Below, piece after piece: positions 1 through 49,319 of a DNA stretch of 49,319 nt. Position 1 is the stretch's first letter, and the number at the start of each line of letters is the position of its first letter. The translations under genes and the position numbers were made by a program. The notes under the pieces were generated by a model, which was not told the DNA's origin, ran no database searches, and worked only from the letters and a program-made list of their open reading frames with translations. The DNA comes from a virus, in the IMG/VR virus record IMGVR_UViG_3300046747_000644, positions 1-49,319 of that record, one strand, 5' to 3'.

Positions 1-82
1 GCGCAGGCGCTGTCGCAGCAGTGTCGGTACGCGGGGTGCATCAAGCGCTTCTACAGCGTCGCCGAGCACTCGGTCCTCATCG
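1..82. repeat. Terminal direct repeat, left copy
   Basis: These 82 bases are identical to 49238-49319. An HD-domain reading frame passes through the repeat without interruption when the two ends are joined. That pattern fits a circular molecule (or circularly permuted phage DNA) whose assembly overlaps itself. It could also be a true short terminal redundancy. The closed length would be about 49,237 bp. Confidence 0.9.
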
Positions 83-501
83 CCAAGGCGATCGACCGCG
101 ACCACCCCGGCCGCCCGGACCTCGTCCTCGCCGCGCTGCTCCATGACGGGGCCGAGGCGTACACCGGGGACATCACCTGGCCCATGCAGCAGGTGCTGTG
201 GAACGCAGCGCCCGCCGCCCGGGAGGCGTACAAGGCGGTCCAGACGCGTCTGGATGCGCTGATCTGTAGGCTGGTCGGCCTCGCCCCCGCCCTGCTCCAC
301 GACCCGCTCGTCCGCGAGTACGACCTGCGGATCCTGCTCGACGAGCGTGCGGTGCTGCTCGAGGGGCGCCCGGCCGCTTGGGACGTGGAGTCGATGAGCC
401 CGCTCGGGGTGACGGTCGAGGGCTGGATCCCGGGGCGGGCGTACGTCGAGTGGTCGTACGCGGTGGGGCGGGCTCGCGGCGTTCTCGCAGGAGGCCGCTG
501 A
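1..501 (+). CDS. HD-domain phosphohydrolase (3' part; 5' part at 49157-49319)
   Basis: This is the continuation of the ORF that starts at ATG 49157 and crosses the circular junction, giving a 193-aa protein. The HD signature is visible: H50 (in the AEHS motif) and H75-D76 (LLHDGAEA motif) in full-length numbering. YfbR-type HD proteins hydrolyse deoxynucleoside 5'-monophosphates. A dNMP 5'-nucleotidase role is inferred from the short length and from the neighbours ThyX-like and DUF3310, which make a nucleotide-metabolism set. Its ATG overlaps the ThyX-like stop, and its own stop overlaps the next ATG (TGATG), so it is translationally coupled on both sides. The exact substrate cannot be read from sequence. 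Confidence 0.85.
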   Translation, partial: AQALSQQCRYAGCIKRFYSVAEHSVLIAKAIDRDHPGRPDLVLAALLHDGAEAYTGDITWPMQQVLWNAAPAAREAYKAVQTRLDALICRLVGLAPALLHDPLVREYDLRILLDERAVLLEGRPAAWDVESMSPLGVTVEGWIPGRAYVEWSYAVGRARGVLAGGR

Positions 502-782
502 TGGACCACATCCGCATCCCGTTCAGCGACGAGGTCACCCACTGGTTCCTCGGGCGCCTCGACGCCGAGGCGATGGCCTCCGGCGACCCCGAGTTCGTCG
601 ACCGATCGACCCGCGGACACCGGCTCGTCGCAGACCGACTCGCACAGATCCGGGCCGAGGCCGGGTTGCCGCCGGTGGGGCGGCACGACCCGCATGGAGG
701 TCATGACGTGGGCTCGGATCCGCACGGGGTCGAGGTGTGCTGGAGCTGTAGCGCCGCGGATGCGGCTGGGGAGAACCCGTGA
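501..782 (+). CDS. Hypothetical protein, 93 aa
   Basis: ATG 501 overlaps the stop of the HD gene by one base (TGATG), and its own stop overlaps the next GTG by four bases, so this is a coupled member of the early operon. The N-terminal half is acidic and helical-looking (residues about 8-50). The C-terminal part is rich in His, Asp and Gly with a CWSC motif near the end, which could bind metal. I do not recognise a family. It is accepted as real because of start/stop coupling and high third-position GC. Confidence 0.7.
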   Translation: MDHIRIPFSDEVTHWFLGRLDAEAMASGDPEFVDRSTRGHRLVADRLAQIRAEAGLPPVGRHDPHGGHDVGSDPHGVEVCWSCSAADAAGENP

Positions 783-1036
783 CCGACATCATGCAGATCG
801 AGATCAAGTTCGGCCCGGAAGAGGTCTTCCCGGCTCGCCCCGCGGAGCTGCGCGTTCAGATCCTGTCGCAGGCCGGCGTTGCGCGTCCGCCCTCGGACGA
901 GGCCCGCCTGATCGCGAACCGCATCGCGATCGCTCAGCTCGGGGAGGGCTGCGAGGCTCGGGAGGTCGGCATGTTCCTCGAGTACCGGCGGGCCGGGAGG
1001 AGCGAGTGGAAGACGGTGGCCGGGGAGACCCCGTGA
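779..1036 (+). CDS. Hypothetical protein, 85 aa
   Basis: GTG start at 779 in a four-base GTGA overlap with the gene before, and the stop overlaps the next GTG in the same way. The protein is mixed alpha/beta by eye, without membrane segments or recognisable motifs. It belongs to the chain of small early genes between the nucleotide-metabolism genes and the Mom-like gene. Function unknown. Confidence 0.7.
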   Translation: MTDIMQIEIKFGPEEVFPARPAELRVQILSQAGVARPPSDEARLIANRIAIAQLGEGCEAREVGMFLEYRRAGRSEWKTVAGETP

Positions 1037-1554
1037 GTGGCCTCACCCCCGACGATCTCGCGCGGTTGCGGATTCCGCTCGCTCAGCTCCCCGGTCTCGA
1101 CTCCACGGGTCTGCACCTGTGGGCTGGAGAGCGGCATGTCACCTGCGTCTACGACACGGTCACGCCGTACTACCACACCGACGAGCACGCGATCGTCCTG
1201 ATCGTCGGCGGCGACGAGGACACCCGCGTCGAGCAGGCGCCGCGCGACGAGGGGTGGGCGATCGACCTGCGGGAGGGGGCCGCCGCCGACCGCGTGGCCC
1301 GGTGGCTCGCCGCCCGTCTGGACACCGAGGTCGGGTGTACGGCACCGACCTGGGCTTGCGGTAGCTCCCACGACGGTGAGCAGGGCTGGACGCTCTGGGG
1401 CTGCGGCGCCGAGTACTGGTTCTCCTGCGAGGACGAGGGCAGCGTTCTCCACGGCCTCGACCCGTTCGACGACCGGACGCTCCCGGACGGCTCGCAGTGG
1501 ATCGACCGGCTCGCGCTCGCGCTGGTCGCCCAGCACGTTGGGGGCCGGCCGTGA
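1033..1554 (+). CDS. Hypothetical protein, 173 aa
   Basis: GTG 1033 is chosen because it overlaps the previous stop (GTGA); longer readings upstream in this frame run through the two preceding genes. The protein is acidic with many Trp and Cys residues, including a cluster around residues 105-135 (CTAPTWACG, WGCGAEYWFSC). These could be structural disulphides or a metal site. No family recognised. The stop overlaps the next GTG. Confidence 0.7.
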   Translation: MSGLTPDDLARLRIPLAQLPGLDSTGLHLWAGERHVTCVYDTVTPYYHTDEHAIVLIVGGDEDTRVEQAPRDEGWAIDLREGAAADRVARWLAARLDTEVGCTAPTWACGSSHDGEQGWTLWGCGAEYWFSCEDEGSVLHGLDPFDDRTLPDGSQWIDRLALALVAQHVGGRP

Positions 1555-2000
1555 TCGCCTACTTCATGGGCGTATGGCCCGGCGAAGAGGCTGGGCACTA
1601 CTGCCGAAATCCGTTCGGTACGTGCTACCTCCGCGGTGTCCCTCGGTCGCCGTGGGGCGACGTCTGCGACCCGCTAGGCGACGGGCAGCCGCTCCGGGCC
1701 GCGTGGGGCGACCTCGACGTCGTCAGCTACCGCGACCGGGAGACACACCCGAGGGCGGTCCAGCCGGAGGGGATCGGGCGCGTCGTCGTCCGGGACGGTT
1801 GGACGCTGCTGACCTGCTGGGATCGGAGCGGGGACGCGCGCCGCAACAGCCACGCGTCGTTCGCGTTCTCGGAGGCGCTGACTCCGGAGCAGGCGTTGGC
1901 CGCCGCGCGCGAGCGGTTCCCCGGTGTGTGGGCCCGGATCGACGCGCATCTGGCGGAGCTGGGGATCGCGTTCCGGCTCGAGGAGGTGACCGGTGGCTGA
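1551..2000 (+). CDS. Hypothetical protein, 149 aa
   Basis: GTG 1551 overlaps the preceding stop by four bases. The start MIAYFMGVWPGEEAGHY is followed by an alpha/beta protein rich in Trp, with no signal peptide or membrane helix. Residues about 108-148 look helical (AEAL/PEQALAAARERFP type). No family recognised. It ends eight bases inside the next gene. Confidence 0.65.
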   Translation: MIAYFMGVWPGEEAGHYCRNPFGTCYLRGVPRSPWGDVCDPLGDGQPLRAAWGDLDVVSYRDRETHPRAVQPEGIGRVVVRDGWTLLTCWDRSGDARRNSHASFAFSEALTPEQALAAARERFPGVWARIDAHLAELGIAFRLEEVTGG

Positions 2001-2391
2001 GATCGTCGCGGTGCTCGTCGTGCCCGTCGCCGGAGACCCCGGCGGGCTGCTCGCCTCGGGCCGCTTCCCCTGCTGGCCTCCGATGGCCTCGCCCCACCAG
2101 ACCCCGATCGGGACGACCTGGACAGCGACGGTCACGGTGGCTCCGGTCCACGCAGCTCTGGTGCTCTGGTGGGACGGCGCCCTGGTCCCGGAGGGGTGGG
2201 ATCGGGCGCGGCGTGTCTACTACAAGTTCGGCTACTCGCAGATCACCGAGGTCATCAAACGCGGGCCCGGAACCAACCCGCCCTTGCCCTTCGTCGAGGA
2301 GGTCGCAGGCGCGCTCGTTGATGTGCGCCTTGCCTCCCGCGTCATCCGCCTCGCCCGCGTCGACGGCCGGCTGGTCGAGGTGACCCCGTGA
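1993..2391 (+). CDS. Hypothetical protein, 132 aa
   Basis: GTG 1993 lies inside the last codons of the preceding gene and has a GGAGG sequence just upstream, which decides the start. The protein begins with a hydrophobic beta-like stretch (IVAVLVVPV), probably a core strand rather than a signal peptide, and has two Trp-rich segments. No family recognised. The stop overlaps the next GTG (GTGA). Confidence 0.65.
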   Translation: MAEIVAVLVVPVAGDPGGLLASGRFPCWPPMASPHQTPIGTTWTATVTVAPVHAALVLWWDGALVPEGWDRARRVYYKFGYSQITEVIKRGPGTNPPLPFVEEVAGALVDVRLASRVIRLARVDGRLVEVTP

Positions 2392-2999
2392 CCCGCATCG
2401 ACGAGATCCGGGCCCGGCTCGACCGTCTCGCGACGGCGCGCCAGCACGAGCCGTCGGACGTCGACGACCTCGTGGAGGACGTGCAGTACCTGCTCGCGTC
2501 GCCGGCGGACCTCCTGCGCGCCGATCCCATCCTCGCGGCCCGCGTCCTGGACCAGCACCGGCTCGCCGTCCGATCCGGCCACCGCGTCCGCGTCGCGGCG
2601 CCCTTCGGGGCGGTCCTCGGCGGGATCTACCCGCTGCCCGACGGCTGGGCGTGGTGGGTCCACTGGCGCGCGGCGGAGGGCGACCAGCCCCGCGGTGCCG
2701 CTCCCCGGGAGCAGGACGCATGGTCGCTGCTGGTGGCGGCGTTGGAGTGTCGGGAGTGGACGGTGGTCGACCCCGGCGCGCCGCTCGCCGAGCACGAGCA
2801 GCACCTGGTGGACTCGCTCCTTAAGCCCGAGGTGCGGCTCTCTCTCCAGCAGCAGATCGACGTCCTGACCGCCGAGCTGCAGGCGGCGCGGGCCTCCAGC
2901 GCCGAGTGGGAGGAGTCTGCGGCGATGGCCTGCGAGGCGCCTCCAGCCGGGTGCGTGTGCCCCGGGTGCTCGCTCGCGCGTGAGCGGGGGACGCCATGA
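2388..2999 (+). CDS. Hypothetical protein, 203 aa, with C-terminal Cys motif
   Basis: GTG 2388 overlaps the previous stop. The N-terminus is helical and charged (TRIDEIRARLDRLATARQ). The middle contains a Trp-rich segment (residues about 85-95). The C-terminal third is a likely coiled coil (about 145-180) ending in CEAPPAGCVCPGCS, a CxxxxxxCxCxxC arrangement that may bind zinc. Function unknown. Coupled to the next gene by an ATGA overlap. Confidence 0.65.
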   Translation: MTRIDEIRARLDRLATARQHEPSDVDDLVEDVQYLLASPADLLRADPILAARVLDQHRLAVRSGHRVRVAAPFGAVLGGIYPLPDGWAWWVHWRAAEGDQPRGAAPREQDAWSLLVAALECREWTVVDPGAPLAEHEQHLVDSLLKPEVRLSLQQQIDVLTAELQAARASSAEWEESAAMACEAPPAGCVCPGCSLARERGTP

Positions 3000-3199
3000 G
3001 CGCCCTCCCCGACTTCCTTCCCCTCGACCCGCTCGAGGAGGCCCGGTGGGAGCTCCAGGAGGCGACGGCCCGCCTGCACCAGGCGCGGGTGGTGCGCGCT
3101 CAGGCCGTGCTCGACGCCGAGCGCGCGGAACTCGAGCACGAGGAGGCGCTGACGGCGTGGGGACGGATCCGGGACGGGCGTTCGGGGAGGGGGACGTGA
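2996..3199 (+). CDS. Small coiled-coil protein, 67 aa
   Basis: ATG 2996 overlaps the preceding stop (ATGA). From residue 11 on the protein is almost entirely helical with Ala/Glu/Arg repeats (EEARWELQEATARLHQ), as expected for a coiled coil. Its stop overlaps the GTG of the Mom-like gene, so it is translated immediately before it. A partner role is possible from position but not shown. Phage mom operons can carry a small translation regulator (Com in Mu), but this protein lacks Com's zinc-finger cysteines. Confidence 0.6.
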   Translation: MSALPDFLPLDPLEEARWELQEATARLHQARVVRAQAVLDAERAELEHEEALTAWGRIRDGRSGRGT

Positions 3200-3987
3200 G
3201 GCCCGACCTGTGCCAACGCTGGCGCGTCGGTCGCGAGAGCTACCGGCCAGCGCGGGAGCCGATCGATCCGGCCCGGTTCGCGGTCGACGAGGTCACCGAG
3301 AAGGTCGCCAAGGCGTTCGTCGTCGAGCACCACTACTCGGGCAGCTACCCCGCAGCGCGCGTCCGCGTCGGCCTGTTCCGGGGCTGTGACCTCGTCGGGG
3401 TGGCGGTGTTCGCCGAGCCCGCGCAGCGCGCGACGATCCCCAGGTACGCCCCGGGCGCCAGCGACGGGGTCGTCTTGGCCCGCTTCGTCCTCCTGGACGA
3501 GGTCGAGGCCAACGCCGAGACGTGGTTCCTGGCGCGAGCGTTCCGCGGCCTGGGCGGGCTCGACGCCGTCGTCAGCTACTCCGACCCCGTCCGCCGCACG
3601 GCCTCGGACGGTCGCGTGGTGCTGCCCGGGCACGTCGGCACGATCTACCAGGCCTTCAACGGCCGGTACCTCGGTCGCTCCCGCGCTGAGCTCCTCCACC
3701 TCGGCCCCGACGGTCGCGTCGTCTCGCGGAGGGGGCTCTCGAAGCTCCGGAACGACGAGCGCGGAGCCGACGGCGTCTACCGCGCGCTGCTGGCGCTCGG
3801 CGCGCCGGCGCGCCGGCCGCTCGAGGACGGCCCCGCGTACGTCGCCCGGGCGCTCGCTGAGGGGCCGTTCCGTCGGCTGAGGCACCCGGGCAACCACGTG
3901 TACGCGTGGCCGCTGCGGCGCGGCGTCGTGATCGCCCCGAGCGCGGGCTCGTACCCGAAGCACGACCTGTTCGGGAGCCCCGCATGA
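3196..3987 (+). CDS. Mom-like DNA adenine modification protein (GNAT-fold), 263 aa
   Basis: GTG 3196 overlaps the previous stop; upstream sequence in the same frame belongs to another gene. The core resembles phage Mu Mom-family proteins: HHYSGSYP (residues 45-52) followed by a strand describing a self-product (VGLFRG..LVGVAVF), then RFVLLDEVEANAETWFL, VSYSDP (126-131) and GHVGTIYQAFNGRYLGRS (145-162). Mom proteins have an acetyltransferase-like fold and convert adenine in phage DNA to N6-carbamoylmethyladenine, which blocks many restriction enzymes. The protein is a little longer than Mu Mom, with an extra C-terminal domain (about 190-263). Neighbours are small unknown genes. A Dam-like gene is present at 39924-41159; Mu mom transcription depends on Dam methylation, but such a link here is only inference. 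Enzyme chemistry is inferred. Confidence 0.72.
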   Translation: MRPDLCQRWRVGRESYRPAREPIDPARFAVDEVTEKVAKAFVVEHHYSGSYPAARVRVGLFRGCDLVGVAVFAEPAQRATIPRYAPGASDGVVLARFVLLDEVEANAETWFLARAFRGLGGLDAVVSYSDPVRRTASDGRVVLPGHVGTIYQAFNGRYLGRSRAELLHLGPDGRVVSRRGLSKLRNDERGADGVYRALLALGAPARRPLEDGPAYVARALAEGPFRRLRHPGNHVYAWPLRRGVVIAPSAGSYPKHDLFGSPA

Positions 3988-4121
3988 TCCCCCTGCAAGG
4001 CGTCATCCTCTTCCTCGCTCCCCTCGACGACCACGCCGAGGTCGCGCGCGGGTGGTCCGTGCAGCGGGCCGACGCGTGGGCCAAGCGGCAGGGCTGGGCG
4101 CTGGTCGGGGAGTACCCATGA
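3984..4121 (+). CDS. Small hypothetical protein, 45 aa
   Basis: ATG 3984 overlaps the stop of the Mom-like gene (ATGA) and its own stop overlaps the next ATG. The N-terminus is a hydrophobic stretch (IPLQGVILFLAPL), too short for a confident membrane helix. The tail AKRQGWALVGEYP resembles segments in the next gene (RDQGWALIEDTP), suggesting a shared small motif. Function unknown. Confidence 0.55.
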   Translation: MIPLQGVILFLAPLDDHAEVARGWSVQRADAWAKRQGWALVGEYP

Positions 4122-4702
4122 TCCCGCCCCGCACCCGCGAAGAGATCCTGGCCGTCTTCGCGGACCTCGCGGAGGAGGATCCGACGGTGCTGCGAGACCT
4201 GCTCCTGCGGGTCGCGCGGTGGGAGCGGCAGCCGCCCGCCACCCGCGTGGCGGGGCCGTGGCACCAGACGGACAGCGGAGCCTGGGTTCGGATGAGCGTG
4301 CAGATCGGCGTTTCGACTCGGCTCGTCTCGATCGTGCGTCCGTTCCCCGAAGCGTCCCCGGAAGGCTGGGCCGTGACAGCCAACAGCACGGTGCTCAGTC
4401 GTACTCGCGAAACCGCCGAGGAGGGCCGAGCCGCCGCGGACGCTCTGTGCCGCGATCAGGGCTGGGCGCTGATCGAGGACACACCGCCCGCCGTGGAGGA
4501 GCCCACCGGCTGCACCCACTTCGAGGGACAGCCCTGCGCCGCCTGGACCCTCGAGGGCGCCTGTCGGCACGTCGACCGGGCGCACTGGCGGGCCGAGCCC
4601 GCTCTGCCCTCCGCCCCCATCTGCACCTGCACCGGCCCCGCCCGCGACGCACACGACCCGCAGTGCCCGGTCCGGATCGCCCACCCCAGGAGGACGCCAT
4701 GA
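4118..4702 (+). CDS. Hypothetical protein with C-terminal Cys/His cluster, 194 aa
   Basis: ATG 4118 overlaps the previous stop. Residues about 1-35 are helical (REEILAVFADLAEEDPTVLRDLL). The middle carries the motif DALCRDQGWALIEDTP, echoing the preceding small protein. The last 65 residues hold a Cys/His-rich region (CTHFEGQPC, ACRHVDRAHW, CTCTGPARDAHDPQC) that looks like a zinc-binding module. No family recognised. Coupled to the next gene by ATGA. Confidence 0.65.
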   Translation: MIPPRTREEILAVFADLAEEDPTVLRDLLLRVARWERQPPATRVAGPWHQTDSGAWVRMSVQIGVSTRLVSIVRPFPEASPEGWAVTANSTVLSRTRETAEEGRAAADALCRDQGWALIEDTPPAVEEPTGCTHFEGQPCAAWTLEGACRHVDRAHWRAEPALPSAPICTCTGPARDAHDPQCPVRIAHPRRTP

Positions 4703-5196
4703 CCCGCGCCGGCCGAGCCACCGTGCTGCTCGAATCCGACCCGTGGGACCGGGAGCAGGTCGAGCCCACGTACACCGCCCTCCGTCGCTGGACCTGGGAG
4801 CGGTTCAAGCGCCAGCCGGACGGACCGCCTCACCTGCGAGTCCTGCGCGACTGGCTGATCGAACAGGGGTGCGAGATCCCGGCGCTCGACCTCGCCTGCA
4901 TCGTCCGTGTGCTCCACCGTGAGCGGGTGCGGCCGAGCAAGCCCCGGAAGCTGCGGATGCCGGAGGATCCGCGCAGGCACCCCGTCTCGCCGTACGCAGG
5001 TCGTGGCTGGGCGTACAGCGATGGCCTCGATCAGATCGCCGCGTGCGGGGAGCGCTACCGGTTCCGGCTCTCCGAGGGCGACGTCGAGGGTGCCAAGGAG
5101 ATTCGCGCCTGGCGAACGATCTGGGTGCGGCGGGCATTGCATGCTCGCCGCCAGCGACGCGAATCCTGGCTGAACGAACTGGCGGTGCCGACATGA
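4699..5196 (+). CDS. Hypothetical basic protein, 165 aa
   Basis: ATG 4699 overlaps the previous stop; the upstream continuation of this frame is in another gene. The protein is basic, Arg/Trp-rich and mostly helical, with no membrane segment. The region RVLHRERVRPSKPRKLRMP (about residues 73-92) is strongly basic, compatible with nucleic-acid binding, but no HTH is clear. Function unknown. Confidence 0.6.
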   Translation: MTRAGRATVLLESDPWDREQVEPTYTALRRWTWERFKRQPDGPPHLRVLRDWLIEQGCEIPALDLACIVRVLHRERVRPSKPRKLRMPEDPRRHPVSPYAGRGWAYSDGLDQIAACGERYRFRLSEGDVEGAKEIRAWRTIWVRRALHARRQRRESWLNELAVPT

Positions 5197-5408
5197 TCGA
5201 CGCCCCCTCCAAGCAAGAGGCCCGCCGCCTCTGCGTGCTGCGCTGGGGCTGGGGCCGCTGGCTCCTGGAGCCCGCCCCCTACGGGCCCGGCGGCGAGATC
5301 CCGGACGAGCTCGACGAGGAGTCCGTGGCGAGGGGCCAGGCCCGGCACGAGGCGGTGACGAGGTGGGTGCGCGAGGGCGGGGATCTGCCGTGGGAGGAGT
5401 CGACGTGA
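5193..5408 (+). CDS. Small hypothetical protein, 71 aa
   Basis: ATG 5193 overlaps the preceding stop (ATGA), and the stop overlaps GTG 5405. The protein is Trp-rich (LRWGWGRWLLEP) with an acidic C-terminal half. No motif recognised. It sits two genes upstream of the integrase. Confidence 0.6.
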   Translation: MIDAPSKQEARRLCVLRWGWGRWLLEPAPYGPGGEIPDELDEESVARGQARHEAVTRWVREGGDLPWEEST

Positions 5409-5881
5409 CCCGCGACGACCAACTCGTCTACGCGGCGCGGCTCTCGGTGCGGGCGAACCTCTACGCGTCGCCAGAGACCCACGTCTCGGTCGAGGACGTC
5501 GCCTTCGCGCTCGGGCGCGACACCGACGAGGTGAGGCGATCCCGTCCCGCCTCGGCACGGCAACCTCGCGGCGGGCGTGCGATCGTGGCACCCTTCCGAG
5601 ACTGGCTGGAGGCGCTGGGCTATGGGCCGATCGAAGGTGGATCCGGACCGGGTCGTGATCGGGGATCTCTCGGCGATCCCCATGCGCGAGCGTGGGACGA
5701 CCCCGGAGGGGCGCCGGTACTGGCGGATCCGGGTGAAGGCCGGGAAGTCCGGCAAGACGCTGGCGACGGGCTGGTGGACGAGGGAGGAGGCGGAGGCAGC
5801 GGTCGAGGCCGCCCGCAGGACACCGAGACCCTCCGCGCCGTCCGGCCGCGCGGCCGCGGGAACCGTGGCCGATCTCCTTGA
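5405..5881 (+). CDS. HTH-like protein upstream of integrase; possible excisionase (tail overlaps integrase)
   Basis: GTG 5405 overlaps the previous stop. Residues about 5-45 (LVYAARLSVRANLYASPETHVSVEDVAFALGR) look like a helix-turn-helix. Being the gene directly before int, it is a candidate recombination directionality factor. Third-position GC is high up to about base 5635 and then collapses in this frame, just where the integrase frame starts, so the last 80 or so residues are probably not selected protein sequence. A one-base shift into the remaining frame would end the protein at 5658. This could be a natural overlap, a recent frameshift or a sequence error. Confidence 0.5.
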   Translation: MTRDDQLVYAARLSVRANLYASPETHVSVEDVAFALGRDTDEVRRSRPASARQPRGGRAIVAPFRDWLEALGYGPIEGGSGPGRDRGSLGDPHARAWDDPGGAPVLADPGEGREVRQDAGDGLVDEGGGGGSGRGRPQDTETLRAVRPRGRGNRGRSP

Positions 5882-6809
5882 TCGCTGGTCGAAGGTGCAG
5901 GTGCTGAGGCTCGAGGCCGGCGAGATCGCGCCCCGCACCCTCGGGAACTACCAGCGGACCGCCGGGCATTGGCTCTCGGCGTTGGGCGACGTCCGGGTCG
6001 AGCACCTGACGCGCGAGCTCGCCGAAGACACGATCCGCGGCTGGCGAACGGGAGAGACCGCGATCGCACCCAGAACCGCCGCGCTTGCCGCCGACGTGCT
6101 CGCCGCGGTCGTGGCCTGGGGCCACCCGCGAGGGCTCTGCCCGAACGTGGAGCTGGGCAACCTGCTCTCCGCCCAGGTCGACCCCGAAGAGCACGTCAAC
6201 TGCGAGTACACCCCGACGCGCACCGAGGTCGACGCGGTCCTGGCCGAGATGGACGCGGGTCGCGACCGGGTCCTCGTGGAGCTCTTGGCGCTGACCGGCG
6301 CCCGGATCGGCGAGGCGGTGGCGCTCCGGGTGGGCTCCTGGGATCCGGCGCGCGGCGAGCTTGCGATCAGCGGGCGCGACCGCAGCCGGGGCCGGCGCGG
6401 GAAGGTCCGCACGCGGCTGTGGCCGGTGTTCGGCCGACTCGGCGAGCTGCTCGAGGAGCTCACGGCCGATCGGGCCCCCGACGAGGTGCTCGTCCAGAAC
6501 CTGCCGGTCGAGGTGCCGAAGCAGGTCGCGGCGGCGATCGGCTACGCCGCCGAAACCCTCGACCAACCCAGGTTCACTGCGCACGGGATCCGGCGCATGG
6601 TGACGATGGAGCTGCTCGAGACCGCGAACGGCAACGCGAAGGCCGTTTCCCGGCTGACCGGACACTCGGTCGCGATCCTGCTCCGGGACTACATTCGCCC
6701 TACGGACGACCACCTCCGTTCGATCGTCCAGCGGTCGACCCGCCGGAAGGTCCCGCTTCGGATGGTTGCGGCACGGAACAGCGGCACAGGGGCCGAGGAG
6801 GAGGACTAG
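5622..6809 (+). CDS. int: Tyrosine-recombinase integrase, 395 aa
   Basis: The protein has the full tyrosine-recombinase catalytic set: R228 (TGARIGEAVAL), H321-x-x-R324 (HGIRR), H348 (LTGHS) and nucleophile Y357 (RDYIRP). The N-terminal arm-binding domain is about residues 20-75 (RRYWRIRVKAGKSGKT), and the core-binding SAM-like domain about 85-190. ATG 5622 is chosen over GTG 5577 because GGAGG lies nine bases upstream and coding bias begins there. It integrates the phage circle into the host chromosome at att sites. It is the last gene of the long early operon and is followed by lower-GC DNA, where attP would be expected. Length is usual for the family. Confidence 0.93.
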   Translation: MGRSKVDPDRVVIGDLSAIPMRERGTTPEGRRYWRIRVKAGKSGKTLATGWWTREEAEAAVEAARRTPRPSAPSGRAAAGTVADLLDRWSKVQVLRLEAGEIAPRTLGNYQRTAGHWLSALGDVRVEHLTRELAEDTIRGWRTGETAIAPRTAALAADVLAAVVAWGHPRGLCPNVELGNLLSAQVDPEEHVNCEYTPTRTEVDAVLAEMDAGRDRVLVELLALTGARIGEAVALRVGSWDPARGELAISGRDRSRGRRGKVRTRLWPVFGRLGELLEELTADRAPDEVLVQNLPVEVPKQVAAAIGYAAETLDQPRFTAHGIRRMVTMELLETANGNAKAVSRLTGHSVAILLRDYIRPTDDHLRSIVQRSTRRKVPLRMVAARNSGTGAEEED

Positions 6810-6926
6810 ATGCGGATCCGTTTCTTCGCTCAACAAGTACGGATTGATGGAAAATCGGCGTTAGACAATGGTTCGTCGGTTCGTGCCGCTTCCGAATCCC
6901 TCTGTGCCGCGGAACGTTCCGGCACT
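6810..6926. other. Lower-GC intergenic segment after int: attP candidate
   Basis: This 117-bp stretch between int and the next gene is clearly less GC-rich than its surroundings and has poor coding bias, although a frame is open through it. It contains TCCGAATCCCTCTGTGCC (6891-6908), which loosely resembles the T-arm and acceptor end of a tRNA, a common att core, and the 10-bp palindrome GGAACGTTCC (6911-6920). attP typically lies beside int. The core sequence is a guess. Confidence 0.4.
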
Positions 6927-7751
6927 GTGCCGCGCGGATGGGTCCGCGCACCAGGGAACGCAGGCGTAGTCGGCCTCTCCTGGCTCGCCCTCGCGCTGCT
7001 GGTCCAGCTCTCCGCGGCGCTCTCCCCGGTCCGGGTCGCAGCCTCGGTGCAGGTGCCGCCCTGGATCGGGATCGCGGTCGCCTTCCTGGCGGGTCTGGCG
7101 CTGGCGCGCCTCGGCGCCGCGTGGCCCGCTCGCGTCTCCCTCGCCCTCTCCCGGATCTGGGCCGCGATGCTGTTGGTGGAGCTGGGCTCCGCCTACGTCA
7201 CCCCCTGGACGGGGGCCTTGGCGGATCCCTGGCTCTCCTGGCCGGACGGCGGCGAGGGTGGGCTCGCTGCTGCAGGATGGCTCCAGGCCCATGGCCTCTG
7301 GGGCGCCGCGGTCCTCGGCTACGGCTCCGGGTACCAGGCGCTGCTGCTGGTGCTGCTGGTGGCAGACCGCCCCCACCGGATCGGCGACGCCTTCGCTCTC
7401 TGCGGGGTCGTGGGGATCCTCGCGTACGTAGCGGCCCCGGCCGAGGGTCCGCGGCTCGGGACCGCCTTCCTCGGCTGCGCCGCGGGTGGGCAACCGGAGT
7501 GGGGCCTGCTGCGGTCCGGTGCTCCCGTGGTGCTCGAGAGGCTCCCGGGCCTGATCTCGATCCCGAGCTTCCACGCGTTGTCAGCGACGATCCTGCTCCA
7601 GGCGGTGTGGTCGAGGCGGTGGCTTCGCCCTCTCGCGCTCGCCTGGGGGGCGCTCCTCGTGGGCAGCGCGTGGACGGTCGGAGGTCACTACGGCCTCGAT
7701 CTGGTCGCCGGGGTGGGGCTCGCGGTGGGGGCGTGGGGGATCGTCTCCTAG
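6927..7751 (+). CDS. PAP2/Aur1-like integral membrane protein, 274 aa
   Basis: About six membrane helices are visible. Two catalytic motifs of the PAP2 phosphatase/phosphotransferase superfamily are present: IPSFHA (P213-S-F-H216) and GGHYGLD (H254 with D258 four residues on). This pairing is typical of the Aur1/Ipt1-like branch, which works on lipid phosphates at the membrane. The start is uncertain: GTG 6927 is preferred because the upstream frame has no coding bias. It lies beyond int and before the first small regulated operon, the usual place for genes expressed in the lysogen. A role in altering host envelope lipids or excluding other phages is inference. It could also be cargo captured at integration. 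Confidence 0.65.
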   Translation: MPRGWVRAPGNAGVVGLSWLALALLVQLSAALSPVRVAASVQVPPWIGIAVAFLAGLALARLGAAWPARVSLALSRIWAAMLLVELGSAYVTPWTGALADPWLSWPDGGEGGLAAAGWLQAHGLWGAAVLGYGSGYQALLLVLLVADRPHRIGDAFALCGVVGILAYVAAPAEGPRLGTAFLGCAAGGQPEWGLLRSGAPVVLERLPGLISIPSFHALSATILLQAVWSRRWLRPLALAWGALLVGSAWTVGGHYGLDLVAGVGLAVGAWGIVS

Positions 7752-7756
7752 AAAAT

Positions 7757-7798
7757 CGTACGTCCGGTATTGCACCTACCAGACACCGGTAGTACAGT
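7757..7798 (+). promoter_or_regulatory. Promoter with overlapping dyad operator (unit 1)
   Basis: A -35 element TTGCAC (7770-7775), 17-bp spacer and -10 element TACAGT (7793-7798) are overlaid by two half-sites, 7757-7770 and 7783-7796, that form an imperfect inverted repeat around CCGGTA. The arrangement matches the unit at 9400-9441 base for base in spacing, including the shared ACCGGTAGTACAGTA run. The promoter would drive the genes at 7845-9398, and a repressor bound to the dyad would cover both promoter boxes. Confidence 0.75.
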
Positions 7799-7844
7799 AT
7801 TGGTGTGAGCGGCGAGCACGGAGCGCGCCCCACCGGGAGAGCAC

Positions 7845-8075
7845 ATGGAGACCTACGGCGTCAGCACCTGGGAGACGAGCGAGACCATCACCGAGGGACT
7901 CCAGGGGCGAGACGGTCTCCGTTGGGCGGCCCGGATCGCCGCCGATCGGGAGGAGCCGGTCCACCTCTGGTCGCGGGGCGGTGGCTCGTGGCGGGTCGAT
8001 CCGGACGGATCCTGGATCGGGTGGGACCGGGACGGGCTCCGCGAGGACCCGGCCGCAGACGGCCCCGAGAGCTGA
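7845..8075 (+). CDS. Hypothetical protein, 76 aa
   Basis: First gene behind promoter unit 1; ATG 7845 has GGGAG seven bases upstream. The protein is small, acidic and Trp-rich (WSRGGGSWRVDPDGSWIGWDRDG), without membrane segments. No family recognised. A hairpin follows it (8091-8126). Confidence 0.65.
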   Translation: METYGVSTWETSETITEGLQGRDGLRWAARIAADREEPVHLWSRGGGSWRVDPDGSWIGWDRDGLREDPAADGPES

Positions 8076-8090
8076 CGTCGTCCGCTTCTT

Positions 8091-8126
8091 CTCGAGGCCC
8101 GTACGCGTGATGGCGACGGGCTCGAG
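8091..8126 (+). other. Hairpin between small genes
   Basis: The sequence CTCGAGGCCCGT pairs with ACGGGCTCGAG (11 base pairs with one bulged G), leaving a 13-nt loop. There is no following T-run, so it is not a standard intrinsic terminator. It may modulate mRNA stability or transcription between 7845-8075 and 8143-8397. Confidence 0.4.
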
Positions 8127-8142
8127 GTGTCAGGAGGTACCG

Positions 8143-8397
8143 ATGATCGAGCCCCTTGCCCAGCGCGCCGCCGACACCCACGCCGCAGCCGAGCGGCTCC
8201 GCGCGGACAGCCGCACCAGCGACGCTCCCACGGTGGCACTCCGCGACCGTGACGCCCGCTGGACCCCGCCCGGGGTCCAGGCGGACCTCGCGGAGGAGAC
8301 CGCTGGCCACGCCCTCGACGATCTCGCCGAAGCGGTCGGGGACCGGGAGGAGGCCGTCAGGCTCCGGCGCGAGCGGCTACCGGAGTGGCTCCGGTAG
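8143..8397 (+). CDS. Small helical protein, 84 aa
   Basis: ATG 8143 has a strong AGGAGG five bases upstream and is preferred to ATG 8110. The protein is almost all helix with Ala/Glu/Arg repeats (RAADTHAAAERLRAD; AEAVGDREEAVRLRRERL), probably a coiled coil. Function unknown. It is separated from both neighbours by hairpin-containing gaps. Confidence 0.6.
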   Translation: MIEPLAQRAADTHAAAERLRADSRTSDAPTVALRDRDARWTPPGVQADLAEETAGHALDDLAEAVGDREEAVRLRRERLPEWLR

Positions 8398-8418
8398 CCC
8401 CTTCTCGGCGCCCATCTC

Positions 8419-8446
8419 GCCCCGTAGCTCCTCGCGAGCACGGGGC
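8419..8446 (+). other. Strong hairpin between small genes
   Basis: GCCCCGT-A-GCTC pairs with GAGC-ACGGGGC, giving an 11-bp stem with a bulged A and a 5-nt loop. It is located between the stop at 8397 and ATG 8467. No T-run follows. It is the second hairpin in this little operon, suggesting deliberate mRNA segmentation. Confidence 0.45.
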
Positions 8447-8466
8447 TCACCCATCAGGAGGACAAG

Positions 8467-9045
8467 ATGGACTTGATCGACATCCGCAACGCCCTGATCG
8501 CTGGAGATCACGACGCGCTGACCGCCGTGGCGCACGAGACCGCCCGATCGCTCCAACAGCTGGAGCCCTTTGGGCAGAGCTACGAGCGCGTCGAGGACGC
8601 GTGGCCCGCGTGGGTGCGGGCAGCCAGCGTGTTCGGCGGGCTCGCCCCCTCGCAGCTCCCCGCCGAATGGCCCGGAGCGGAGGGGTTGGAGGAGGTCATC
8701 CGGACCGCGAACGCGAACGAGGACGCGTGGAACGCGGTCCGCATGGATCGCGTCGATGTCGGTCTCACCGGATCGATCGTGCTCGACCCCCGCGATCGGA
8801 TCAACGGGACCGACCTGATCCTGACGTACGGAGGTGGGCGCACGTTCGCCCGACTCCACGTCCGTGGGCCGCACGCGTGGGTCAGCTGCGGGGTCTACCC
8901 GCACCGTGCGCCGCAGACGCCCGAGGGGTTGCAGTCCGCGGCGGTGTCGCTCCGAGCGCGTCTGGAAGCAGAGCGCGGGGCGTCGCCCGATTCCTCGCCT
9001 CTCACGCTGCTCCCCGGTGGCGGAGTGATCGTGGGGACCCCTTGA
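8467..9045 (+). CDS. Hypothetical protein, 192 aa
   Basis: ATG 8467 follows AGGAGG at good spacing. The N-terminal 60 residues are helical (LIDIRNALIAGDHDALTAVAHETARSLQQL). The middle looks like beta strands with TYGGGRTFARLHVRG. No membrane segment and no recognised motif. The stop overlaps the start of the RHH gene, so the two are coupled, which may make this the effector partner of that regulator. That is inference from position only. Confidence 0.6.
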   Translation: MDLIDIRNALIAGDHDALTAVAHETARSLQQLEPFGQSYERVEDAWPAWVRAASVFGGLAPSQLPAEWPGAEGLEEVIRTANANEDAWNAVRMDRVDVGLTGSIVLDPRDRINGTDLILTYGGGRTFARLHVRGPHAWVSCGVYPHRAPQTPEGLQSAAVSLRARLEAERGASPDSSPLTLLPGGGVIVGTP

Positions 9046-9398
9046 GCGACCACCGCTCCCCGCTCCTCCAGGTCCGGGTCTCGCCGGAGGCCCTGGCGGA
9101 GATCCGCCGCCGGGCCAAGGCCGCAGAGACCGACGTCTCAGCCTACGTCCTCGACCGGGTCCTGCCCGACTGGCCCCGGGTCGACGGGCGGACGATGCGT
9201 CGGCTCCGACGCCTCGAGATCGCCCCGGCCGAGTGGGCGGCGGCCCGCGAGCTCGCCCGCCGCCTGGCACCCGGAGACCGGCTCGGGGTAGCGGAGCTCG
9301 GAGACCTCCGGGCAGCGCTCGCCGAGGTGCTCCGAGAGCAGGAGCTCGGCCTGGCGGAGGATGCCGGTGAGATCGAGGTCGTGAGGCTCTCCGAATAA
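9042..9398 (+). CDS. Ribbon-helix-helix-type DNA-binding protein, 118 aa
   Basis: TTG 9042 overlaps the previous stop (TTGA); no ATG or GTG fits. Residues 6-42 have the RHH pattern: a beta strand (PLLQVRVS), helix EALAEIRRRAKAAE, turn and helix DVSAYVLDRVL. RHH proteins bind DNA as dimers on short dyads. The gene lies between the two matching operators (7757-7798 and 9400-9441), making it the best candidate for their repressor. The rest is a helical C-terminal region (about 60-110) that might mediate oligomerisation or bind a partner. Confidence 0.7.
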   Translation: MSDHRSPLLQVRVSPEALAEIRRRAKAAETDVSAYVLDRVLPDWPRVDGRTMRRLRRLEIAPAEWAAARELARRLAPGDRLGVAELGDLRAALAEVLREQELGLAEDAGEIEVVRLSE

Positions 9399-9399
9399 T

Positions 9400-9441
9400 T
9401 GTACTACCGGTATTGACGACTCACGATACCGGTAGTACAGT
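9400..9441 (+). promoter_or_regulatory. Promoter with overlapping perfect dyad operator (unit 2)
   Basis: A perfect 14-bp inverted repeat, TGTACTACCGGTAT (9400-9413) and its complement (9426-9439), with a 12-bp spacer. It is superimposed on -35 TTGACG (9413-9418) and -10 TACAGT (9436-9441) separated by exactly 17 bp. The transcript would begin just before ATG 9461. The geometry is the same as unit 1, but with a better -35 and a perfect dyad, so this is probably the stronger operator. Confidence 0.85.
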
Positions 9442-9460
9442 ACAAGCATCGGAGGACGAG

Positions 9461-9607
9461 ATGCAGACCTGGACGGCGACGATGGCGGACGGCTGGACCT
9501 GGACGGTGCGCGCTCGGGACGAGCAGCAGGCCGCCGCGAAGGTGGCGGTCCTCGACCGCGAGGTGCTCGGCCGGATCCGGATCCCGGTGGAGCTGGTTCG
9601 GCGGTGA
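9461..9607 (+). CDS. Small hypothetical protein, 48 aa
   Basis: ATG 9461 has GGAGG five bases upstream and lies about 20 bases after the -10 box of promoter unit 2. The protein starts as a beta meander (QTWTATMADGWTWTVRA), followed by a helix DEQQAAAKVAVLDREV. It resembles small phage proteins with a ribbon-like fold, but no family is recognised. A GAAA-loop hairpin (GCCCC/GGGGC, about 9609-9622) follows its stop. Confidence 0.6.
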   Translation: MQTWTATMADGWTWTVRARDEQQAAAKVAVLDREVLGRIRIPVELVRR

Positions 9608-9632
9608 GGCCCCGAAAGGGGCGCTGCTCCGA

Positions 9633-10295
9633 GTGCGCTGCTCCGACGAGCAGCGCGCCGAGATCGACCGGCGGGCCAGGGCCGCCGGGTTCGCCGACGC
9701 CTCGAAGTGGGTGCTGGCGACGCTGCTCAGCGACGCCGCGAGCCCCGATGGGCGGGTGTTCCGCCTGTCCGATCCCAGAGAGCCGACCGTCAACCAGCAG
9801 GAGAAGACCATGACCATCGACACCTACACCGACCTGATCCTCGGCTCGACCTGGAACGCCGCCAAGATCCTCGCCGACGCCGCCAAGTGCGGACAGACCC
9901 CGGAGCAGTGGCTCGTCGAGGCCGAGGCCGAGGTGGTCGCCCAGGGCGGCCCGTCGGCCGACGAGCTCGCGGCGGTCCGACCCGAGTACCTCGACCACCT
10001 GCTCCAGAGCCGCGCCCAGTACCTCGGTGACGTGGCCGCGGCGTTCGATGATCTGGCCCGGGTCTCCAGCGACGCGCTCGCCGACTTCTGCTCGGGCGTG
10101 ATCCCGCGGGACATCGACCCCGACTCCGGCCGGATCCTCGAGGGACTGACCTACCGTCCTGGCCCGCACCCGGGTGTCTCCGACGACTCGCCCGAGGTGC
10201 TGGTCGACTCCTGCTGCGGCCCGCTGGTCGTCGGGTACGACGACTACAAGGGCGGGCGTGGGATGGCGGTCCCGTACGAGGCGCCGAAGGCGTAG
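9633..10295 (+). CDS. Protein with N-terminal RHH-like segment, 220 aa; possible internal start
   Basis: GTG 9633 gives 220 aa. Residues 1-33 (RCSDEQRAEIDRRARAAGF..ASKWVLATLL) look like a ribbon-helix-helix domain. An internal ATG 9810 (MTIDTYTD) has AGGAG six bases upstream and would make a 161-aa protein without that domain, so two products are possible. The second part is acidic and helical, with a CCGP motif near residue 195. It is the second gene behind promoter unit 2. Function unknown; autoregulation or relief of repression is possible. Confidence 0.6.
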   Translation: MRCSDEQRAEIDRRARAAGFADASKWVLATLLSDAASPDGRVFRLSDPREPTVNQQEKTMTIDTYTDLILGSTWNAAKILADAAKCGQTPEQWLVEAEAEVVAQGGPSADELAAVRPEYLDHLLQSRAQYLGDVAAAFDDLARVSSDALADFCSGVIPRDIDPDSGRILEGLTYRPGPHPGVSDDSPEVLVDSCCGPLVVGYDDYKGGRGMAVPYEAPKA

Positions 10296-10313
10296 CGCTC
10301 GACCTGCCCAGGA

Positions 10314-10658
10314 TCAGCGCCGGACCGCGTCGAGCACCAGCCACACGATCACCGCGGTCTGGAGCAGGTGCAGCGCGAGAGTGGCGCCGACGATCCCGGC
10401 CTTGACCGAGGTAGCCGCCCAGGCCCATCGGTCGGGCACAGGCGGAGGTGCTGGGACGAGGGTGTCGTCCGGACGGGCTCGCTGGCCCGCGTCCACCAGC
10501 AACGCCCGCACGATCGTGGTGAGCGTGCGGACCTTGTCCCGGTACGCCTTCTCGAGCGCGTCACGGCCAAACGGCACCGTCGCCTCGGAGTTGCCCGTGG
10601 TTGGGAGCGCCTTGCCATCGAGCTGCTCCTTCAGGTAGTCGATCATCCCTTCGGTCAC
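10314..10658 (-). CDS. Small membrane protein at end of lysis cassette, 114 aa
   Basis: GTG 10658 has AGGGGG upstream. The N-terminal 75 residues are soluble and charged. One or two hydrophobic segments lie at the C-terminus (about 84-111: AGIVGATLALHLLQTAVIVWLVL). It is downstream of the endolysin and converges with the plus-strand gene ending at 10295. A holin or spanin-type role is plausible from context but unproven. Confidence 0.6.
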   Translation of the reverse strand: MTEGMIDYLKEQLDGKALPTTGNSEATVPFGRDALEKAYRDKVRTLTTIVRALLVDAGQRARPDDTLVPAPPPVPDRWAWAATSVKAGIVGATLALHLLQTAVIVWLVLDAVRR

Positions 10659-10671
10659 AGGTTCCCCCTGA

Positions 10672-11253
10672 TCAATGGCCGGTCGCGGACCAATGCACTG
10701 GATCGTCGACGAGCTTGTGGACCCCGAACTCGGCGCCCAGGTCGTAGAGGGCCTCGTCGCTGCCCATCCAGTCGACGACCCGCATGTCGAGGGCCAGTCC
10801 CTGGATGTGCAACGAGGTCAGGCTCGGGCGGAACCTGAGCTTGTACTCGCGCACCATCGCGAGCGCGCCCGCGAGCGTCCACACGATCTGGATGTCGCTG
10901 CGGACCGGGACGTCGTCGATGCGGATGTAGCCGTGGACGATGTCGTAGGCCATCCGCATCAGCCACGCCCTCTGCTCGGGGCGGAGCGTGCTCGTGATCT
11001 GGACCTGGCAGCCGAGGCTCAGCAGGTGGGCCACGAACCTCTGGGCCGACGTCCGGAACGGCTCGGCGAGATCCTCCAGCCGGTTGCTGCCCGGGAACCT
11101 CGAGCACCACGCCGCTCCTGCCTCCAGCGGCGCGTCGGGAGGGACCGGATCGGGGCGGACCTCGACGGCGACGGGCACGGGTGGGGTCTCGATCCGCTGC
11201 GGGGAGTCGAGGGGGGTGGAGGGCTTCCGGCCGAACGGCCACCAGGTGGGCAC
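10672..11253 (-). CDS. Endolysin, M15-type D,D-/L,D-carboxypeptidase-like, 193 aa
   Basis: GTG 11253 is chosen for the upstream TAGGAGG. The catalytic domain spans about residues 65-193. The zinc-binding pattern of the M15 peptidase family is visible: SLHIQGLALD with H149 and D156, and H187-W188 near the C-terminus (PVHW). Phage M15 enzymes cut peptidoglycan peptide cross-links at lysis. There is no signal peptide; residues 1-60 are a Pro-rich linker. The neighbouring small membrane-protein genes (holin/spanin candidates) are on the same strand with short gaps. Confidence 0.8.
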   Translation of the reverse strand: MPTWWPFGRKPSTPLDSPQRIETPPVPVAVEVRPDPVPPDAPLEAGAAWCSRFPGSNRLEDLAEPFRTSAQRFVAHLLSLGCQVQITSTLRPEQRAWLMRMAYDIVHGYIRIDDVPVRSDIQIVWTLAGALAMVREYKLRFRPSLTSLHIQGLALDMRVVDWMGSDEALYDLGAEFGVHKLVDDPVHWSATGH

Positions 11254-11261
11254 GCGACCTC

Positions 11262-11567
11262 CTAGAACTTGAGCCAGAGCAGGACGACGATCAGGACCGC
11301 CTGGACGAGCAGCGCCGCTGCGAGGATCCCGACGGCCAGCTCGAGGCGATCGACGCGGCGCTCCTGGTCCGTGGATCGAGACCACAGCCGACCGACCGCC
11401 TCGGTGAGCGGTAGGCCCGACCGGCTCGGAACGGGTCGCCGCGGTGGCGGTTCGACGAGCTCGCCCTCGCAGGGCCCGTCCGGTGACGAGTCCTCGCTGA
11501 TCGTCTCGAGCGAGTGGTAGGTGTCGCCGGCTGGCAGCGGCGAACCGTCTGGGCCCAGGCCGCCCAT
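11262..11567 (-). CDS. C-terminally anchored membrane protein, 101 aa
   Basis: ATG 11567 overlaps the stop of the upstream gene (TGATG); longer readings are not supported. Residues 1-70 are soluble, acidic and Pro-rich. One hydrophobic helix (about 78-101) ends in LLWLKF. The upstream neighbour ends in a similar hydrophobic stretch with LWIKF, so the two look paralogous at their C-termini. The location before the endolysin suggests a holin, antiholin or spanin part. Confidence 0.6.
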   Translation of the reverse strand: MGGLGPDGSPLPAGDTYHSLETISEDSSPDGPCEGELVEPPPRRPVPSRSGLPLTEAVGRLWSRSTDQERRVDRLELAVGILAAALLVQAVLIVVLLWLKF

Positions 11568-11905
11568 CAGAACTTGATCCAGAGGATCATCAGGAGCAGG
11601 CCCAGGAACGCCTGCCCCATCAGCAGGACCACCGCGGCGGAGAGCGCCAGCGCCCAGGCCCACACGGGGATCGGGCGGAGGTCCGGGATCTCGACCAACG
11701 CCCTGGGCTCGCGGAGGAACTCCTCCAGCATCTCGAGCTGCGAGTCGGCCTGGACCATCCGGTAGCCCGCGTACTCGGACTCCGAGAGCTCACGGCCGTC
11801 CGGTGCGATCATCGGGCCGCCGCGGGCGCGCGCCTCCGCCAACGGGAGCGGCGCACCGTCGAGCCGCTGCCGGATCCGCGCGATGGCGTCCGGGCTCGGG
11901 GTCAC
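11567..11905 (-). CDS. C-terminally anchored membrane protein, 112 aa
   Basis: GTG 11905 overlaps the upstream stop (GTGA). A soluble N-terminal region is followed by one long or two short hydrophobic segments (about 80-112: WAWALALSAAVVLLMGQAFLGLLLMILWIKF split by Gly). The very C-terminus LWIKF matches LWLKF of the next gene. This is a tail-anchored topology like some phage lysis proteins. Function inferred from context. Confidence 0.6.
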   Translation of the reverse strand: MTPSPDAIARIRQRLDGAPLPLAEARARGGPMIAPDGRELSESEYAGYRMVQADSQLEMLEEFLREPRALVEIPDLRPIPVWAWALALSAAVVLLMGQAFLGLLLMILWIKF

Positions 11906-12366
11906 GAGCCCAGCGGGACGATGAGCGGCCTGGGTCCTCGCAGCGGGGCTGGATCCGGGTTCACCGGCGCTGGCTCCGGCTGGGGTGGTGGCGATCCAGC
12001 GGGTGCCGTCCGGCTCGCTAGGAGCCCCTCCAGAAGCGGCCGGGCCACTGCGAGCTCTTCGCGGAGCGCGCGAACCTCCGACAGGAGCTCCGGATCGGGG
12101 TCCCCTCGTCCGCCGGACACGTCGATCCCGCCGGGGAAGAACCGCAGGCGGAGGTGACACGCGCCGATCGCCGTCGCCGCTCCGCCGATCGCCCAGCCGA
12201 TCGCGTCCGCGTAGTCGTGCAGCCCCCAGGACGTGGTCGACGCCTCGGGGGCCACGGAAGGGACCGAATCGACCTGGATCGGGCCGCGGTCCGAGACCTC
12301 AGGGGGAGGCCACTGGTTGTCCTGCGCGTACGCGGACGCCGCGAGCAGCAGCATCACGGCGATCAC
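11902..12366 (-). CDS. Secreted or membrane lysis-cassette protein, 154 aa
   Basis: GTG 12366 follows GGAGG. Residues 1-16 (IAVMLLLAASAYAQ) form a classical signal peptide with an AYA-Q type cleavage site. A second hydrophobic segment lies about 60-75 (AIGWAIGGAATAIGAC), and a coiled-coil-like stretch around 90-115 (PELLSEVRALREELAVARPLLEGLL). The tail is Pro-rich. A periplasmic or spanin-like component is possible. No family recognised. Confidence 0.6.
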   Translation of the reverse strand: MIAVMLLLAASAYAQDNQWPPPEVSDRGPIQVDSVPSVAPEASTTSWGLHDYADAIGWAIGGAATAIGACHLRLRFFPGGIDVSGGRGDPDPELLSEVRALREELAVARPLLEGLLASRTAPAGSPPPQPEPAPVNPDPAPLRGPRPLIVPLGS

Positions 12367-12440
12367 CAGCCCCTCCGCTCTGCGACGACGAGGAGCACCG
12401 CGCTGAGCAGCGCCACGCAGACGAGGAGGGCCTGGACCAT
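12363..12440 (-). CDS. Tiny membrane protein, 25 aa
   Basis: ATG 12440 overlaps the upstream gene's stop (TGATG), and its stop overlaps the GTG of the next gene. The product is a single hydrophobic helix (MVQALLVCVALLSAVLLVVA) followed by the positive tail ERRGW. The exact coupling at both ends and preceding GGAGG argue that it is translated. Small single-helix proteins in lysis cassettes are often holin-like or regulatory; function not known. Confidence 0.6.
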   Translation of the reverse strand: MVQALLVCVALLSAVLLVVAERRGW

Positions 12441-12691
12441 CAGGAGGCCCGGCCCAGCTTGCGCTCGACGCTCTTGACCAGCCAGCGCAGCGCGATCTTG
12501 AGGACCGGCGAACCAACGTCCGCGATGAGCGCGTTCCACGGGGCCGGCACCTGGGCGAGCATCCCCGTGTCCTTCGCGAGCTTCAGCAGCTCGTCGACGA
12601 CCGCGTCGACGCTGACGCTGCCGGTCAGCGCGTGCTGGGCAAACTCCTCCAAGTCGGCGAGCGGGAGACCGGACAAGATTGCAGACGACAC
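12440..12691 (-). CDS. Small helical protein, 83 aa, first gene of lysis cassette
   Basis: GTG 12691 has GGAGG upstream. The protein is mostly amphipathic helix (LADLEEFAQHALTGSVSVDAVVDELLKLAKD) with a moderately hydrophobic stretch near 52-75. The gap before it (12692-12779) is AT-richer than the surroundings and could hold a promoter, but no box pair is convincing. Function unknown. Confidence 0.6.
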   Translation of the reverse strand: MSSAILSGLPLADLEEFAQHALTGSVSVDAVVDELLKLAKDTGMLAQVPAPWNALIADVGSPVLKIALRWLVKSVERKLGRAS

Positions 12692-12779
12692 GCGACCTCC
12701 AGTCGTGACGGTAGAATAACAGAATTGTCGATACGTCGACCGGCCATCACGGCCGTTCGACGGCGGTCTCGAAGGGCCG
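12692..12779. other. Gap between adhesin and lysis genes
   Basis: The 88-bp gap contains a locally AT-rich run around 12711-12730 (TAGAATAACAGAATTG), unusual in this genome. It may serve as a promoter for the leftward lysis genes, but I could not assign -35 and -10 boxes with proper spacing. Confidence 0.3.
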
Positions 12780-13859
12780 CTACCAAACGATCACGACGCA
12801 GAGTCCGTCGCCCCCGCGCCCGCCGTTGCCGCCGGTCGTCCCGGCACCTCCGCCGCCGCCGCCGCAGCCCCAGGCGGCCGATCCGCCCTGGCCTCCGGTG
12901 CCGCCGGCGTTGCCGCCGCCGCCGGTCCCGCCCGTGCAGTACCAGGCGTCCGTGTTCCAGGCGCTCCAAGGGGCCGTGCTGAACCCGTTCGCTCCGTTCG
13001 CACCGGTCGCGGCCCCGCCCGAGCTCGGGAAGCCGTACGCCGTGCTCGCTGTGTACCCGCCTCCGACGCTGGCCACGTTCAAGTTCGATACGAACCCACC
13101 CCCGCACCCGGAGTGGAACGGGCTCGTCACGAACAGCGCCGTGCCTGCGCCAGGTGCTGCGCCGTTGCCCGACCCTCCGTTGCCGCCGGCGATCCCGGCG
13201 AGGCCCGTGGCGCCGTAGCCGTGGGCCGCCCAGAACCCGGCACCTCCGGCAGCCCCACCACCCCCTCCGCCCGACGCGCCCGCAGCGACCGCCCCACCGT
13301 TCCCGCCGGCCGAGATGGATCCGCCCTGGATCAGTGAGTCCTGGTTCGCGGCGGCATTGGACGCGCTCGGGTAGACGCACCAGGCGCTCTGACCGCCGTT
13401 GCCGGCGAAGCCCGACGAGACGCCCACGATCCCCGCGGTCCCACCGGGCCCGACGCGCGCGTAGAGCACCCGAGGCACGAGTGCCAGGGGCACGAACACC
13501 CGCCCGAACGCCCCCGACGCGCCGCCGCCGCCGCCCTGGCGCGTGTTCCCGGCGGCGGCGCCGATCCCGGCGCCGCCGCCCCCACCGCCGTTGATCGCCC
13601 AAAATGCGCCCGTGCCCGCGTTCGGGGGGACTTGCCAGGGCTCGTAGTGCGGCGAGAGCGTGTTGTGCGGTCCGAAGAGCCAGATCCGGCTGCGGTCCCC
13701 GATCGGGAACTCGCCGAACAGCGCATGCCAGAGCGGACGAGACCACCACTCTGGGGAGAGGCGACCCTCCCAGCGGCCGTCCGGAGGGAGCTCGAAGTCC
13801 GGATCCCCGGGGAGGACGAGGCGCTTGGTCCGCGCGAAGACGTTGAGGTGAGCGACCAT
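12780..13859 (-). CDS. Glycine-rich tail adhesin / receptor-binding protein, 359 aa
   Basis: ATG 13859 (MVAHLNVF) overlaps the upstream stop. Residues 1-95 form a conventional domain with WEGRLSPEWWSRP and IGDRSRIWLF. From about residue 100 to 350 the protein is dominated by Gly-rich blocks (GGGGGGAGIGAAAG, GGNGGAVAAGASGGGGG, GTGGGGNAGGTGGQGG) separated by short variable segments containing Trp and Tyr. This resembles polyglycine-helix sandwiches known from phage tail-tip adhesins such as S16 gp38, where loops between Gly blocks set host specificity. It is the most promoter-distal tail gene. The role is inferred from composition and position. Confidence 0.65.
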   Translation of the reverse strand: MVAHLNVFARTKRLVLPGDPDFELPPDGRWEGRLSPEWWSRPLWHALFGEFPIGDRSRIWLFGPHNTLSPHYEPWQVPPNAGTGAFWAINGGGGGGAGIGAAAGNTRQGGGGGASGAFGRVFVPLALVPRVLYARVGPGGTAGIVGVSSGFAGNGGQSAWCVYPSASNAAANQDSLIQGGSISAGGNGGAVAAGASGGGGGGAAGGAGFWAAHGYGATGLAGIAGGNGGSGNGAAPGAGTALFVTSPFHSGCGGGFVSNLNVASVGGGYTASTAYGFPSSGGAATGANGANGFSTAPWSAWNTDAWYCTGGTGGGGNAGGTGGQGGSAAWGCGGGGGGAGTTGGNGGRGGDGLCVVIVW

Positions 13860-14272
13860 CAGAAGTCCTCGCCCCAGGCCGAGCAGGCCCACCCGGTCGC
13901 CCCCGTCGCGAGCACGACGTAGATCTTCTCCCCGGCCGCGAGCTCGCGGTTCATGGGCAAGATCATCGGCGGGCCCGAGAGTGTCGTCTCCGAGAGCGTC
14001 GTGATCGGCAGCGCCAGCTCGCCGATCAAGATGTTGTTCGCGGCAGTCCCGACCGTGCTCCCGTTGTTGAGGAACACCCTCAACAGGGACGCCACGTTGG
14101 AGGCGGTCGCGTGGAGCTCGATGAACTTGATCCGGGAACCGTTCGCTCCCGCGGTGAAGAGTAGCGTGGTGCCGGCCGTGCCGTCCTTGGTCGTGTTCCC
14201 GGTGCTGAGAACCACGTTCTTGGCACCGGTGTTCGGCGTCAACGGGTAGACGGGGAGGTTGTTGGCGGCCAC
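13859..14272 (-). CDS. Probable tail-fibre-associated beta protein, 137 aa
   Basis: GTG 14272 has TAGGAG six bases upstream; the longer frame upstream is a shadow of the next gene. The sequence is rich in Thr, Asn, Gly and Val (KNVVLSTGNTTKDGTAGTTLLF) and reads as a beta-sandwich structural protein. It lies between the adhesin and the fibre-like gene, so a virion role is likely. No family recognised. Confidence 0.6.
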   Translation of the reverse strand: MAANNLPVYPLTPNTGAKNVVLSTGNTTKDGTAGTTLLFTAGANGSRIKFIELHATASNVASLLRVFLNNGSTVGTAANNILIGELALPITTLSETTLSGPPMILPMNRELAAGEKIYVVLATGATGWACSAWGEDF

Positions 14273-14280
14273 TGGGGCTC

Positions 14281-15114
14281 CTAGAAGAGGTACAGGCCCT
14301 GAATCAGGGCCATCGCCTGCGCCTGCGCGAGGGCGGTGTAGGCCGACGAGATCGTCGGGTTCGGGTAGGTGCCGGTCAGGTCGCCGCCCGCCGAACCCGT
14401 GGGGGTCCTGGCGTCGGAGAGCCGGGCGTCGTCCGCCGTCACCACGTGGCCCGCCGTCGTGTCCGAGCTCGGGGTCGCGAGCGTCACGACGCCCGGGGCC
14501 GAGGTGGTCGCCGCGGAGACCGAGATCGTGGGGGCGCCAGAGACGCCGTCCCCGTTCGTGACCACGATCGGAGCCGTCCCCGCGATCGTACGGAGCGTCC
14601 AAGAGCTCACGCCGACCCGCGCCGAGAACCCCGAGCCGGTCAGCGCCGCGATCGCCGTCAGGTCGGAGTCGAGCGGCTGGAGCGCAGCGAGATCGGAGGT
14701 GAGCCCCGTCACCTGCGACTCGGCGATCGATCCGACCTCCAGGTTGCCGCCCGACACGACCAGCGTGGCGTTGTCGATCGGCACGTAGGCCGAGGCACTC
14801 GCCCCACCGCCCGCGAGCTGCCACTTGACGTTGAGGTGGCTCGCGCTGCCTGCGGGGGTAGTGTCGTTGAGGTTGACGGTCGCGGCGACCGAGGCCCCGT
14901 TGATGGTGATGGTGGTGCCGGAGCCGCCTCCCCCGCCCGCGCCCGGGTACACCTGCCGCCAGTCGCCGGTGCCGTGATCGACGAGCTTCCAGATCGAGGG
15001 CGTCGCCGTGTTGATCCAGCAGTCGCCCACCGTGTAGCCCGCGGACCGGTCCTCTCCCGACGTCGGGTCGACGGCGGCGATCCAGGGTCCGGTGGGGGCG
15101 ACGCGATTGGGCAC
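14281..15114 (-). CDS. Tail fibre-like structural protein, 277 aa
   Basis: GTG 15114 starts MPNRVAPTG. The N-terminal 60 residues contain AGYTVGDCWINTAT, a segment common in phage fibre and tail-tip proteins. After a Gly-rich hinge (GAGGGGGSG) come Ala/Ser/Thr-rich repeats including SDLAALQPLDSDLTAIAAL and GDLTGTYPNPTI, both common in phage fibre shafts. It is a structural virion component. Confidence 0.7.
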   Translation of the reverse strand: MPNRVAPTGPWIAAVDPTSGEDRSAGYTVGDCWINTATPSIWKLVDHGTGDWRQVYPGAGGGGGSGTTITINGASVAATVNLNDTTPAGSASHLNVKWQLAGGGASASAYVPIDNATLVVSGGNLEVGSIAESQVTGLTSDLAALQPLDSDLTAIAALTGSGFSARVGVSSWTLRTIAGTAPIVVTNGDGVSGAPTISVSAATTSAPGVVTLATPSSDTTAGHVVTADDARLSDARTPTGSAGGDLTGTYPNPTISSAYTALAQAQAMALIQGLYLF

Positions 15115-15117
15115 GGA

Positions 15118-15624
15118 TCAGACGCTCGTGCCAGTCGCGTGCACCACGTAGTCGGTAGTCCCCGATGCCGCGGCAAGCTTGAGTTCGTCCGACGTGCCGT
15201 TGACGATCGTAAGTCCTGCGTCGCCGAGATCGAACGCGTGGCAGGCGCCAGGCAGAAGCACGAGCTTGTCGGAAGGGTCGGCGAAGAGTGCGATCGAGTG
15301 CGTCGAGCCGCCGACGACCAGGTTGTTGCTGCCAGTGTTCTTGACCACCAGCGTCTTGAGCTTGGCGAACGCGACGGTCAGCGACCCATCGGCGACGTCG
15401 GCCACCGAGCCAGAGAGGTCGATCGTGGCGCCCGTAGTGTCGAGCGCAGACACCGTGCCCGAGTAGACGCGGTCGATCTGGTTCGTCGACGTTCCGTTGT
15501 CGAGCTTGCGCGTGTGAGCGAAATTGTGCTGCTGGCGGGTGGGGTCGGAGCCAGAGCCGCGACCGGTCAGCCGCTCCTCGACCTGGACCTCGACCCTGAA
15601 CGTTCCAGATGCCTCACGCGACAT
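15118..15624 (-). CDS. Hypothetical virion protein, 168 aa
   Basis: ATG 15624. The sequence is beta-rich with little charge (TIDLSGSVADVADGSLTVAFAKLKTLVVKNTGSNN kept short here as a Thr/Ser/Gly/Val pattern), typical of fibre or capsid-associated phage proteins. The middle segment KLKTLVVKNTGSNNLVVGG suggests a jelly-roll-like fold. It sits between fibre and tail-tip genes. No family recognised. Confidence 0.6.
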   Translation of the reverse strand: MSREASGTFRVEVQVEERLTGRGSGSDPTRQQHNFAHTRKLDNGTSTNQIDRVYSGTVSALDTTGATIDLSGSVADVADGSLTVAFAKLKTLVVKNTGSNNLVVGGSTHSIALFADPSDKLVLLPGACHAFDLGDAGLTIVNGTSDELKLAAASGTTDYVVHATGTSV

Positions 15625-15652
15625 GGCTCACCTCAAGTGGAAAGAAATCCCG

Positions 15653-15666
15653 GGTTCGTGCGAACC
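15653..15666. promoter_or_regulatory. 14-bp palindrome upstream of lipoprotein gene
   Basis: GGTTCG-TG-CGAACC is a perfect inverted repeat 16 bases before the start of the plus-strand lipoprotein gene. It could be an operator or a short RNA hairpin near the ribosome-binding site. The spacing of GTTC and GAAC is inverted relative to a Gram-positive LexA box, so a LexA site is not claimed. Confidence 0.35.
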
Positions 15667-15682
15667 TCTGCACGGAGGTCGC

Positions 15683-15952
15683 ATGCTGTGGTTGCTGTCG
15701 CTGTTTGCCTGCAAGCCCGCTCCCGTGGACGGAGAGCCCGGCTCGACCGGCTGCGAGCCCTACCCGGCCGGCCAGGACTGCTCGATCTGGCAGTGTTGGA
15801 CCGTCTACAACAACGGTCAGGTCGGGTACCGCTACAAGTGGGGCTGGCAGGACGACCACTTTCTGCACGAGACCGACGAGTGCCTCGGCGTCTACAACTG
15901 CGCCGATGAGGCCGCACTTGCTGCCAGGAATGCGTGCCCATCTGGTTCGTAG
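15683..15952 (+). CDS. Lipoprotein, 89 aa, on opposite strand to late genes
   Basis: ATG 15683 has CGGAGG six bases upstream. The first 11 residues, MLWLLSLFAC, are a short type II signal peptide with lipobox LFAC, so Cys10 would be acylated and the protein anchored in an envelope membrane. The mature part has an even number of further cysteines (CEP, DCSIWQC, DEC, YNC, ACP), pointing to disulphides, and aromatic segments (YNNGQVGYRYKWGW). It is the only plus-strand gene inside the 19-kb leftward late block. Such independent genes are often expressed from the prophage and alter the host surface or block superinfection; that role is inference. Confidence 0.75.
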   Translation: MLWLLSLFACKPAPVDGEPGSTGCEPYPAGQDCSIWQCWTVYNNGQVGYRYKWGWQDDHFLHETDECLGVYNCADEAALAARNACPSGS

Positions 15953-15954
15953 CG

Positions 15955-17487
15955 TCATGCCGGGATCCGGAAGTCGACGACTGCGCCGGTGCTGGTCAAC
16001 AGCGGCGGGCCCGTCACGATCGCAGCGGCACCGACGAGCCCTCGTGGGGTGTCGGTGAGCGACACCTCCTGCCCTTCGCGCAGGGTGTCGCCGTCGGGGA
16101 TGGTGTAGGTGGCCATCCGGGCCGGCAGGGCGTCGCGCTCGGCCATCCAGGACAGCACCTCGATGGCCGTCCCCTCGTCCCAGCACCAGTCGAGCTCGAG
16201 AACGGGCGCCGGCCTGGCGCCGTACTTCGACTCGGATCGCGAGCAGAGCTCCGAGCGAACCGCGGTCGTGACCAGCGCGTCCACGTTCGCGCCGAGCTCC
16301 CGCGCCGAGACGACGCCATCCCGACCGGTCAGCAGGATCCTGCCGAGCGGATCCCCCTCGCGGTTGTGGCGGTAGTTGGCTGCGAACTCATTGTACGGCC
16401 CGCCGTCGGACAGGCTGATCGCCGACGCGATCGTCGCCTCGCCCCGGTCGGCCGAGATCGAGCGGACCTGGCGCCTCGGATCCGAGGCGTACCGGGTCTC
16501 GACGAGGTAGTGACCGCGCGCCGAGACCCGGATCTCGTACGGCAGGAACGGCAGCAGCGCCGAGCCATACCAGCTCCAGAAGTCGGTCTGACCCGCATCG
16601 ATCCAGGTATCGACCAGGAAGCGCTCGAGGCCCGCCTGCACCTCGGGCAGCCGCGACCAGTCCGCGGACTCGCGGGCCCAGCGCTGGAGGCCGGAGACGA
16701 GCACCTCGTACGCGGTCCGCGGTCCGCCGCCGCCCGCGAGCGAGAACGCCGCGTACAGCTCGCGCGGCTGGTCGGAGGTGAGCGGCCAGGCTGGCGATCC
16801 GGCCTGGAAGCCGCAGAACCGGATCGAGTGGCCGAGCTGGTCGGAGCCGGCTGAGACCGTCTCGGTCGTCGTGCCGCCCGTCGCTGCGTTGTAGATCGCA
16901 GCGGACGTGATCGACTGCGATCCGTCCTCGGCCACGATCGCGATCGTGAGCGTGCTGTCGTCGTTCCACTGCCCGAGCGGGAGCGGCACTACCGGCACCA
17001 GCGTGTCCTCGTCGATCCGGCCCGGATAGCCCAGGATCACTGGGTAGATCCTGCCTTCGTCGCCCATCACCGAGCCCGGATCGGTGTCGGGCCACGTCTC
17101 CGAGGTGATCGTCGAGGTCACGTCGGGCACCGCGGTGCCGAGCGTCGTCCCGACGGTGCGCAGGATCGTCGCGACGAAGGCGTCGTCGCGAGCGCCCCAC
17201 GACTCGACGCGGAGCTCCCCGCTCGTGATCTCGATCGCCTGCCCGATCGCCTGATCGGTCCGCCAGCGCCGCAGGACCGCCGATCCGCCGTCGGCCGCGG
17301 GGGCGAGGCTCGGCCAGTCGACAGACGGATCGACGATCGAGACCGACACCTGGTCGGTCCCCACCTCGGCCTGGAGATCCTCGAGCCCGGCCTGGTAGAC
17401 GATGGCGTCCACCACGACCCGGGTCGTCGACCAGCGGAAGGTTCGCCCGTCGATCGTGACCTCCAGCAGCCAGTAGGCGGTGATCAC
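15955..17487 (-). CDS. Tail-tip / hub-like structural protein, 510 aa
   Basis: GTG 17487 overlaps the upstream stop (GTGA); the longer frame upstream is a shadow. The N-terminus (AYWLLEVTIDGRTFRWSTTRVVVD) resembles proteins next to tail-tip components in siphophages. The protein is mixed alpha/beta with a region of tail-lysozyme-like linker but no catalytic motif that I can name. Residues about 290-330 are Trp-rich (WIDAGQTDFWSWYGSALLPFLPYEI). Assigned as tail because of its place between fibres and the Asp-box protein. Confidence 0.6.
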   Translation of the reverse strand: MITAYWLLEVTIDGRTFRWSTTRVVVDAIVYQAGLEDLQAEVGTDQVSVSIVDPSVDWPSLAPAADGGSAVLRRWRTDQAIGQAIEITSGELRVESWGARDDAFVATILRTVGTTLGTAVPDVTSTITSETWPDTDPGSVMGDEGRIYPVILGYPGRIDEDTLVPVVPLPLGQWNDDSTLTIAIVAEDGSQSITSAAIYNAATGGTTTETVSAGSDQLGHSIRFCGFQAGSPAWPLTSDQPRELYAAFSLAGGGGPRTAYEVLVSGLQRWARESADWSRLPEVQAGLERFLVDTWIDAGQTDFWSWYGSALLPFLPYEIRVSARGHYLVETRYASDPRRQVRSISADRGEATIASAISLSDGGPYNEFAANYRHNREGDPLGRILLTGRDGVVSARELGANVDALVTTAVRSELCSRSESKYGARPAPVLELDWCWDEGTAIEVLSWMAERDALPARMATYTIPDGDTLREGQEVSLTDTPRGLVGAAAIVTGPPLLTSTGAVVDFRIPA

Positions 17488-20400
17488 CGCAGCTCCGCGA
17501 AGGACAACGTCGGGCCGCTGACGATCTCGCTGACGCCCTCGGCGCCCGAGGCGCCGCTGATCTGGAGGGAGGCGCTCGACACCCGGCCGAGTAGGAACAG
17601 GCGCCGGTCGGTGGCGCTCGCGGACGCTGCGGGTCCGCGCGGGATCACGAGGCAGGGGATGGCACCCTGCTCGAGCTCCTCGACGATCCCCGGCAGATCG
17701 ATCGGAGCGTTGAGCGCCGACCCGATCGGGATCCCGCCCGAGCCCTGGAACACGTCTGGAGCCGAGGCCAGCGTCTGCGCCCAGGCGAGCGGAGCGCGAC
17801 CCCAGGTGTAGGTCAGGGTCCGCACCGCGGGGCCGAGCTCGGTCGCGGTGGTGACACCATCGGTGGCCGTGGAGAAGCGACGCACGAGACCCGTGGTCGA
17901 CGACCAGGTCCACTCGGGGTCGGACAGCGCCACGAGGCGGCCCACGGCGACGCACCCGGCCTCGTAGACACCGCCCGGACACGGCTGCGATCCAGCGGCG
18001 GTGACGCGCAGGTACCGGCGCCGGAGCTGGCTCGACGGGTAGACGACGAGCACGCCCATCGGTGCGCACAGGATCCCGGCGCTGCCCGACGAGGGCTCGC
18101 TGCCGTCGATGTCGTCGAGCAGGATCGACAGTTGCTTGAAGCTCGAGGAGCTCGTCCAGAACCCGCCCGTGTTACCCGCGATCCGGCGGCACGTTCCGTC
18201 ATCGAAGGTCCAGGTCCCGCCCGCGAGCTCGTTCTCCGCGAACCGCCGCGAGAGCGTCGCGGTCCCGGTATCGGGCGCGATCGTGCGCCCGACCCGGGTG
18301 AAGGTGAGCCCCGTCCCGGCCGCCAGATCGAGGGTGCCGAGCGTCGTCCAGCCCGATCCGCCGTCGTCGATCTCGAGGGCCCACTGCCGCGGCGTGCCCG
18401 AGACCACGAGCGCCAGGGCGCCGCCATAGGACCGGTGCTGGAACGCGCCCTGGTCCCAGACGAACGCGACGGTCGAGTCGTCGAGGGCGCGCCAGGTCCG
18501 CCGGGGGGAGGGCGACACGATCGGGTCGATGTTCTCGACGCCGTACTGATGCGCGACCGGCAGATCGACGATCTCGCCCACATCGGTCGGGCCGCCCGTC
18601 GCCGAGAGCAGCGCCAGATCCTCCCCGGCCGCGGTGCCCTCGGGGATCGGGTAGCCGCCCGAGGACGGTGGCGAGACCGACTTGCCGAACGCGTGGCCGA
18701 GCGGGCCGGTTGCCGGGCTGTCGCCGACGGCGTTGATCCCGTCGGTTCCGAACTGCCAATCAGCCGCGGCGGCGAACCCCACGAGGCGCCAGGTCGCCTT
18801 GCCCACCTGAGTCGTCTGGTTTCCCCAGAGCAATAGGTCTCCGCCGAGCGCGATTCCGGTCCCGTTGTCGGTGATCGTGACGCCGTTGCTCAATCGGGTC
18901 CACGTCGTGCCGTAGTCGCGGCTGTACCAGACGGTGGCCATCCCCTTCGTGAGGTGGACGCGGATCCGGGTCGGCTGGCTGGTCATGTCCAGCGCCACGG
19001 TCGATCGGATCGTCGGGGTCCCCGAGGTGACGGCATCCCGCACCTGGATACCGTCGCTGCCTACATCGACGGCGCAGACGTAGAACCAGCCAGCGCCACC
19101 TGCCTTGCTCATGGCGACCTGGAAGCCGACGCCGCCGCCCGCGGTGCCGAGCGTCGACAACGTCACGTTGCCCGAGGCGTCGAGCTGCACGTCGACATCG
19201 ACCGCGGCGTAGGTGGCGCTGTTGCTGCTCTGCGCCTCCCAGGTGAACCCCTGGCCCGCCGTCGTGACGACATGCAGCCCCGGCGCTGTCGCGACCAGCG
19301 AGGCCGATCCGGTGCTCGTGATCGCGGACCAGCCCACGTTGCCTGGCGCCGAGATCGGCAGGTACGCGAGCGCGTAGCCGTTGGTGGCACTCGCGTCGGC
19401 ACCGCCCCAGCCGAACCGGTGCTGCGGGTCTCGGACGTAGTTCGTGGTCCCCGGCCCGTGCGCGACCTGGCTCCACCCGCCGAGCGAGAGCACCTGGACC
19501 GTGCCGGGCGATCCGGTGCCGATCACGGTGCCCACGAGGTGGACCCGACCCTGCGCCGCCACGGCCGCGTACGGTTCGAAGTAGTGCGAGGCCGACCCCG
19601 AGTCGAACACGAGCCAGCCGTACGCGGTCCAGGTGATGCCGCCGTCGGCCGACCGGAACGCGTACAGCTTGCCGAGCGTCGCGCCGCCCGTGGCGCCTCG
19701 GGCGATCGCGTAGATCGTGCCGTCGGCGTCCGCGCAGGACCAGGTGCTCGAGTAGCCCCGGCTGTCGTCGATCACGATCTCGGTCGCGAGCTGGGCGCGT
19801 GCGTGCGCGGCGAGGCGCACCTTCAGGTGGTTCGAGTCGGTCGAGTCGACGTGCACCCACGCGAACCCGGCGGGCCCACGCAGGAGTTGACCCGGGCGAG
19901 TCGTCGCCCCGAGATCGGTGATCAGATCCCAGGTGATGCCGCCATCGCTGCTCGCCAGGTGGGCCGCAGCGCCCGTGAGATCGTTCGCCTTCTCGAACGC
20001 GACCATCATCCAGTCGAGGTCATCGCCCAGGACCGGGAAGTACTGGCCGGTCGCTGCGAAGGCGCCCGCCGAGAAGCCTGTCGCGAACCCGCGGGAGTAG
20101 ACTGTCCACGTCGTTCCGCCGTCGGTCGACTGGTACGCGGTCTGCTGGCGGACACCGCCTGCGTTGTAGCCCGACCACAGGAGCAGCTTGCCGCGGACCT
20201 GGTCGTACGCGAGACCGACCGGGAGTGCCAACCCGTCGGCGGCGCCGGCATCCCAGTCGTACAGCGTCGCCCAGGTGTCGGACCTGGGATCCCAGCTCCA
20301 CGTCTGCGCGTCGCCGGTGGACTGGTCGACCGCGACGATGATCAGCACACCGGTCTCGGCGATCACGGTCGCGGTGATCTGGTCCCACGGAGCGCCCGAG

Positions 20401-20744
20401 CCCCACCCGTCCGTCGGGGCCGACCAGCCGGTGATGAGTACCGGATCCTGCCAGCTCCGGTAGTCGTTCGCGCCGGTGTCCGACTCGAGCCGGTACAGCA
20501 CCTGCGCGCCGTCTGGGCCCGGGTACCCGCCTCGAGCTGTCGCGACCGTGAGGCCCACCGACTGCGCCTCTGCGATCGAGGGGCGCCACGTGGAGCCGTC
20601 CTCCTGCGGATCGGGCGTGCCCGGCCCCGGGCCGTCCTCGGTGTACGCCGAGTCCCGGGTGCCAGCGCCCGTGTCCGCGAGCGTGTCGGTCGACAGCGCC
20701 CGGCTGAGCAAGGCGAGGGTGAAGCGCGGGGCGACGGCGCTCAC
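17484..20744 (-). CDS. Large tail protein with Asp-box (BNR) repeats, 1086 aa
   Basis: ATG or GTG at 20744 begins MSAVAPRFTLALLS. The N-terminal half contains at least three clear Asp-box motifs (STDGGTTW, SSDGGITW, SADGGITW) and a fourth degenerate one (SRDYGTTW) in the second third, spaced as in beta-propeller proteins of the sialidase type. Asp boxes are structural rather than catalytic. The rest is a beta-rich domain and a C-terminal hub-like part. In phage tails such proteins are often glycan-binding or -cleaving tip components. It lies directly after the tape measure in transcription order. Catalytic residues were not identified. Confidence 0.72.
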   Translation of the reverse strand: MSAVAPRFTLALLSRALSTDTLADTGAGTRDSAYTEDGPGPGTPDPQEDGSTWRPSIAEAQSVGLTVATARGGYPGPDGAQVLYRLESDTGANDYRSWQDPVLITGWSAPTDGWGSGAPWDQITATVIAETGVLIIVAVDQSTGDAQTWSWDPRSDTWATLYDWDAGAADGLALPVGLAYDQVRGKLLLWSGYNAGGVRQQTAYQSTDGGTTWTVYSRGFATGFSAGAFAATGQYFPVLGDDLDWMMVAFEKANDLTGAAAHLASSDGGITWDLITDLGATTRPGQLLRGPAGFAWVHVDSTDSNHLKVRLAAHARAQLATEIVIDDSRGYSSTWSCADADGTIYAIARGATGGATLGKLYAFRSADGGITWTAYGWLVFDSGSASHYFEPYAAVAAQGRVHLVGTVIGTGSPGTVQVLSLGGWSQVAHGPGTTNYVRDPQHRFGWGGADASATNGYALAYLPISAPGNVGWSAITSTGSASLVATAPGLHVVTTAGQGFTWEAQSSNSATYAAVDVDVQLDASGNVTLSTLGTAGGGVGFQVAMSKAGGAGWFYVCAVDVGSDGIQVRDAVTSGTPTIRSTVALDMTSQPTRIRVHLTKGMATVWYSRDYGTTWTRLSNGVTITDNGTGIALGGDLLLWGNQTTQVGKATWRLVGFAAAADWQFGTDGINAVGDSPATGPLGHAFGKSVSPPSSGGYPIPEGTAAGEDLALLSATGGPTDVGEIVDLPVAHQYGVENIDPIVSPSPRRTWRALDDSTVAFVWDQGAFQHRSYGGALALVVSGTPRQWALEIDDGGSGWTTLGTLDLAAGTGLTFTRVGRTIAPDTGTATLSRRFAENELAGGTWTFDDGTCRRIAGNTGGFWTSSSSFKQLSILLDDIDGSEPSSGSAGILCAPMGVLVVYPSSQLRRRYLRVTAAGSQPCPGGVYEAGCVAVGRLVALSDPEWTWSSTTGLVRRFSTATDGVTTATELGPAVRTLTYTWGRAPLAWAQTLASAPDVFQGSGGIPIGSALNAPIDLPGIVEELEQGAIPCLVIPRGPAASASATDRRLFLLGRVSSASLQISGASGAEGVSEIVSGPTLSFAELR

Positions 20745-22504
20745 CGGTGGCTCCGTCGGTCGCGCTTCCCGGGCCGGTTCGTGCGGATCACCAGCCGGGA
20801 CGTCGCCGGATCGATCCCGACCACGTAGTCGGGCCCGTTGCGAGAGCGGTTCTGCGCGCCCTGTCCTCCCTTCGGACTCGAGACCGGTCCGCTGTCGTCG
20901 CCCTGCACGTTCGGGGTCGTCTTCACGATCCCCTGTCCCGTCGTCGAGTCGAACCCTGGCTGACCCTGCCCGTTCTGGCGGACGTCGCCCGAGCCCTCAC
21001 TCGACGGGTACGAGAAGAAGGCCGGTGAGCCCGACTCGATCCCGGCGACGGCAGCGGCGAAGCTGGAGGCCGTAACCGCGACGCCAAACCCGGCGGCGAC
21101 CGGCGGTGGGACAAACTCCATCACGAGCGCCGTGTAGGTCGCGAGACCCGCCAGCGTCGCCGAGATCCCGGCCTGCACCTCGGACAGAGCTTTCTGAGCG
21201 ACGATCGCCTCATTGCCCTGGCGGATCTGCGCGTCGGTGAGCTGCTGGCCGGCGTTGATCCGGTTCTGGAGCGAGGTCACGTAGCCTTGCTCAACGGTCG
21301 CGATGTTGCCCAGGATCTGCGCGGTGAGCTGGTCCTCTTGTCCGGCGACACCCTGGAGGTACAGATCGATCGCGCCAGCGCCCGTCTTGATCTCCAGCGT
21401 GAGCGTGTCCGTGTCTTTCTTGACCTCTGCCTGCAGATCGGCTGAGTCGTGCTTGAACTTCCAAATGAGATCGGCCCACGCCTTCTCTTCCTTCTCGATC
21501 GCCGCGATCCGCTCGTCCTGTGCATGGGTCAGCCGGTTCTCTGCGACCAACGACGCCTCTGTGTAGGCGGCTGACACCTGCGCCGTCTCACCTGTCTTCG
21601 AGGCGATCTGCCCGATCTTGTCGTACCGATCGGTCAGGTCGGCGATGATCTGACCTTGGGGGTCCAGTAGCTCCCGGTTCATCGAGGCCGTCAACGTCTT
21701 GAGCTGCTCGGTTGCCGTCGCCCGCTGCTGGTTGAGGCTGGCCAGGATCTGATCGGCCTCCTTGTCGCCCTGCACCGACTTGTTCTGTGCCTCGATCAAC
21801 TGGCGCAGCTCCTCGGCGTTCTTGGGGAGGACGACGGTGCCCTGGTACTCGAGCATCGCGGTGTACTCGGCTTCCGCCTGCGCAGCCTTCGGATCGATGC
21901 CGACAGCCTTCGCGAGCCCGTCGAGGGCCGTGTGTAGGAGAATCACGTCGACCTTGGTGGAGGCGATCTTCTCGGCGTACTTCGTGACCCACCCGAGGTC
22001 CGTCGCGAACGCCTGGTCCAAGATCGCGAACGCCTCTGCGAACCCAGAACCGACAGCCACCTTCGTCTCGTCGATCTGGACCGTGAGGTTCTGCTGGGCC
22101 TTGCGGTAGGCTTCGATGTTCGCCTGAGCGCCAGAGTCGACACGGATCCCGAGCTTCTCGAGCTGCTTGTCAGCCTCGTCGGCCGACCGTGCGAGAGAGG
22201 CCATCGCGTAGCCGACTGCACCGACCCCGACCGCTGCGGCGCCGATCGCGCCGAGCTCCGCCGACACCATCGTCAGCGGCTTCACGATTCGGTTCACGTC
22301 GGTTCCGAGCTTCCCGAACTCCCCTCCCACCTGGCGGGCCGCGAACGCACCGACGGACGTGATCTTGTTGAACTCCGCCGTGTAGGAGTCGCTCATCGAC
22401 TTGGCAGTCTTGTTGGCCGCCGTCGAGCTCGCGGCCAACGCCTGATCGGCGGCGGTCGTGTCCCCGTCGAGGACGATGGTTCCCCGGCCAACGACGTCGG
22501 GCAT
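20741..22504 (-). CDS. Tail tape measure protein, 587 aa
   Basis: ATG 22504 (MPDVVGRG) overlaps the upstream stop. The first 130 residues contain the common tape-measure opening (ADQALAASSTAANKTAKSM). A hydrophobic segment (LGAIGAAAVGVGAVGYAMAS, about 80-100) is followed by very long helical regions to about residue 440 and a second hydrophobic stretch (about 455-490). The C-terminus is basic. Tape measures set tail length; the protein is short for a siphovirus, suggesting a tail under roughly 100 nm if the usual 0.15 nm per residue holds. Confidence 0.8.
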   Translation of the reverse strand: MPDVVGRGTIVLDGDTTAADQALAASSTAANKTAKSMSDSYTAEFNKITSVGAFAARQVGGEFGKLGTDVNRIVKPLTMVSAELGAIGAAAVGVGAVGYAMASLARSADEADKQLEKLGIRVDSGAQANIEAYRKAQQNLTVQIDETKVAVGSGFAEAFAILDQAFATDLGWVTKYAEKIASTKVDVILLHTALDGLAKAVGIDPKAAQAEAEYTAMLEYQGTVVLPKNAEELRQLIEAQNKSVQGDKEADQILASLNQQRATATEQLKTLTASMNRELLDPQGQIIADLTDRYDKIGQIASKTGETAQVSAAYTEASLVAENRLTHAQDERIAAIEKEEKAWADLIWKFKHDSADLQAEVKKDTDTLTLEIKTGAGAIDLYLQGVAGQEDQLTAQILGNIATVEQGYVTSLQNRINAGQQLTDAQIRQGNEAIVAQKALSEVQAGISATLAGLATYTALVMEFVPPPVAAGFGVAVTASSFAAAVAGIESGSPAFFSYPSSEGSGDVRQNGQGQPGFDSTTGQGIVKTTPNVQGDDSGPVSSPKGGQGAQNRSRNGPDYVVGIDPATSRLVIRTNRPGKRDRRSHR

Positions 22505-22848
22505 CAGGCCGTCCGCGCGAGGGCTTCGATGTAGGCCGCGCCGAGCGCTTGCGGTCCCTCGTACTGGATGAAGCGAACGAGCGGGACCACCAGGTAGGAC
22601 TCCCACGGGCGAACGCCGTGGCTGACGATGTACGGCGCGTAGTAGATGGCCTCGATCCGAACCTCTTTCCCGTTGAAGACGAACCCGAGCGACGCGCGCG
22701 ACGCCCCGGTGTCGACGGGCCAGGGACCCCGCGCGGACTCGACGATCCGACTCACCCCCTGCACCAACACCCGCCCGGTCACCCGCGGCGCCGAGTCCTT
22801 CGCGCGAGCTCCGAGCGTGGTGACGCTACCTTGCAGGGTGACGGGCAC
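22504..22848 (-). CDS. HK97 gp10-like tail/neck protein, 114 aa
   Basis: GTG 22848. The segment PVDTGASRASLGF (about residues 44-56) followed by YYAPYIVSHGV matches the pattern of HK97 gp10-like tail-completion proteins (P-x-x-TG...YA.yve.G). It would sit at the head-tail or tail interior interface. Its position after the chaperones and before the tape measure is unusual, because gp10-like genes normally precede the tail terminator. The -1 frameshift product of the gene upstream overlaps its first seven codons. Confidence 0.6.
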   Translation of the reverse strand: MPVTLQGSVTTLGARAKDSAPRVTGRVLVQGVSRIVESARGPWPVDTGASRASLGFVFNGKEVRIEAIYYAPYIVSHGVRPWESYLVVPLVRFIQYEGPQALGAAYIEALARTA

Positions 22849-23367
22849 GGTGTTCCTCCAGCCGGCGGAGCCGGTGCCGCGCGATCAGTCGGGCGGCATC
22901 GTCGGGGTCGAGGGTGCCCAGCCAGCCGGGAGGCTGTCCCCAGTCGTGCTCGACGTCGAGCTGCTCGAGGTCGAAGCATCCGGCTGGGGACTCGAAAAAC
23001 CCTTGGCCTCATCGATCTTGGCCTGGGTGACCGTCTTCTTTCGGCACAGCGCGACGGCGGCATGACCTGCGGCGAGGATCTCCTCCTCGGTCGCCGGCGG
23101 ATCGAGGCCAACGAGGTAGTCGACCACCGCCTCCCCGTATGCGGCGAGACCCTGTCGGCGGGCGAAGGGCGCGGCCTTGTCGACGTAGCCGGCGACCTCG
23201 AGATCGCAGACGGCGATCGCGGCAGCGATCGTGAACACGTACAGATCGGTGCGCCCGATCGCGTCCTGCATGGCGAGCTGCATGCCCCACCGGTCGCTGA
23301 ACTTGACCGGTGCGACCAGCTTCGTCGTGTACTTCCCGAGCGGCCACGCGGTCTGGATCGGTTCCAT
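22826..23367 (-). CDS. Tail assembly chaperone, -1 frameshift product (gpGT-like), about 180 aa
   Basis: Ribosomes slipping by -1 at GGGTTTT (22996-23002) would leave the zero frame after residue 124 and read 56 more codons to a TAG at 22826-22828. The new tail starts FESPAGCFDLEQLDVEHD, continues GQPPGWLGTLDPDDAARL and ends RLRRLEEHRARHPAR, which looks like real protein, far more so than the zero-frame tail. The extension has no usable start of its own, so frameshifting is the natural route. Lambda gpG/gpGT is the precedent: the long form binds the tape measure during tail assembly. Confidence 0.75.
22885..23367 (-). CDS. Tail assembly chaperone (gpG-like), 160 aa
   Basis: ATG 23367 overlaps the stop of the major tail protein gene (TAATG). 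It has the right position (between major tail and tape measure) and size for a tail assembly chaperone. The first 110 residues are a helical domain (GMQLAMQDAIGRTDLYVF, EVAGYVDKAAPFARR). The zero-frame end is a low-complexity Ser/Thr/Pro tail (DASTSSSSTSSTTGDS), as expected when the alternative frame is the one under selection. A canonical slippery heptamer lies at 22996-23002. Confidence 0.78.
   Translation of the reverse strand: MEPIQTAWPLGKYTTKLVAPVKFSDRWGMQLAMQDAIGRTDLYVFTIAAAIAVCDLEVAGYVDKAAPFARRQGLAAYGEAVVDYLVGLDPPATEEEILAAGHAAVALCRKKTVTQAKIDEAKGFSSPQPDASTSSSSTSSTTGDSLPAGWAPSTPTMPPD
22996..23002 (-). promoter_or_regulatory. Programmed -1 frameshift site (GGGTTTT)
   Basis: In the chaperone frame the bases read G-GGT-TTT, i.e. 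X-XXY-YYZ with X=G and Y=T, the canonical -1 slippery arrangement. After slippage both tRNAs can re-pair (GGG, TTT). It is the only run of this kind in an otherwise GC-rich gene, which argues for selection. Confidence 0.78.
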
Positions 23368-23939
23368 TAGTAGCCGTCCTGATCGATGCGGCGGCATTCG
23401 ATCAAGCCGTTGAGGCTGACGATCGTGCCGGCGCCGCCGACCGAGCCGCCCCAGAACCCGGGCACCCCGAGGATCTGGCCCGTCCACGCGTGCTTGTTGG
23501 GGCCGCCGTTCGCGTAGTCGTACTTGTCGAACAGCACGTTCCAGAGCTTGCGCGTCATGTCGGAGTCACCGAGCGCCGCGCCCTTCGTGACCTGCTCGAG
23601 GTGCACCGTGTACATGTGCCCGGAGCCGAGCGTCGACACGTTGTTCACGTAGGACCCCGTCTGCGTCAGGAAGTCCCGGAGCGGGCCTGGCGCCGAGGCC
23701 GCGATCAGGTCCGTGATCTCCTCGGACAGCGTGATCGTCGGCACCGTCGGATCGCCGTAGCCGACGCCCAGGAACCCGCCGCGCGCGTCCGCCCGCTGGA
23801 CCGCGTTGCAGACCTTCATCAGCCCGCTGATCTTGACGTCCTTATCGACGTACGGGATCCGGATGATCGAGGCCGAACCGCCGTCGTAGACGTTGAGGTA
23901 CGTGTTCGTGTCGAACTTCGGGTTCGCGGACAGGGACAT
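23367..23939 (-). CDS. Major tail protein, 190 aa
   Basis: ATG 23939. The protein begins MSLSANPKFDTNTYLNVYDGG and is beta-rich with GSGHMYTVHLEQVTKG in the middle, as in tail-tube subunits. It is directly upstream of the frameshifted chaperone pair and downstream of the terminator-like gene, the standard siphovirus order. Family assignment is from position, size and composition, not a named domain. Confidence 0.72.
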   Translation of the reverse strand: MSLSANPKFDTNTYLNVYDGGSASIIRIPYVDKDVKISGLMKVCNAVQRADARGGFLGVGYGDPTVPTITLSEEITDLIAASAPGPLRDFLTQTGSYVNNVSTLGSGHMYTVHLEQVTKGAALGDSDMTRKLWNVLFDKYDYANGGPNKHAWTGQILGVPGFWGGSVGGAGTIVSLNGLIECRRIDQDGY

Positions 23940-23940
23940 G

Positions 23941-24429
23941 TCACGCTCCGCGCCCGGCGGGCCGGGGGAAGGAGAAGGTCACGGTCAACTCGACGTGCGC
24001 CCAGGTCAATGCAGCGTTCGCGGCCGACGGGTTCTGCTTGGCCCCGCTGACCACCCAGGTCGCACACGCCCAGATCGGAACCGTGGCCGCGGGGTAGTCG
24101 TTGAGCCGGGCCCGGTCGAGCACCTGCTCGATCTGGGCCACGAGCTGCCGCGAGGTCGACGCCTTGCTGTCGGCGGTGCTCGCGGTCGAGGGCGCCCAGG
24201 CTCGGATCGTCTGGCGCCAGGTCTCGAGGTAGTACGCCACCGGCTGGCCGTGCGGCTCGCTGCTGACGAGCTCCGCCGGCGGCAGACACGCGAAGCACCG
24301 CTCCGATCCGGTCGGGGGATCCGTGTACGTCCCCTCCTTGACCTGGTCGTCGCCGGACAGATCGAAGGTGCCGAGGTCGGCGGCGAGCGCCGTCAGGATC
24401 GCGGCGACGATGTTCGGCAGCGTCGTCAC
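23941..24429 (-). CDS. Probable tail terminator protein, 162 aa
   Basis: GTG 24429 overlaps the upstream stop (GTGA); the much longer open frame upstream is a shadow. The start TTLPNIVAAILTALAADLGTF followed by mixed strands (YYLETWRQTIRAWAP) fits the tail-terminator/gpU-like group that caps the tail tube at the neck. It lies immediately before the major tail gene. No diagnostic motif, so position carries most of the weight. Confidence 0.6.
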   Translation of the reverse strand: MTTLPNIVAAILTALAADLGTFDLSGDDQVKEGTYTDPPTGSERCFACLPPAELVSSEPHGQPVAYYLETWRQTIRAWAPSTASTADSKASTSRQLVAQIEQVLDRARLNDYPAATVPIWACATWVVSGAKQNPSAANAALTWAHVELTVTFSFPRPAGRGA

Positions 24430-25007
24430 CGGCACACCTTGTAGGCGGCCAGCGCCTGCTGCACCGCGGCCGGGATCAGCGCGTCGCGGTCGGTCAGGGT
24501 CTGGGAGTCGCCGAACGACTGGAACTGGCTCTGCCCCTGCGTGTTCCGCAGGTCCCAGAGGTGCCGGACCTCGGCGGCACAGATCGCCACGAGCGCGTCG
24601 GGCACAGGATCGTAGCCGGCGTGGAACTCGATCTCGATCCGCTGGAAGCCGACGGGCCAGCTCGAGAGCGCGCCACCCGAGACGAGGCCCAGCCGGCCGC
24701 CGGGGTAGTCGATCGTGTAGTCCGTGGTCTCCGCGAGGACGGTCCCGTCGACGCTCACGGTCTCGACGGAGACGAGCGGGCGGACGCCCAGGCAGAGGAG
24801 CCCCAGCTGACGCGTGCCAGGGCCGTCGTACAGGAGATCGTACGACGAGGCCGCCATGCTGGTCGTCCCGTCGTCGTTCGTCGGGAACCCGCACCAGTCG
24901 GCGAGGAGGCTGTCGGCGCGCACGATGAAGTCGCCGAGCAGCGTGTCCTCGGCGGTCCCCGCGAGCATCGGGTAGTGCTGGCGGAAGGTGGCGGCGTCGA
25001 TCAGCAC
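24426..25007 (-). CDS. Head-tail connector (gp6-like), 193 aa
   Basis: GTG 25007. The start MIDAATFRQHYPMLAGTAEDTLLGDFIVRADSLLADWCGFP is typical of gp6/YqbG-like connector proteins, which form a ring below the portal. Later segments DYTIDYPGGRLGLVSG and IEFHAGYDPVPDALVAICA fit the same family. It overlaps the upstream gene by seven bases and the downstream one by four. Confidence 0.7.
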   Translation of the reverse strand: MLIDAATFRQHYPMLAGTAEDTLLGDFIVRADSLLADWCGFPTNDDGTTSMAASSYDLLYDGPGTRQLGLLCLGVRPLVSVETVSVDGTVLAETTDYTIDYPGGRLGLVSGGALSSWPVGFQRIEIEFHAGYDPVPDALVAICAAEVRHLWDLRNTQGQSQFQSFGDSQTLTDRDALIPAAVQQALAAYKVCR

Positions 25008-25333
25008 GAGCCCACCACGAACGGCCCTGACGCTGCCCGGCTGTCGCGGATCCGCTCGAACCGAGCCCAGTAGTCCAGCGGCGGCGGGAGCTTCTTCGGA
25101 TCGACGGGCTCGGGGGGCTCGCAGCTGCCGTCCACCGGGTAGGCGCCGGCCTGGACGTCGGGATCGATCCGCGCCGCGGCCCACCAGACGCACGCGAGCG
25201 CGTACTGGATGCCGAAGGCGGTGGCCGAGAGCGACGACGCAGCGTCCTCGAGCGCATCCGACACCACGTCGTCCGGGACAGCGAAGTGTCCAGGCACGCG
25301 ACGGCGGTAGAGCTCGAGGGCGCTGCTCGACAT
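25001..25333 (-). CDS. DUF4054-like head-tail protein, 110 aa
   Basis: ATG 25333 overlaps the upstream stop (TGATG). The helical stretch PGHFAVPDDVVSDALEDAASSLSATAFG...YALACVWWAAA resembles DUF4054 proteins, found among head-completion genes of tailed phages. The C-terminal half is Pro-rich. The resemblance is from memory of the family pattern, and the place between capsid and connector genes supports it. Confidence 0.5.
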   Translation of the reverse strand: MSSSALELYRRRVPGHFAVPDDVVSDALEDAASSLSATAFGIQYALACVWWAAARIDPDVQAGAYPVDGSCEPPEPVDPKKLPPPLDYWARFERIRDSRAASGPFVVGSC

Positions 25334-25638
25334 CAGGCCGCGACCTGCGAGATCTGGAAGTCGCCGGCCTTGACGAGCGCGTCGATCACCTTCCGGTCGG
25401 CCTGCGTGAGGGCGTCGAAGCGGGCCTTCGGGATCGTCGCGACGGGCGCCGGACAACGGCGGCTGTAGGTGACACCGTGGCTCTTCATCACCTCGGGCGT
25501 GTTCGCGCTGTCCCCGATCACGAGATCGTTCTCGTGGTCGTGGACGGGCGGCCCGCCTTCCACGGCGGCGGGCTTCCATGCTTCGAAGACCCAGGTGCTG
25601 CGCTTGCGGTTCTCGATCCGAATCATGGGCTGGGCCAC
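25333..25638 (-). CDS. Hypothetical head-region protein, 101 aa
   Basis: GTG 25638, 12 bases after the capsid stop. The protein has a basic N-terminus (MIRIENRKRSTWVFEAWKP) and a C-terminal helix (ALTQADRKVIDALVKAGDF). Gene position just after the major capsid gene suggests a capsid-associated or connector role. No family recognised. Confidence 0.6.
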   Translation of the reverse strand: MAQPMIRIENRKRSTWVFEAWKPAAVEGGPPVHDHENDLVIGDSANTPEVMKSHGVTYSRRCPAPVATIPKARFDALTQADRKVIDALVKAGDFQISQVAA

Positions 25639-25650
25639 GGCTGGCTCCGA

Positions 25651-26820
25651 TCAGGAGGTGGTGACGATGCCGATCAGGTTGTTGCCGGCGTTCAGCGAGG
25701 TCACGCCGCCGGTGGCGCCGAACACGGCCGTCATCTGATCGAACGGCCCCGTCTGGAACACGGGCATCTGGGTCGTCGCCTGCACGCGGACGAGCGCCAG
25801 CGACTCCGCGTCGCTGCGGAACACGAGCATGCAGTCCTCGCCGGAGGGGCCGGCGGCGGCGAGCTCGGGAACCATCACGATCCGCTTGATCGTGGGGCTC
25901 GTGTCGAGCAGCATCTGGGCGATCGTGCGCCCCGGTGCGCCGTTCGTGAACCGCGGCGAGTAGCAGAACGCGTACAGGCGCGGCGAGAGCCCGAGGGTGT
26001 CCGCCGCGAACACGCCGACCGACGTGACCATCGGCTTATGGCAGAAGTCGAACAGCGCCGCGACCACGGTGTCGACCGAGGCGGTCCCGTCGAACGCGGT
26101 GCTGATCACCATCCGCGGGATGCTCGGGTGGGTGAGCACGCCGTAGATGTTGGAGCCGACGTCGCCCCACCAGTAAATCCGGTTGATCCGCTCGTCGACG
26201 AAGCGCCTGGCGTCCGCCAGATCCTGCTGGGCCTCGTTCAGGTTCGCGAAGTCCTGCGAGGCGAGCTCGAAGTAGTTCGTCTCCGTCGCGCAGACGACGT
26301 AGGCGATCCCCCACGACTCGCGGATGTACGAGCCAGTCACACGCGGGATCTCGTTCCCCCCGCGGTAGATCTGGGCTTCGCCCGAGCCCAGCCTGCGCCG
26401 GACCGCGTGCGTGCGCGCCCCGAGCGGGACGCTCGTGTCGAGCGGGAACAGCGCCTCGGCCGAGAGCGGCGCGCGCGGCTCAACCAGGATCTGCGACCGC
26501 ATGAACTCAAGATCGGTGGGGAACGCAGCCGCGCCCACCCCGAACGAGTCGTTTCGCGCGAACTCGTCGTTGCGCAGGAGCTGCTGGAACCGCGGGCCCG
26601 GCCGCCAGCCGCGGCGGTTCAGCTCCTCGAAGACGAGCCGATCGCAGTCGGCGCGGTAGGCCTCGATCGCCCCGTCGGCGCACACGAGGCCGTCGGAGTC
26701 GTAGTGCGCGTCCACCGGGGGCCGGTTGCCGGCGAGCATCGACGCCTGCCGGACGATCGAGCGGATCCCCTGCTCGGTGAGCCGCGAAGGCCCGGGAGTC
26801 ACATCGTGGAACGTGGACAT
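25651..26820 (-). CDS. Major capsid protein (DUF2184-like), 389 aa
   Basis: ATG 26820 overlaps the upstream stop; the 863-codon open frame that extends further is mostly shadow. The segment NYFELASQDFANLNEAQQD...RFVDERINRIYWWGD followed by YGVLTHPSIPRMV is characteristic of the DUF2184 major capsid family, which has the HK97 fold. Size and the adjacent DUF2213 protease agree. It forms the icosahedral shell. Confidence 0.85.
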   Translation of the reverse strand: MSTFHDVTPGPSRLTEQGIRSIVRQASMLAGNRPPVDAHYDSDGLVCADGAIEAYRADCDRLVFEELNRRGWRPGPRFQQLLRNDEFARNDSFGVGAAAFPTDLEFMRSQILVEPRAPLSAEALFPLDTSVPLGARTHAVRRRLGSGEAQIYRGGNEIPRVTGSYIRESWGIAYVVCATETNYFELASQDFANLNEAQQDLADARRFVDERINRIYWWGDVGSNIYGVLTHPSIPRMVISTAFDGTASVDTVVAALFDFCHKPMVTSVGVFAADTLGLSPRLYAFCYSPRFTNGAPGRTIAQMLLDTSPTIKRIVMVPELAAAGPSGEDCMLVFRSDAESLALVRVQATTQMPVFQTGPFDQMTAVFGATGGVTSLNAGNNLIGIVTTS

Positions 26821-28073
26821 CAGGCCTCCAGTCGGACAGCGGCGGCGTTGTCGGCGGTGACGATCCCGTCGCGCTCCCAGCGGGCCACGCGCTTGGACAG
26901 GGCGACCCGGGTGGCCGAGCTCGCGGCGTAGAGCTGACCAGCGGTCGAGCCCGGGGCCAGCTCGACGTACACGTCCCCGCCCTGGGTCGGGCCCGTGGTC
27001 TCGGAGTTGCTCACCCACATGCAGCCACGGATCCCGTACCGGACGCCGCCGTTCGCGGGCCACTGGCCGGTGGTGCTGGTCAGCGTCGCGGCCTCGGTGT
27101 CGCGCGGGACCTCGGAGACCCCGACGAACGCGCGGTGGAGGCTGGTCGAGATCGAGGCGGCCACGGTGTCGGCGACGGTGATCGTCGGTGCGGTGCCACC
27201 GACCCGCCAGAAGACCCGGGCGCGGAACTCGTAGCCCTTGATCTCGGCGGTGAAGACGAGCGCGGTCGCGGTGGCGTTGTCGGCCGCCACGTCCACCGTG
27301 TTCGAAGGCAGCTCGAGGTTGAGCGCCGCGATCAGCGCGTCGAGGGTCGTGTCCTTGTCGGTCGCGAAGGTCGTCTGGACCCGACAGAGCTCGATCTCCT
27401 CGGCGCCGCGCACCTCCCAGACCACCGCCTCGAGCACGTTGCTGGCGACGGCCGGGACCGTGATCGTGGTCACCTGCGCGACGAAGATCGAGGTCGTCGG
27501 CACGCAGACGAGGCGCTCGGTCTCGGTGTTCGGAAGCGCCGTCGGCCCGCCGTTCGTGTTGTACCCGGTGGTGATCAGCGCCACCCCGGGGGCGACGGCC
27601 GAGGCCGCGGTGGCCGCGGTCCCGGTGGCCAGCGCCGAGAGCGCCGAGTCGGGATCGGACGCGATCGACACGTCGAAGGCGACGCCTGCCCACTGCCCGG
27701 TCAGCGTCAACGTGGTCGTCGCGAACGTGGCGACGCAGGCGGCTCGCGCGATCGGGTCGGCGTTGATCGCCGCGGCGAGCAGCGCACCGAGGGAGGCCGC
27801 ATCGCCGCCCGTGCCCGTCGCGATCGAGACGTTGTGGCTGTTGATCGTGACGATGATGTGCTTGTTGTCGCCGGGATCGGTCAGGGTCGCGGTGCTGATC
27901 TGCTTCAGCTGGCCCTGGGAGTTGATCCCGGAGCCCGAGCGCCGGTTCGGATCGGCGTAGACCCAGGCGCCGGGGATGCCCTGGCGCGCGCGGGTGCGGA
28001 TGTCGCCCGCGTTCGCGGAGACGCCGCCGAGCAGACAGCTCGCGGCGAGGAGGAGGACCAGGCTCCAGGTCAT
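26820..28073 (-). CDS. Head-associated protein with signal-peptide-like N-terminus, 417 aa
   Basis: ATG 28073 overlaps the protease stop. It lies between protease/scaffold and major capsid, where decoration proteins are encoded. The bulk is Ala/Thr-rich beta sequence (TATLTDPGDNKHIIVTI; ATTTLTLTGQWAGVAFDVSI), and the C-terminal 80 residues (GGVRYGIRGCMWVSNSE) could be a decoration domain. The first 24 residues (MTWSLVLLLAASCLLGGVSANA) look like a Sec signal peptide with an ANA-type cleavage site, which is unexpected in a capsid protein. The start could be wrong, but no later start with a good ribosome site was found before the coding bias begins. Confidence 0.65.
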   Translation of the reverse strand: MTWSLVLLLAASCLLGGVSANAGDIRTRARQGIPGAWVYADPNRRSGSGINSQGQLKQISTATLTDPGDNKHIIVTINSHNVSIATGTGGDAASLGALLAAAINADPIARAACVATFATTTLTLTGQWAGVAFDVSIASDPDSALSALATGTAATAASAVAPGVALITTGYNTNGGPTALPNTETERLVCVPTTSIFVAQVTTITVPAVASNVLEAVVWEVRGAEEIELCRVQTTFATDKDTTLDALIAALNLELPSNTVDVAADNATATALVFTAEIKGYEFRARVFWRVGGTAPTITVADTVAASISTSLHRAFVGVSEVPRDTEAATLTSTTGQWPANGGVRYGIRGCMWVSNSETTGPTQGGDVYVELAPGSTAGQLYAASSATRVALSKRVARWERDGIVTADNAAAVRLEA

Positions 28074-29308
28074 GCGGCACCTCCGGCCTTGCGGGCCTCG
28101 GCGAGGCGCGCGGCGTGCGCCTCGTTGGCGGTCGGGCGACGCTTCGGCGCGGCGTCGATTCGGGTGGCAACGTTGCCACCCTCCTGGCGCGGCGGGGGCG
28201 CGAACGCCCGGTTGCCGGCCTCGCGGCCCTGCCCGTCGCCACGGCCCTGGCTGGCGAGGTCGACGAGCGCCCGGACGTAGTCGTCGGAGTCGTCGGCCTT
28301 GACCTCGGAGCCCAGGTGCTTGGAGGCGATCGCGCGGGCCAGCGCCTTGGAGTCGGCGTGCTTCGCCGGATCGATCCCGAGCGCCCTGGCGGTCACGTCG
28401 AGCTTGGTTCGCTCGGCCGCGTCGGTGCGCGCCTTCTCGGCGGCCTCGAGCGTCCTGACCTTCGCATCAGCGGCGTCCGCGCGGGCCTTCTCCGCCTCGG
28501 TCTTCGCCTTCTCGGCCGCCAGCGCCGTCTGATGGGCGCGCTCGGCCTCGGCGGCGTCGTTGCGGCGGCTCTCGATCGTGCCGCACGCGGCCTCGATCGC
28601 GCCGTCGTCGCTGTCGATCCGGCTCGTCACGCCGAGCAGGGTCAGCAGCCGCAGGAACTTGGGGTTCACGGTGGCTCCGGGGGGCTTGGCCCCGCTGGGT
28701 GTGGAGGCAGGGGTGGAACCCGCCGAGATCACGGTGGTCGCGACAGCGCCGTCCGCGCGCACCCGGGCTTCGTGGCCCGCGCGCGCGACCGGGACGACCG
28801 CGAGGTGGTTGTTCGTGCGCTCGATCTGCTCGGCGTCGTAGCGCCCGTACGTAGGGTGCTCGCCGGGCGTCTCGTCGAGGCGGACCTTGTAGCCGCACGA
28901 CAGCTCGCGGGCGTCGCCCTTCTCGACGGCCTCGATCGCGTCGCGGCGGCGCAGCGCCATCTTGACGCGGGTGAACCCGCCGTCGCCGATCAGGATCTCT
29001 CCGTCGACGTCGCCGACACCCAGCTCGGAGTAGTTGTCCTCGTTGACGCCGTTCGGGTGCTGCTGCGGATCAGGGTGCAGCAGGGTCACGGGCGCGCGCG
29101 CGAGGCTCACGGCCGCGCGCTTGAGCGTCTCCGCTCGGACGAGCTCGCGCCGGACCGAGCCGTCGGCGCGCCGGTACTCGAGCACGCCCTCTCGAGCGGC
29201 CACCCCTTCCACGAGCAGCGTGTTGCCGCGCCGCACCGGGCGCAGGAGCTCGCCGCGATCCTCGCGGTACTCCCAGGTCCCAGTGGTGCCGTCGGCGCGC
29301 AGGGTCAC
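28070..29308 (-). CDS. DUF2213 prohead protease fused to scaffold, 412 aa
   Basis: GTG 29308. Residues about 30-190 match DUF2213-type phage proteins: EGVLEYRRADGSVRRELV, VTLLHPDP, then ARELSCGYKVRLDETPG and NNHLAVVP. Residues 230-330 are a long Ala/Lys/Glu coiled coil (AEAERAHQTALAAEKAKTEA), typical of an internal scaffold. The protease is expected to mature the prohead, with the coiled coil acting as scaffold before self-cleavage. It is the first gene of the leftward late operon, starting at the 29.3-kb divergent promoter region. Confidence 0.82.
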   Translation of the reverse strand: MTLRADGTTGTWEYREDRGELLRPVRRGNTLLVEGVAAREGVLEYRRADGSVRRELVRAETLKRAAVSLARAPVTLLHPDPQQHPNGVNEDNYSELGVGDVDGEILIGDGGFTRVKMALRRRDAIEAVEKGDARELSCGYKVRLDETPGEHPTYGRYDAEQIERTNNHLAVVPVARAGHEARVRADGAVATTVISAGSTPASTPSGAKPPGATVNPKFLRLLTLLGVTSRIDSDDGAIEAACGTIESRRNDAAEAERAHQTALAAEKAKTEAEKARADAADAKVRTLEAAEKARTDAAERTKLDVTARALGIDPAKHADSKALARAIASKHLGSEVKADDSDDYVRALVDLASQGRGDGQGREAGNRAFAPPPRQEGGNVATRIDAAPKRRPTANEAHAARLAEARKAGGAA

Positions 29309-29313
29309 AAATT

Positions 29314-29339
29314 CATCCGTTCATCCGGATAGACGGATG
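29314..29339. promoter_or_regulatory. 26-bp palindromic operator between divergent late operons
   Basis: CATCCGTTCATCC is followed by GGATAGACGGATG, a near-perfect inverted repeat (two central mismatches per arm). It occupies the short gap between the protease (start 29308, leftward) and the portal (start 29398, rightward). TATACT (29348-29353) just beside it could be a -10 box for the rightward transcript. A regulator bound here would control both late blocks at once. Confidence 0.6.
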
Positions 29340-29397
29340 CAGATCCGTATACTTGACACCAGGGCCCGCGTCCACTGCGGGTAGCGAGGAGTCGCCG

Positions 29398-31536
29398 ATG
29401 GGGGTCTGGGACCGGCTGTTCGACTGGCTCTCCTCGCGCTCGGACGCGTCCGCTCAGTTGCCGATGCTTCCGGGTCCGGTCGAGGTCGGCGAGGCGCGCG
29501 CGGACTCGACGTGGAATCCGTTCACGGGGCTCGGCGGCTGGGGCGACAAGGGAGCGGTCGCGCGCCCGAACCTCTGCGCGATCCCGCTCTCGGATCGCGA
29601 GCTCGACTCGTCGTACCGACACGGCGGGATCCCGAGGCGGATCGTCGACTTGTTGCCGAACGAGGCGACGCGGCGCGGCTGGGACGTGCCGGAGATCCCG
29701 GCGACACTCGAGTCCGATCTCTGCGTGTACGACGCGATCTGCGACGCAGGGAAGGCCGCACAGCTCCACGGCGACGCGATCGTGCTGCTCGTCACCGAGG
29801 ACGACGTGCCGCCCGCCTTCCGAAGCCGCCCCGATCTGTGGCTGCAAGAGCCGCTCGACCTCGAGCGCGTCGGCATGGTGCAGTCCCTACCGGTCTTCGA
29901 CGTCTGGGAGGCCAGCCCCGCCGAGTGGGAGCGCGACGTGCGGCAGCCGGGCTACCGCCTGCCCAGGATCTGGAACATCGGCGCCGACGGCCTCAACACG
30001 CGCGTGCACGCGTCCCGGGTGCTGCTGCTGCGAGGTGCGAAGCGCTCCCCGGGCCAGATGCGCGCGGGCTGGGGGCGCAGCAACGGCCTGCCGGACGACT
30101 CGATCCTGCAGGCCATCTGGGACCAGGTGCGGCACCTGACCGAGACCCACCAGGGCGGCGCGGTGCTGGCCCAGGAGCTGAGCGTCAACGTGTTGAAGGT
30201 GGCGACGCTGCCCCAGAAGGCCACCGGCGACGACGCGAGCGCGTTTCAGACGGTGCTGCGCAGGATCGCGCAGTCGATCGGGCTCCTGAACATGGTCGTG
30301 CTCGGGCCCAACGACACCTACGAGAAGAAGGCCACGCCCGCGACCGGGTTCGCCGACCTCTCCGAGGCCGCCCAGGCGATGCTCTCGACGGTGCTCGGGT
30401 GGCCGCGCTCGATGCTCTCCGGCGAAGCGCCTGGCGGGCTGTCCACGGACGACCAGTCCGGCCTCGAGCGCGAGCGGAAGGTGATCAGCACCTACCAGGA
30501 GCAGCGCCTCCGCAGGCCCTTGGAGCAGCTGTACACCGTGCTGTACGCGAGCCAGGACGGCCCGACGGGTGGGGTGGTGCCGGACGAGTGGTCGCTCACG
30601 TTCCGCCCGCTGAACGAGCCCAGCGACAAGGAGATCGCCGATCTCCGGCTGGTGATCGCGCAGGCCGACCAGATCAACACTGGCATCGGCGTCTACACGT
30701 CGGCCGACGTCGCGCGGTCGCGGTTCGGGCCGAACGGCTACAGCACCGAGCTCGAGCCGGTCGAGCCGCCCGACGAGGAGCGGCAGGGTCTCGGCGCCGA
30801 GCTGCGCGGACGCGGCGGGCTCGCTGCGCTCCCGGCGCTCATCGATCGCGGCGTGCTCACCGAGCAGACCGCGGCCGATCTGCTCGGCCTGCCCCCGCCG
30901 CCGGAGCCAGATCCGAGCGAGGAGGCAGCGATCGCAGCGGCCCACCAGGCGCTCCAGCAGCCCCCGCCTCCAGACGGGGGCGCACCCACCGACCCCACGA
31001 ACACCGACGCGATCTCGCCGGACTCGGTCTGCCTGCTGGTGCCAGCCGCCGACACCGGGCTGCGCGCCGCTGTCGAGCGCGCGATCGGGCAGACGCTCAC
31101 CACGGAGGCCGAGCCCCACGTCATGCTGCTGTACGTCGGAACCGGGCTCGATGACGCGGCGGTCGCCGAGGTCGTCCAGGTCGCCACGGACGAGGCCGGG
31201 CGCGCGAGCTCGGGCACGCTCGCGAGCGGCGCGGTCCGATCCTTCCCGGCCGGCACCGACGGCACCCCGATCGTGGTGGAGTTCAGCGACACCTGGGCGG
31301 TGCAGGGCCTGCATGACGCGCTGCTGGCCCGGCTCGCGCACCTGATCAGCGCGCAGCAATTCCGGAACTACCGCCCGCACGTCACGATCGGGTACGCGCC
31401 CCAGCCGCTGTCGGCCGAGGCGCTCGGCGCGCTCGCCGGGGTCGACGCGTCGGCGGTCCGCGTCCCGATCTCGGCGGTCGTCGTCGAGGTCGGGAAGGAG
31501 ACACGGGCGGTGACCCCGATCGGAGCGAGTTCGTGA
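29398..31536 (+). CDS. Portal protein (DUF1073-like) fused to C-terminal 2H phosphoesterase (Acb1-like) domain, 712 aa
   Basis: ATG 29398 (MGVWDRLFDWL) has GAGGAG six bases upstream. Residues 1-500 are a portal of the DUF1073/HI1409 type: YRHGGIPRRIVDLLPNEATRRGW near the start, then the AILSTVLGWPRSMLSGEAPGGLST-type region (about 315-350), and long helices. Portals form the DNA channel at one capsid vertex. After a Pro-rich linker (510-540) the last 170 residues form a 2H-phosphoesterase-like domain with H574-V-M576 and H661-V-T663-I-G-Y. Acb1, an anti-CBASS enzyme that cleaves cyclic nucleotides, belongs to this fold, and portal proteins of this type are sometimes annotated with Acb1. Here the Thr/Ser of the first HxT is Met, so activity is uncertain. 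Confidence 0.8.
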   Translation: MGVWDRLFDWLSSRSDASAQLPMLPGPVEVGEARADSTWNPFTGLGGWGDKGAVARPNLCAIPLSDRELDSSYRHGGIPRRIVDLLPNEATRRGWDVPEIPATLESDLCVYDAICDAGKAAQLHGDAIVLLVTEDDVPPAFRSRPDLWLQEPLDLERVGMVQSLPVFDVWEASPAEWERDVRQPGYRLPRIWNIGADGLNTRVHASRVLLLRGAKRSPGQMRAGWGRSNGLPDDSILQAIWDQVRHLTETHQGGAVLAQELSVNVLKVATLPQKATGDDASAFQTVLRRIAQSIGLLNMVVLGPNDTYEKKATPATGFADLSEAAQAMLSTVLGWPRSMLSGEAPGGLSTDDQSGLERERKVISTYQEQRLRRPLEQLYTVLYASQDGPTGGVVPDEWSLTFRPLNEPSDKEIADLRLVIAQADQINTGIGVYTSADVARSRFGPNGYSTELEPVEPPDEERQGLGAELRGRGGLAALPALIDRGVLTEQTAADLLGLPPPPEPDPSEEAAIAAAHQALQQPPPPDGGAPTDPTNTDAISPDSVCLLVPAADTGLRAAVERAIGQTLTTEAEPHVMLLYVGTGLDDAAVAEVVQVATDEAGRASSGTLASGAVRSFPAGTDGTPIVVEFSDTWAVQGLHDALLARLAHLISAQQFRNYRPHVTIGYAPQPLSAEALGALAGVDASAVRVPISAVVVEVGKETRAVTPIGASS

Positions 31537-31727
31537 GCGGCCGCCGGGCGAAGAGGGGGCGCAAGGAGATCCGCCTGCAGGTCCGAGTCGCCTGCGCCGT
31601 CGACCCCTCGGAGGTCGATGCGCGCTGGCTCGACTACTACCTGAAGGCGTACTCCAGGCACTACCCCGCGAGGTGGGTGCGGCGACAGCTACAGCGAGGG
31701 CTGCGGCCGATCGAGGCCAGCGCATGA
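31533..31727 (+). CDS. Small basic protein, 64 aa
   Basis: GTG 31533 overlaps the portal stop. Highly basic N-terminus (SGRRAKRGRKEIRLQVRV), then DARWLDYYLKAYSRHYPARWVRRQLQRGL, a helical Arg/Tyr-rich part. It is coupled to the next gene by ATGA. Possibly DNA or capsid interacting; no family recognised. Confidence 0.6.
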   Translation: MSGRRAKRGRKEIRLQVRVACAVDPSEVDARWLDYYLKAYSRHYPARWVRRQLQRGLRPIEASA

Positions 31728-31918
31728 GGCCCGGCGCGCTCGTCCGCTCGACGTACCGAGCACGCTGGGTGGGCGTGGTGCTCGACCTCGAGCGGACTCG
31801 GTTCGGCGATCAGATCGCGCTCGTGAAACCGCTCCGAACCTCGTGGGGCGCTCCGCAGGGCAAGCACGTCAAGGCGCGGTGGATCGGCGTCGGGTGGCTC
31901 GAACCGGTGCCCGCGTGA
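31724..31918 (+). CDS. Small SH3/KOW-like protein, 64 aa
   Basis: ATG 31724 overlaps the previous stop, and its stop overlaps GTG 31915. The sequence PGALVRSTYRARWVGVVLDLERTRFGDQIALV has the rhythm of a small SH3-like beta barrel (KOW type). The plus-strand gene at 44623 has a similar pattern. Function unknown. Confidence 0.6.
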   Translation: MRPGALVRSTYRARWVGVVLDLERTRFGDQIALVKPLRTSWGAPQGKHVKARWIGVGWLEPVPA

Positions 31919-32625
31919 AGCCCCGCCGCGCCTACTGGCCCCGGCACCTCGAGCGCCAGCTCGCGGCCCGGCTCCGTCGTCGGGCCCGGGTCGTCCGGAC
32001 GGTGGTGCTCGAGCAGCTCCACGGCGCGCGCCGGGACAGCGACGCCCGCGCGGACAACGTGTTCGGATCCGGCTCGCTGGGCCCCAGGATCCGACTCGCG
32101 GTGGCGAGATCGCTGCCGATCCCGCCCTCGTCGCTCCGACCGGTCGCCAGGGCCGTCGACGCGTCCGTGACCTCGGCCGTGATGACCGACCTCGATGCCA
32201 CGACGCAGCCTCCAGCGGGCGCTACGGCGGGCGACCTCGACGCGTGGGCCCAGACCACCGCCGCTCGCGTCTCCGCGTTCGAGGAGGCCCTCGTCGACCA
32301 GGCGATGGCCGCCGCCGAGGGAGCAAGTGATCCGGTGGCCGCGGCGCGAGCGGCGCTCGAGAAGGCCGAAGACCGGGCGGCGCTGCTCGCGCGTGACGCG
32401 ACGGGCGATCTAGTCGCCGCGGTCACGCAGACGCGGGCGCAGCAGCTCGGATCGGACCGGTACGTCTGGCGGTCGCAGGAGGACGACCGCGTGAGGCCCT
32501 TGCACGACGAGCTCGACGACACGATCCGCAGCTGGGACGATCCGCACCCGACCGAGGGCCACCCTGGCGACGCGCCCAACTGCCGGTGCTGGGCGCAGGC
32601 GCTGCCGATCGGCGAGGGGCCGTGA
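31915..32625 (+). CDS. Head morphogenesis protein (Mu gpF / SPP1 gp7-like), 236 aa
   Basis: GTG 31915 overlaps the previous stop. The C-terminal signature of the phage head morphogenesis family is clear: DRYVWRSQEDDRVRPLHDELDD then HPGDAPNCRCWAQALP, i.e. H-x-x-x-x-x-D...P.D..NCRC. The N-terminal half is helical. Minor head proteins of this group associate with the portal, and the gene is in the usual place between portal and terminase. Confidence 0.85.
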   Translation: MKPRRAYWPRHLERQLAARLRRRARVVRTVVLEQLHGARRDSDARADNVFGSGSLGPRIRLAVARSLPIPPSSLRPVARAVDASVTSAVMTDLDATTQPPAGATAGDLDAWAQTTAARVSAFEEALVDQAMAAAEGASDPVAAARAALEKAEDRAALLARDATGDLVAAVTQTRAQQLGSDRYVWRSQEDDRVRPLHDELDDTIRSWDDPHPTEGHPGDAPNCRCWAQALPIGEGP

Positions 32626-34148
32626 CGCTGGCAGCCACGCACGCGCAGGCGGTGGCCGCCCGTCGACTGATCGACCAAGAGCGCACCTGGCGCGCGCAGG
32701 CGCAGGCGCTCGCGTTCACCGAGCCCGACCCCGAGATCGGGCGGAGGCACCTCCTCGAGTTCGTGAGGTGGTCGCACCGCAGCTACCTCGCCGGCTGGTT
32801 CCACCGCGAGCTGTGCGCCGAGCTCGAGCGGTTCTCGCGCGACGTCGCGGCGGGCCGCAACCCGCGGTTGTTGATCGCCGCCCCGCCCCGCCACGGCAAG
32901 AGCCAGATCGTCTCGCGCGCGTTCCCGGTCTGGCACCTGGGCAACCACCCCGACCACGAGGTCGTCGTCGCGAGCTACGGCCAGGAGCTCGCGAACGACA
33001 TGAGCCGCGACGCCCGGGTGATCCGGGATCGAGTACTCGAAGAGCCCGGGCTCGGTTGGGGCCACCTCGCGCCGAGCGACAAGGACGGCGTCGAGTACTG
33101 GCGGACCGCGGGCGGTGGCTCGTACAAGGCGGTCGGCGCCGGCGGTCCGCTGACGGGGCGAGGCGCGCACGTCCTCGTCCTCGACGACCTGCTGAAGAAC
33201 CACAAGGAGGCCGACTCCGAAACCGTCCGGGAAGACCGCTGGCACTGGTACACGAGCACCGCCTACACGCGTCTCGCCCCCGGCGGCGGGGTGCTGATGA
33301 TGGCCACGAGGTGGCACGACGAGGACCCGAGCGGCAGGGCGCTCGCGCAGCTCCAGCGCGGCGAGGAAGCCTGGCGCGTCGTGTCGTTCCCGGCCGTCGC
33401 CGAGGAAGACGAGGAGTTCCGTCTCGCCGGCGAGGCGCTCCACGCCGAGCGCTACGACCTCGAGCGGCTCACCCAGATCCAGGGGGTGCTCACGCCTCGG
33501 CAGTGGGCCGCGCTCTACCAGCAGCGACCCATCCCGGCCGGCGGGAACCTGCTGAAACCGCACTGGGTCCGCCGGTACGACTGGGATCCGCAGCGACCGC
33601 CCGAGCGCTGGCCCCTGATCGTGGTGACGGTCGATGCGACCTTCAAGAAGACGACGGCGGGGAGCTTCGTCAGCATCCAGGGCTGGGCCATCCAGGGCAC
33701 CAAGCGGTTCTTGCTCGGCGAGATCCACGCGCGCATGGACTACGTCGAGCTGCGCGAGGCGACGCGCACGGCCTGCGCAACCTGGCACCCGCAGTACACG
33801 CTGGTCGAGCTCAAGGCGAACGGACCCGCGCTGATCCGCGACCTGGCCGACGAGATCCCGGGGCTCATCGGATTCGATCCCGACGGGTTCGGCGACAAGA
33901 TGACCCGCGCCCAGCTCTCGATGCAGGCCTGGGCGACCGGGCGCGTCTACCTGCCCTCGGCCGAGTGGATGCCGACCGTGAATGAGTACATCGCCGAGCT
34001 CCTCTCGTTCCCGATCGGCCCGGACGATCGGATGGACGCCTGGTCGCAGCTCCACCTCTGGCTCGCCGACAACGAGGCACTGACCCGCGGCAACGAGGAG
34101 ATCTACGGCGCCCTCGATGCCTTGCTGTCGGAACTCGGCGCGGGCTGA
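32622..34148 (+). CDS. terL: Terminase large subunit, 508 aa
   Basis: GTG 32622 overlaps the previous stop. ATPase domain: Walker A APPRHGKS (K93), Walker B VLVLDDLL (about 183-190), followed by the coupling region (MMATRWHDEDPSG). C-terminal RNase-H-like nuclease domain with VTVDATFKKT (about 335), a second acidic site near ELKANGP and DDRMDAWSQ toward the end. It packages DNA into proheads through the portal. Length and motif order are normal. The last 46 bases overlap the convergent RHH gene. The small subunit is on the opposite strand 670 bases away. Confidence 0.93.
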   Translation: MTLAATHAQAVAARRLIDQERTWRAQAQALAFTEPDPEIGRRHLLEFVRWSHRSYLAGWFHRELCAELERFSRDVAAGRNPRLLIAAPPRHGKSQIVSRAFPVWHLGNHPDHEVVVASYGQELANDMSRDARVIRDRVLEEPGLGWGHLAPSDKDGVEYWRTAGGGSYKAVGAGGPLTGRGAHVLVLDDLLKNHKEADSETVREDRWHWYTSTAYTRLAPGGGVLMMATRWHDEDPSGRALAQLQRGEEAWRVVSFPAVAEEDEEFRLAGEALHAERYDLERLTQIQGVLTPRQWAALYQQRPIPAGGNLLKPHWVRRYDWDPQRPPERWPLIVVTVDATFKKTTAGSFVSIQGWAIQGTKRFLLGEIHARMDYVELREATRTACATWHPQYTLVELKANGPALIRDLADEIPGLIGFDPDGFGDKMTRAQLSMQAWATGRVYLPSAEWMPTVNEYIAELLSFPIGPDDRMDAWSQLHLWLADNEALTRGNEEIYGALDALLSELGAG

Positions 34149-34315
34149 CCCGGGACGGCGGGTGGCGGGTCGGCGAGCAGGATCGCAAGCGCCCAGTCGC
34201 TGAAGTCGAGCCCGACCGCGGCCGCGCGGCGGTGCAGCTCGGCGTGCGCGACCTCGGTGACGCGGATGACCATCCGCTTGTTGGCGGTGGCGTCTCTCTT
34301 CGGCGGTCTCCCCAC
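34103..34315 (-). CDS. Ribbon-helix-helix-type regulator, 70 aa
   Basis: ATG 34315 (MGRPPKRDATANKRMVIRVTEVAHAEL). The beta strand KRMVIRV, helix EVAHAELHRRAAAVG and helix DFSDWALAILL form an RHH/CopG-like pattern. The start lies 18 bases from the double TGTGCACA operator, consistent with autoregulation. It overlaps the 3' end of terL on the other strand. The tail is Pro/Ser-rich. Confidence 0.7.
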   Translation of the reverse strand: MGRPPKRDATANKRMVIRVTEVAHAELHRRAAAVGLDFSDWALAILLADPPPAVPGQPAPSSDSKASRAP

Positions 34316-34333
34316 GGTGTCACCTCTCGATCT

Positions 34334-34378
34334 TTATGTGTGCACATTACGAGGATCGTGATTACTGTGCACACATAA
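34334..34378. promoter_or_regulatory. Double operator, perfect 13-bp inverted repeat
   Basis: TTATGTGTGCACA (34334-34346) and its exact complement (34366-34378) flank a 19-bp spacer. Each arm contains the 8-bp palindrome TGTGCACA, with centres 27 bp apart. It lies between the RHH gene (leftward) and the gene at 34393 (rightward), so it is the likely binding site of the RHH protein, covering both promoters. An ATG inside the left arm opens a longer frame for the 34393 gene but is unlikely to be used. Confidence 0.75.
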
Positions 34379-34392
34379 CACCGAGGTGCTCG

Positions 34393-34848
34393 ATGGTCGC
34401 CACCGCCGCTCCGAAGATCGCCCGCCACGCCGCCCCTTCGACCTGGACGAAGGCTCAGCGCGCCGAGCTCGAGAAGCGCCTCGCGGCGGTCGGTACCACG
34501 ATCACCGAGCTGTCCGACGCCCGCGAGCTGATGGGCTTCCCGCGCCTCTCGGACAGCAGCGACTGGGACCGCGCGAACTGCCACCTCAACGTCGGGAGCC
34601 CGGAGTGTCAGACCGCCCTCGCGCAGGTCCGCTCGTGCCGGGCGTGGCTCGATGAGCAGCTCACGAAGCTCCCCGCCGAGAAGGTCCGCCGGGCTCGGTA
34701 CCTCCTCGAGATCGACCGGAAGCGTTCGCTCCGGCTCGGGGAGCTCTCCGCTCTCGTTGGTCTCGCGAGTCAGCTCGCCGAGGAGCCCCGCCGGTACGGG
34801 GCGACGTTCCACAAGGTCTACACCGAGGAGGAGCTCTTCGGCGGCTGA
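34393..34848 (+). CDS. Hypothetical protein, 151 aa, under the double operator
   Basis: ATG 34393 (MVATAAPKIARH) has CGAGG upstream and is preferred to ATG 34336, which lies within the operator. The protein is helical and charged, with ELEKRLAAVGTTITELSDARELMGF and LDEQLTKLPAEKVRRARYLLEIDRKRSLRLGE. No clear HTH. It converges with terS and overlaps its end by 31 bases. Function unknown; tight control by its own operator suggests a regulatory or toxic activity. Confidence 0.6.
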   Translation: MVATAAPKIARHAAPSTWTKAQRAELEKRLAAVGTTITELSDARELMGFPRLSDSSDWDRANCHLNVGSPECQTALAQVRSCRAWLDEQLTKLPAEKVRRARYLLEIDRKRSLRLGELSALVGLASQLAEEPRRYGATFHKVYTEEELFGG

Positions 34849-35348
34849 CCGAGCAGCGTGTCGACCCCGCGAGCCATCGCCTCGAGCTGCTCCGGGGTGG
34901 CCGCGGCGACGGCCTGGTCGGAGAACAGCGGCTGCACCGCGACCTGGGCCTCGACCCGAACCGGTCCGCCGTCCTTCCCCGTGATCTCCTGGCGGCGCCC
35001 GTAGGTGTCGGGGTCGAGACGCTCGGCGAGCCATCGGGCGTTCTGGGTGGCCACCATCAGGTTCCGGCTTCGAAGCCCTTTCAACAGCACCTTGCCGATC
35101 TCGCGCTTCAGCGAAGCGCTCGCCGCCTCGACCCTCCTCAAGAATTCGTCGTAAGGCGCCTCCCCCGCCCGTCCACGTCCGAGCCAGTTGTGGAGCGTGG
35201 CCACGCTGATCCCGGCATCGATGGCCGCCGCGTCCTTCCCCATCCCGTTGCGGACCCGGTCTGCCACCGCCTCGATCATCTCGGGGGTGCACTTCGTTCG
35301 AGCCCCTCGCCGGTTCGATGAGCTGCGGGTGCGAGTCTTCGTGGCCAT
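34818..35348 (-). CDS. terS: Terminase small subunit, 176 aa
   Basis: ATG 35348. The N-terminal DNA-binding domain is a helix-turn-helix (CTPEMIEAVADRVRNGMGKDAAAIDAGISVATLHNWLGRGR), followed by APYDEFLRRVEAASASLKREI, a widely conserved terminase small-subunit pattern, then an oligomerisation helix and a variable tail. It recognises phage DNA for packaging. It is on the strand opposite to terL, downstream of the iteron region, an uncommon arrangement. Confidence 0.82.
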   Translation of the reverse strand: MATKTRTRSSSNRRGARTKCTPEMIEAVADRVRNGMGKDAAAIDAGISVATLHNWLGRGRAGEAPYDEFLRRVEAASASLKREIGKVLLKGLRSRNLMVATQNARWLAERLDPDTYGRRQEITGKDGGPVRVEAQVAVQPLFSDQAVAAATPEQLEAMARGVDTLLGQPPKSSSSV

Positions 35349-35654
35349 GCTCAGAGCCTATCCGGACGATCGGTCACGTCGCCCTCCCGCTCGGGCAGCG
35401 ACGATCTCGTCTGTCCAGCCACTGACCACCCATGGCCACCCACTGATCCACCCGAGGATCTAGACCCCATCTACACTGTCCACCCTGTCCACTCAGATCA
35501 GAGATTCTAGATACAAGAGAGCTGTTCTCTACAGTAAGTGCTCCTGTGCCTACGGGTTCCGCGACTGGACTGGGTGGATTGGGTGGACAGCAAGCCACAG
35601 GACTGCATCCCTGGGTGGACAGGTGGGTGGACAGTGGGTGGACAGCCGGAGGGC
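35349..35654. other. Iteron-rich noncoding region: candidate replication origin
   Basis: About 306 bp without a gene. On the right, TGGGTGGACAG occurs exactly at 35580, 35612, 35624 and 35635, plus a partial copy at 35571. On the left, the reverse form CTGTCCACCCA occurs with small changes at 35411, 35422, 35432, 35443, 35476 and 35485. Between the two arrays is a lower-GC core (about 35494-35560) with an AGAGA/TCTCT hairpin. Inverted iteron arrays around an AT-richer core, next to a helicase gene, are what a theta-type origin looks like. It also must carry the promoter for terS. Repeats may alternatively be operators. Confidence 0.65.
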
Positions 35655-37193
35655 TCACGAGGTGTCCTCCGGTAGCCGTTCAGGGTCGACCCAGTACCGG
35701 CGCGGGCCGCGGTCACCCTCGGGCCCTCCGCGCGTGGGCTTCTCCTGGTCCGACAGCCGCTTCAGCGCGCGGCCGAGCACCTGGCTGCTCGGGACCTTCT
35801 CCTGCGGCCCCAGGATCTCGCGCCAGCACCGCAGCAGCGCTCCCGGCGAGACCCCGACGCGTCCGGTGGTCCGGTCGTGGACGAACGGGTCGCCCTTGCA
35901 CCGGCCACGGACCTCGGGGTCGTCCTGGTACGCCTGGTACGCGGCGAGTACGTCGGCCCCGGTCCCGCGCCGGAGGTGGGAGGAGGCAACCCAGGCGCCC
36001 GCGTCCCCCTCGACCAGGAACCGCTGCCCGGGCGTCACCTTGGGCCCGCGCTCCTGAGCGAGCCAGCGCAGGTGGCAGACGAGCTCGCCCTCTGGCTCCG
36101 CCCAGTCGGCCGTGGCTGCCCATCCGCCCAGGTCGGCGAGGTAGTCGACGGCCGCCGTCTGGACGTCGAAGATGATGATCCTCCGCCCGAGCGCGTGCTC
36201 GGACTGCGACGACAGCTCCTCCCGCCCGAGCCGCAGCGGATCGTCCTCGTTGCTGGTCACGATCACGCGGGGGCAGCCCCGCAGCTCCTCGGGCATCCGG
36301 TTCTTTGCGACGACGGGGTGCTCGCGGTTGCCGGTGAGGCGCCGGAACGCGTCCGGTCGGCTCTCGGCGACCCCCTCGTCGAGCACGACCAGCGGTCCGA
36401 AGATGAGCCCCGCGTTGAAGTCGCCCGTCGCGTGGGTGTAGTCGGTGCGCCCGCCGAGCAGCGTCGTCAGCGCCGCGACGAGCAGCGCCTTGCCCGCCGA
36501 GTCCGGCCCCCTGAACTGCGGGCTCGCGGTCGGCCGGTCGAGCTGCACGGCTGTGGCGAGCCAGTCGAGCAGCGTCTCGATCTGGTGCTCGGGCACGAGC
36601 GAGTAGAGCCAGCCCTCGACGAGCTCGGAACGTCGCGCGGTGCCCTTGCGGATCCGAGCGCCCGGGATCTCGAGGGTCCGCTCAGCCGCATCCCACGCCG
36701 GCCCCGCGGCGTCGTAGGTCCAGCGGATCTCTCGCGCCGTGACCCCGTGGACCTTGTAGGCCTCGCCGGGCTTGAGCTCGCGCACCCCGTGTTCGCCGAC
36801 GGGCACCGTCGTGTCGATCCCGTGGAGGCGTGCGAGCTCCACGACCGAGAGCTCGCGCTGCACCACGAGGTACCGGTCCTCGTCGAGCACCCTCCAGACA
36901 GCCCCGTGGACCACGAGCAGCGGCAGGGGCGGCACCTCGCGCACGGGCGGCCGGGTCCGCTCCTCGACGACCGCTCCCGCCGTGGCCTTCGCGGCCCGCC
37001 GGATCGCCACCCTGTCCTTGTGCTTCAGCTGTCCGAGCAACGCCTCGATCTGACCGGCCCGGATCCCCTGCCTCGCAATCCCGTACAGCGCGCCCGCGTC
37101 CGCGTAGACGCACGACGGATTGCCAGTCCGGACCGCCTCCTGGAGGCGCATCACTGCGACCGCCGGATAGTCGACCTTCGGCTGCTGGCTCAT
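35655..37193 (-). CDS. Replicative helicase/NTPase (SF3-like), 512 aa
   Basis: ATG 37193 (MSQQPKVDYPAV) overlaps the upstream stop. The ATPase core shows Walker A GPDSAGKALL (K235), Walker B VVLDEGVAES (D272-E273) and a sensor-like RVIVTSNEDDP, as in phage D5/DUF5906 superfamily 3 helicases. Residues 1-60 are a small helical domain; there is no primase domain. The C-terminal 150 residues look like winged-helix DNA-binding (ALLRCWREILGPQEKV). It would unwind the origin just downstream. Confidence 0.75.
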   Translation of the reverse strand: MSQQPKVDYPAVAVMRLQEAVRTGNPSCVYADAGALYGIARQGIRAGQIEALLGQLKHKDRVAIRRAAKATAGAVVEERTRPPVREVPPLPLLVVHGAVWRVLDEDRYLVVQRELSVVELARLHGIDTTVPVGEHGVRELKPGEAYKVHGVTAREIRWTYDAAGPAWDAAERTLEIPGARIRKGTARRSELVEGWLYSLVPEHQIETLLDWLATAVQLDRPTASPQFRGPDSAGKALLVAALTTLLGGRTDYTHATGDFNAGLIFGPLVVLDEGVAESRPDAFRRLTGNREHPVVAKNRMPEELRGCPRVIVTSNEDDPLRLGREELSSQSEHALGRRIIIFDVQTAAVDYLADLGGWAATADWAEPEGELVCHLRWLAQERGPKVTPGQRFLVEGDAGAWVASSHLRRGTGADVLAAYQAYQDDPEVRGRCKGDPFVHDRTTGRVGVSPGALLRCWREILGPQEKVPSSQVLGRALKRLSDQEKPTRGGPEGDRGPRRYWVDPERLPEDTS

Positions 37194-37636
37194 CGGGTCC
37201 TCAGCCCGGGCAGCACCGGCCTGGGCGGTAGCTCGTCGAGCCCGATGGGCGCCGCCTGGGCCGCCAGACGCCCGAGCTCGATCCCGATGCGCATCCCCTC
37301 GAGCACGCCCGCCCACCAGTCCGGCGGGAGTTCGCCAGGGTCGGGCAGGCCGAGGCGGACGCGGGCATCGATCTCGCGCCGCGCTTCCTTGTAGTCGTAC
37401 GCCTCGTCCCTCAGGCTCGCGTACGGGTCGCGAGCCTCGTACGCCCACCCGGGCATCGTCCAGCCAGCCGGCGGTCCCTCGAGCCACCACGCCCCCTCGC
37501 CCTCATCGGTCGGGTGGGCCTCGTACTCGAGCGGCTCGACCGGTTCGAGGATCTGCCGGGCCAGGTCGAGGAGCTCCTGGTCGCCCGGATCGATGCTGTC
37601 GAGCAGCTCCGCCACCGCCGCCTGAGCTGGGTTCAT
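37190..37636 (-). CDS. Hypothetical protein, 148 aa
   Basis: ATG 37636 overlaps the exonuclease stop. The protein is acidic, helical, and Trp-rich (EGEGAWWLEGPPAGWTMPGW) with EALDSIDPGDQELLDLARQIL near the start. No family recognised. Replication-cluster member by position. Confidence 0.6.
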   Translation of the reverse strand: MNPAQAAVAELLDSIDPGDQELLDLARQILEPVEPLEYEAHPTDEGEGAWWLEGPPAGWTMPGWAYEARDPYASLRDEAYDYKEARREIDARVRLGLPDPGELPPDWWAGVLEGMRIGIELGRLAAQAAPIGLDELPPRPVLPGLRTR

Positions 37637-38541
37637 GTCGCCATCCTCTCGGCGCGCCCCGCCACCTTCTCGGCGACCTGGCGCGCCTGCTCGGGGTCGT
37701 CGAACTTCCTGGCCTGGTCGGGCCGGTGGACCCAGCGGAAGGGGTTCACGCCGTTCGCGGCCGCGCAGTACATCGAGCCCCCGACCCCACCGCGGACGAC
37801 CCAGGGGGCCGCGTGCTCGGCCCTCGCTCGGGGTGCCCGAGCCACGCCAGCCGTCTCCGGCTCCGACCCGAACAGCACGCCCTGACCCTCGGGGGCCTTC
37901 GCCGCGGGCTTCTTGCGCCCGATCCCGCGCTGCCAGTCGATCCACTGTCCGACGGTGGGCGTCTTCGGTGGCCGCCGCTCCTCGGGTGCGGCCGTGTACG
38001 CCTCGTGGATGAGCCGGATCAGCAGGTGCGCCGTGGCCATCGCGTCCGTGGTCGCCCGGTGCCCGTCGAGCGGGATCCGCCGCCGCTCGCAAGCCGCATC
38101 GAGCTTGGCGGACTCCTCGGGCCAGAGCCGGCCGAGGATCTTGGCGGTGTCGACCCACTCGATCGAGGGCCGGACCGGCGTCGCCTCGGAGTGCATGAAC
38201 CGTCGGTCGAACGGGCAGTTGTGCCCCGCCAGCACCACACCCGGGTCAGAGAGGATGGGTCCCACCTGCTCCCAGAGCTGGATCCACGTGGGCGCGCCCA
38301 CCACGTCCCGCACGTCGAGCTTGTGGATCGGGGTCCCCGCCCACGGGCTCGGTACGCCAGGGTCGATGAGCGACGAGAACAGCAGCCGGGGTTCCGACCG
38401 ATCCCGGACGAGCAGCTCGTCGATCCGGACGATCGAGATCTCGACGAGCCCGTCCGTCTTGGAGCTGAACCCCGTCGTCTCCGTGTCGAGGAGCAGCAGC
38501 GTCGAGCCCCGGAGCGGGCGGTCGAGGAGTGCCGGCGTCAT
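37633..38541 (-). CDS. DnaQ-like 3'-5' exonuclease (DEDDh), 302 aa
   Basis: ATG 38541. DEDDh motifs: LLDTETTGF (D19, E21), GHNCPFDRRF (Exo II, Asp in CPFD) and HRATTDAMAT (Exo III H and D, about 160-170). The exonuclease domain occupies the first 180 residues; the rest is an Ala/Arg/Pro-rich linker and a C-terminal segment (SMYCAAANGVNPFRWVHRPDQARKF) of unknown role. In phages such proteins proofread or process DNA ends. No polymerase is encoded nearby. Confidence 0.85.
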   Translation of the reverse strand: MTPALLDRPLRGSTLLLLDTETTGFSSKTDGLVEISIVRIDELLVRDRSEPRLLFSSLIDPGVPSPWAGTPIHKLDVRDVVGAPTWIQLWEQVGPILSDPGVVLAGHNCPFDRRFMHSEATPVRPSIEWVDTAKILGRLWPEESAKLDAACERRRIPLDGHRATTDAMATAHLLIRLIHEAYTAAPEERRPPKTPTVGQWIDWQRGIGRKKPAAKAPEGQGVLFGSEPETAGVARAPRARAEHAAPWVVRGGVGGSMYCAAANGVNPFRWVHRPDQARKFDDPEQARQVAEKVAGRAERMAT

Positions 38542-39182
38542 GCGGCCCTCGCCGTGACGGAGGCGGCCATGCTGACGAGCAACTCGGCGAACGCGGGAGG
38601 CGTGAGCGCAGCCTCACGCCTCCCCATCAGCTCGATCCCGTGGGCTTCCCGGAGGGCCCGAGTCCGACTCGGGCCCGGACCGCTCGACACGTACACCTTC
38701 CGGCCGAGGCGCGGCGTACAGAGGTAGGCCGCCTGCCGACCCGTGGAGCGCCGCGCCTCGGGGAGCTCGCGACACCCGACAGCGACGAGCCAGGTCCGCT
38801 TGCGGGCCCGGTGGCCCCAACAGCGTTGATCGACAGTCGCGACCCACTCGTCAGGCCGCAGGATCGTGGAGGACCAGCAGCCGGGCTCGGGGCGTCGGAT
38901 CCCGTGACGCTCCCACGCGAACGAGCCCTCGGGGTGCTCGAGAACCCCACCCCACCGACGGAGCGACTCGATCGCCGAAGCGAAGCATCCCTCGTCGGCC
39001 CCGGGCACCTCCGACCCGTCCGACCACCAGAACCGACCCCAGCGGGCACAGGGTGGGTGGTAGACGCCAGGATTCGGGCCCGGGTAGAGGCGCGCGTCGC
39101 GCGCCTCGTCCCACCAGTCGGCGACGAGGCGCGGGTAGGGGCCATCCCGCATCACGAACAGCGCCGAGACGGTGTCGATCAC
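38538..39182 (-). CDS. Trp-rich hypothetical phage protein, 214 aa
   Basis: GTG 39182 overlaps the upstream gene. The central part (GCFASAIESLRRWGGVLEHPEGSFAW...VDQRCWGHRARKRTWLVAVG) matches a family I have seen in other phages but cannot name; function is unknown there too. No catalytic motif is obvious. It lies between RecU and the exonuclease in the replication/recombination cluster. Confidence 0.65.
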   Translation of the reverse strand: MIDTVSALFVMRDGPYPRLVADWWDEARDARLYPGPNPGVYHPPCARWGRFWWSDGSEVPGADEGCFASAIESLRRWGGVLEHPEGSFAWERHGIRRPEPGCWSSTILRPDEWVATVDQRCWGHRARKRTWLVAVGCRELPEARRSTGRQAAYLCTPRLGRKVYVSSGPGPSRTRALREAHGIELMGRREAALTPPAFAELLVSMAASVTARAA

Positions 39183-39721
39183 GCGCCCTCCAACGCCGAC
39201 AGCCAGTCCCCGGGCCGCTCCATCGGCCGGGGCGACTGCCCCGCGAAGTCGCCCGCCACGACCGACGCCGTCCCTGGCTTGGCTTGCTCCCGCCGAGTCG
39301 CCCAGGCCCACCACCGGGGCCCGAGCCAGCTCCAGGGCACGACCCAGCCCTGACCCTGGAGACGCAGCGCCAGGAACGCGTACCCACCCACAGCCGACCA
39401 CTCCTCGAGATCCCGCGCCTGGTGCTCGGCGAGGTGCTCGAACTTCCACCGGACGTCGGCGCAGTCCTTCGCGTCGAAGGCGACGGCCCGGGCCGTGGAC
39501 AGCCTGGACGGCCCGAACCCCGCGACCACACCCGCGTAGTCGGGAGGGCCGAGACCGAGGAACTGCCCCCGGAAGATCCCGTCCGTGACCCGGGAGAGCA
39601 CGCGGACCGGTGGCGGCGTCCGGTGGATCAAGGCGCGCCCCTCGAGCCGATATCTGTCGTGCCAGAAATCGAGCAGAAGCTCCCAATCTCTGCCGCGGTT
39701 CGCGTGGCTGGCGTTCCTCAT
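39179..39721 (-). CDS. recU: Holliday junction resolvase, RecU-like, 180 aa
   Basis: ATG 39721. RecU hallmarks: NRGRDWELLLDFWHDRY at the start, PPDYAGVVAGF, then AVAFDAKDC (catalytic Asp/Lys strand) and RWKFEHLAEHQARDLEEW, ending in VPWSWL. RecU-type nucleases resolve four-way junctions before packaging. Length is typical. Coupled to the genes on both sides. Confidence 0.85.
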   Translation of the reverse strand: MRNASHANRGRDWELLLDFWHDRYRLEGRALIHRTPPPVRVLSRVTDGIFRGQFLGLGPPDYAGVVAGFGPSRLSTARAVAFDAKDCADVRWKFEHLAEHQARDLEEWSAVGGYAFLALRLQGQGWVVPWSWLGPRWWAWATRREQAKPGTASVVAGDFAGQSPRPMERPGDWLSALEGA

Positions 39722-39927
39722 CGGAGAGCCTCCGCGACCGTCGGCTGTCCGTGGAGGAGCACCACCCGCTCCTCCCAGTCGAGCGCGTGCAGCGTCCGGG
39801 CGATGACGACCACGTTGACGCCGAGCGCCCTCCCGATCTCGACCGCCGACGCGCCGCGCCCCGGGCTCTCCCCCTCGCGAGCGGACAGGAGCCCGATCAC
39901 CCGGTCGGAGAGGTCGGCGCGGATCAT
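39718..39927 (-). CDS. Small winged-helix-like protein, 69 aa
   Basis: ATG 39927 overlaps the Dam-gene stop. Residues 4-50 (LSDRVIGLLSAREGESPGRGASAVEIGRALGVNVVVIARTLHALDWEERV) have the pattern of a winged helix of the MarR/ArsR type. It may regulate the recombination cluster. Confidence 0.6.
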   Translation of the reverse strand: MIRADLSDRVIGLLSAREGESPGRGASAVEIGRALGVNVVVIARTLHALDWEERVVLLHGQPTVAEALR

Positions 39928-41159
39928 CCCGTCACCGTGACGATCGTGCCGAGGTCGCCGAACGCCTCGCGGAACGCGCTCGGACGGTTCCCGAAGTACA
40001 GGACGATCTGGGCGTGGCGCGGGCTGGTGCCGGGCTCGTTGTTCTCGTCGACGAACTGGATGCGCCCGCGGATCAGGCAGATCAGGCCACCCGGCCGGAA
40101 CAGCGCCTGCTGCCACTGCGTGTCGGTCGCGACGTTCAGGAGCACCATCGCCTCGGTGACGTTCCCGGCGTCGAGCTCCTGGAGGAGCTTGCTGGTGAAC
40201 TGCTCGACGAGCGGGTGGCTGTACGGAGGCTGCAGCCAGACCTGGCCGCGCCAGGTGTACCCGAGGCCGTCGCGCTCGGCGGTGTAGTAGGTGGTCGCGC
40301 CGATCCGCGCCTGCGCCGCCTCGTTCGTCGCCGGGTCGAGGTCGATCGCCCCCCCGAACGCGGCCTTGACGCGCTCGATGATGTCGTCCGGGGTGCTCCA
40401 CGAGTCCGGATCGACCGGTCGCGGCGCCGAGGGCGTGGGAGTAGGTGGCGCTGCGCCAGGCCGAGCGACGATCAGCGCCTCGTCGCTATCATCGTCCTCG
40501 ATGCCCTCATCGAGCGCCGCGAGGTGACCGGCTGCCTCGGGCTCCAGGTCGGCCGGCGCGGTCCCGCCGACCAGGCTCCCCCACCCCTGCTGTTCGAGCT
40601 GCTCGGCGACAGTCGGCGCGGGCTTCGGTCGCACCTCCGCCGCTGCCGCCGAGACCGAGACCTCTCCGGCCTGGACCTTCGCGAGAAGTTCGGGCGAGCG
40701 CTCGAGCACGACGCGAGCGTCTCGGACGCTCCGCTCGCTGACACCCAACAGCTTCGCCGCCTCGGCCTGGGTCGGGACCCCGGCAAACTTGCCTGGGTCG
40801 TGTCCGGACCCGTCCGATGGGCGCCCTGCGAGCCGTGCCGCGATGGCTGCACGCTGGCTCGTCGTCAGGTGCCTGCGGTGCAGGTTCTTGGACAAGATCC
40901 AGGCAACCAGATCCTCCTCGTCGCCCTCCCACTCCCTGAACTCGGGGTCGACCGCGGCGAGCGCGCAGGCGGCAAGCCGGTTGCGCCCGTCGACGACGAG
41001 TCCCATGAACCGGACGATCGGTTCTTGGAGCCCGTTCTCATCAATGTCGATCGCGAGCGCAGTTAGCTCCTGCTCGTCCAGCAGCGGGAACCAAGCGGCG
41101 ACCGGGTGGATGAGGTAGCCGTGGAGCAGCTCGTAGTCGGTGCTCTGGGCGGCGCTCAC
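39924..41159 (-). CDS. ParB-like domain fused to Dam-family DNA adenine methyltransferase, 411 aa
   Basis: GTG 41159. Residues 5-110 are a ParB/Srx-type domain (PLLDEQELTALAIDIDENGLQEPIV, VDGRNRLAACAL, KNLHRRHLT), followed by a small HTH (TQAEAAKLLGVSERSVRDAR, about 130-150) and an acidic linker. Residues 250-411 are a phage Dam-type N6-adenine methyltransferase: SWSTPDDIIERV, AIDLDPATN, VWLQPPYS (Q310-P-P-Y313) and SPRHAQIVLYFG. QPPY replaces the more usual NPPY, a variant also expected in phages. It would methylate phage DNA; sequence specificity unknown. Confidence 0.82.
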   Translation of the reverse strand: MSAAQSTDYELLHGYLIHPVAAWFPLLDEQELTALAIDIDENGLQEPIVRFMGLVVDGRNRLAACALAAVDPEFREWEGDEEDLVAWILSKNLHRRHLTTSQRAAIAARLAGRPSDGSGHDPGKFAGVPTQAEAAKLLGVSERSVRDARVVLERSPELLAKVQAGEVSVSAAAAEVRPKPAPTVAEQLEQQGWGSLVGGTAPADLEPEAAGHLAALDEGIEDDDSDEALIVARPGAAPPTPTPSAPRPVDPDSWSTPDDIIERVKAAFGGAIDLDPATNEAAQARIGATTYYTAERDGLGYTWRGQVWLQPPYSHPLVEQFTSKLLQELDAGNVTEAMVLLNVATDTQWQQALFRPGGLICLIRGRIQFVDENNEPGTSPRHAQIVLYFGNRPSAFREAFGDLGTIVTVTG

Positions 41160-41162
41160 GGT

Positions 41163-41495
41163 TCAGCCTCCCCGCTTCGCGCGGAGCTCGGCCTCGAGCG
41201 AGCCGTAGATCGGGGTGCGGGACTCGCGCAGGACCGCCGGCCGGTTGGGCGTGGTCTGCGGGCGCGGAGACCGAGGAGCGGGCCGCAGGGCGACCCCGGC
41301 CTCGGCCCAGGTGTCGGGCACCCTCCCGAGCCAGGCGGTGAAGGCGTCGAGCGGGGACCCGATCGGCGGGTGCGGATCGCGCTGCAGGTGGTCGAACGCC
41401 CAGCCCCAGAGGATCGGGGCAGCCCCGGCGTCGTCTTCGAGGACCTCGCCAGCCAGCACGGCGATCAGCGCCTGCCAGGGGGTGGCCGGGATCAT
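41163..41495 (-). CDS. Hypothetical protein, 110 aa
   Basis: ATG 41495 overlaps the upstream stop. The first 60 residues (TPWQALIAVLAGEVLEDDAGAAPILWGWAFDHLQRDPHPP) are helical; the C-terminal half is Pro/Arg-rich. No family recognised. It lies between the HTH gene and the ParB-Dam gene. Confidence 0.6.
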   Translation of the reverse strand: MIPATPWQALIAVLAGEVLEDDAGAAPILWGWAFDHLQRDPHPPIGSPLDAFTAWLGRVPDTWAEAGVALRPAPRSPRPQTTPNRPAVLRESRTPIYGSLEAELRAKRGG

Positions 41496-41959
41496 GCCGC
41501 GCTCCGACGGGCGGCGCCGACGAGGCTGACCGCTCCGCGGACGAGCTCGCGCGAGGCGACCTCGAGCCCGTTGCCCGTCTTGCGAGCTCGCGCGAGCTGG
41601 CCGAGGGTCTCGACGACCTCGGAGACCCCCTCCTCGACCGACTGCTCCTCGCCGTCGGGCTCGGGATCGGGCACCCAGGTCCCGGTGGTGTCGAGCGCCC
41701 GCTCGGCGAGCGCCTGGACGAGCCGGGGCGCCTGGTCGGGGTAGCGGCGGATCGCGCGCTGGACCGCGGCGAGTACGACGTGCCACTCGACCTCGCGATC
41801 CCCGGTGATCCACTGCGTGACCGTGGACCTTGCGACGTTGAGGATCTCGGCCATGGCCCCCTGGGAGCCCACGACGTCGACGGTGAGGGCGAGGATCGCT
41901 CGGCGTGTCGCGAGGTCGGTGTCGGTGGCGGCGATAGCGCGTCGTGGATCGGCGGGCAT
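41492..41959 (-). CDS. HTH regulator, 155 aa (CII-like position)
   Basis: ATG 41959 has GGAG five bases upstream and is preferred to GTG 42004, which lacks a ribosome site. The HTH is VVGSQGAMAEILNVARSTVTQWITGD (about residues 30-56). A long acidic linker and a C-terminal helix follow. As second gene of the leftward operon after the repressor, it is placed like lambda CII or O-type regulators; the role is a guess. Confidence 0.65.
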   Translation of the reverse strand: MPADPRRAIAATDTDLATRRAILALTVDVVGSQGAMAEILNVARSTVTQWITGDREVEWHVVLAAVQRAIRRYPDQAPRLVQALAERALDTTGTWVPDPEPDGEEQSVEEGVSEVVETLGQLARARKTGNGLEVASRELVRGAVSLVGAARRSAA

Positions 41960-42022
41960 GGCGGCTCCAGGGTGGTCGTGACGGGGTCGGGGGTGGTTGG
42001 TCACGATGGGAGGGGCGAGTCT

Positions 42023-42292
42023 TCAGCCGACCGACGGGAAGTCGGGAACCGTCAACGGATCGTCGGACTGGTCGGCGCAGACCTCGGCGCCGAGGCCGTC
42101 GTCCTCCTTGAGGAGGTTCAGGTCCATGTCGAGCGCCTTCGCCAACTTCCGCAACGTCGACACAGATCCCTCGAGAGAGCCGTCTTCGATGCGGATCAGC
42201 ATCCCGCGGTCGACTCCGGCTCTCCGGGAGAGCTCGGACCGGGACCAACCCCGCTTCTCTCGAGTCAGTCGGACGAGCGCGCCGTGTTCCAT
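42023..42292 (-). CDS. XRE-family repressor, 89 aa
   Basis: ATG 42292 has GGAG six bases upstream; a GTG at 42325 lies inside an operator and has no ribosome site. The HTH of the Cro/CI type is ALVRLTREKRGWSRSELSRRAGVDRGMLIRIEDGS (about residues 4-40), followed by VSTLRKLAKALDMDLNLL. It faces the operators O1 and O2 and the divergent XRE gene, the usual arrangement of an immunity repressor. There is no RecA-cleavage domain, so induction would need another route. Confidence 0.8.
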   Translation of the reverse strand: MEHGALVRLTREKRGWSRSELSRRAGVDRGMLIRIEDGSLEGSVSTLRKLAKALDMDLNLLKEDDGLGAEVCADQSDDPLTVPDFPSVG

Positions 42293-42308
42293 CCCGTGCT
42301 CCGAGGAA

Positions 42309-42349
42309 CCGTGTTCCACAAACACGTTACCCCGTGTCCCACAAACACG
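42309..42349. promoter_or_regulatory. Immunity operators O1 and O2
   Basis: O1 (42310-42326) is CGTGTT-CCACA-AACACG, a perfect 6-bp dyad around a 5-bp spacer. O2 (42333-42349) differs at one base. Their centres are 23 bp apart, about two helical turns, allowing cooperative binding. A further partial copy (CCGTGTTCCA, 42282-42291) overlaps the repressor start. On the leftward strand TTGGCG with TAACGT 18 bases later brackets O2 and could be the repressor promoter. Confidence 0.75.
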
Positions 42350-42362
42350 CCAAGTCGCAGGG

Positions 42363-42755
42363 ATGAGATCCCTGAGCGATCAGTTGCGCGAAGCACGCGA
42401 GAAGGCTGGCTTCAACAAGACGGAGCTCGGCCGTCTGGTTGGATGGAAGGACAACACCAATGTGCGCCGGGTCGAGGAAGGCGGATCGACCGACATGAGC
42501 GACATGGTGAAATGGGCCGAGGTGTGCGGCTACGAGGTGCTCGTGGTGCCGACGGGCTCGGCCGACTCAGTCGCGGCGCGTCTGGTGGAGGCGGACGAGC
42601 GGGAGCGTCGGGTTGCGGCGGCGCTCATCGACGTCCTGCGCGATGCGCGAGTCGTCATGCCCCACCTCCTCGACCACGTCGAGGACGACATCAAGGAGTG
42701 GAGCCGGAAGATCGAGCGCCGCCGGGCCATGTCGGACTCGGACGACGCAGGCTGA
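42363..42755 (+). CDS. XRE-family HTH protein, divergent partner of repressor, 130 aa
   Basis: ATG 42363, immediately beyond O2, at the start of the coding bias. The HTH is LREAREKAGFNKTELGRLVGWKDNTNVRRVEEG (about residues 8-40). The rest is a helical domain with DVLRDARVVMPHLLDHVEDDIKEW. A Cro-like or anti-repressor function is inferred from the divergent layout. Its last 189 bases are overlapped by an opposite-strand ORF. Confidence 0.75.
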   Translation: MRSLSDQLREAREKAGFNKTELGRLVGWKDNTNVRRVEEGGSTDMSDMVKWAEVCGYEVLVVPTGSADSVAARLVEADERERRVAAALIDVLRDARVVMPHLLDHVEDDIKEWSRKIERRRAMSDSDDAG

Positions 42756-42905
42756 TCCGAGCATCCAGCTGATCGCGGCGAGAAGCCCCATCGGGAGCTC
42801 GGCCGACAGCTCAGCGCGCAGACGCGCGGCCAGCTCACGCTTGGAGAGTCCCGCGTAATCGGGGTGAGTCAACGCCGACTCCAGGTGAACGACTTCCCTC
42901 GACAC
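42567..42905 (-). CDS. Small protein antisense to the XRE gene, 112 aa
   Basis: GTG 42905 has an unusually strong AGGAGGGG just upstream, which argues for translation. The first 55 residues (SREVVHLESALTHPDYAGLSKRELAARLRAEL then LPMGLLAAISWMLGSA) look real and include a hydrophobic segment. After that the frame runs antisense to the XRE gene and is probably just open by chance. It may end functionally as a short membrane-associated protein. Confidence 0.45.
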   Translation of the reverse strand: MSREVVHLESALTHPDYAGLSKRELAARLRAELSAELPMGLLAAISWMLGSACVVRVRHGPAALDLPAPLLDVVLDVVEEVGHDDSRIAQDVDERRRNPTLPLVRLHQTRRD

Positions 42906-42964
42906 GGCCCCTCCTGTCAAGAAATTGTAAAGTACATCGTGTCTCTGGCACACGCCTGGTAGGG

Positions 42965-42982
42965 TGTGTGTGTGGGACACGG
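42965..42982. promoter_or_regulatory. Operator O3 upstream of the early operon
   Basis: On the reverse strand this reads CCGTGTCCCACACACACA, matching O1/O2 at 16 of 18 positions. It lies between the leftward gene at 42905 and the rightward early operon at 43065. A -10-like TACAGT (43031-43036), the same hexamer used in promoter units 1 and 2, follows it, but the -35 is poor. The repressor would act here on the long early transcript. The remaining 159-bp gap (42906-43064) shows no gene. Confidence 0.65.
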
Positions 42983-43064
42983 TTGGCGCACCCCGCGCCT
43001 CTGGTCCCCGGTCAGCACACTGCACAGCCGTACAGTAGTGCCCGATCTACCAGGAGGCAACGCG

Positions 43065-43274
43065 ATGCGCATCGGATCCCCCCACGATCAGCGCCACCAC
43101 TCGCTCTCCACCGAGGCGAATCCGTCCCACGAGGAGACGATCGCCGAGCGGCGCGAGCGGCTCGCCCGCAAGCGCGCTGCCCTGGACGCGATCGACGCGC
43201 AGATCGCCGTCGAGTCCACCGGGCCCTACGCCACCTCGATCCGCGCCCGCCTGGCCGCCTGGGGTGGCAGGTGA
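43065..43274 (+). CDS. First early gene, coiled-coil protein, 69 aa
   Basis: ATG 43065 has AGGAGG eight bases upstream. The region ETIAERRERLARKRAALDAIDAQIAVE is a coiled coil. As the first gene behind O3 it would be expressed first on induction. No family recognised. Confidence 0.6.
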   Translation: MRIGSPHDQRHHSLSTEANPSHEETIAERRERLARKRAALDAIDAQIAVESTGPYATSIRARLAAWGGR

Positions 43275-43459
43275 TCGGGACGGTGCTGGGCGTCCTCCCC
43301 GAGGACGAGGAGTGGTTCGCAGGCCTCCCCGCCGGCGACGAGATCCTCGACGGCGCCGAGGACTTCTCCCCCTCCCTGGAGGACGGCGTCGAGTGGGCCC
43401 AGGGCGGGTGGAGCTTCGATCTGGAGCTCGATCCCGACCCGATCGTGGTGCTCCGGTGA
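43271..43459 (+). CDS. Acidic small protein, 62 aa
   Basis: GTG 43271 overlaps the previous stop. Strongly acidic with no Lys (PEDEEWFAGLPAGDEILDGAEDF; FDLELDPDP), the look of small phage inhibitor or DNA-mimic proteins. That is suggestive only. Coupled to the next gene by GTGA. Confidence 0.6.
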   Translation: MIGTVLGVLPEDEEWFAGLPAGDEILDGAEDFSPSLEDGVEWAQGGWSFDLELDPDPIVVLR

Positions 43460-43596
43460 CCGCCGCCACCGACAACGGCCAGGTCGTCTACCTCGTGGAT
43501 GGGGTCGAGTACCTCTCGTGCGAGGAGGCGTTGGACCACCTCACCGACGAGGCGGCCCGCCAGGAGCTCGAGTGGCTCGACGGAGGTGCCCGGTGA
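43456..43596 (+). CDS. Small hypothetical protein, 46 aa
   Basis: GTG 43456 overlaps the previous stop. Acidic (VDGVEYLSCEEALDHLTDEAARQELEWLDGG). It begins MTAATDNGQVVYLVD and ends in GGAR. Function unknown; accepted for start/stop coupling on both sides. Confidence 0.55.
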   Translation: MTAATDNGQVVYLVDGVEYLSCEEALDHLTDEAARQELEWLDGGAR

Positions 43597-43781
43597 AGCC
43601 CGTCGAGAGGCCCGGACCGCGGGATGAGGAGATCGACGCGATCGTCCGGCTCGCCGGGGCGACGTGGTGGGTCCAGACGCCGTGCGGGCTCGCGGGCCCG
43701 TACCCCTCGCAGGAGGCCGCACGGTCTGCAGGACAGCCGCTCGGTTTCCCGGTCGTGCGTCGCCTGGGAGGTGCCTCGTGA
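43593..43781 (+). CDS. Small hypothetical protein, 62 aa
   Basis: GTG 43593 overlaps the previous stop; the stop overlaps GTG 43778. The central segment GATWWVQTPCGLAGPYPSQEAARSAG is a plausible small beta domain, and the tail ends LGGAS like the next two genes, hinting at a repeated gene-end pattern. Unknown function. Confidence 0.55.
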   Translation: MKPVERPGPRDEEIDAIVRLAGATWWVQTPCGLAGPYPSQEAARSAGQPLGFPVVRRLGGAS

Positions 43782-44068
43782 CCGCCGCCGAGATCATCGC
43801 CGCGCTGCGCTCCTCACCCGCCCTCTGCGATCAGGTCATCGAGGGGCTGTGCATCGCGGGGCCGTGGTCGGGGGACTGCGACTACAGGGTCCGGATCGCG
43901 GTTGGGCGCTCCAAGGTCGTGGCCCACGTCTATCAGGACGGCGGTCTCTGGGCCGGGTGGGCGCTCGGACAGGACCTGTCCGGCACCTGGCTGTCCGCCG
44001 AGGAGGCCGAGACCGCGGTCGATCAGGTGCTCCAGCTCTCCAGCTGGACCCTGCGGGGTGCCTCGTGA
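43778..44068 (+). CDS. Hypothetical protein, 96 aa (paralogue of next gene)
   Basis: GTG 43778 overlaps the previous stop. The protein has an N-terminal helix (TAAEIIAALRSSPAL) and a strand-rich middle, then LSAEEAETAVDQVLQLSSWTLRGAS. The next gene shares the same plan and the ending QTPGGAS, so the two look like diverged duplicates. Function unknown. Confidence 0.6.
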   Translation: MTAAEIIAALRSSPALCDQVIEGLCIAGPWSGDCDYRVRIAVGRSKVVAHVYQDGGLWAGWALGQDLSGTWLSAEEAETAVDQVLQLSSWTLRGAS

Positions 44069-44316
44069 CGGCCCCGCTCTCGATCGAGCAGGCCGCGCGT
44101 CTCCGCGGTCGTGCGCTCTCGCTCGTCCAGTCCGCGGTGACCGAGCCCTTCGCGCGGCTCCCGGACGGGTCGCAGCTGTGGTTCTGCTCCGACCAGGGCC
44201 TGTGGTGGCACCTCGCGGCCACCGGGGACCTCTGCTCCTACCAGCAGGAGTCCGCGGTCCTCGCCGTCGAACAGGTGCTGATCGCCTCTCTCCAGACCCC
44301 CGGAGGTGCCTCTTGA
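44065..44316 (+). CDS. Hypothetical protein, 83 aa (paralogue of previous gene)
   Basis: GTG 44065 overlaps the previous stop. Shares layout with 43778-44068: N-terminal helix, GLWWHLAATGDLCSY in place of GLWAGWALGQDL, then a helix AVLAVEQVLIASLQ. Followed by a TTG start within its stop codon. Function unknown. Confidence 0.6.
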   Translation: MTAPLSIEQAARLRGRALSLVQSAVTEPFARLPDGSQLWFCSDQGLWWHLAATGDLCSYQQESAVLAVEQVLIASLQTPGGAS

Positions 44317-44420
44317 TCCCCTGGATCCTCGAGTCGTTCGGGCCGCTCCTCGTCGCGGCGGGCCTGCTGGGTGTCGGCTTGACGGCGCGGTGCGGGCTGC
44401 GCGCGTGGAGGGGCCGTTGA
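44313..44420 (+). CDS. Tiny membrane protein, 35 aa
   Basis: TTG 44313 with GGAGG upstream, overlapping the previous stop. One hydrophobic helix (IPWILESFGPLLVAAGLLGVGL) then a positive tail ending in WRGR, a normal inside-positive topology. Coupled by TTGA to the next membrane gene. Function unknown. Confidence 0.55.
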   Translation: MIPWILESFGPLLVAAGLLGVGLTARCGLRAWRGR

Positions 44421-44626
44421 CCGCCCGCGACTGGTGCGGGATCACGCTCTGGGGGATCTGCGCCCTCGTGGGGCTGCGGGCGCTTCACCGGGTACTCCCG
44501 CCCGACGTGTGGGAGGGGCTCCTCCTGGTCGGGGTGCTGCTGGCCCTCGTCGTCGCAGCGGCCTTCGCGCCGGAGATCGACTCGGGTGAAGCGCCCCCGG
44601 TCGACGACGTGGTCGTGACGCCGTGA
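44417..44626 (+). CDS. Small two-helix membrane protein, 69 aa
   Basis: TTG 44417 overlaps the previous stop. Two hydrophobic segments (ITLWGICALVGLRAL; LLLVGVLLALVVAAAF) separated by a short loop, then an acidic C-terminal tail. Holin-like in shape, but the location in the early operon argues against lysis. Unknown. Confidence 0.55.
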   Translation: MTARDWCGITLWGICALVGLRALHRVLPPDVWEGLLLVGVLLALVVAAAFAPEIDSGEAPPVDDVVVTP

Positions 44627-44859
44627 GCCGCCCCCTGCGGATCGGTGACCGCGTTCGTCTCGTCGGCCACCCCGAGACCGTTGGCGTCGTGATCCACTCG
44701 ACCCGGCACGGCATGGTCGTTCTCTGGGACGACGACGCCTCCGAGAACGTGGTGACGCCCTCCGGGTACGCGCACGGAGAGCCGTTCGTCGAGCGCACCG
44801 GGCGCGTGTGGTCTCGGCACCGGACCCGTCAGCGCGAGCGCACGGCGGTGGTTCCGTGA
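44623..44859 (+). CDS. SH3/KOW-like small protein, 78 aa
   Basis: GTG 44623 overlaps the previous stop. PLRIGDRVRLVGHPETVGVVIHSTRHGMVVLWDDDASENVVTP has the alternation of a small SH3-like barrel. The C-terminus is basic (RHRTRQRERT). Similar in kind to 31724-31918. Function unknown. Confidence 0.6.
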   Translation: MSRPLRIGDRVRLVGHPETVGVVIHSTRHGMVVLWDDDASENVVTPSGYAHGEPFVERTGRVWSRHRTRQRERTAVVP

Positions 44860-45092
44860 GCCCGGGGTTCCGCGAGGAGCTCGAAGCGCTTCGAGACGGC
44901 GGGCCCGTCGACGAGGAGGCGCTCCGGCGGGTGGCCCTCGCGGCCCTCGCCTACGCCCCGCCCGACGAGCTGATCGACGCGGTGGGCCGCAGGTGGGGCC
45001 TCGGCGGGACCGGTGCCCGGCTCGTGCTGGTCGACCTCAACGACCGCGAGATCGAGGACCTGACCCCGGACGAAGGCTGGAGGCGCCAGTGA
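44856..45092 (+). CDS. Hypothetical protein, 78 aa
   Basis: GTG 44856 overlaps the previous stop. Helical and acidic (FREELEALRDGGPVDEEALRRVALAALAYAPPDELIDAVGRR), then DLNDREIEDLTPDEGW. No family recognised. It ends at a GTGA overlap with a tiny ORF. Confidence 0.55.
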   Translation: MSPGFREELEALRDGGPVDEEALRRVALAALAYAPPDELIDAVGRRWGLGGTGARLVLVDLNDREIEDLTPDEGWRRQ

Positions 45093-45145
45093 GCCGCCGG
45101 TCGTTGGCGCAGTGGATCGAACGTTTGAACCTGGAGATCACATGA
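45089..45145 (+). CDS. Possible 18-aa leader peptide before ERF gene
   Basis: GTG 45089 with GGAGG upstream gives SRRSLAQWIERLNLEIT and stops at 45145, overlapping the ERF ATG (ATGA). Its codons include a short ribosome site (GGAG) for the ERF start. It fits the coupled pattern of the operon but may simply be the leader of erf. Existence as a protein is uncertain. Confidence 0.35.
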   Translation: MSRRSLAQWIERLNLEIT

Positions 45146-45936
45146 GCGAGCCCTTGACGACCAGCCCGCTGTCGGCCGCTCTCGCGGCGGCCCAGGCGGA
45201 GCTGTCCGACCCGATCCGCGCCAAGACGATGGCGGTGCCCGGCCGCCCCTCGCGTGCGTACGCCGGCCTCGACGACCTCCTCCAGGCCGTGCGCCCGGTG
45301 CTCGCGCGCCACGGGATCGCGGTCTCGCAGGTGATCCGCCCGTTCGGCGAGGGTTCCTGGGCGCTGGAGACGCAGCTCCGCCACGCGAGCGGTGAGGTGC
45401 TGACCTCGCACTACCCGCTCGACTGGAAGGGCGGCCCCCAGGATCAGGGGTCGCGCCTGACCTACGCGCGCCGGTACTCGCTCGAGGCGATCTGCGCCGT
45501 CGCGGCGACCGAGGACGACGACGCCGAGACGCCCCAGCGGACGCAGGCGAAGCCGTCGAAGCCCAAGCCCCCGCCCCCCTCCTCGCCGACGTCGGGCGGA
45601 GTGTCGCCCGAGAGCCCGCGGACCAGGACGGGCGGCGGGACGGCGAGCGAGGGGGGTCAGGAGAGCCAGTCGAGCCAGGGCGCCAAGACGCCGGCGCGCT
45701 GGACCGAGAGCGAGCAGCGGTCCTTCTTCGGCGACCTCTCCCGGATCTGGCCCGAGGGTCCGGACCACTACGATCACCTCGCCGCCTGGTGCGAGGCCCA
45801 CGGCCACCCGCGGCCCTCCGTGATGACGTCGGCCCGGCGTGGGAAGCTGCTCGCCGCGCTCGAGTCCGTCGACAAGCAGACCGAGATCCTCGAGTGGCAG
45901 CCCGAGGCCACCGAGCAGCCGCAGGCCGACGCATGA
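45142..45936 (+). CDS. erf: ERF-family single-strand annealing protein, 264 aa
   Basis: ATG 45142 has GGAG upstream. The ERF core is residues 10-125: YAGLDDLLQAVRPVLARHGIAVSQVI, the TQLRHASGEVLTSHYPLDWK strand, and QGSRLTYARRYSLEAICAVAATEDDDA. ERF proteins form rings that anneal complementary single strands, supporting phage recombination and circularisation. A Pro/Ser-rich linker and a C-terminal region (YDHLAAWCEAHGHPRP) follow. Works alongside the RecU-like resolvase at 39.2 kb. Confidence 0.9.
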   Translation: MSEPLTTSPLSAALAAAQAELSDPIRAKTMAVPGRPSRAYAGLDDLLQAVRPVLARHGIAVSQVIRPFGEGSWALETQLRHASGEVLTSHYPLDWKGGPQDQGSRLTYARRYSLEAICAVAATEDDDAETPQRTQAKPSKPKPPPPSSPTSGGVSPESPRTRTGGGTASEGGQESQSSQGAKTPARWTESEQRSFFGDLSRIWPEGPDHYDHLAAWCEAHGHPRPSVMTSARRGKLLAALESVDKQTEILEWQPEATEQPQADA

Positions 45937-46193
45937 GCATCGAGACCGACATGGAGCTCGACAGGCTCCACGCCCTCGACCTCGCCCCGTGGGTGGCTCC
46001 GGTCCCCGCGATCGAGGAGCCCAGGGCCGCCGCGTCCACGACGGAGACGGTGACCGAGGCCGCCTGGCGCGAGCTCGCGCATGCGCGCGGCGCCTACATC
46101 GAAGCCCTCCGCAAGCGGCTGCGGATCGTGCCCGTGGCCCGGCGGGTGTTCGCGGCGGAGCAGTCGCTCCGACAACTCGGATGCTCGCCGTGA
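45933..46193 (+). CDS. Hypothetical protein, 86 aa
   Basis: ATG 45933 overlaps the ERF stop. The C-terminal half is helical and basic (RGAYIEALRKRLRIVPVARRVFAAEQSLRQL). Position after ERF suggests a recombination accessory role, but there is no motif to support it. Confidence 0.55.
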   Translation: MSIETDMELDRLHALDLAPWVAPVPAIEEPRAAASTTETVTEAAWRELAHARGAYIEALRKRLRIVPVARRVFAAEQSLRQLGCSP

Positions 46194-48109
46194 GCCTCGC
46201 CGACGCCGAGGAGCACGCGCCCAGCACCGGGCGCGACGGGCCCGCCCCCGCCGAGGGGTCGTGGGACAAGAAGCGCGCCGAGCGCAAGGCCGAGGCGGAC
46301 CGGAAGGCGGCCGAGCGCCGCAAGGCCGTGCTCGACCGGATCCCGGCCGGAGGGATCACCCGGGCGCGGCTGACCGCGAAGCTCGTTCAGGCGCTCGGCT
46401 CCTCCTGGCAGGCGGGCGTCGGCGCCGTGCTCCAGGAGCTATTCGTCGACAGCGAAGCGCACGAGATCGAGGGCGCGGTGTTCCGGGGGCCAGCGCCGGT
46501 CCAGGTCCCCGCGGCGCCCTCCACCCCGGCCTCGTCGGCCACCGCCAGTGTCGAGGCCCGCGCGCGGGTGATGGCCCTCGCTCGGACGCAGAGCTGGTGG
46601 TTCCGGCGCCAGCTCCTGTCGAACTGCACCACGTCTCCGATCTGGGACGTGGCGCGGGCGATCACGGAGCTCCTCGCCGAGGGCGAGCTCGAGGAGTTGG
46701 ATGGCAGCCGGATCCGGGTGCGCCCGGTCCCGGCGACGTCGACGGTGGGTACGCCTGCTCCGTCGACCAGCGTGGGGGCATCGTCCCCCGTCGGGGGCGA
46801 TACTAGTTCTTCCCTCGACTCTGGTGCGACGGCAGAGCGCGAGCCGTCTGCAGATGCTGCTCTCGTCCCCGAGCCCAGCTCGGCGCGGGAGTCCGGGGCC
46901 TCCGAGCCCCGGGCGGAGGAGACCCCGGCCCGTCGGCCGGTCCCCCGCGAAGATCCCGACGGCGTGAACGCGGGCGCGCTTCCCGCGGCCGAGGACCAGG
47001 CCGGTTCAGCCGACCTGGTGGTGACGGGCGGCGCCGCCCCCTCGGACCCTGTCGCCAGGATCCGAGCCCTGCCTCGTCCGGCGTCGCTCGCCGGGCCCGA
47101 CCTGCGAGCCTGGCGAACCCGGCACGAGATCTCCATGCGAGACCTCGCCTCAGCGCTCCAGCTCCCCGGACGCACCTCGGACTCGGTCGCCTCGTCGATC
47201 TCGGCCTACGAGCGTCGAGCCGGGTACGGCCACAAGCCGACGCTGGAGGCGCTGGAGGCGCTGTTCGGATCTGACCCTGTTGCGGGCGCCCCCGAGCCCG
47301 CGCAGCCCTCCCCGCCGGCCCCGGCGGTGGAGTCCTCGATCGAGGAGCCGGCGTCTACGTCGGTGGCGGAGTCGGAGCCCGCCGTCGTTTCCCCGGCGGA
47401 CCCCGACCAGGAGGCCCGCGGCCGGACGGTCGCCGCGGGGGCCGCGCCAACGGCCGGTGCACCTGACGCCCCCTCCGAACAGCAGGTCCCCGACGCGCAG
47501 CGGCCCGGAGTTACGACCCGGTACGGTGACCCGCTCGAGGCCGGGGGTCCACTCGGCGAGCACGCGGCCGAGCCTGCGCAAACGAGCCCGGTGGAGCGGG
47601 AGACCGTCTCCACCGCGGCGGATTCGTCGCCCCCTCCCGTCCATGGCGCGTCCTCGCTCGTGGGGGAGCGGGAGGGCGGCGACTTCGCTTCTGGCCCGGC
47701 CTCTCGCCTCCCTGACTTGAGCAACGAGGGGCCGGGCTCTGCGGAGGACGAGGTCGACGAGCACCCGGTGCCGTCCGACCTGTTGGACGAGCTCGTCGAC
47801 CTGCGGCTGCGGCTCGAGGTCGCGGAACGGCAGATCGCCGGGTACCGGGCCGAGCGCGAAGCTCCAGGGGATCGGCTGGTCCTGGTCCCGGTCGACGAGC
47901 TCGCCGACCTCGAGGCCCGGGCAGCGCGAGCCGACCGGGCTGAGGCTGAGCTTGTCGAGGCGCGCCGGTTCGGTGCGGCCACCGAGCGCCTGCTCGACCG
48001 GGCGGAGTCGCTGCATGTGCGGCGCGACGACGACCGCTGGATCAGGTTGGGCGCGCTCGGGAACGTGATCGACCGGCTCGTGGTGCGGGCCAACAAGGAG
48101 GCGAAGTGA
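46190..48109 (+). CDS. Large multi-domain HTH protein, 639 aa
   Basis: GTG 46190 overlaps the previous stop; ATG 46181 three codons upstream is an alternative. N-terminal basic coiled coil (KKRAERKAEADRKAAERRKA) followed by two winged-helix-like modules (about 45-85 and 120-170). A disordered linker is followed by an XRE-like HTH (RAWRTRHEISMRDLASALQL...ISAYERRAGYG, about 305-345), a second very long disordered Pro/Ala/Ser/Glu region, and a C-terminal coiled coil (LLDELVDLRLRLEVAERQI). Unusual for its size among genes averaging 80 codons. A DNA-bridging or replication-initiation role is possible; not recognised. Confidence 0.65.
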   Translation: MSLADAEEHAPSTGRDGPAPAEGSWDKKRAERKAEADRKAAERRKAVLDRIPAGGITRARLTAKLVQALGSSWQAGVGAVLQELFVDSEAHEIEGAVFRGPAPVQVPAAPSTPASSATASVEARARVMALARTQSWWFRRQLLSNCTTSPIWDVARAITELLAEGELEELDGSRIRVRPVPATSTVGTPAPSTSVGASSPVGGDTSSSLDSGATAEREPSADAALVPEPSSARESGASEPRAEETPARRPVPREDPDGVNAGALPAAEDQAGSADLVVTGGAAPSDPVARIRALPRPASLAGPDLRAWRTRHEISMRDLASALQLPGRTSDSVASSISAYERRAGYGHKPTLEALEALFGSDPVAGAPEPAQPSPPAPAVESSIEEPASTSVAESEPAVVSPADPDQEARGRTVAAGAAPTAGAPDAPSEQQVPDAQRPGVTTRYGDPLEAGGPLGEHAAEPAQTSPVERETVSTAADSSPPPVHGASSLVGEREGGDFASGPASRLPDLSNEGPGSAEDEVDEHPVPSDLLDELVDLRLRLEVAERQIAGYRAEREAPGDRLVLVPVDELADLEARAARADRAEAELVEARRFGAATERLLDRAESLHVRRDDDRWIRLGALGNVIDRLVVRANKEAK

Positions 48110-48366
48110 GCGACGACACCGGCTTCGACGCGGCCCCGGCCAGGTACATGGCCAGCGGACGCGAGGCGATCGATGTGATCCGCGAGGAGCTCGGCGACGC
48201 GGGGTTCATCGCGTTCTGCATCGGGAACGCGCGGAAGTACGAGCTCCGGGCCGGACACAAGGGCCCGGCCGAAGTCGACCTCGAAAAAGCGCGCTGGTAC
48301 CGCGAGATGGCCGCCTACGTGCTGGGGTCCGGCCCGGACCCGCGTTCATACCGGGGTGGCCGGTGA
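48106..48366 (+). CDS. DUF3310-like protein, 86 aa
   Basis: GTG 48106 overlaps the previous stop. The pattern YMASGREAIDVIREELGDAGFIAFCIGNARKYELRAGHKGPAEVDLEKARWY is diagnostic of DUF3310 (SaV-like), small phage proteins often found with nucleotide-metabolism genes; the function of the family is not firmly known. Directly before the ThyX-like gene. Confidence 0.8.
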   Translation: MSDDTGFDAAPARYMASGREAIDVIREELGDAGFIAFCIGNARKYELRAGHKGPAEVDLEKARWYREMAAYVLGSGPDPRSYRGGR

Positions 48367-49160
48367 CCTACGAAGCCAGGATCCTGGCGGACAGCGTCTC
48401 CCCGGTCGGCGTGCGGTTGACGTCGTTCCTCGTGCGCTTCCCTAGGTTCATCCTCGCGGAGGTCAACACCCACCGGATGCTCTCGAGGAACTTCGAGAGC
48501 TCCCGCGCGGTCCCGGTGGCGAAGCGGATCGAGGCCGTTCGGGCGAACCCGTTCGTGCCCGAGGCGTTCGGCTCGGCCCGGAAGGGCATGCAGGCCGGCG
48601 GGCCGCTCGAGGGCCAAGAGCGGGATCGGGCACTCGACGCCTGGATGGACGCCTGCCGGGACGCGCTCAACGCCGCCGAACGCCTCGCCGCGCTCGGCGT
48701 CCACAAACAGCTCGCGAACCGTGTTCTGGAGCCGTTCAGCTTCGTAAGCGGGATCATCACAGCGACCGAGTGGGACAACTTCTTCGCGCTCCGGTTGCAC
48801 CCCGACGCACAGCCCGAGTTCCAGCGCCTCGCCCGCCTGATGCGCGACGCGATGGATCGGTCGCTGCCGGCCCGCCTCGGCTACGGCGAGTGGCACCTGC
48901 CGTTCGGTGAGGATGGCGACTGGCGGGTGTCTGCAGGGCGCTGCGCCCGGGTCTCGTACCTGACGCATGACGGCGTGCGCGACCCCGATGCCGACACCGC
49001 GCTGACCTTCCGTCTCATCGCGTCGGGACACATGAGCCCGCTCGAGCACCCGGCGACCCCGCAGCCAGACGAGACCCTGTTCTACGGCAACTTCCGCGGG
49101 TGGAAGCAGGCCAGGAAGTTCGTGCCCAACGAGGCGGTGTTTCGGGGAGGTGCCGCATGA
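48363..49160 (+). CDS. thyX: ThyX-like flavin-dependent thymidylate synthase, 265 aa
   Basis: GTG 48363 overlaps the previous stop. The ThyX signature RHRxxSxNExSxR appears as THRMLSRNFESSR (36-48): the first Arg is Thr and the Glu is Phe, while H37, R38, S41, N43, S46 and R48 are kept. The C-terminal part (GRCARVSYLTHDG, ASGHMSPLEHPAT, FYGNFRGWKQARKFV) matches the ThyX fold. ThyX makes dTMP from dUMP with FAD and methylene-tetrahydrofolate. The altered signature means true activity, or a related reaction on another pyrimidine, must be tested. Followed directly by the HD phosphohydrolase. Confidence 0.78.
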   Translation: MTYEARILADSVSPVGVRLTSFLVRFPRFILAEVNTHRMLSRNFESSRAVPVAKRIEAVRANPFVPEAFGSARKGMQAGGPLEGQERDRALDAWMDACRDALNAAERLAALGVHKQLANRVLEPFSFVSGIITATEWDNFFALRLHPDAQPEFQRLARLMRDAMDRSLPARLGYGEWHLPFGEDGDWRVSAGRCARVSYLTHDGVRDPDADTALTFRLIASGHMSPLEHPATPQPDETLFYGNFRGWKQARKFVPNEAVFRGGAA

Positions 49161-49319
49161 CCTGGACCCACACGAGTCGCGGCCGTGCCCTTGACCTCCT
49201 CAACCCTGTCGAGGGCGACGTCAACCTCGACGAGATCGCGCAGGCGCTGTCGCAGCAGTGTCGGTACGCGGGGTGCATCAAGCGCTTCTACAGCGTCGCC
49301 GAGCACTCGGTCCTCATCG
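49157..49319 (+). CDS. HD-domain phosphohydrolase, 5' part (continues at base 1)
   Basis: ATG 49157 overlaps the ThyX-like stop by four bases (ATGA). The first 54 codons run to the window edge through the terminal repeat and continue at base 83, reading LNPVEGDVNLDEIAQ and the metal-binding AEHS. The whole protein is described under 1-501. Confidence 0.85.
   Translation, partial: MTWTHTSRGRALDLLNPVEGDVNLDEIAQALSQQCRYAGCIKRFYSVAEHSVLI
49238..49319. repeat. Terminal direct repeat, right copy
   Basis: Identical to bases 1-82. Joining the ends through one copy restores an uninterrupted reading frame for the HD gene. Confidence 0.9.

Follow-up and report, generated by a model that had tools for sequence, protein, structure and literature searches.

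The window analysed here is the whole of a 49,319-base IMG/VR virus record (~71% GC), near the left end of which lies a mom-like gene (Table 1). The stop/start overlap (GTGA) between mom and the small gene directly upstream suggests translational coupling. This 67-residue product has zero cysteines and is not Com-like in appearance, and no Com-like translational regulator was recognised adjoining mom in the window. The same small gene also immediately precedes mom in a sister phage (L002/G001), whose Mom is 95% identical by alignment and whose mom lies inside a 2.4-kb block that is 97% identical to window positions 2974-5397. Comparison of the two genes gives a dN/dS of ~0.32, and mom is under purifying selection; this value, together with a match to the Mom family PF25680 in each of the 106 aligned members, marks the frame as a real gene. 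The record also encodes a terminase, portal, head protease and major head protein, and its tyrosine integrase supports a temperate phage, in keeping with the initial annotation, which placed a Mom-like gene in a temperate phage of high GC. A megablast search of window positions 1-25000 against phage records returned zero matches, and neither the small genes downstream of mom nor most nearby open reading frames have a family match. On the sister contig, sequence resembling window positions 44505-47688 passes straight into sequence resembling 1031-1983, which indicates that the two ends of the window probably adjoin each other on the genome of the phage and that the record is near complete.

Table 1. 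Genes, motifs and insertions in the window; fractions refer to the 106 aligned relatives
Feature	Position	Strand	Remarks
67-aa gene directly upstream of mom	2996..3199	+	TGA stop overlaps mom start
Ribosome binding site, GGAGG-type	3184..3190	+	~5 nt ahead of the mom GTG; read from sequence
mom-like gene	3196..3987	+	263 aa, GTG start
H46-Y47-S48 motif	3331..3339	+	Mu H58-Y59-S60; H46 and Y47 in 105/106
R96	3481..3483	+	Mu R111; 106/106
T109	3520..3522	+	Mu S124 site; Ser in 69, Thr in 37 of 106
D130	3583..3585	+	Mu D149; 106/106
Long-form linker/hairpin, residues 131-144	3586..3627	+	14 aa, against 3 aa in Mu and short Moms
GHVGTIYQAFN core, residues 145-155	3628..3660	+	Y151 is Mu Y159
Second long-form insertion, residues ~191-222	3766..3861	+	two predicted helices
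YPK motif, C-terminal	3952..3960	+	common to the last residues of Mu Mom
Tyrosine integrase	5622-6809	+	
phrog_12600 protein	38538-39182	-	
RecU-like Holliday junction resolvase	39179-39721	-	PF03838, E 1.8e-10
Dam-like gene	39924-41159	-	PF05869, E 1.3e-16; ParB-like N-terminal part fused to Dam-type domain
ThyX-like gene	48363-49160	+	PF02511, E 4.5e-17

The protein matches Pfam PF25680 (Mom) with an E-value of 1.3e-19 and 71.2 bits, against a cut-off of 27.1, and PHROG 1384 (phrog_1384, 'Mom-like DNA modification protein') with an E-value of 7.4e-22 and 79 bits. Searched against PDB sequences, the profile of its relatives gives a single match, 8bv8 ('Methylcarbamoylase mom', E 2.4e-26), aligned over 238 profile positions and reaching the final residue; an alignment profile is needed for this match, a single-sequence phmmer search of the PDB having found nothing. 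A chance likeness is excluded by the scores against both family models, taken with the 8bv8 profile match. The three motifs picked out initially as standing in Mom order are indeed present, HHYSGSYP (residues 45-52), VSYSDP (126-131) and GHVGTIYQAFNGRY (145-158) following one another in the same order as their Mu Mom equivalents KHYSRR, QSFADE and GRAGVVYQASNFDF. The protein is a genuine, apparently intact member of the Mom family, itself already known, and belongs to the long form described below.

The AlphaFold2 model, made with the family alignment (pLDDT 95.2, pTM 0.89), predicts the fold of Mu Mom with a GNAT-like core. In a Foldseek comparison with the PDB, 8bv8_A ranks first (E 3.5e-10, TM 0.67 by target length) and GNAT acetyltransferases come next, bearing out the GNAT fold expected in the initial annotation, whilst a search of viral models places the Mom of Salmonella phage FSL SP-031 at the top (E 3.6e-15, TMt 0.80). 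Residues H46, Y47, R96, D130 and Y151 are retained in 105-106 of the 106 members. The 8bv8 entry is titled 'phage Mu protein Mom inactive mutant S124A' and carries Ala at S124, the site occupied here by T109. From this title and their conservation, the conserved residues are probably catalytic.

The extra length of the protein had been ascribed to a C-terminal extension; homology with Mu Mom, however, reaches the final residues, and the additional sequence is accounted for by two internal insertions. The first, modelled with high confidence as a hairpin of short strands, sets the spacing from D130 to G145 at 13 residues or more (mostly 14) in 81 of the 106 relatives, compared with 3 in the 25 short forms and Mu. 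The second lies within the interval from G173 to Y236, which spans ~62 residues in long forms and 32-47 in short forms. Several positions are nearly invariant within the long form (R134, G139, R8, K183 and H230 at 99%, W9 at 98%), where short forms have gaps or other residues, and an N-terminal QRW is common to long forms. In a quick tree with the insertion columns removed, many inner branches of which are weakly supported, the long forms make up one group (SH-aLRT 98), and two changes of form are needed, one of them being L014 (MT836715), a member of the long clade that is without the hairpin. The two internal insertions define a Mom subfamily, a single large 'long Mom' clade found in phages and in genomes of many phyla. 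Positioned beside D130, the hairpin bearing R134 and G139 would most likely adjust the binding of DNA or of the donor.

The initial annotation held that few phages carry Mom. However, tblastn matches 129 INPHARED phage records, an alignment scan of IMG/VR finds at least 315 relatives (11 close loci were found by a single-sequence scan) and 62 relatives are found in contigs of bacterial or archaeal genomes, so that Mom is not rare. These genomes are from Myxococcota, Streptomyces and other Actinomycetota, Pseudomonadota, Planctomycetota, Acidobacteriota, Chloroflexota and others. This breadth points to Mom-type protection as a widespread means of counter-defence and not a peculiarity of Mu.

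At some of these loci, other genes recur beside mom. A C5-methyltransferase lies within 6.5 kb of mom in 13 of 70 non-redundant long-form loci, on the same strand in all 13. In four of the 13 (L026, L031, L050 and L065) it overlaps the start of mom by 4 bases, as it does at a fifth locus (L059), which suggests a co-translated modification pair. Upstream of mom the sister phage carries DUF5131 together with a C5-methyltransferase-like gene; at this place the window has ~1 kb of other genes. PF00145 occurs in 16 of 35 records and DUF5131 in 13 of 35, counts taken from mom-bearing records alone, and the enrichment of these genes near long-form mom is suggestive only. In six loci (L116, L120, L122, L129, L134 and L041), mostly from Streptomyces or other actinobacteria, the gene directly downstream of mom is PAPS-reductase-like by sequence resemblance, with no Pfam match.

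Mu Mom modifies the adenines of phage DNA and so protects this DNA from cleavage by bacterial restriction enzymes; the modification is a methylcarbamoyl group, giving N6-carbamoylmethyl adenine. To our knowledge, few complex adenine modifications have been described, that of Mom among them, and Mu Mom is the one such enzyme with a solved structure. We favour, with a probability of roughly three in four, the reading that the window protein is a stand-alone, GNAT-related enzyme of the Mom family that modifies the adenine N6 of the phage's own DNA against host restriction, the chemistry being inferred. Such an enzyme would work, probably at a late stage of infection, on DNA of the phage itself and would add a small acyl-derived group to N6 of adenine; its product would be the Mu modification, N6-carbamoylmethyl adenine, and the packaged genome would thereby resist host restriction endonucleases.

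The features particular to the long form bear on how far the comparison with Mu can be taken. With an arginine hairpin next to the conserved aspartate and a threonine at the Mu S124 site, the enzyme could use another donor, make another product or recognise another target sequence than Mu Mom. It is nevertheless unlikely that the protein, though a DNA adenine modifier of the Mom family, departs from Mu in donor group or sequence specificity owing to its insertions, namely the arginine hairpin, the two added helices towards the C terminus and the N-terminal QRW: the strict conservation of the added residues suggests that they have a function, and the long form persists as one clade across phages and genomes of many phyla, but the core residues are unchanged relative to Mu, the insertions may simply stabilise the fold or a dimer, and L014 does without the hairpin. 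A proposal framed for the clade as a whole is tentative and rather doubtful, namely that long-form Moms are a functionally distinct type of enzyme, directed by the arginine hairpin and helices to a different donor group or DNA target and, in some phages, partnered with the adjoining C5-cytosine methyltransferase so that two bases would be modified together. The GNAT fold serves many substrates, and a Mom-like GNAT that has decayed or taken on another role and lost its activity on DNA, such as a protein or small-molecule acetyltransferase, could in principle share it; this we regard as very improbable, given that the family-wide residues are all intact, that the gene is constrained and that Mom is matched far more closely than other GNATs, in sequence as well as in fold.

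The initial annotation also drew attention to a Dam-like methyltransferase and an altered ThyX as possible contributors to base modification. Both genes are present, but their link to base modification by Mom is not upheld by co-occurrence. Among 34 long-Mom virus records, which may be fragments, Dam occurs in three (the sister included) and ThyX in two, and the sister phage, despite its nearly identical mom, has no ThyX match in what may be an incomplete record; co-inheritance of ThyX or Dam with mom was thus tested and not found. The ThyX-like protein appears circularly permuted with respect to cellular ThyX, although of the two stretches that align one does so weakly. Its C-terminal segment GRCARVSY...SPLEH has a weak alignment with the N-terminal region of 6j61, and the RHR motif takes the form NTHRMLSRNFESSR. 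The form described initially as 'altered' is the permuted one characteristic of a phage family that is very common, with 1,022 phage records, of which 1,001 match across 80% or more of the length. A multi-base modification system combining Mom with the Dam-like and ThyX-like enzymes, although all three genes share one record, is hardly credible in view of these counts, of the general occurrence of this ThyX family in phages and of the distances from mom as the record is written (~36 kb to the Dam-like gene and ~45 kb to the ThyX-like gene, the latter perhaps ~3-4 kb if the ends join).

Two further observations concern methyltransferase-like genes in the window. The Dam-type domain has QPPY instead of the usual D/NPPY motif, as is likewise the case in L159 and L162. 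The phrog_12600 protein carries HPPC, EHP and Q..GHRARKRTWLV motifs reminiscent of C5-cytosine methyltransferases; among its relatives, one is annotated 'putative DNA methylase', and others fall within genes that bear an N6-adenine methyltransferase or ParB-like annotation.

Several known systems can be compared with the window mom, among them Mu Mom (NP_050657.1; PDB 8bv8). Mu Mom and the window protein share a fold and the ordered motifs HYS, R111, N121-x-E123-S124, D149, GxxYQAxN and YPK (Mu numbering). However, Mu Mom is 24% identical to the window protein, has 3 residues between D149 and G153 in place of 14, carries R154 where all 106 aligned relatives have His, and has neither the two-helix insertion nor the QRW at the N terminus. 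In the Mu-type operon the mom promoter is under Dam-dependent control, and com, which overlaps mom from upstream, has no recognised counterpart upstream of mom in the window. In jumbo phages, Mom domains are fused to restriction-type endonucleases (PMC7824862). These fusions have the Mom domain in common with the window protein, and similar folds appear among its viral structure matches, but the window mom is single-domain with no recognisable nuclease attached. The short-form Moms of Salmonella phages VSiP and FSL SP-031 and of Halogranum virus HGTV-1 share PF25680/phrog_1384 and the core residues, but differ in their short linker and short C-terminal region, are 26-34% identical and fall outside the long-form clade. 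Nearer in sequence are the long-form Moms found in IMG/VR phages and in the genomes of Myxococcota, Streptomyces and Pseudomonadota (e.g. L002-L012 and L097-L129), which share both insertions and the signature residues at ~40-96% identity. At several of these loci a C5-cytosine methyltransferase, DUF5131 or PAPS-reductase-like gene adjoins mom, whereas neither PF00145 nor DUF5131 was found in the window. The long-form clade, with its consistent extra elements, offers natural variants with which the donor choice and sequence specificity of Mom enzymes can be tested.
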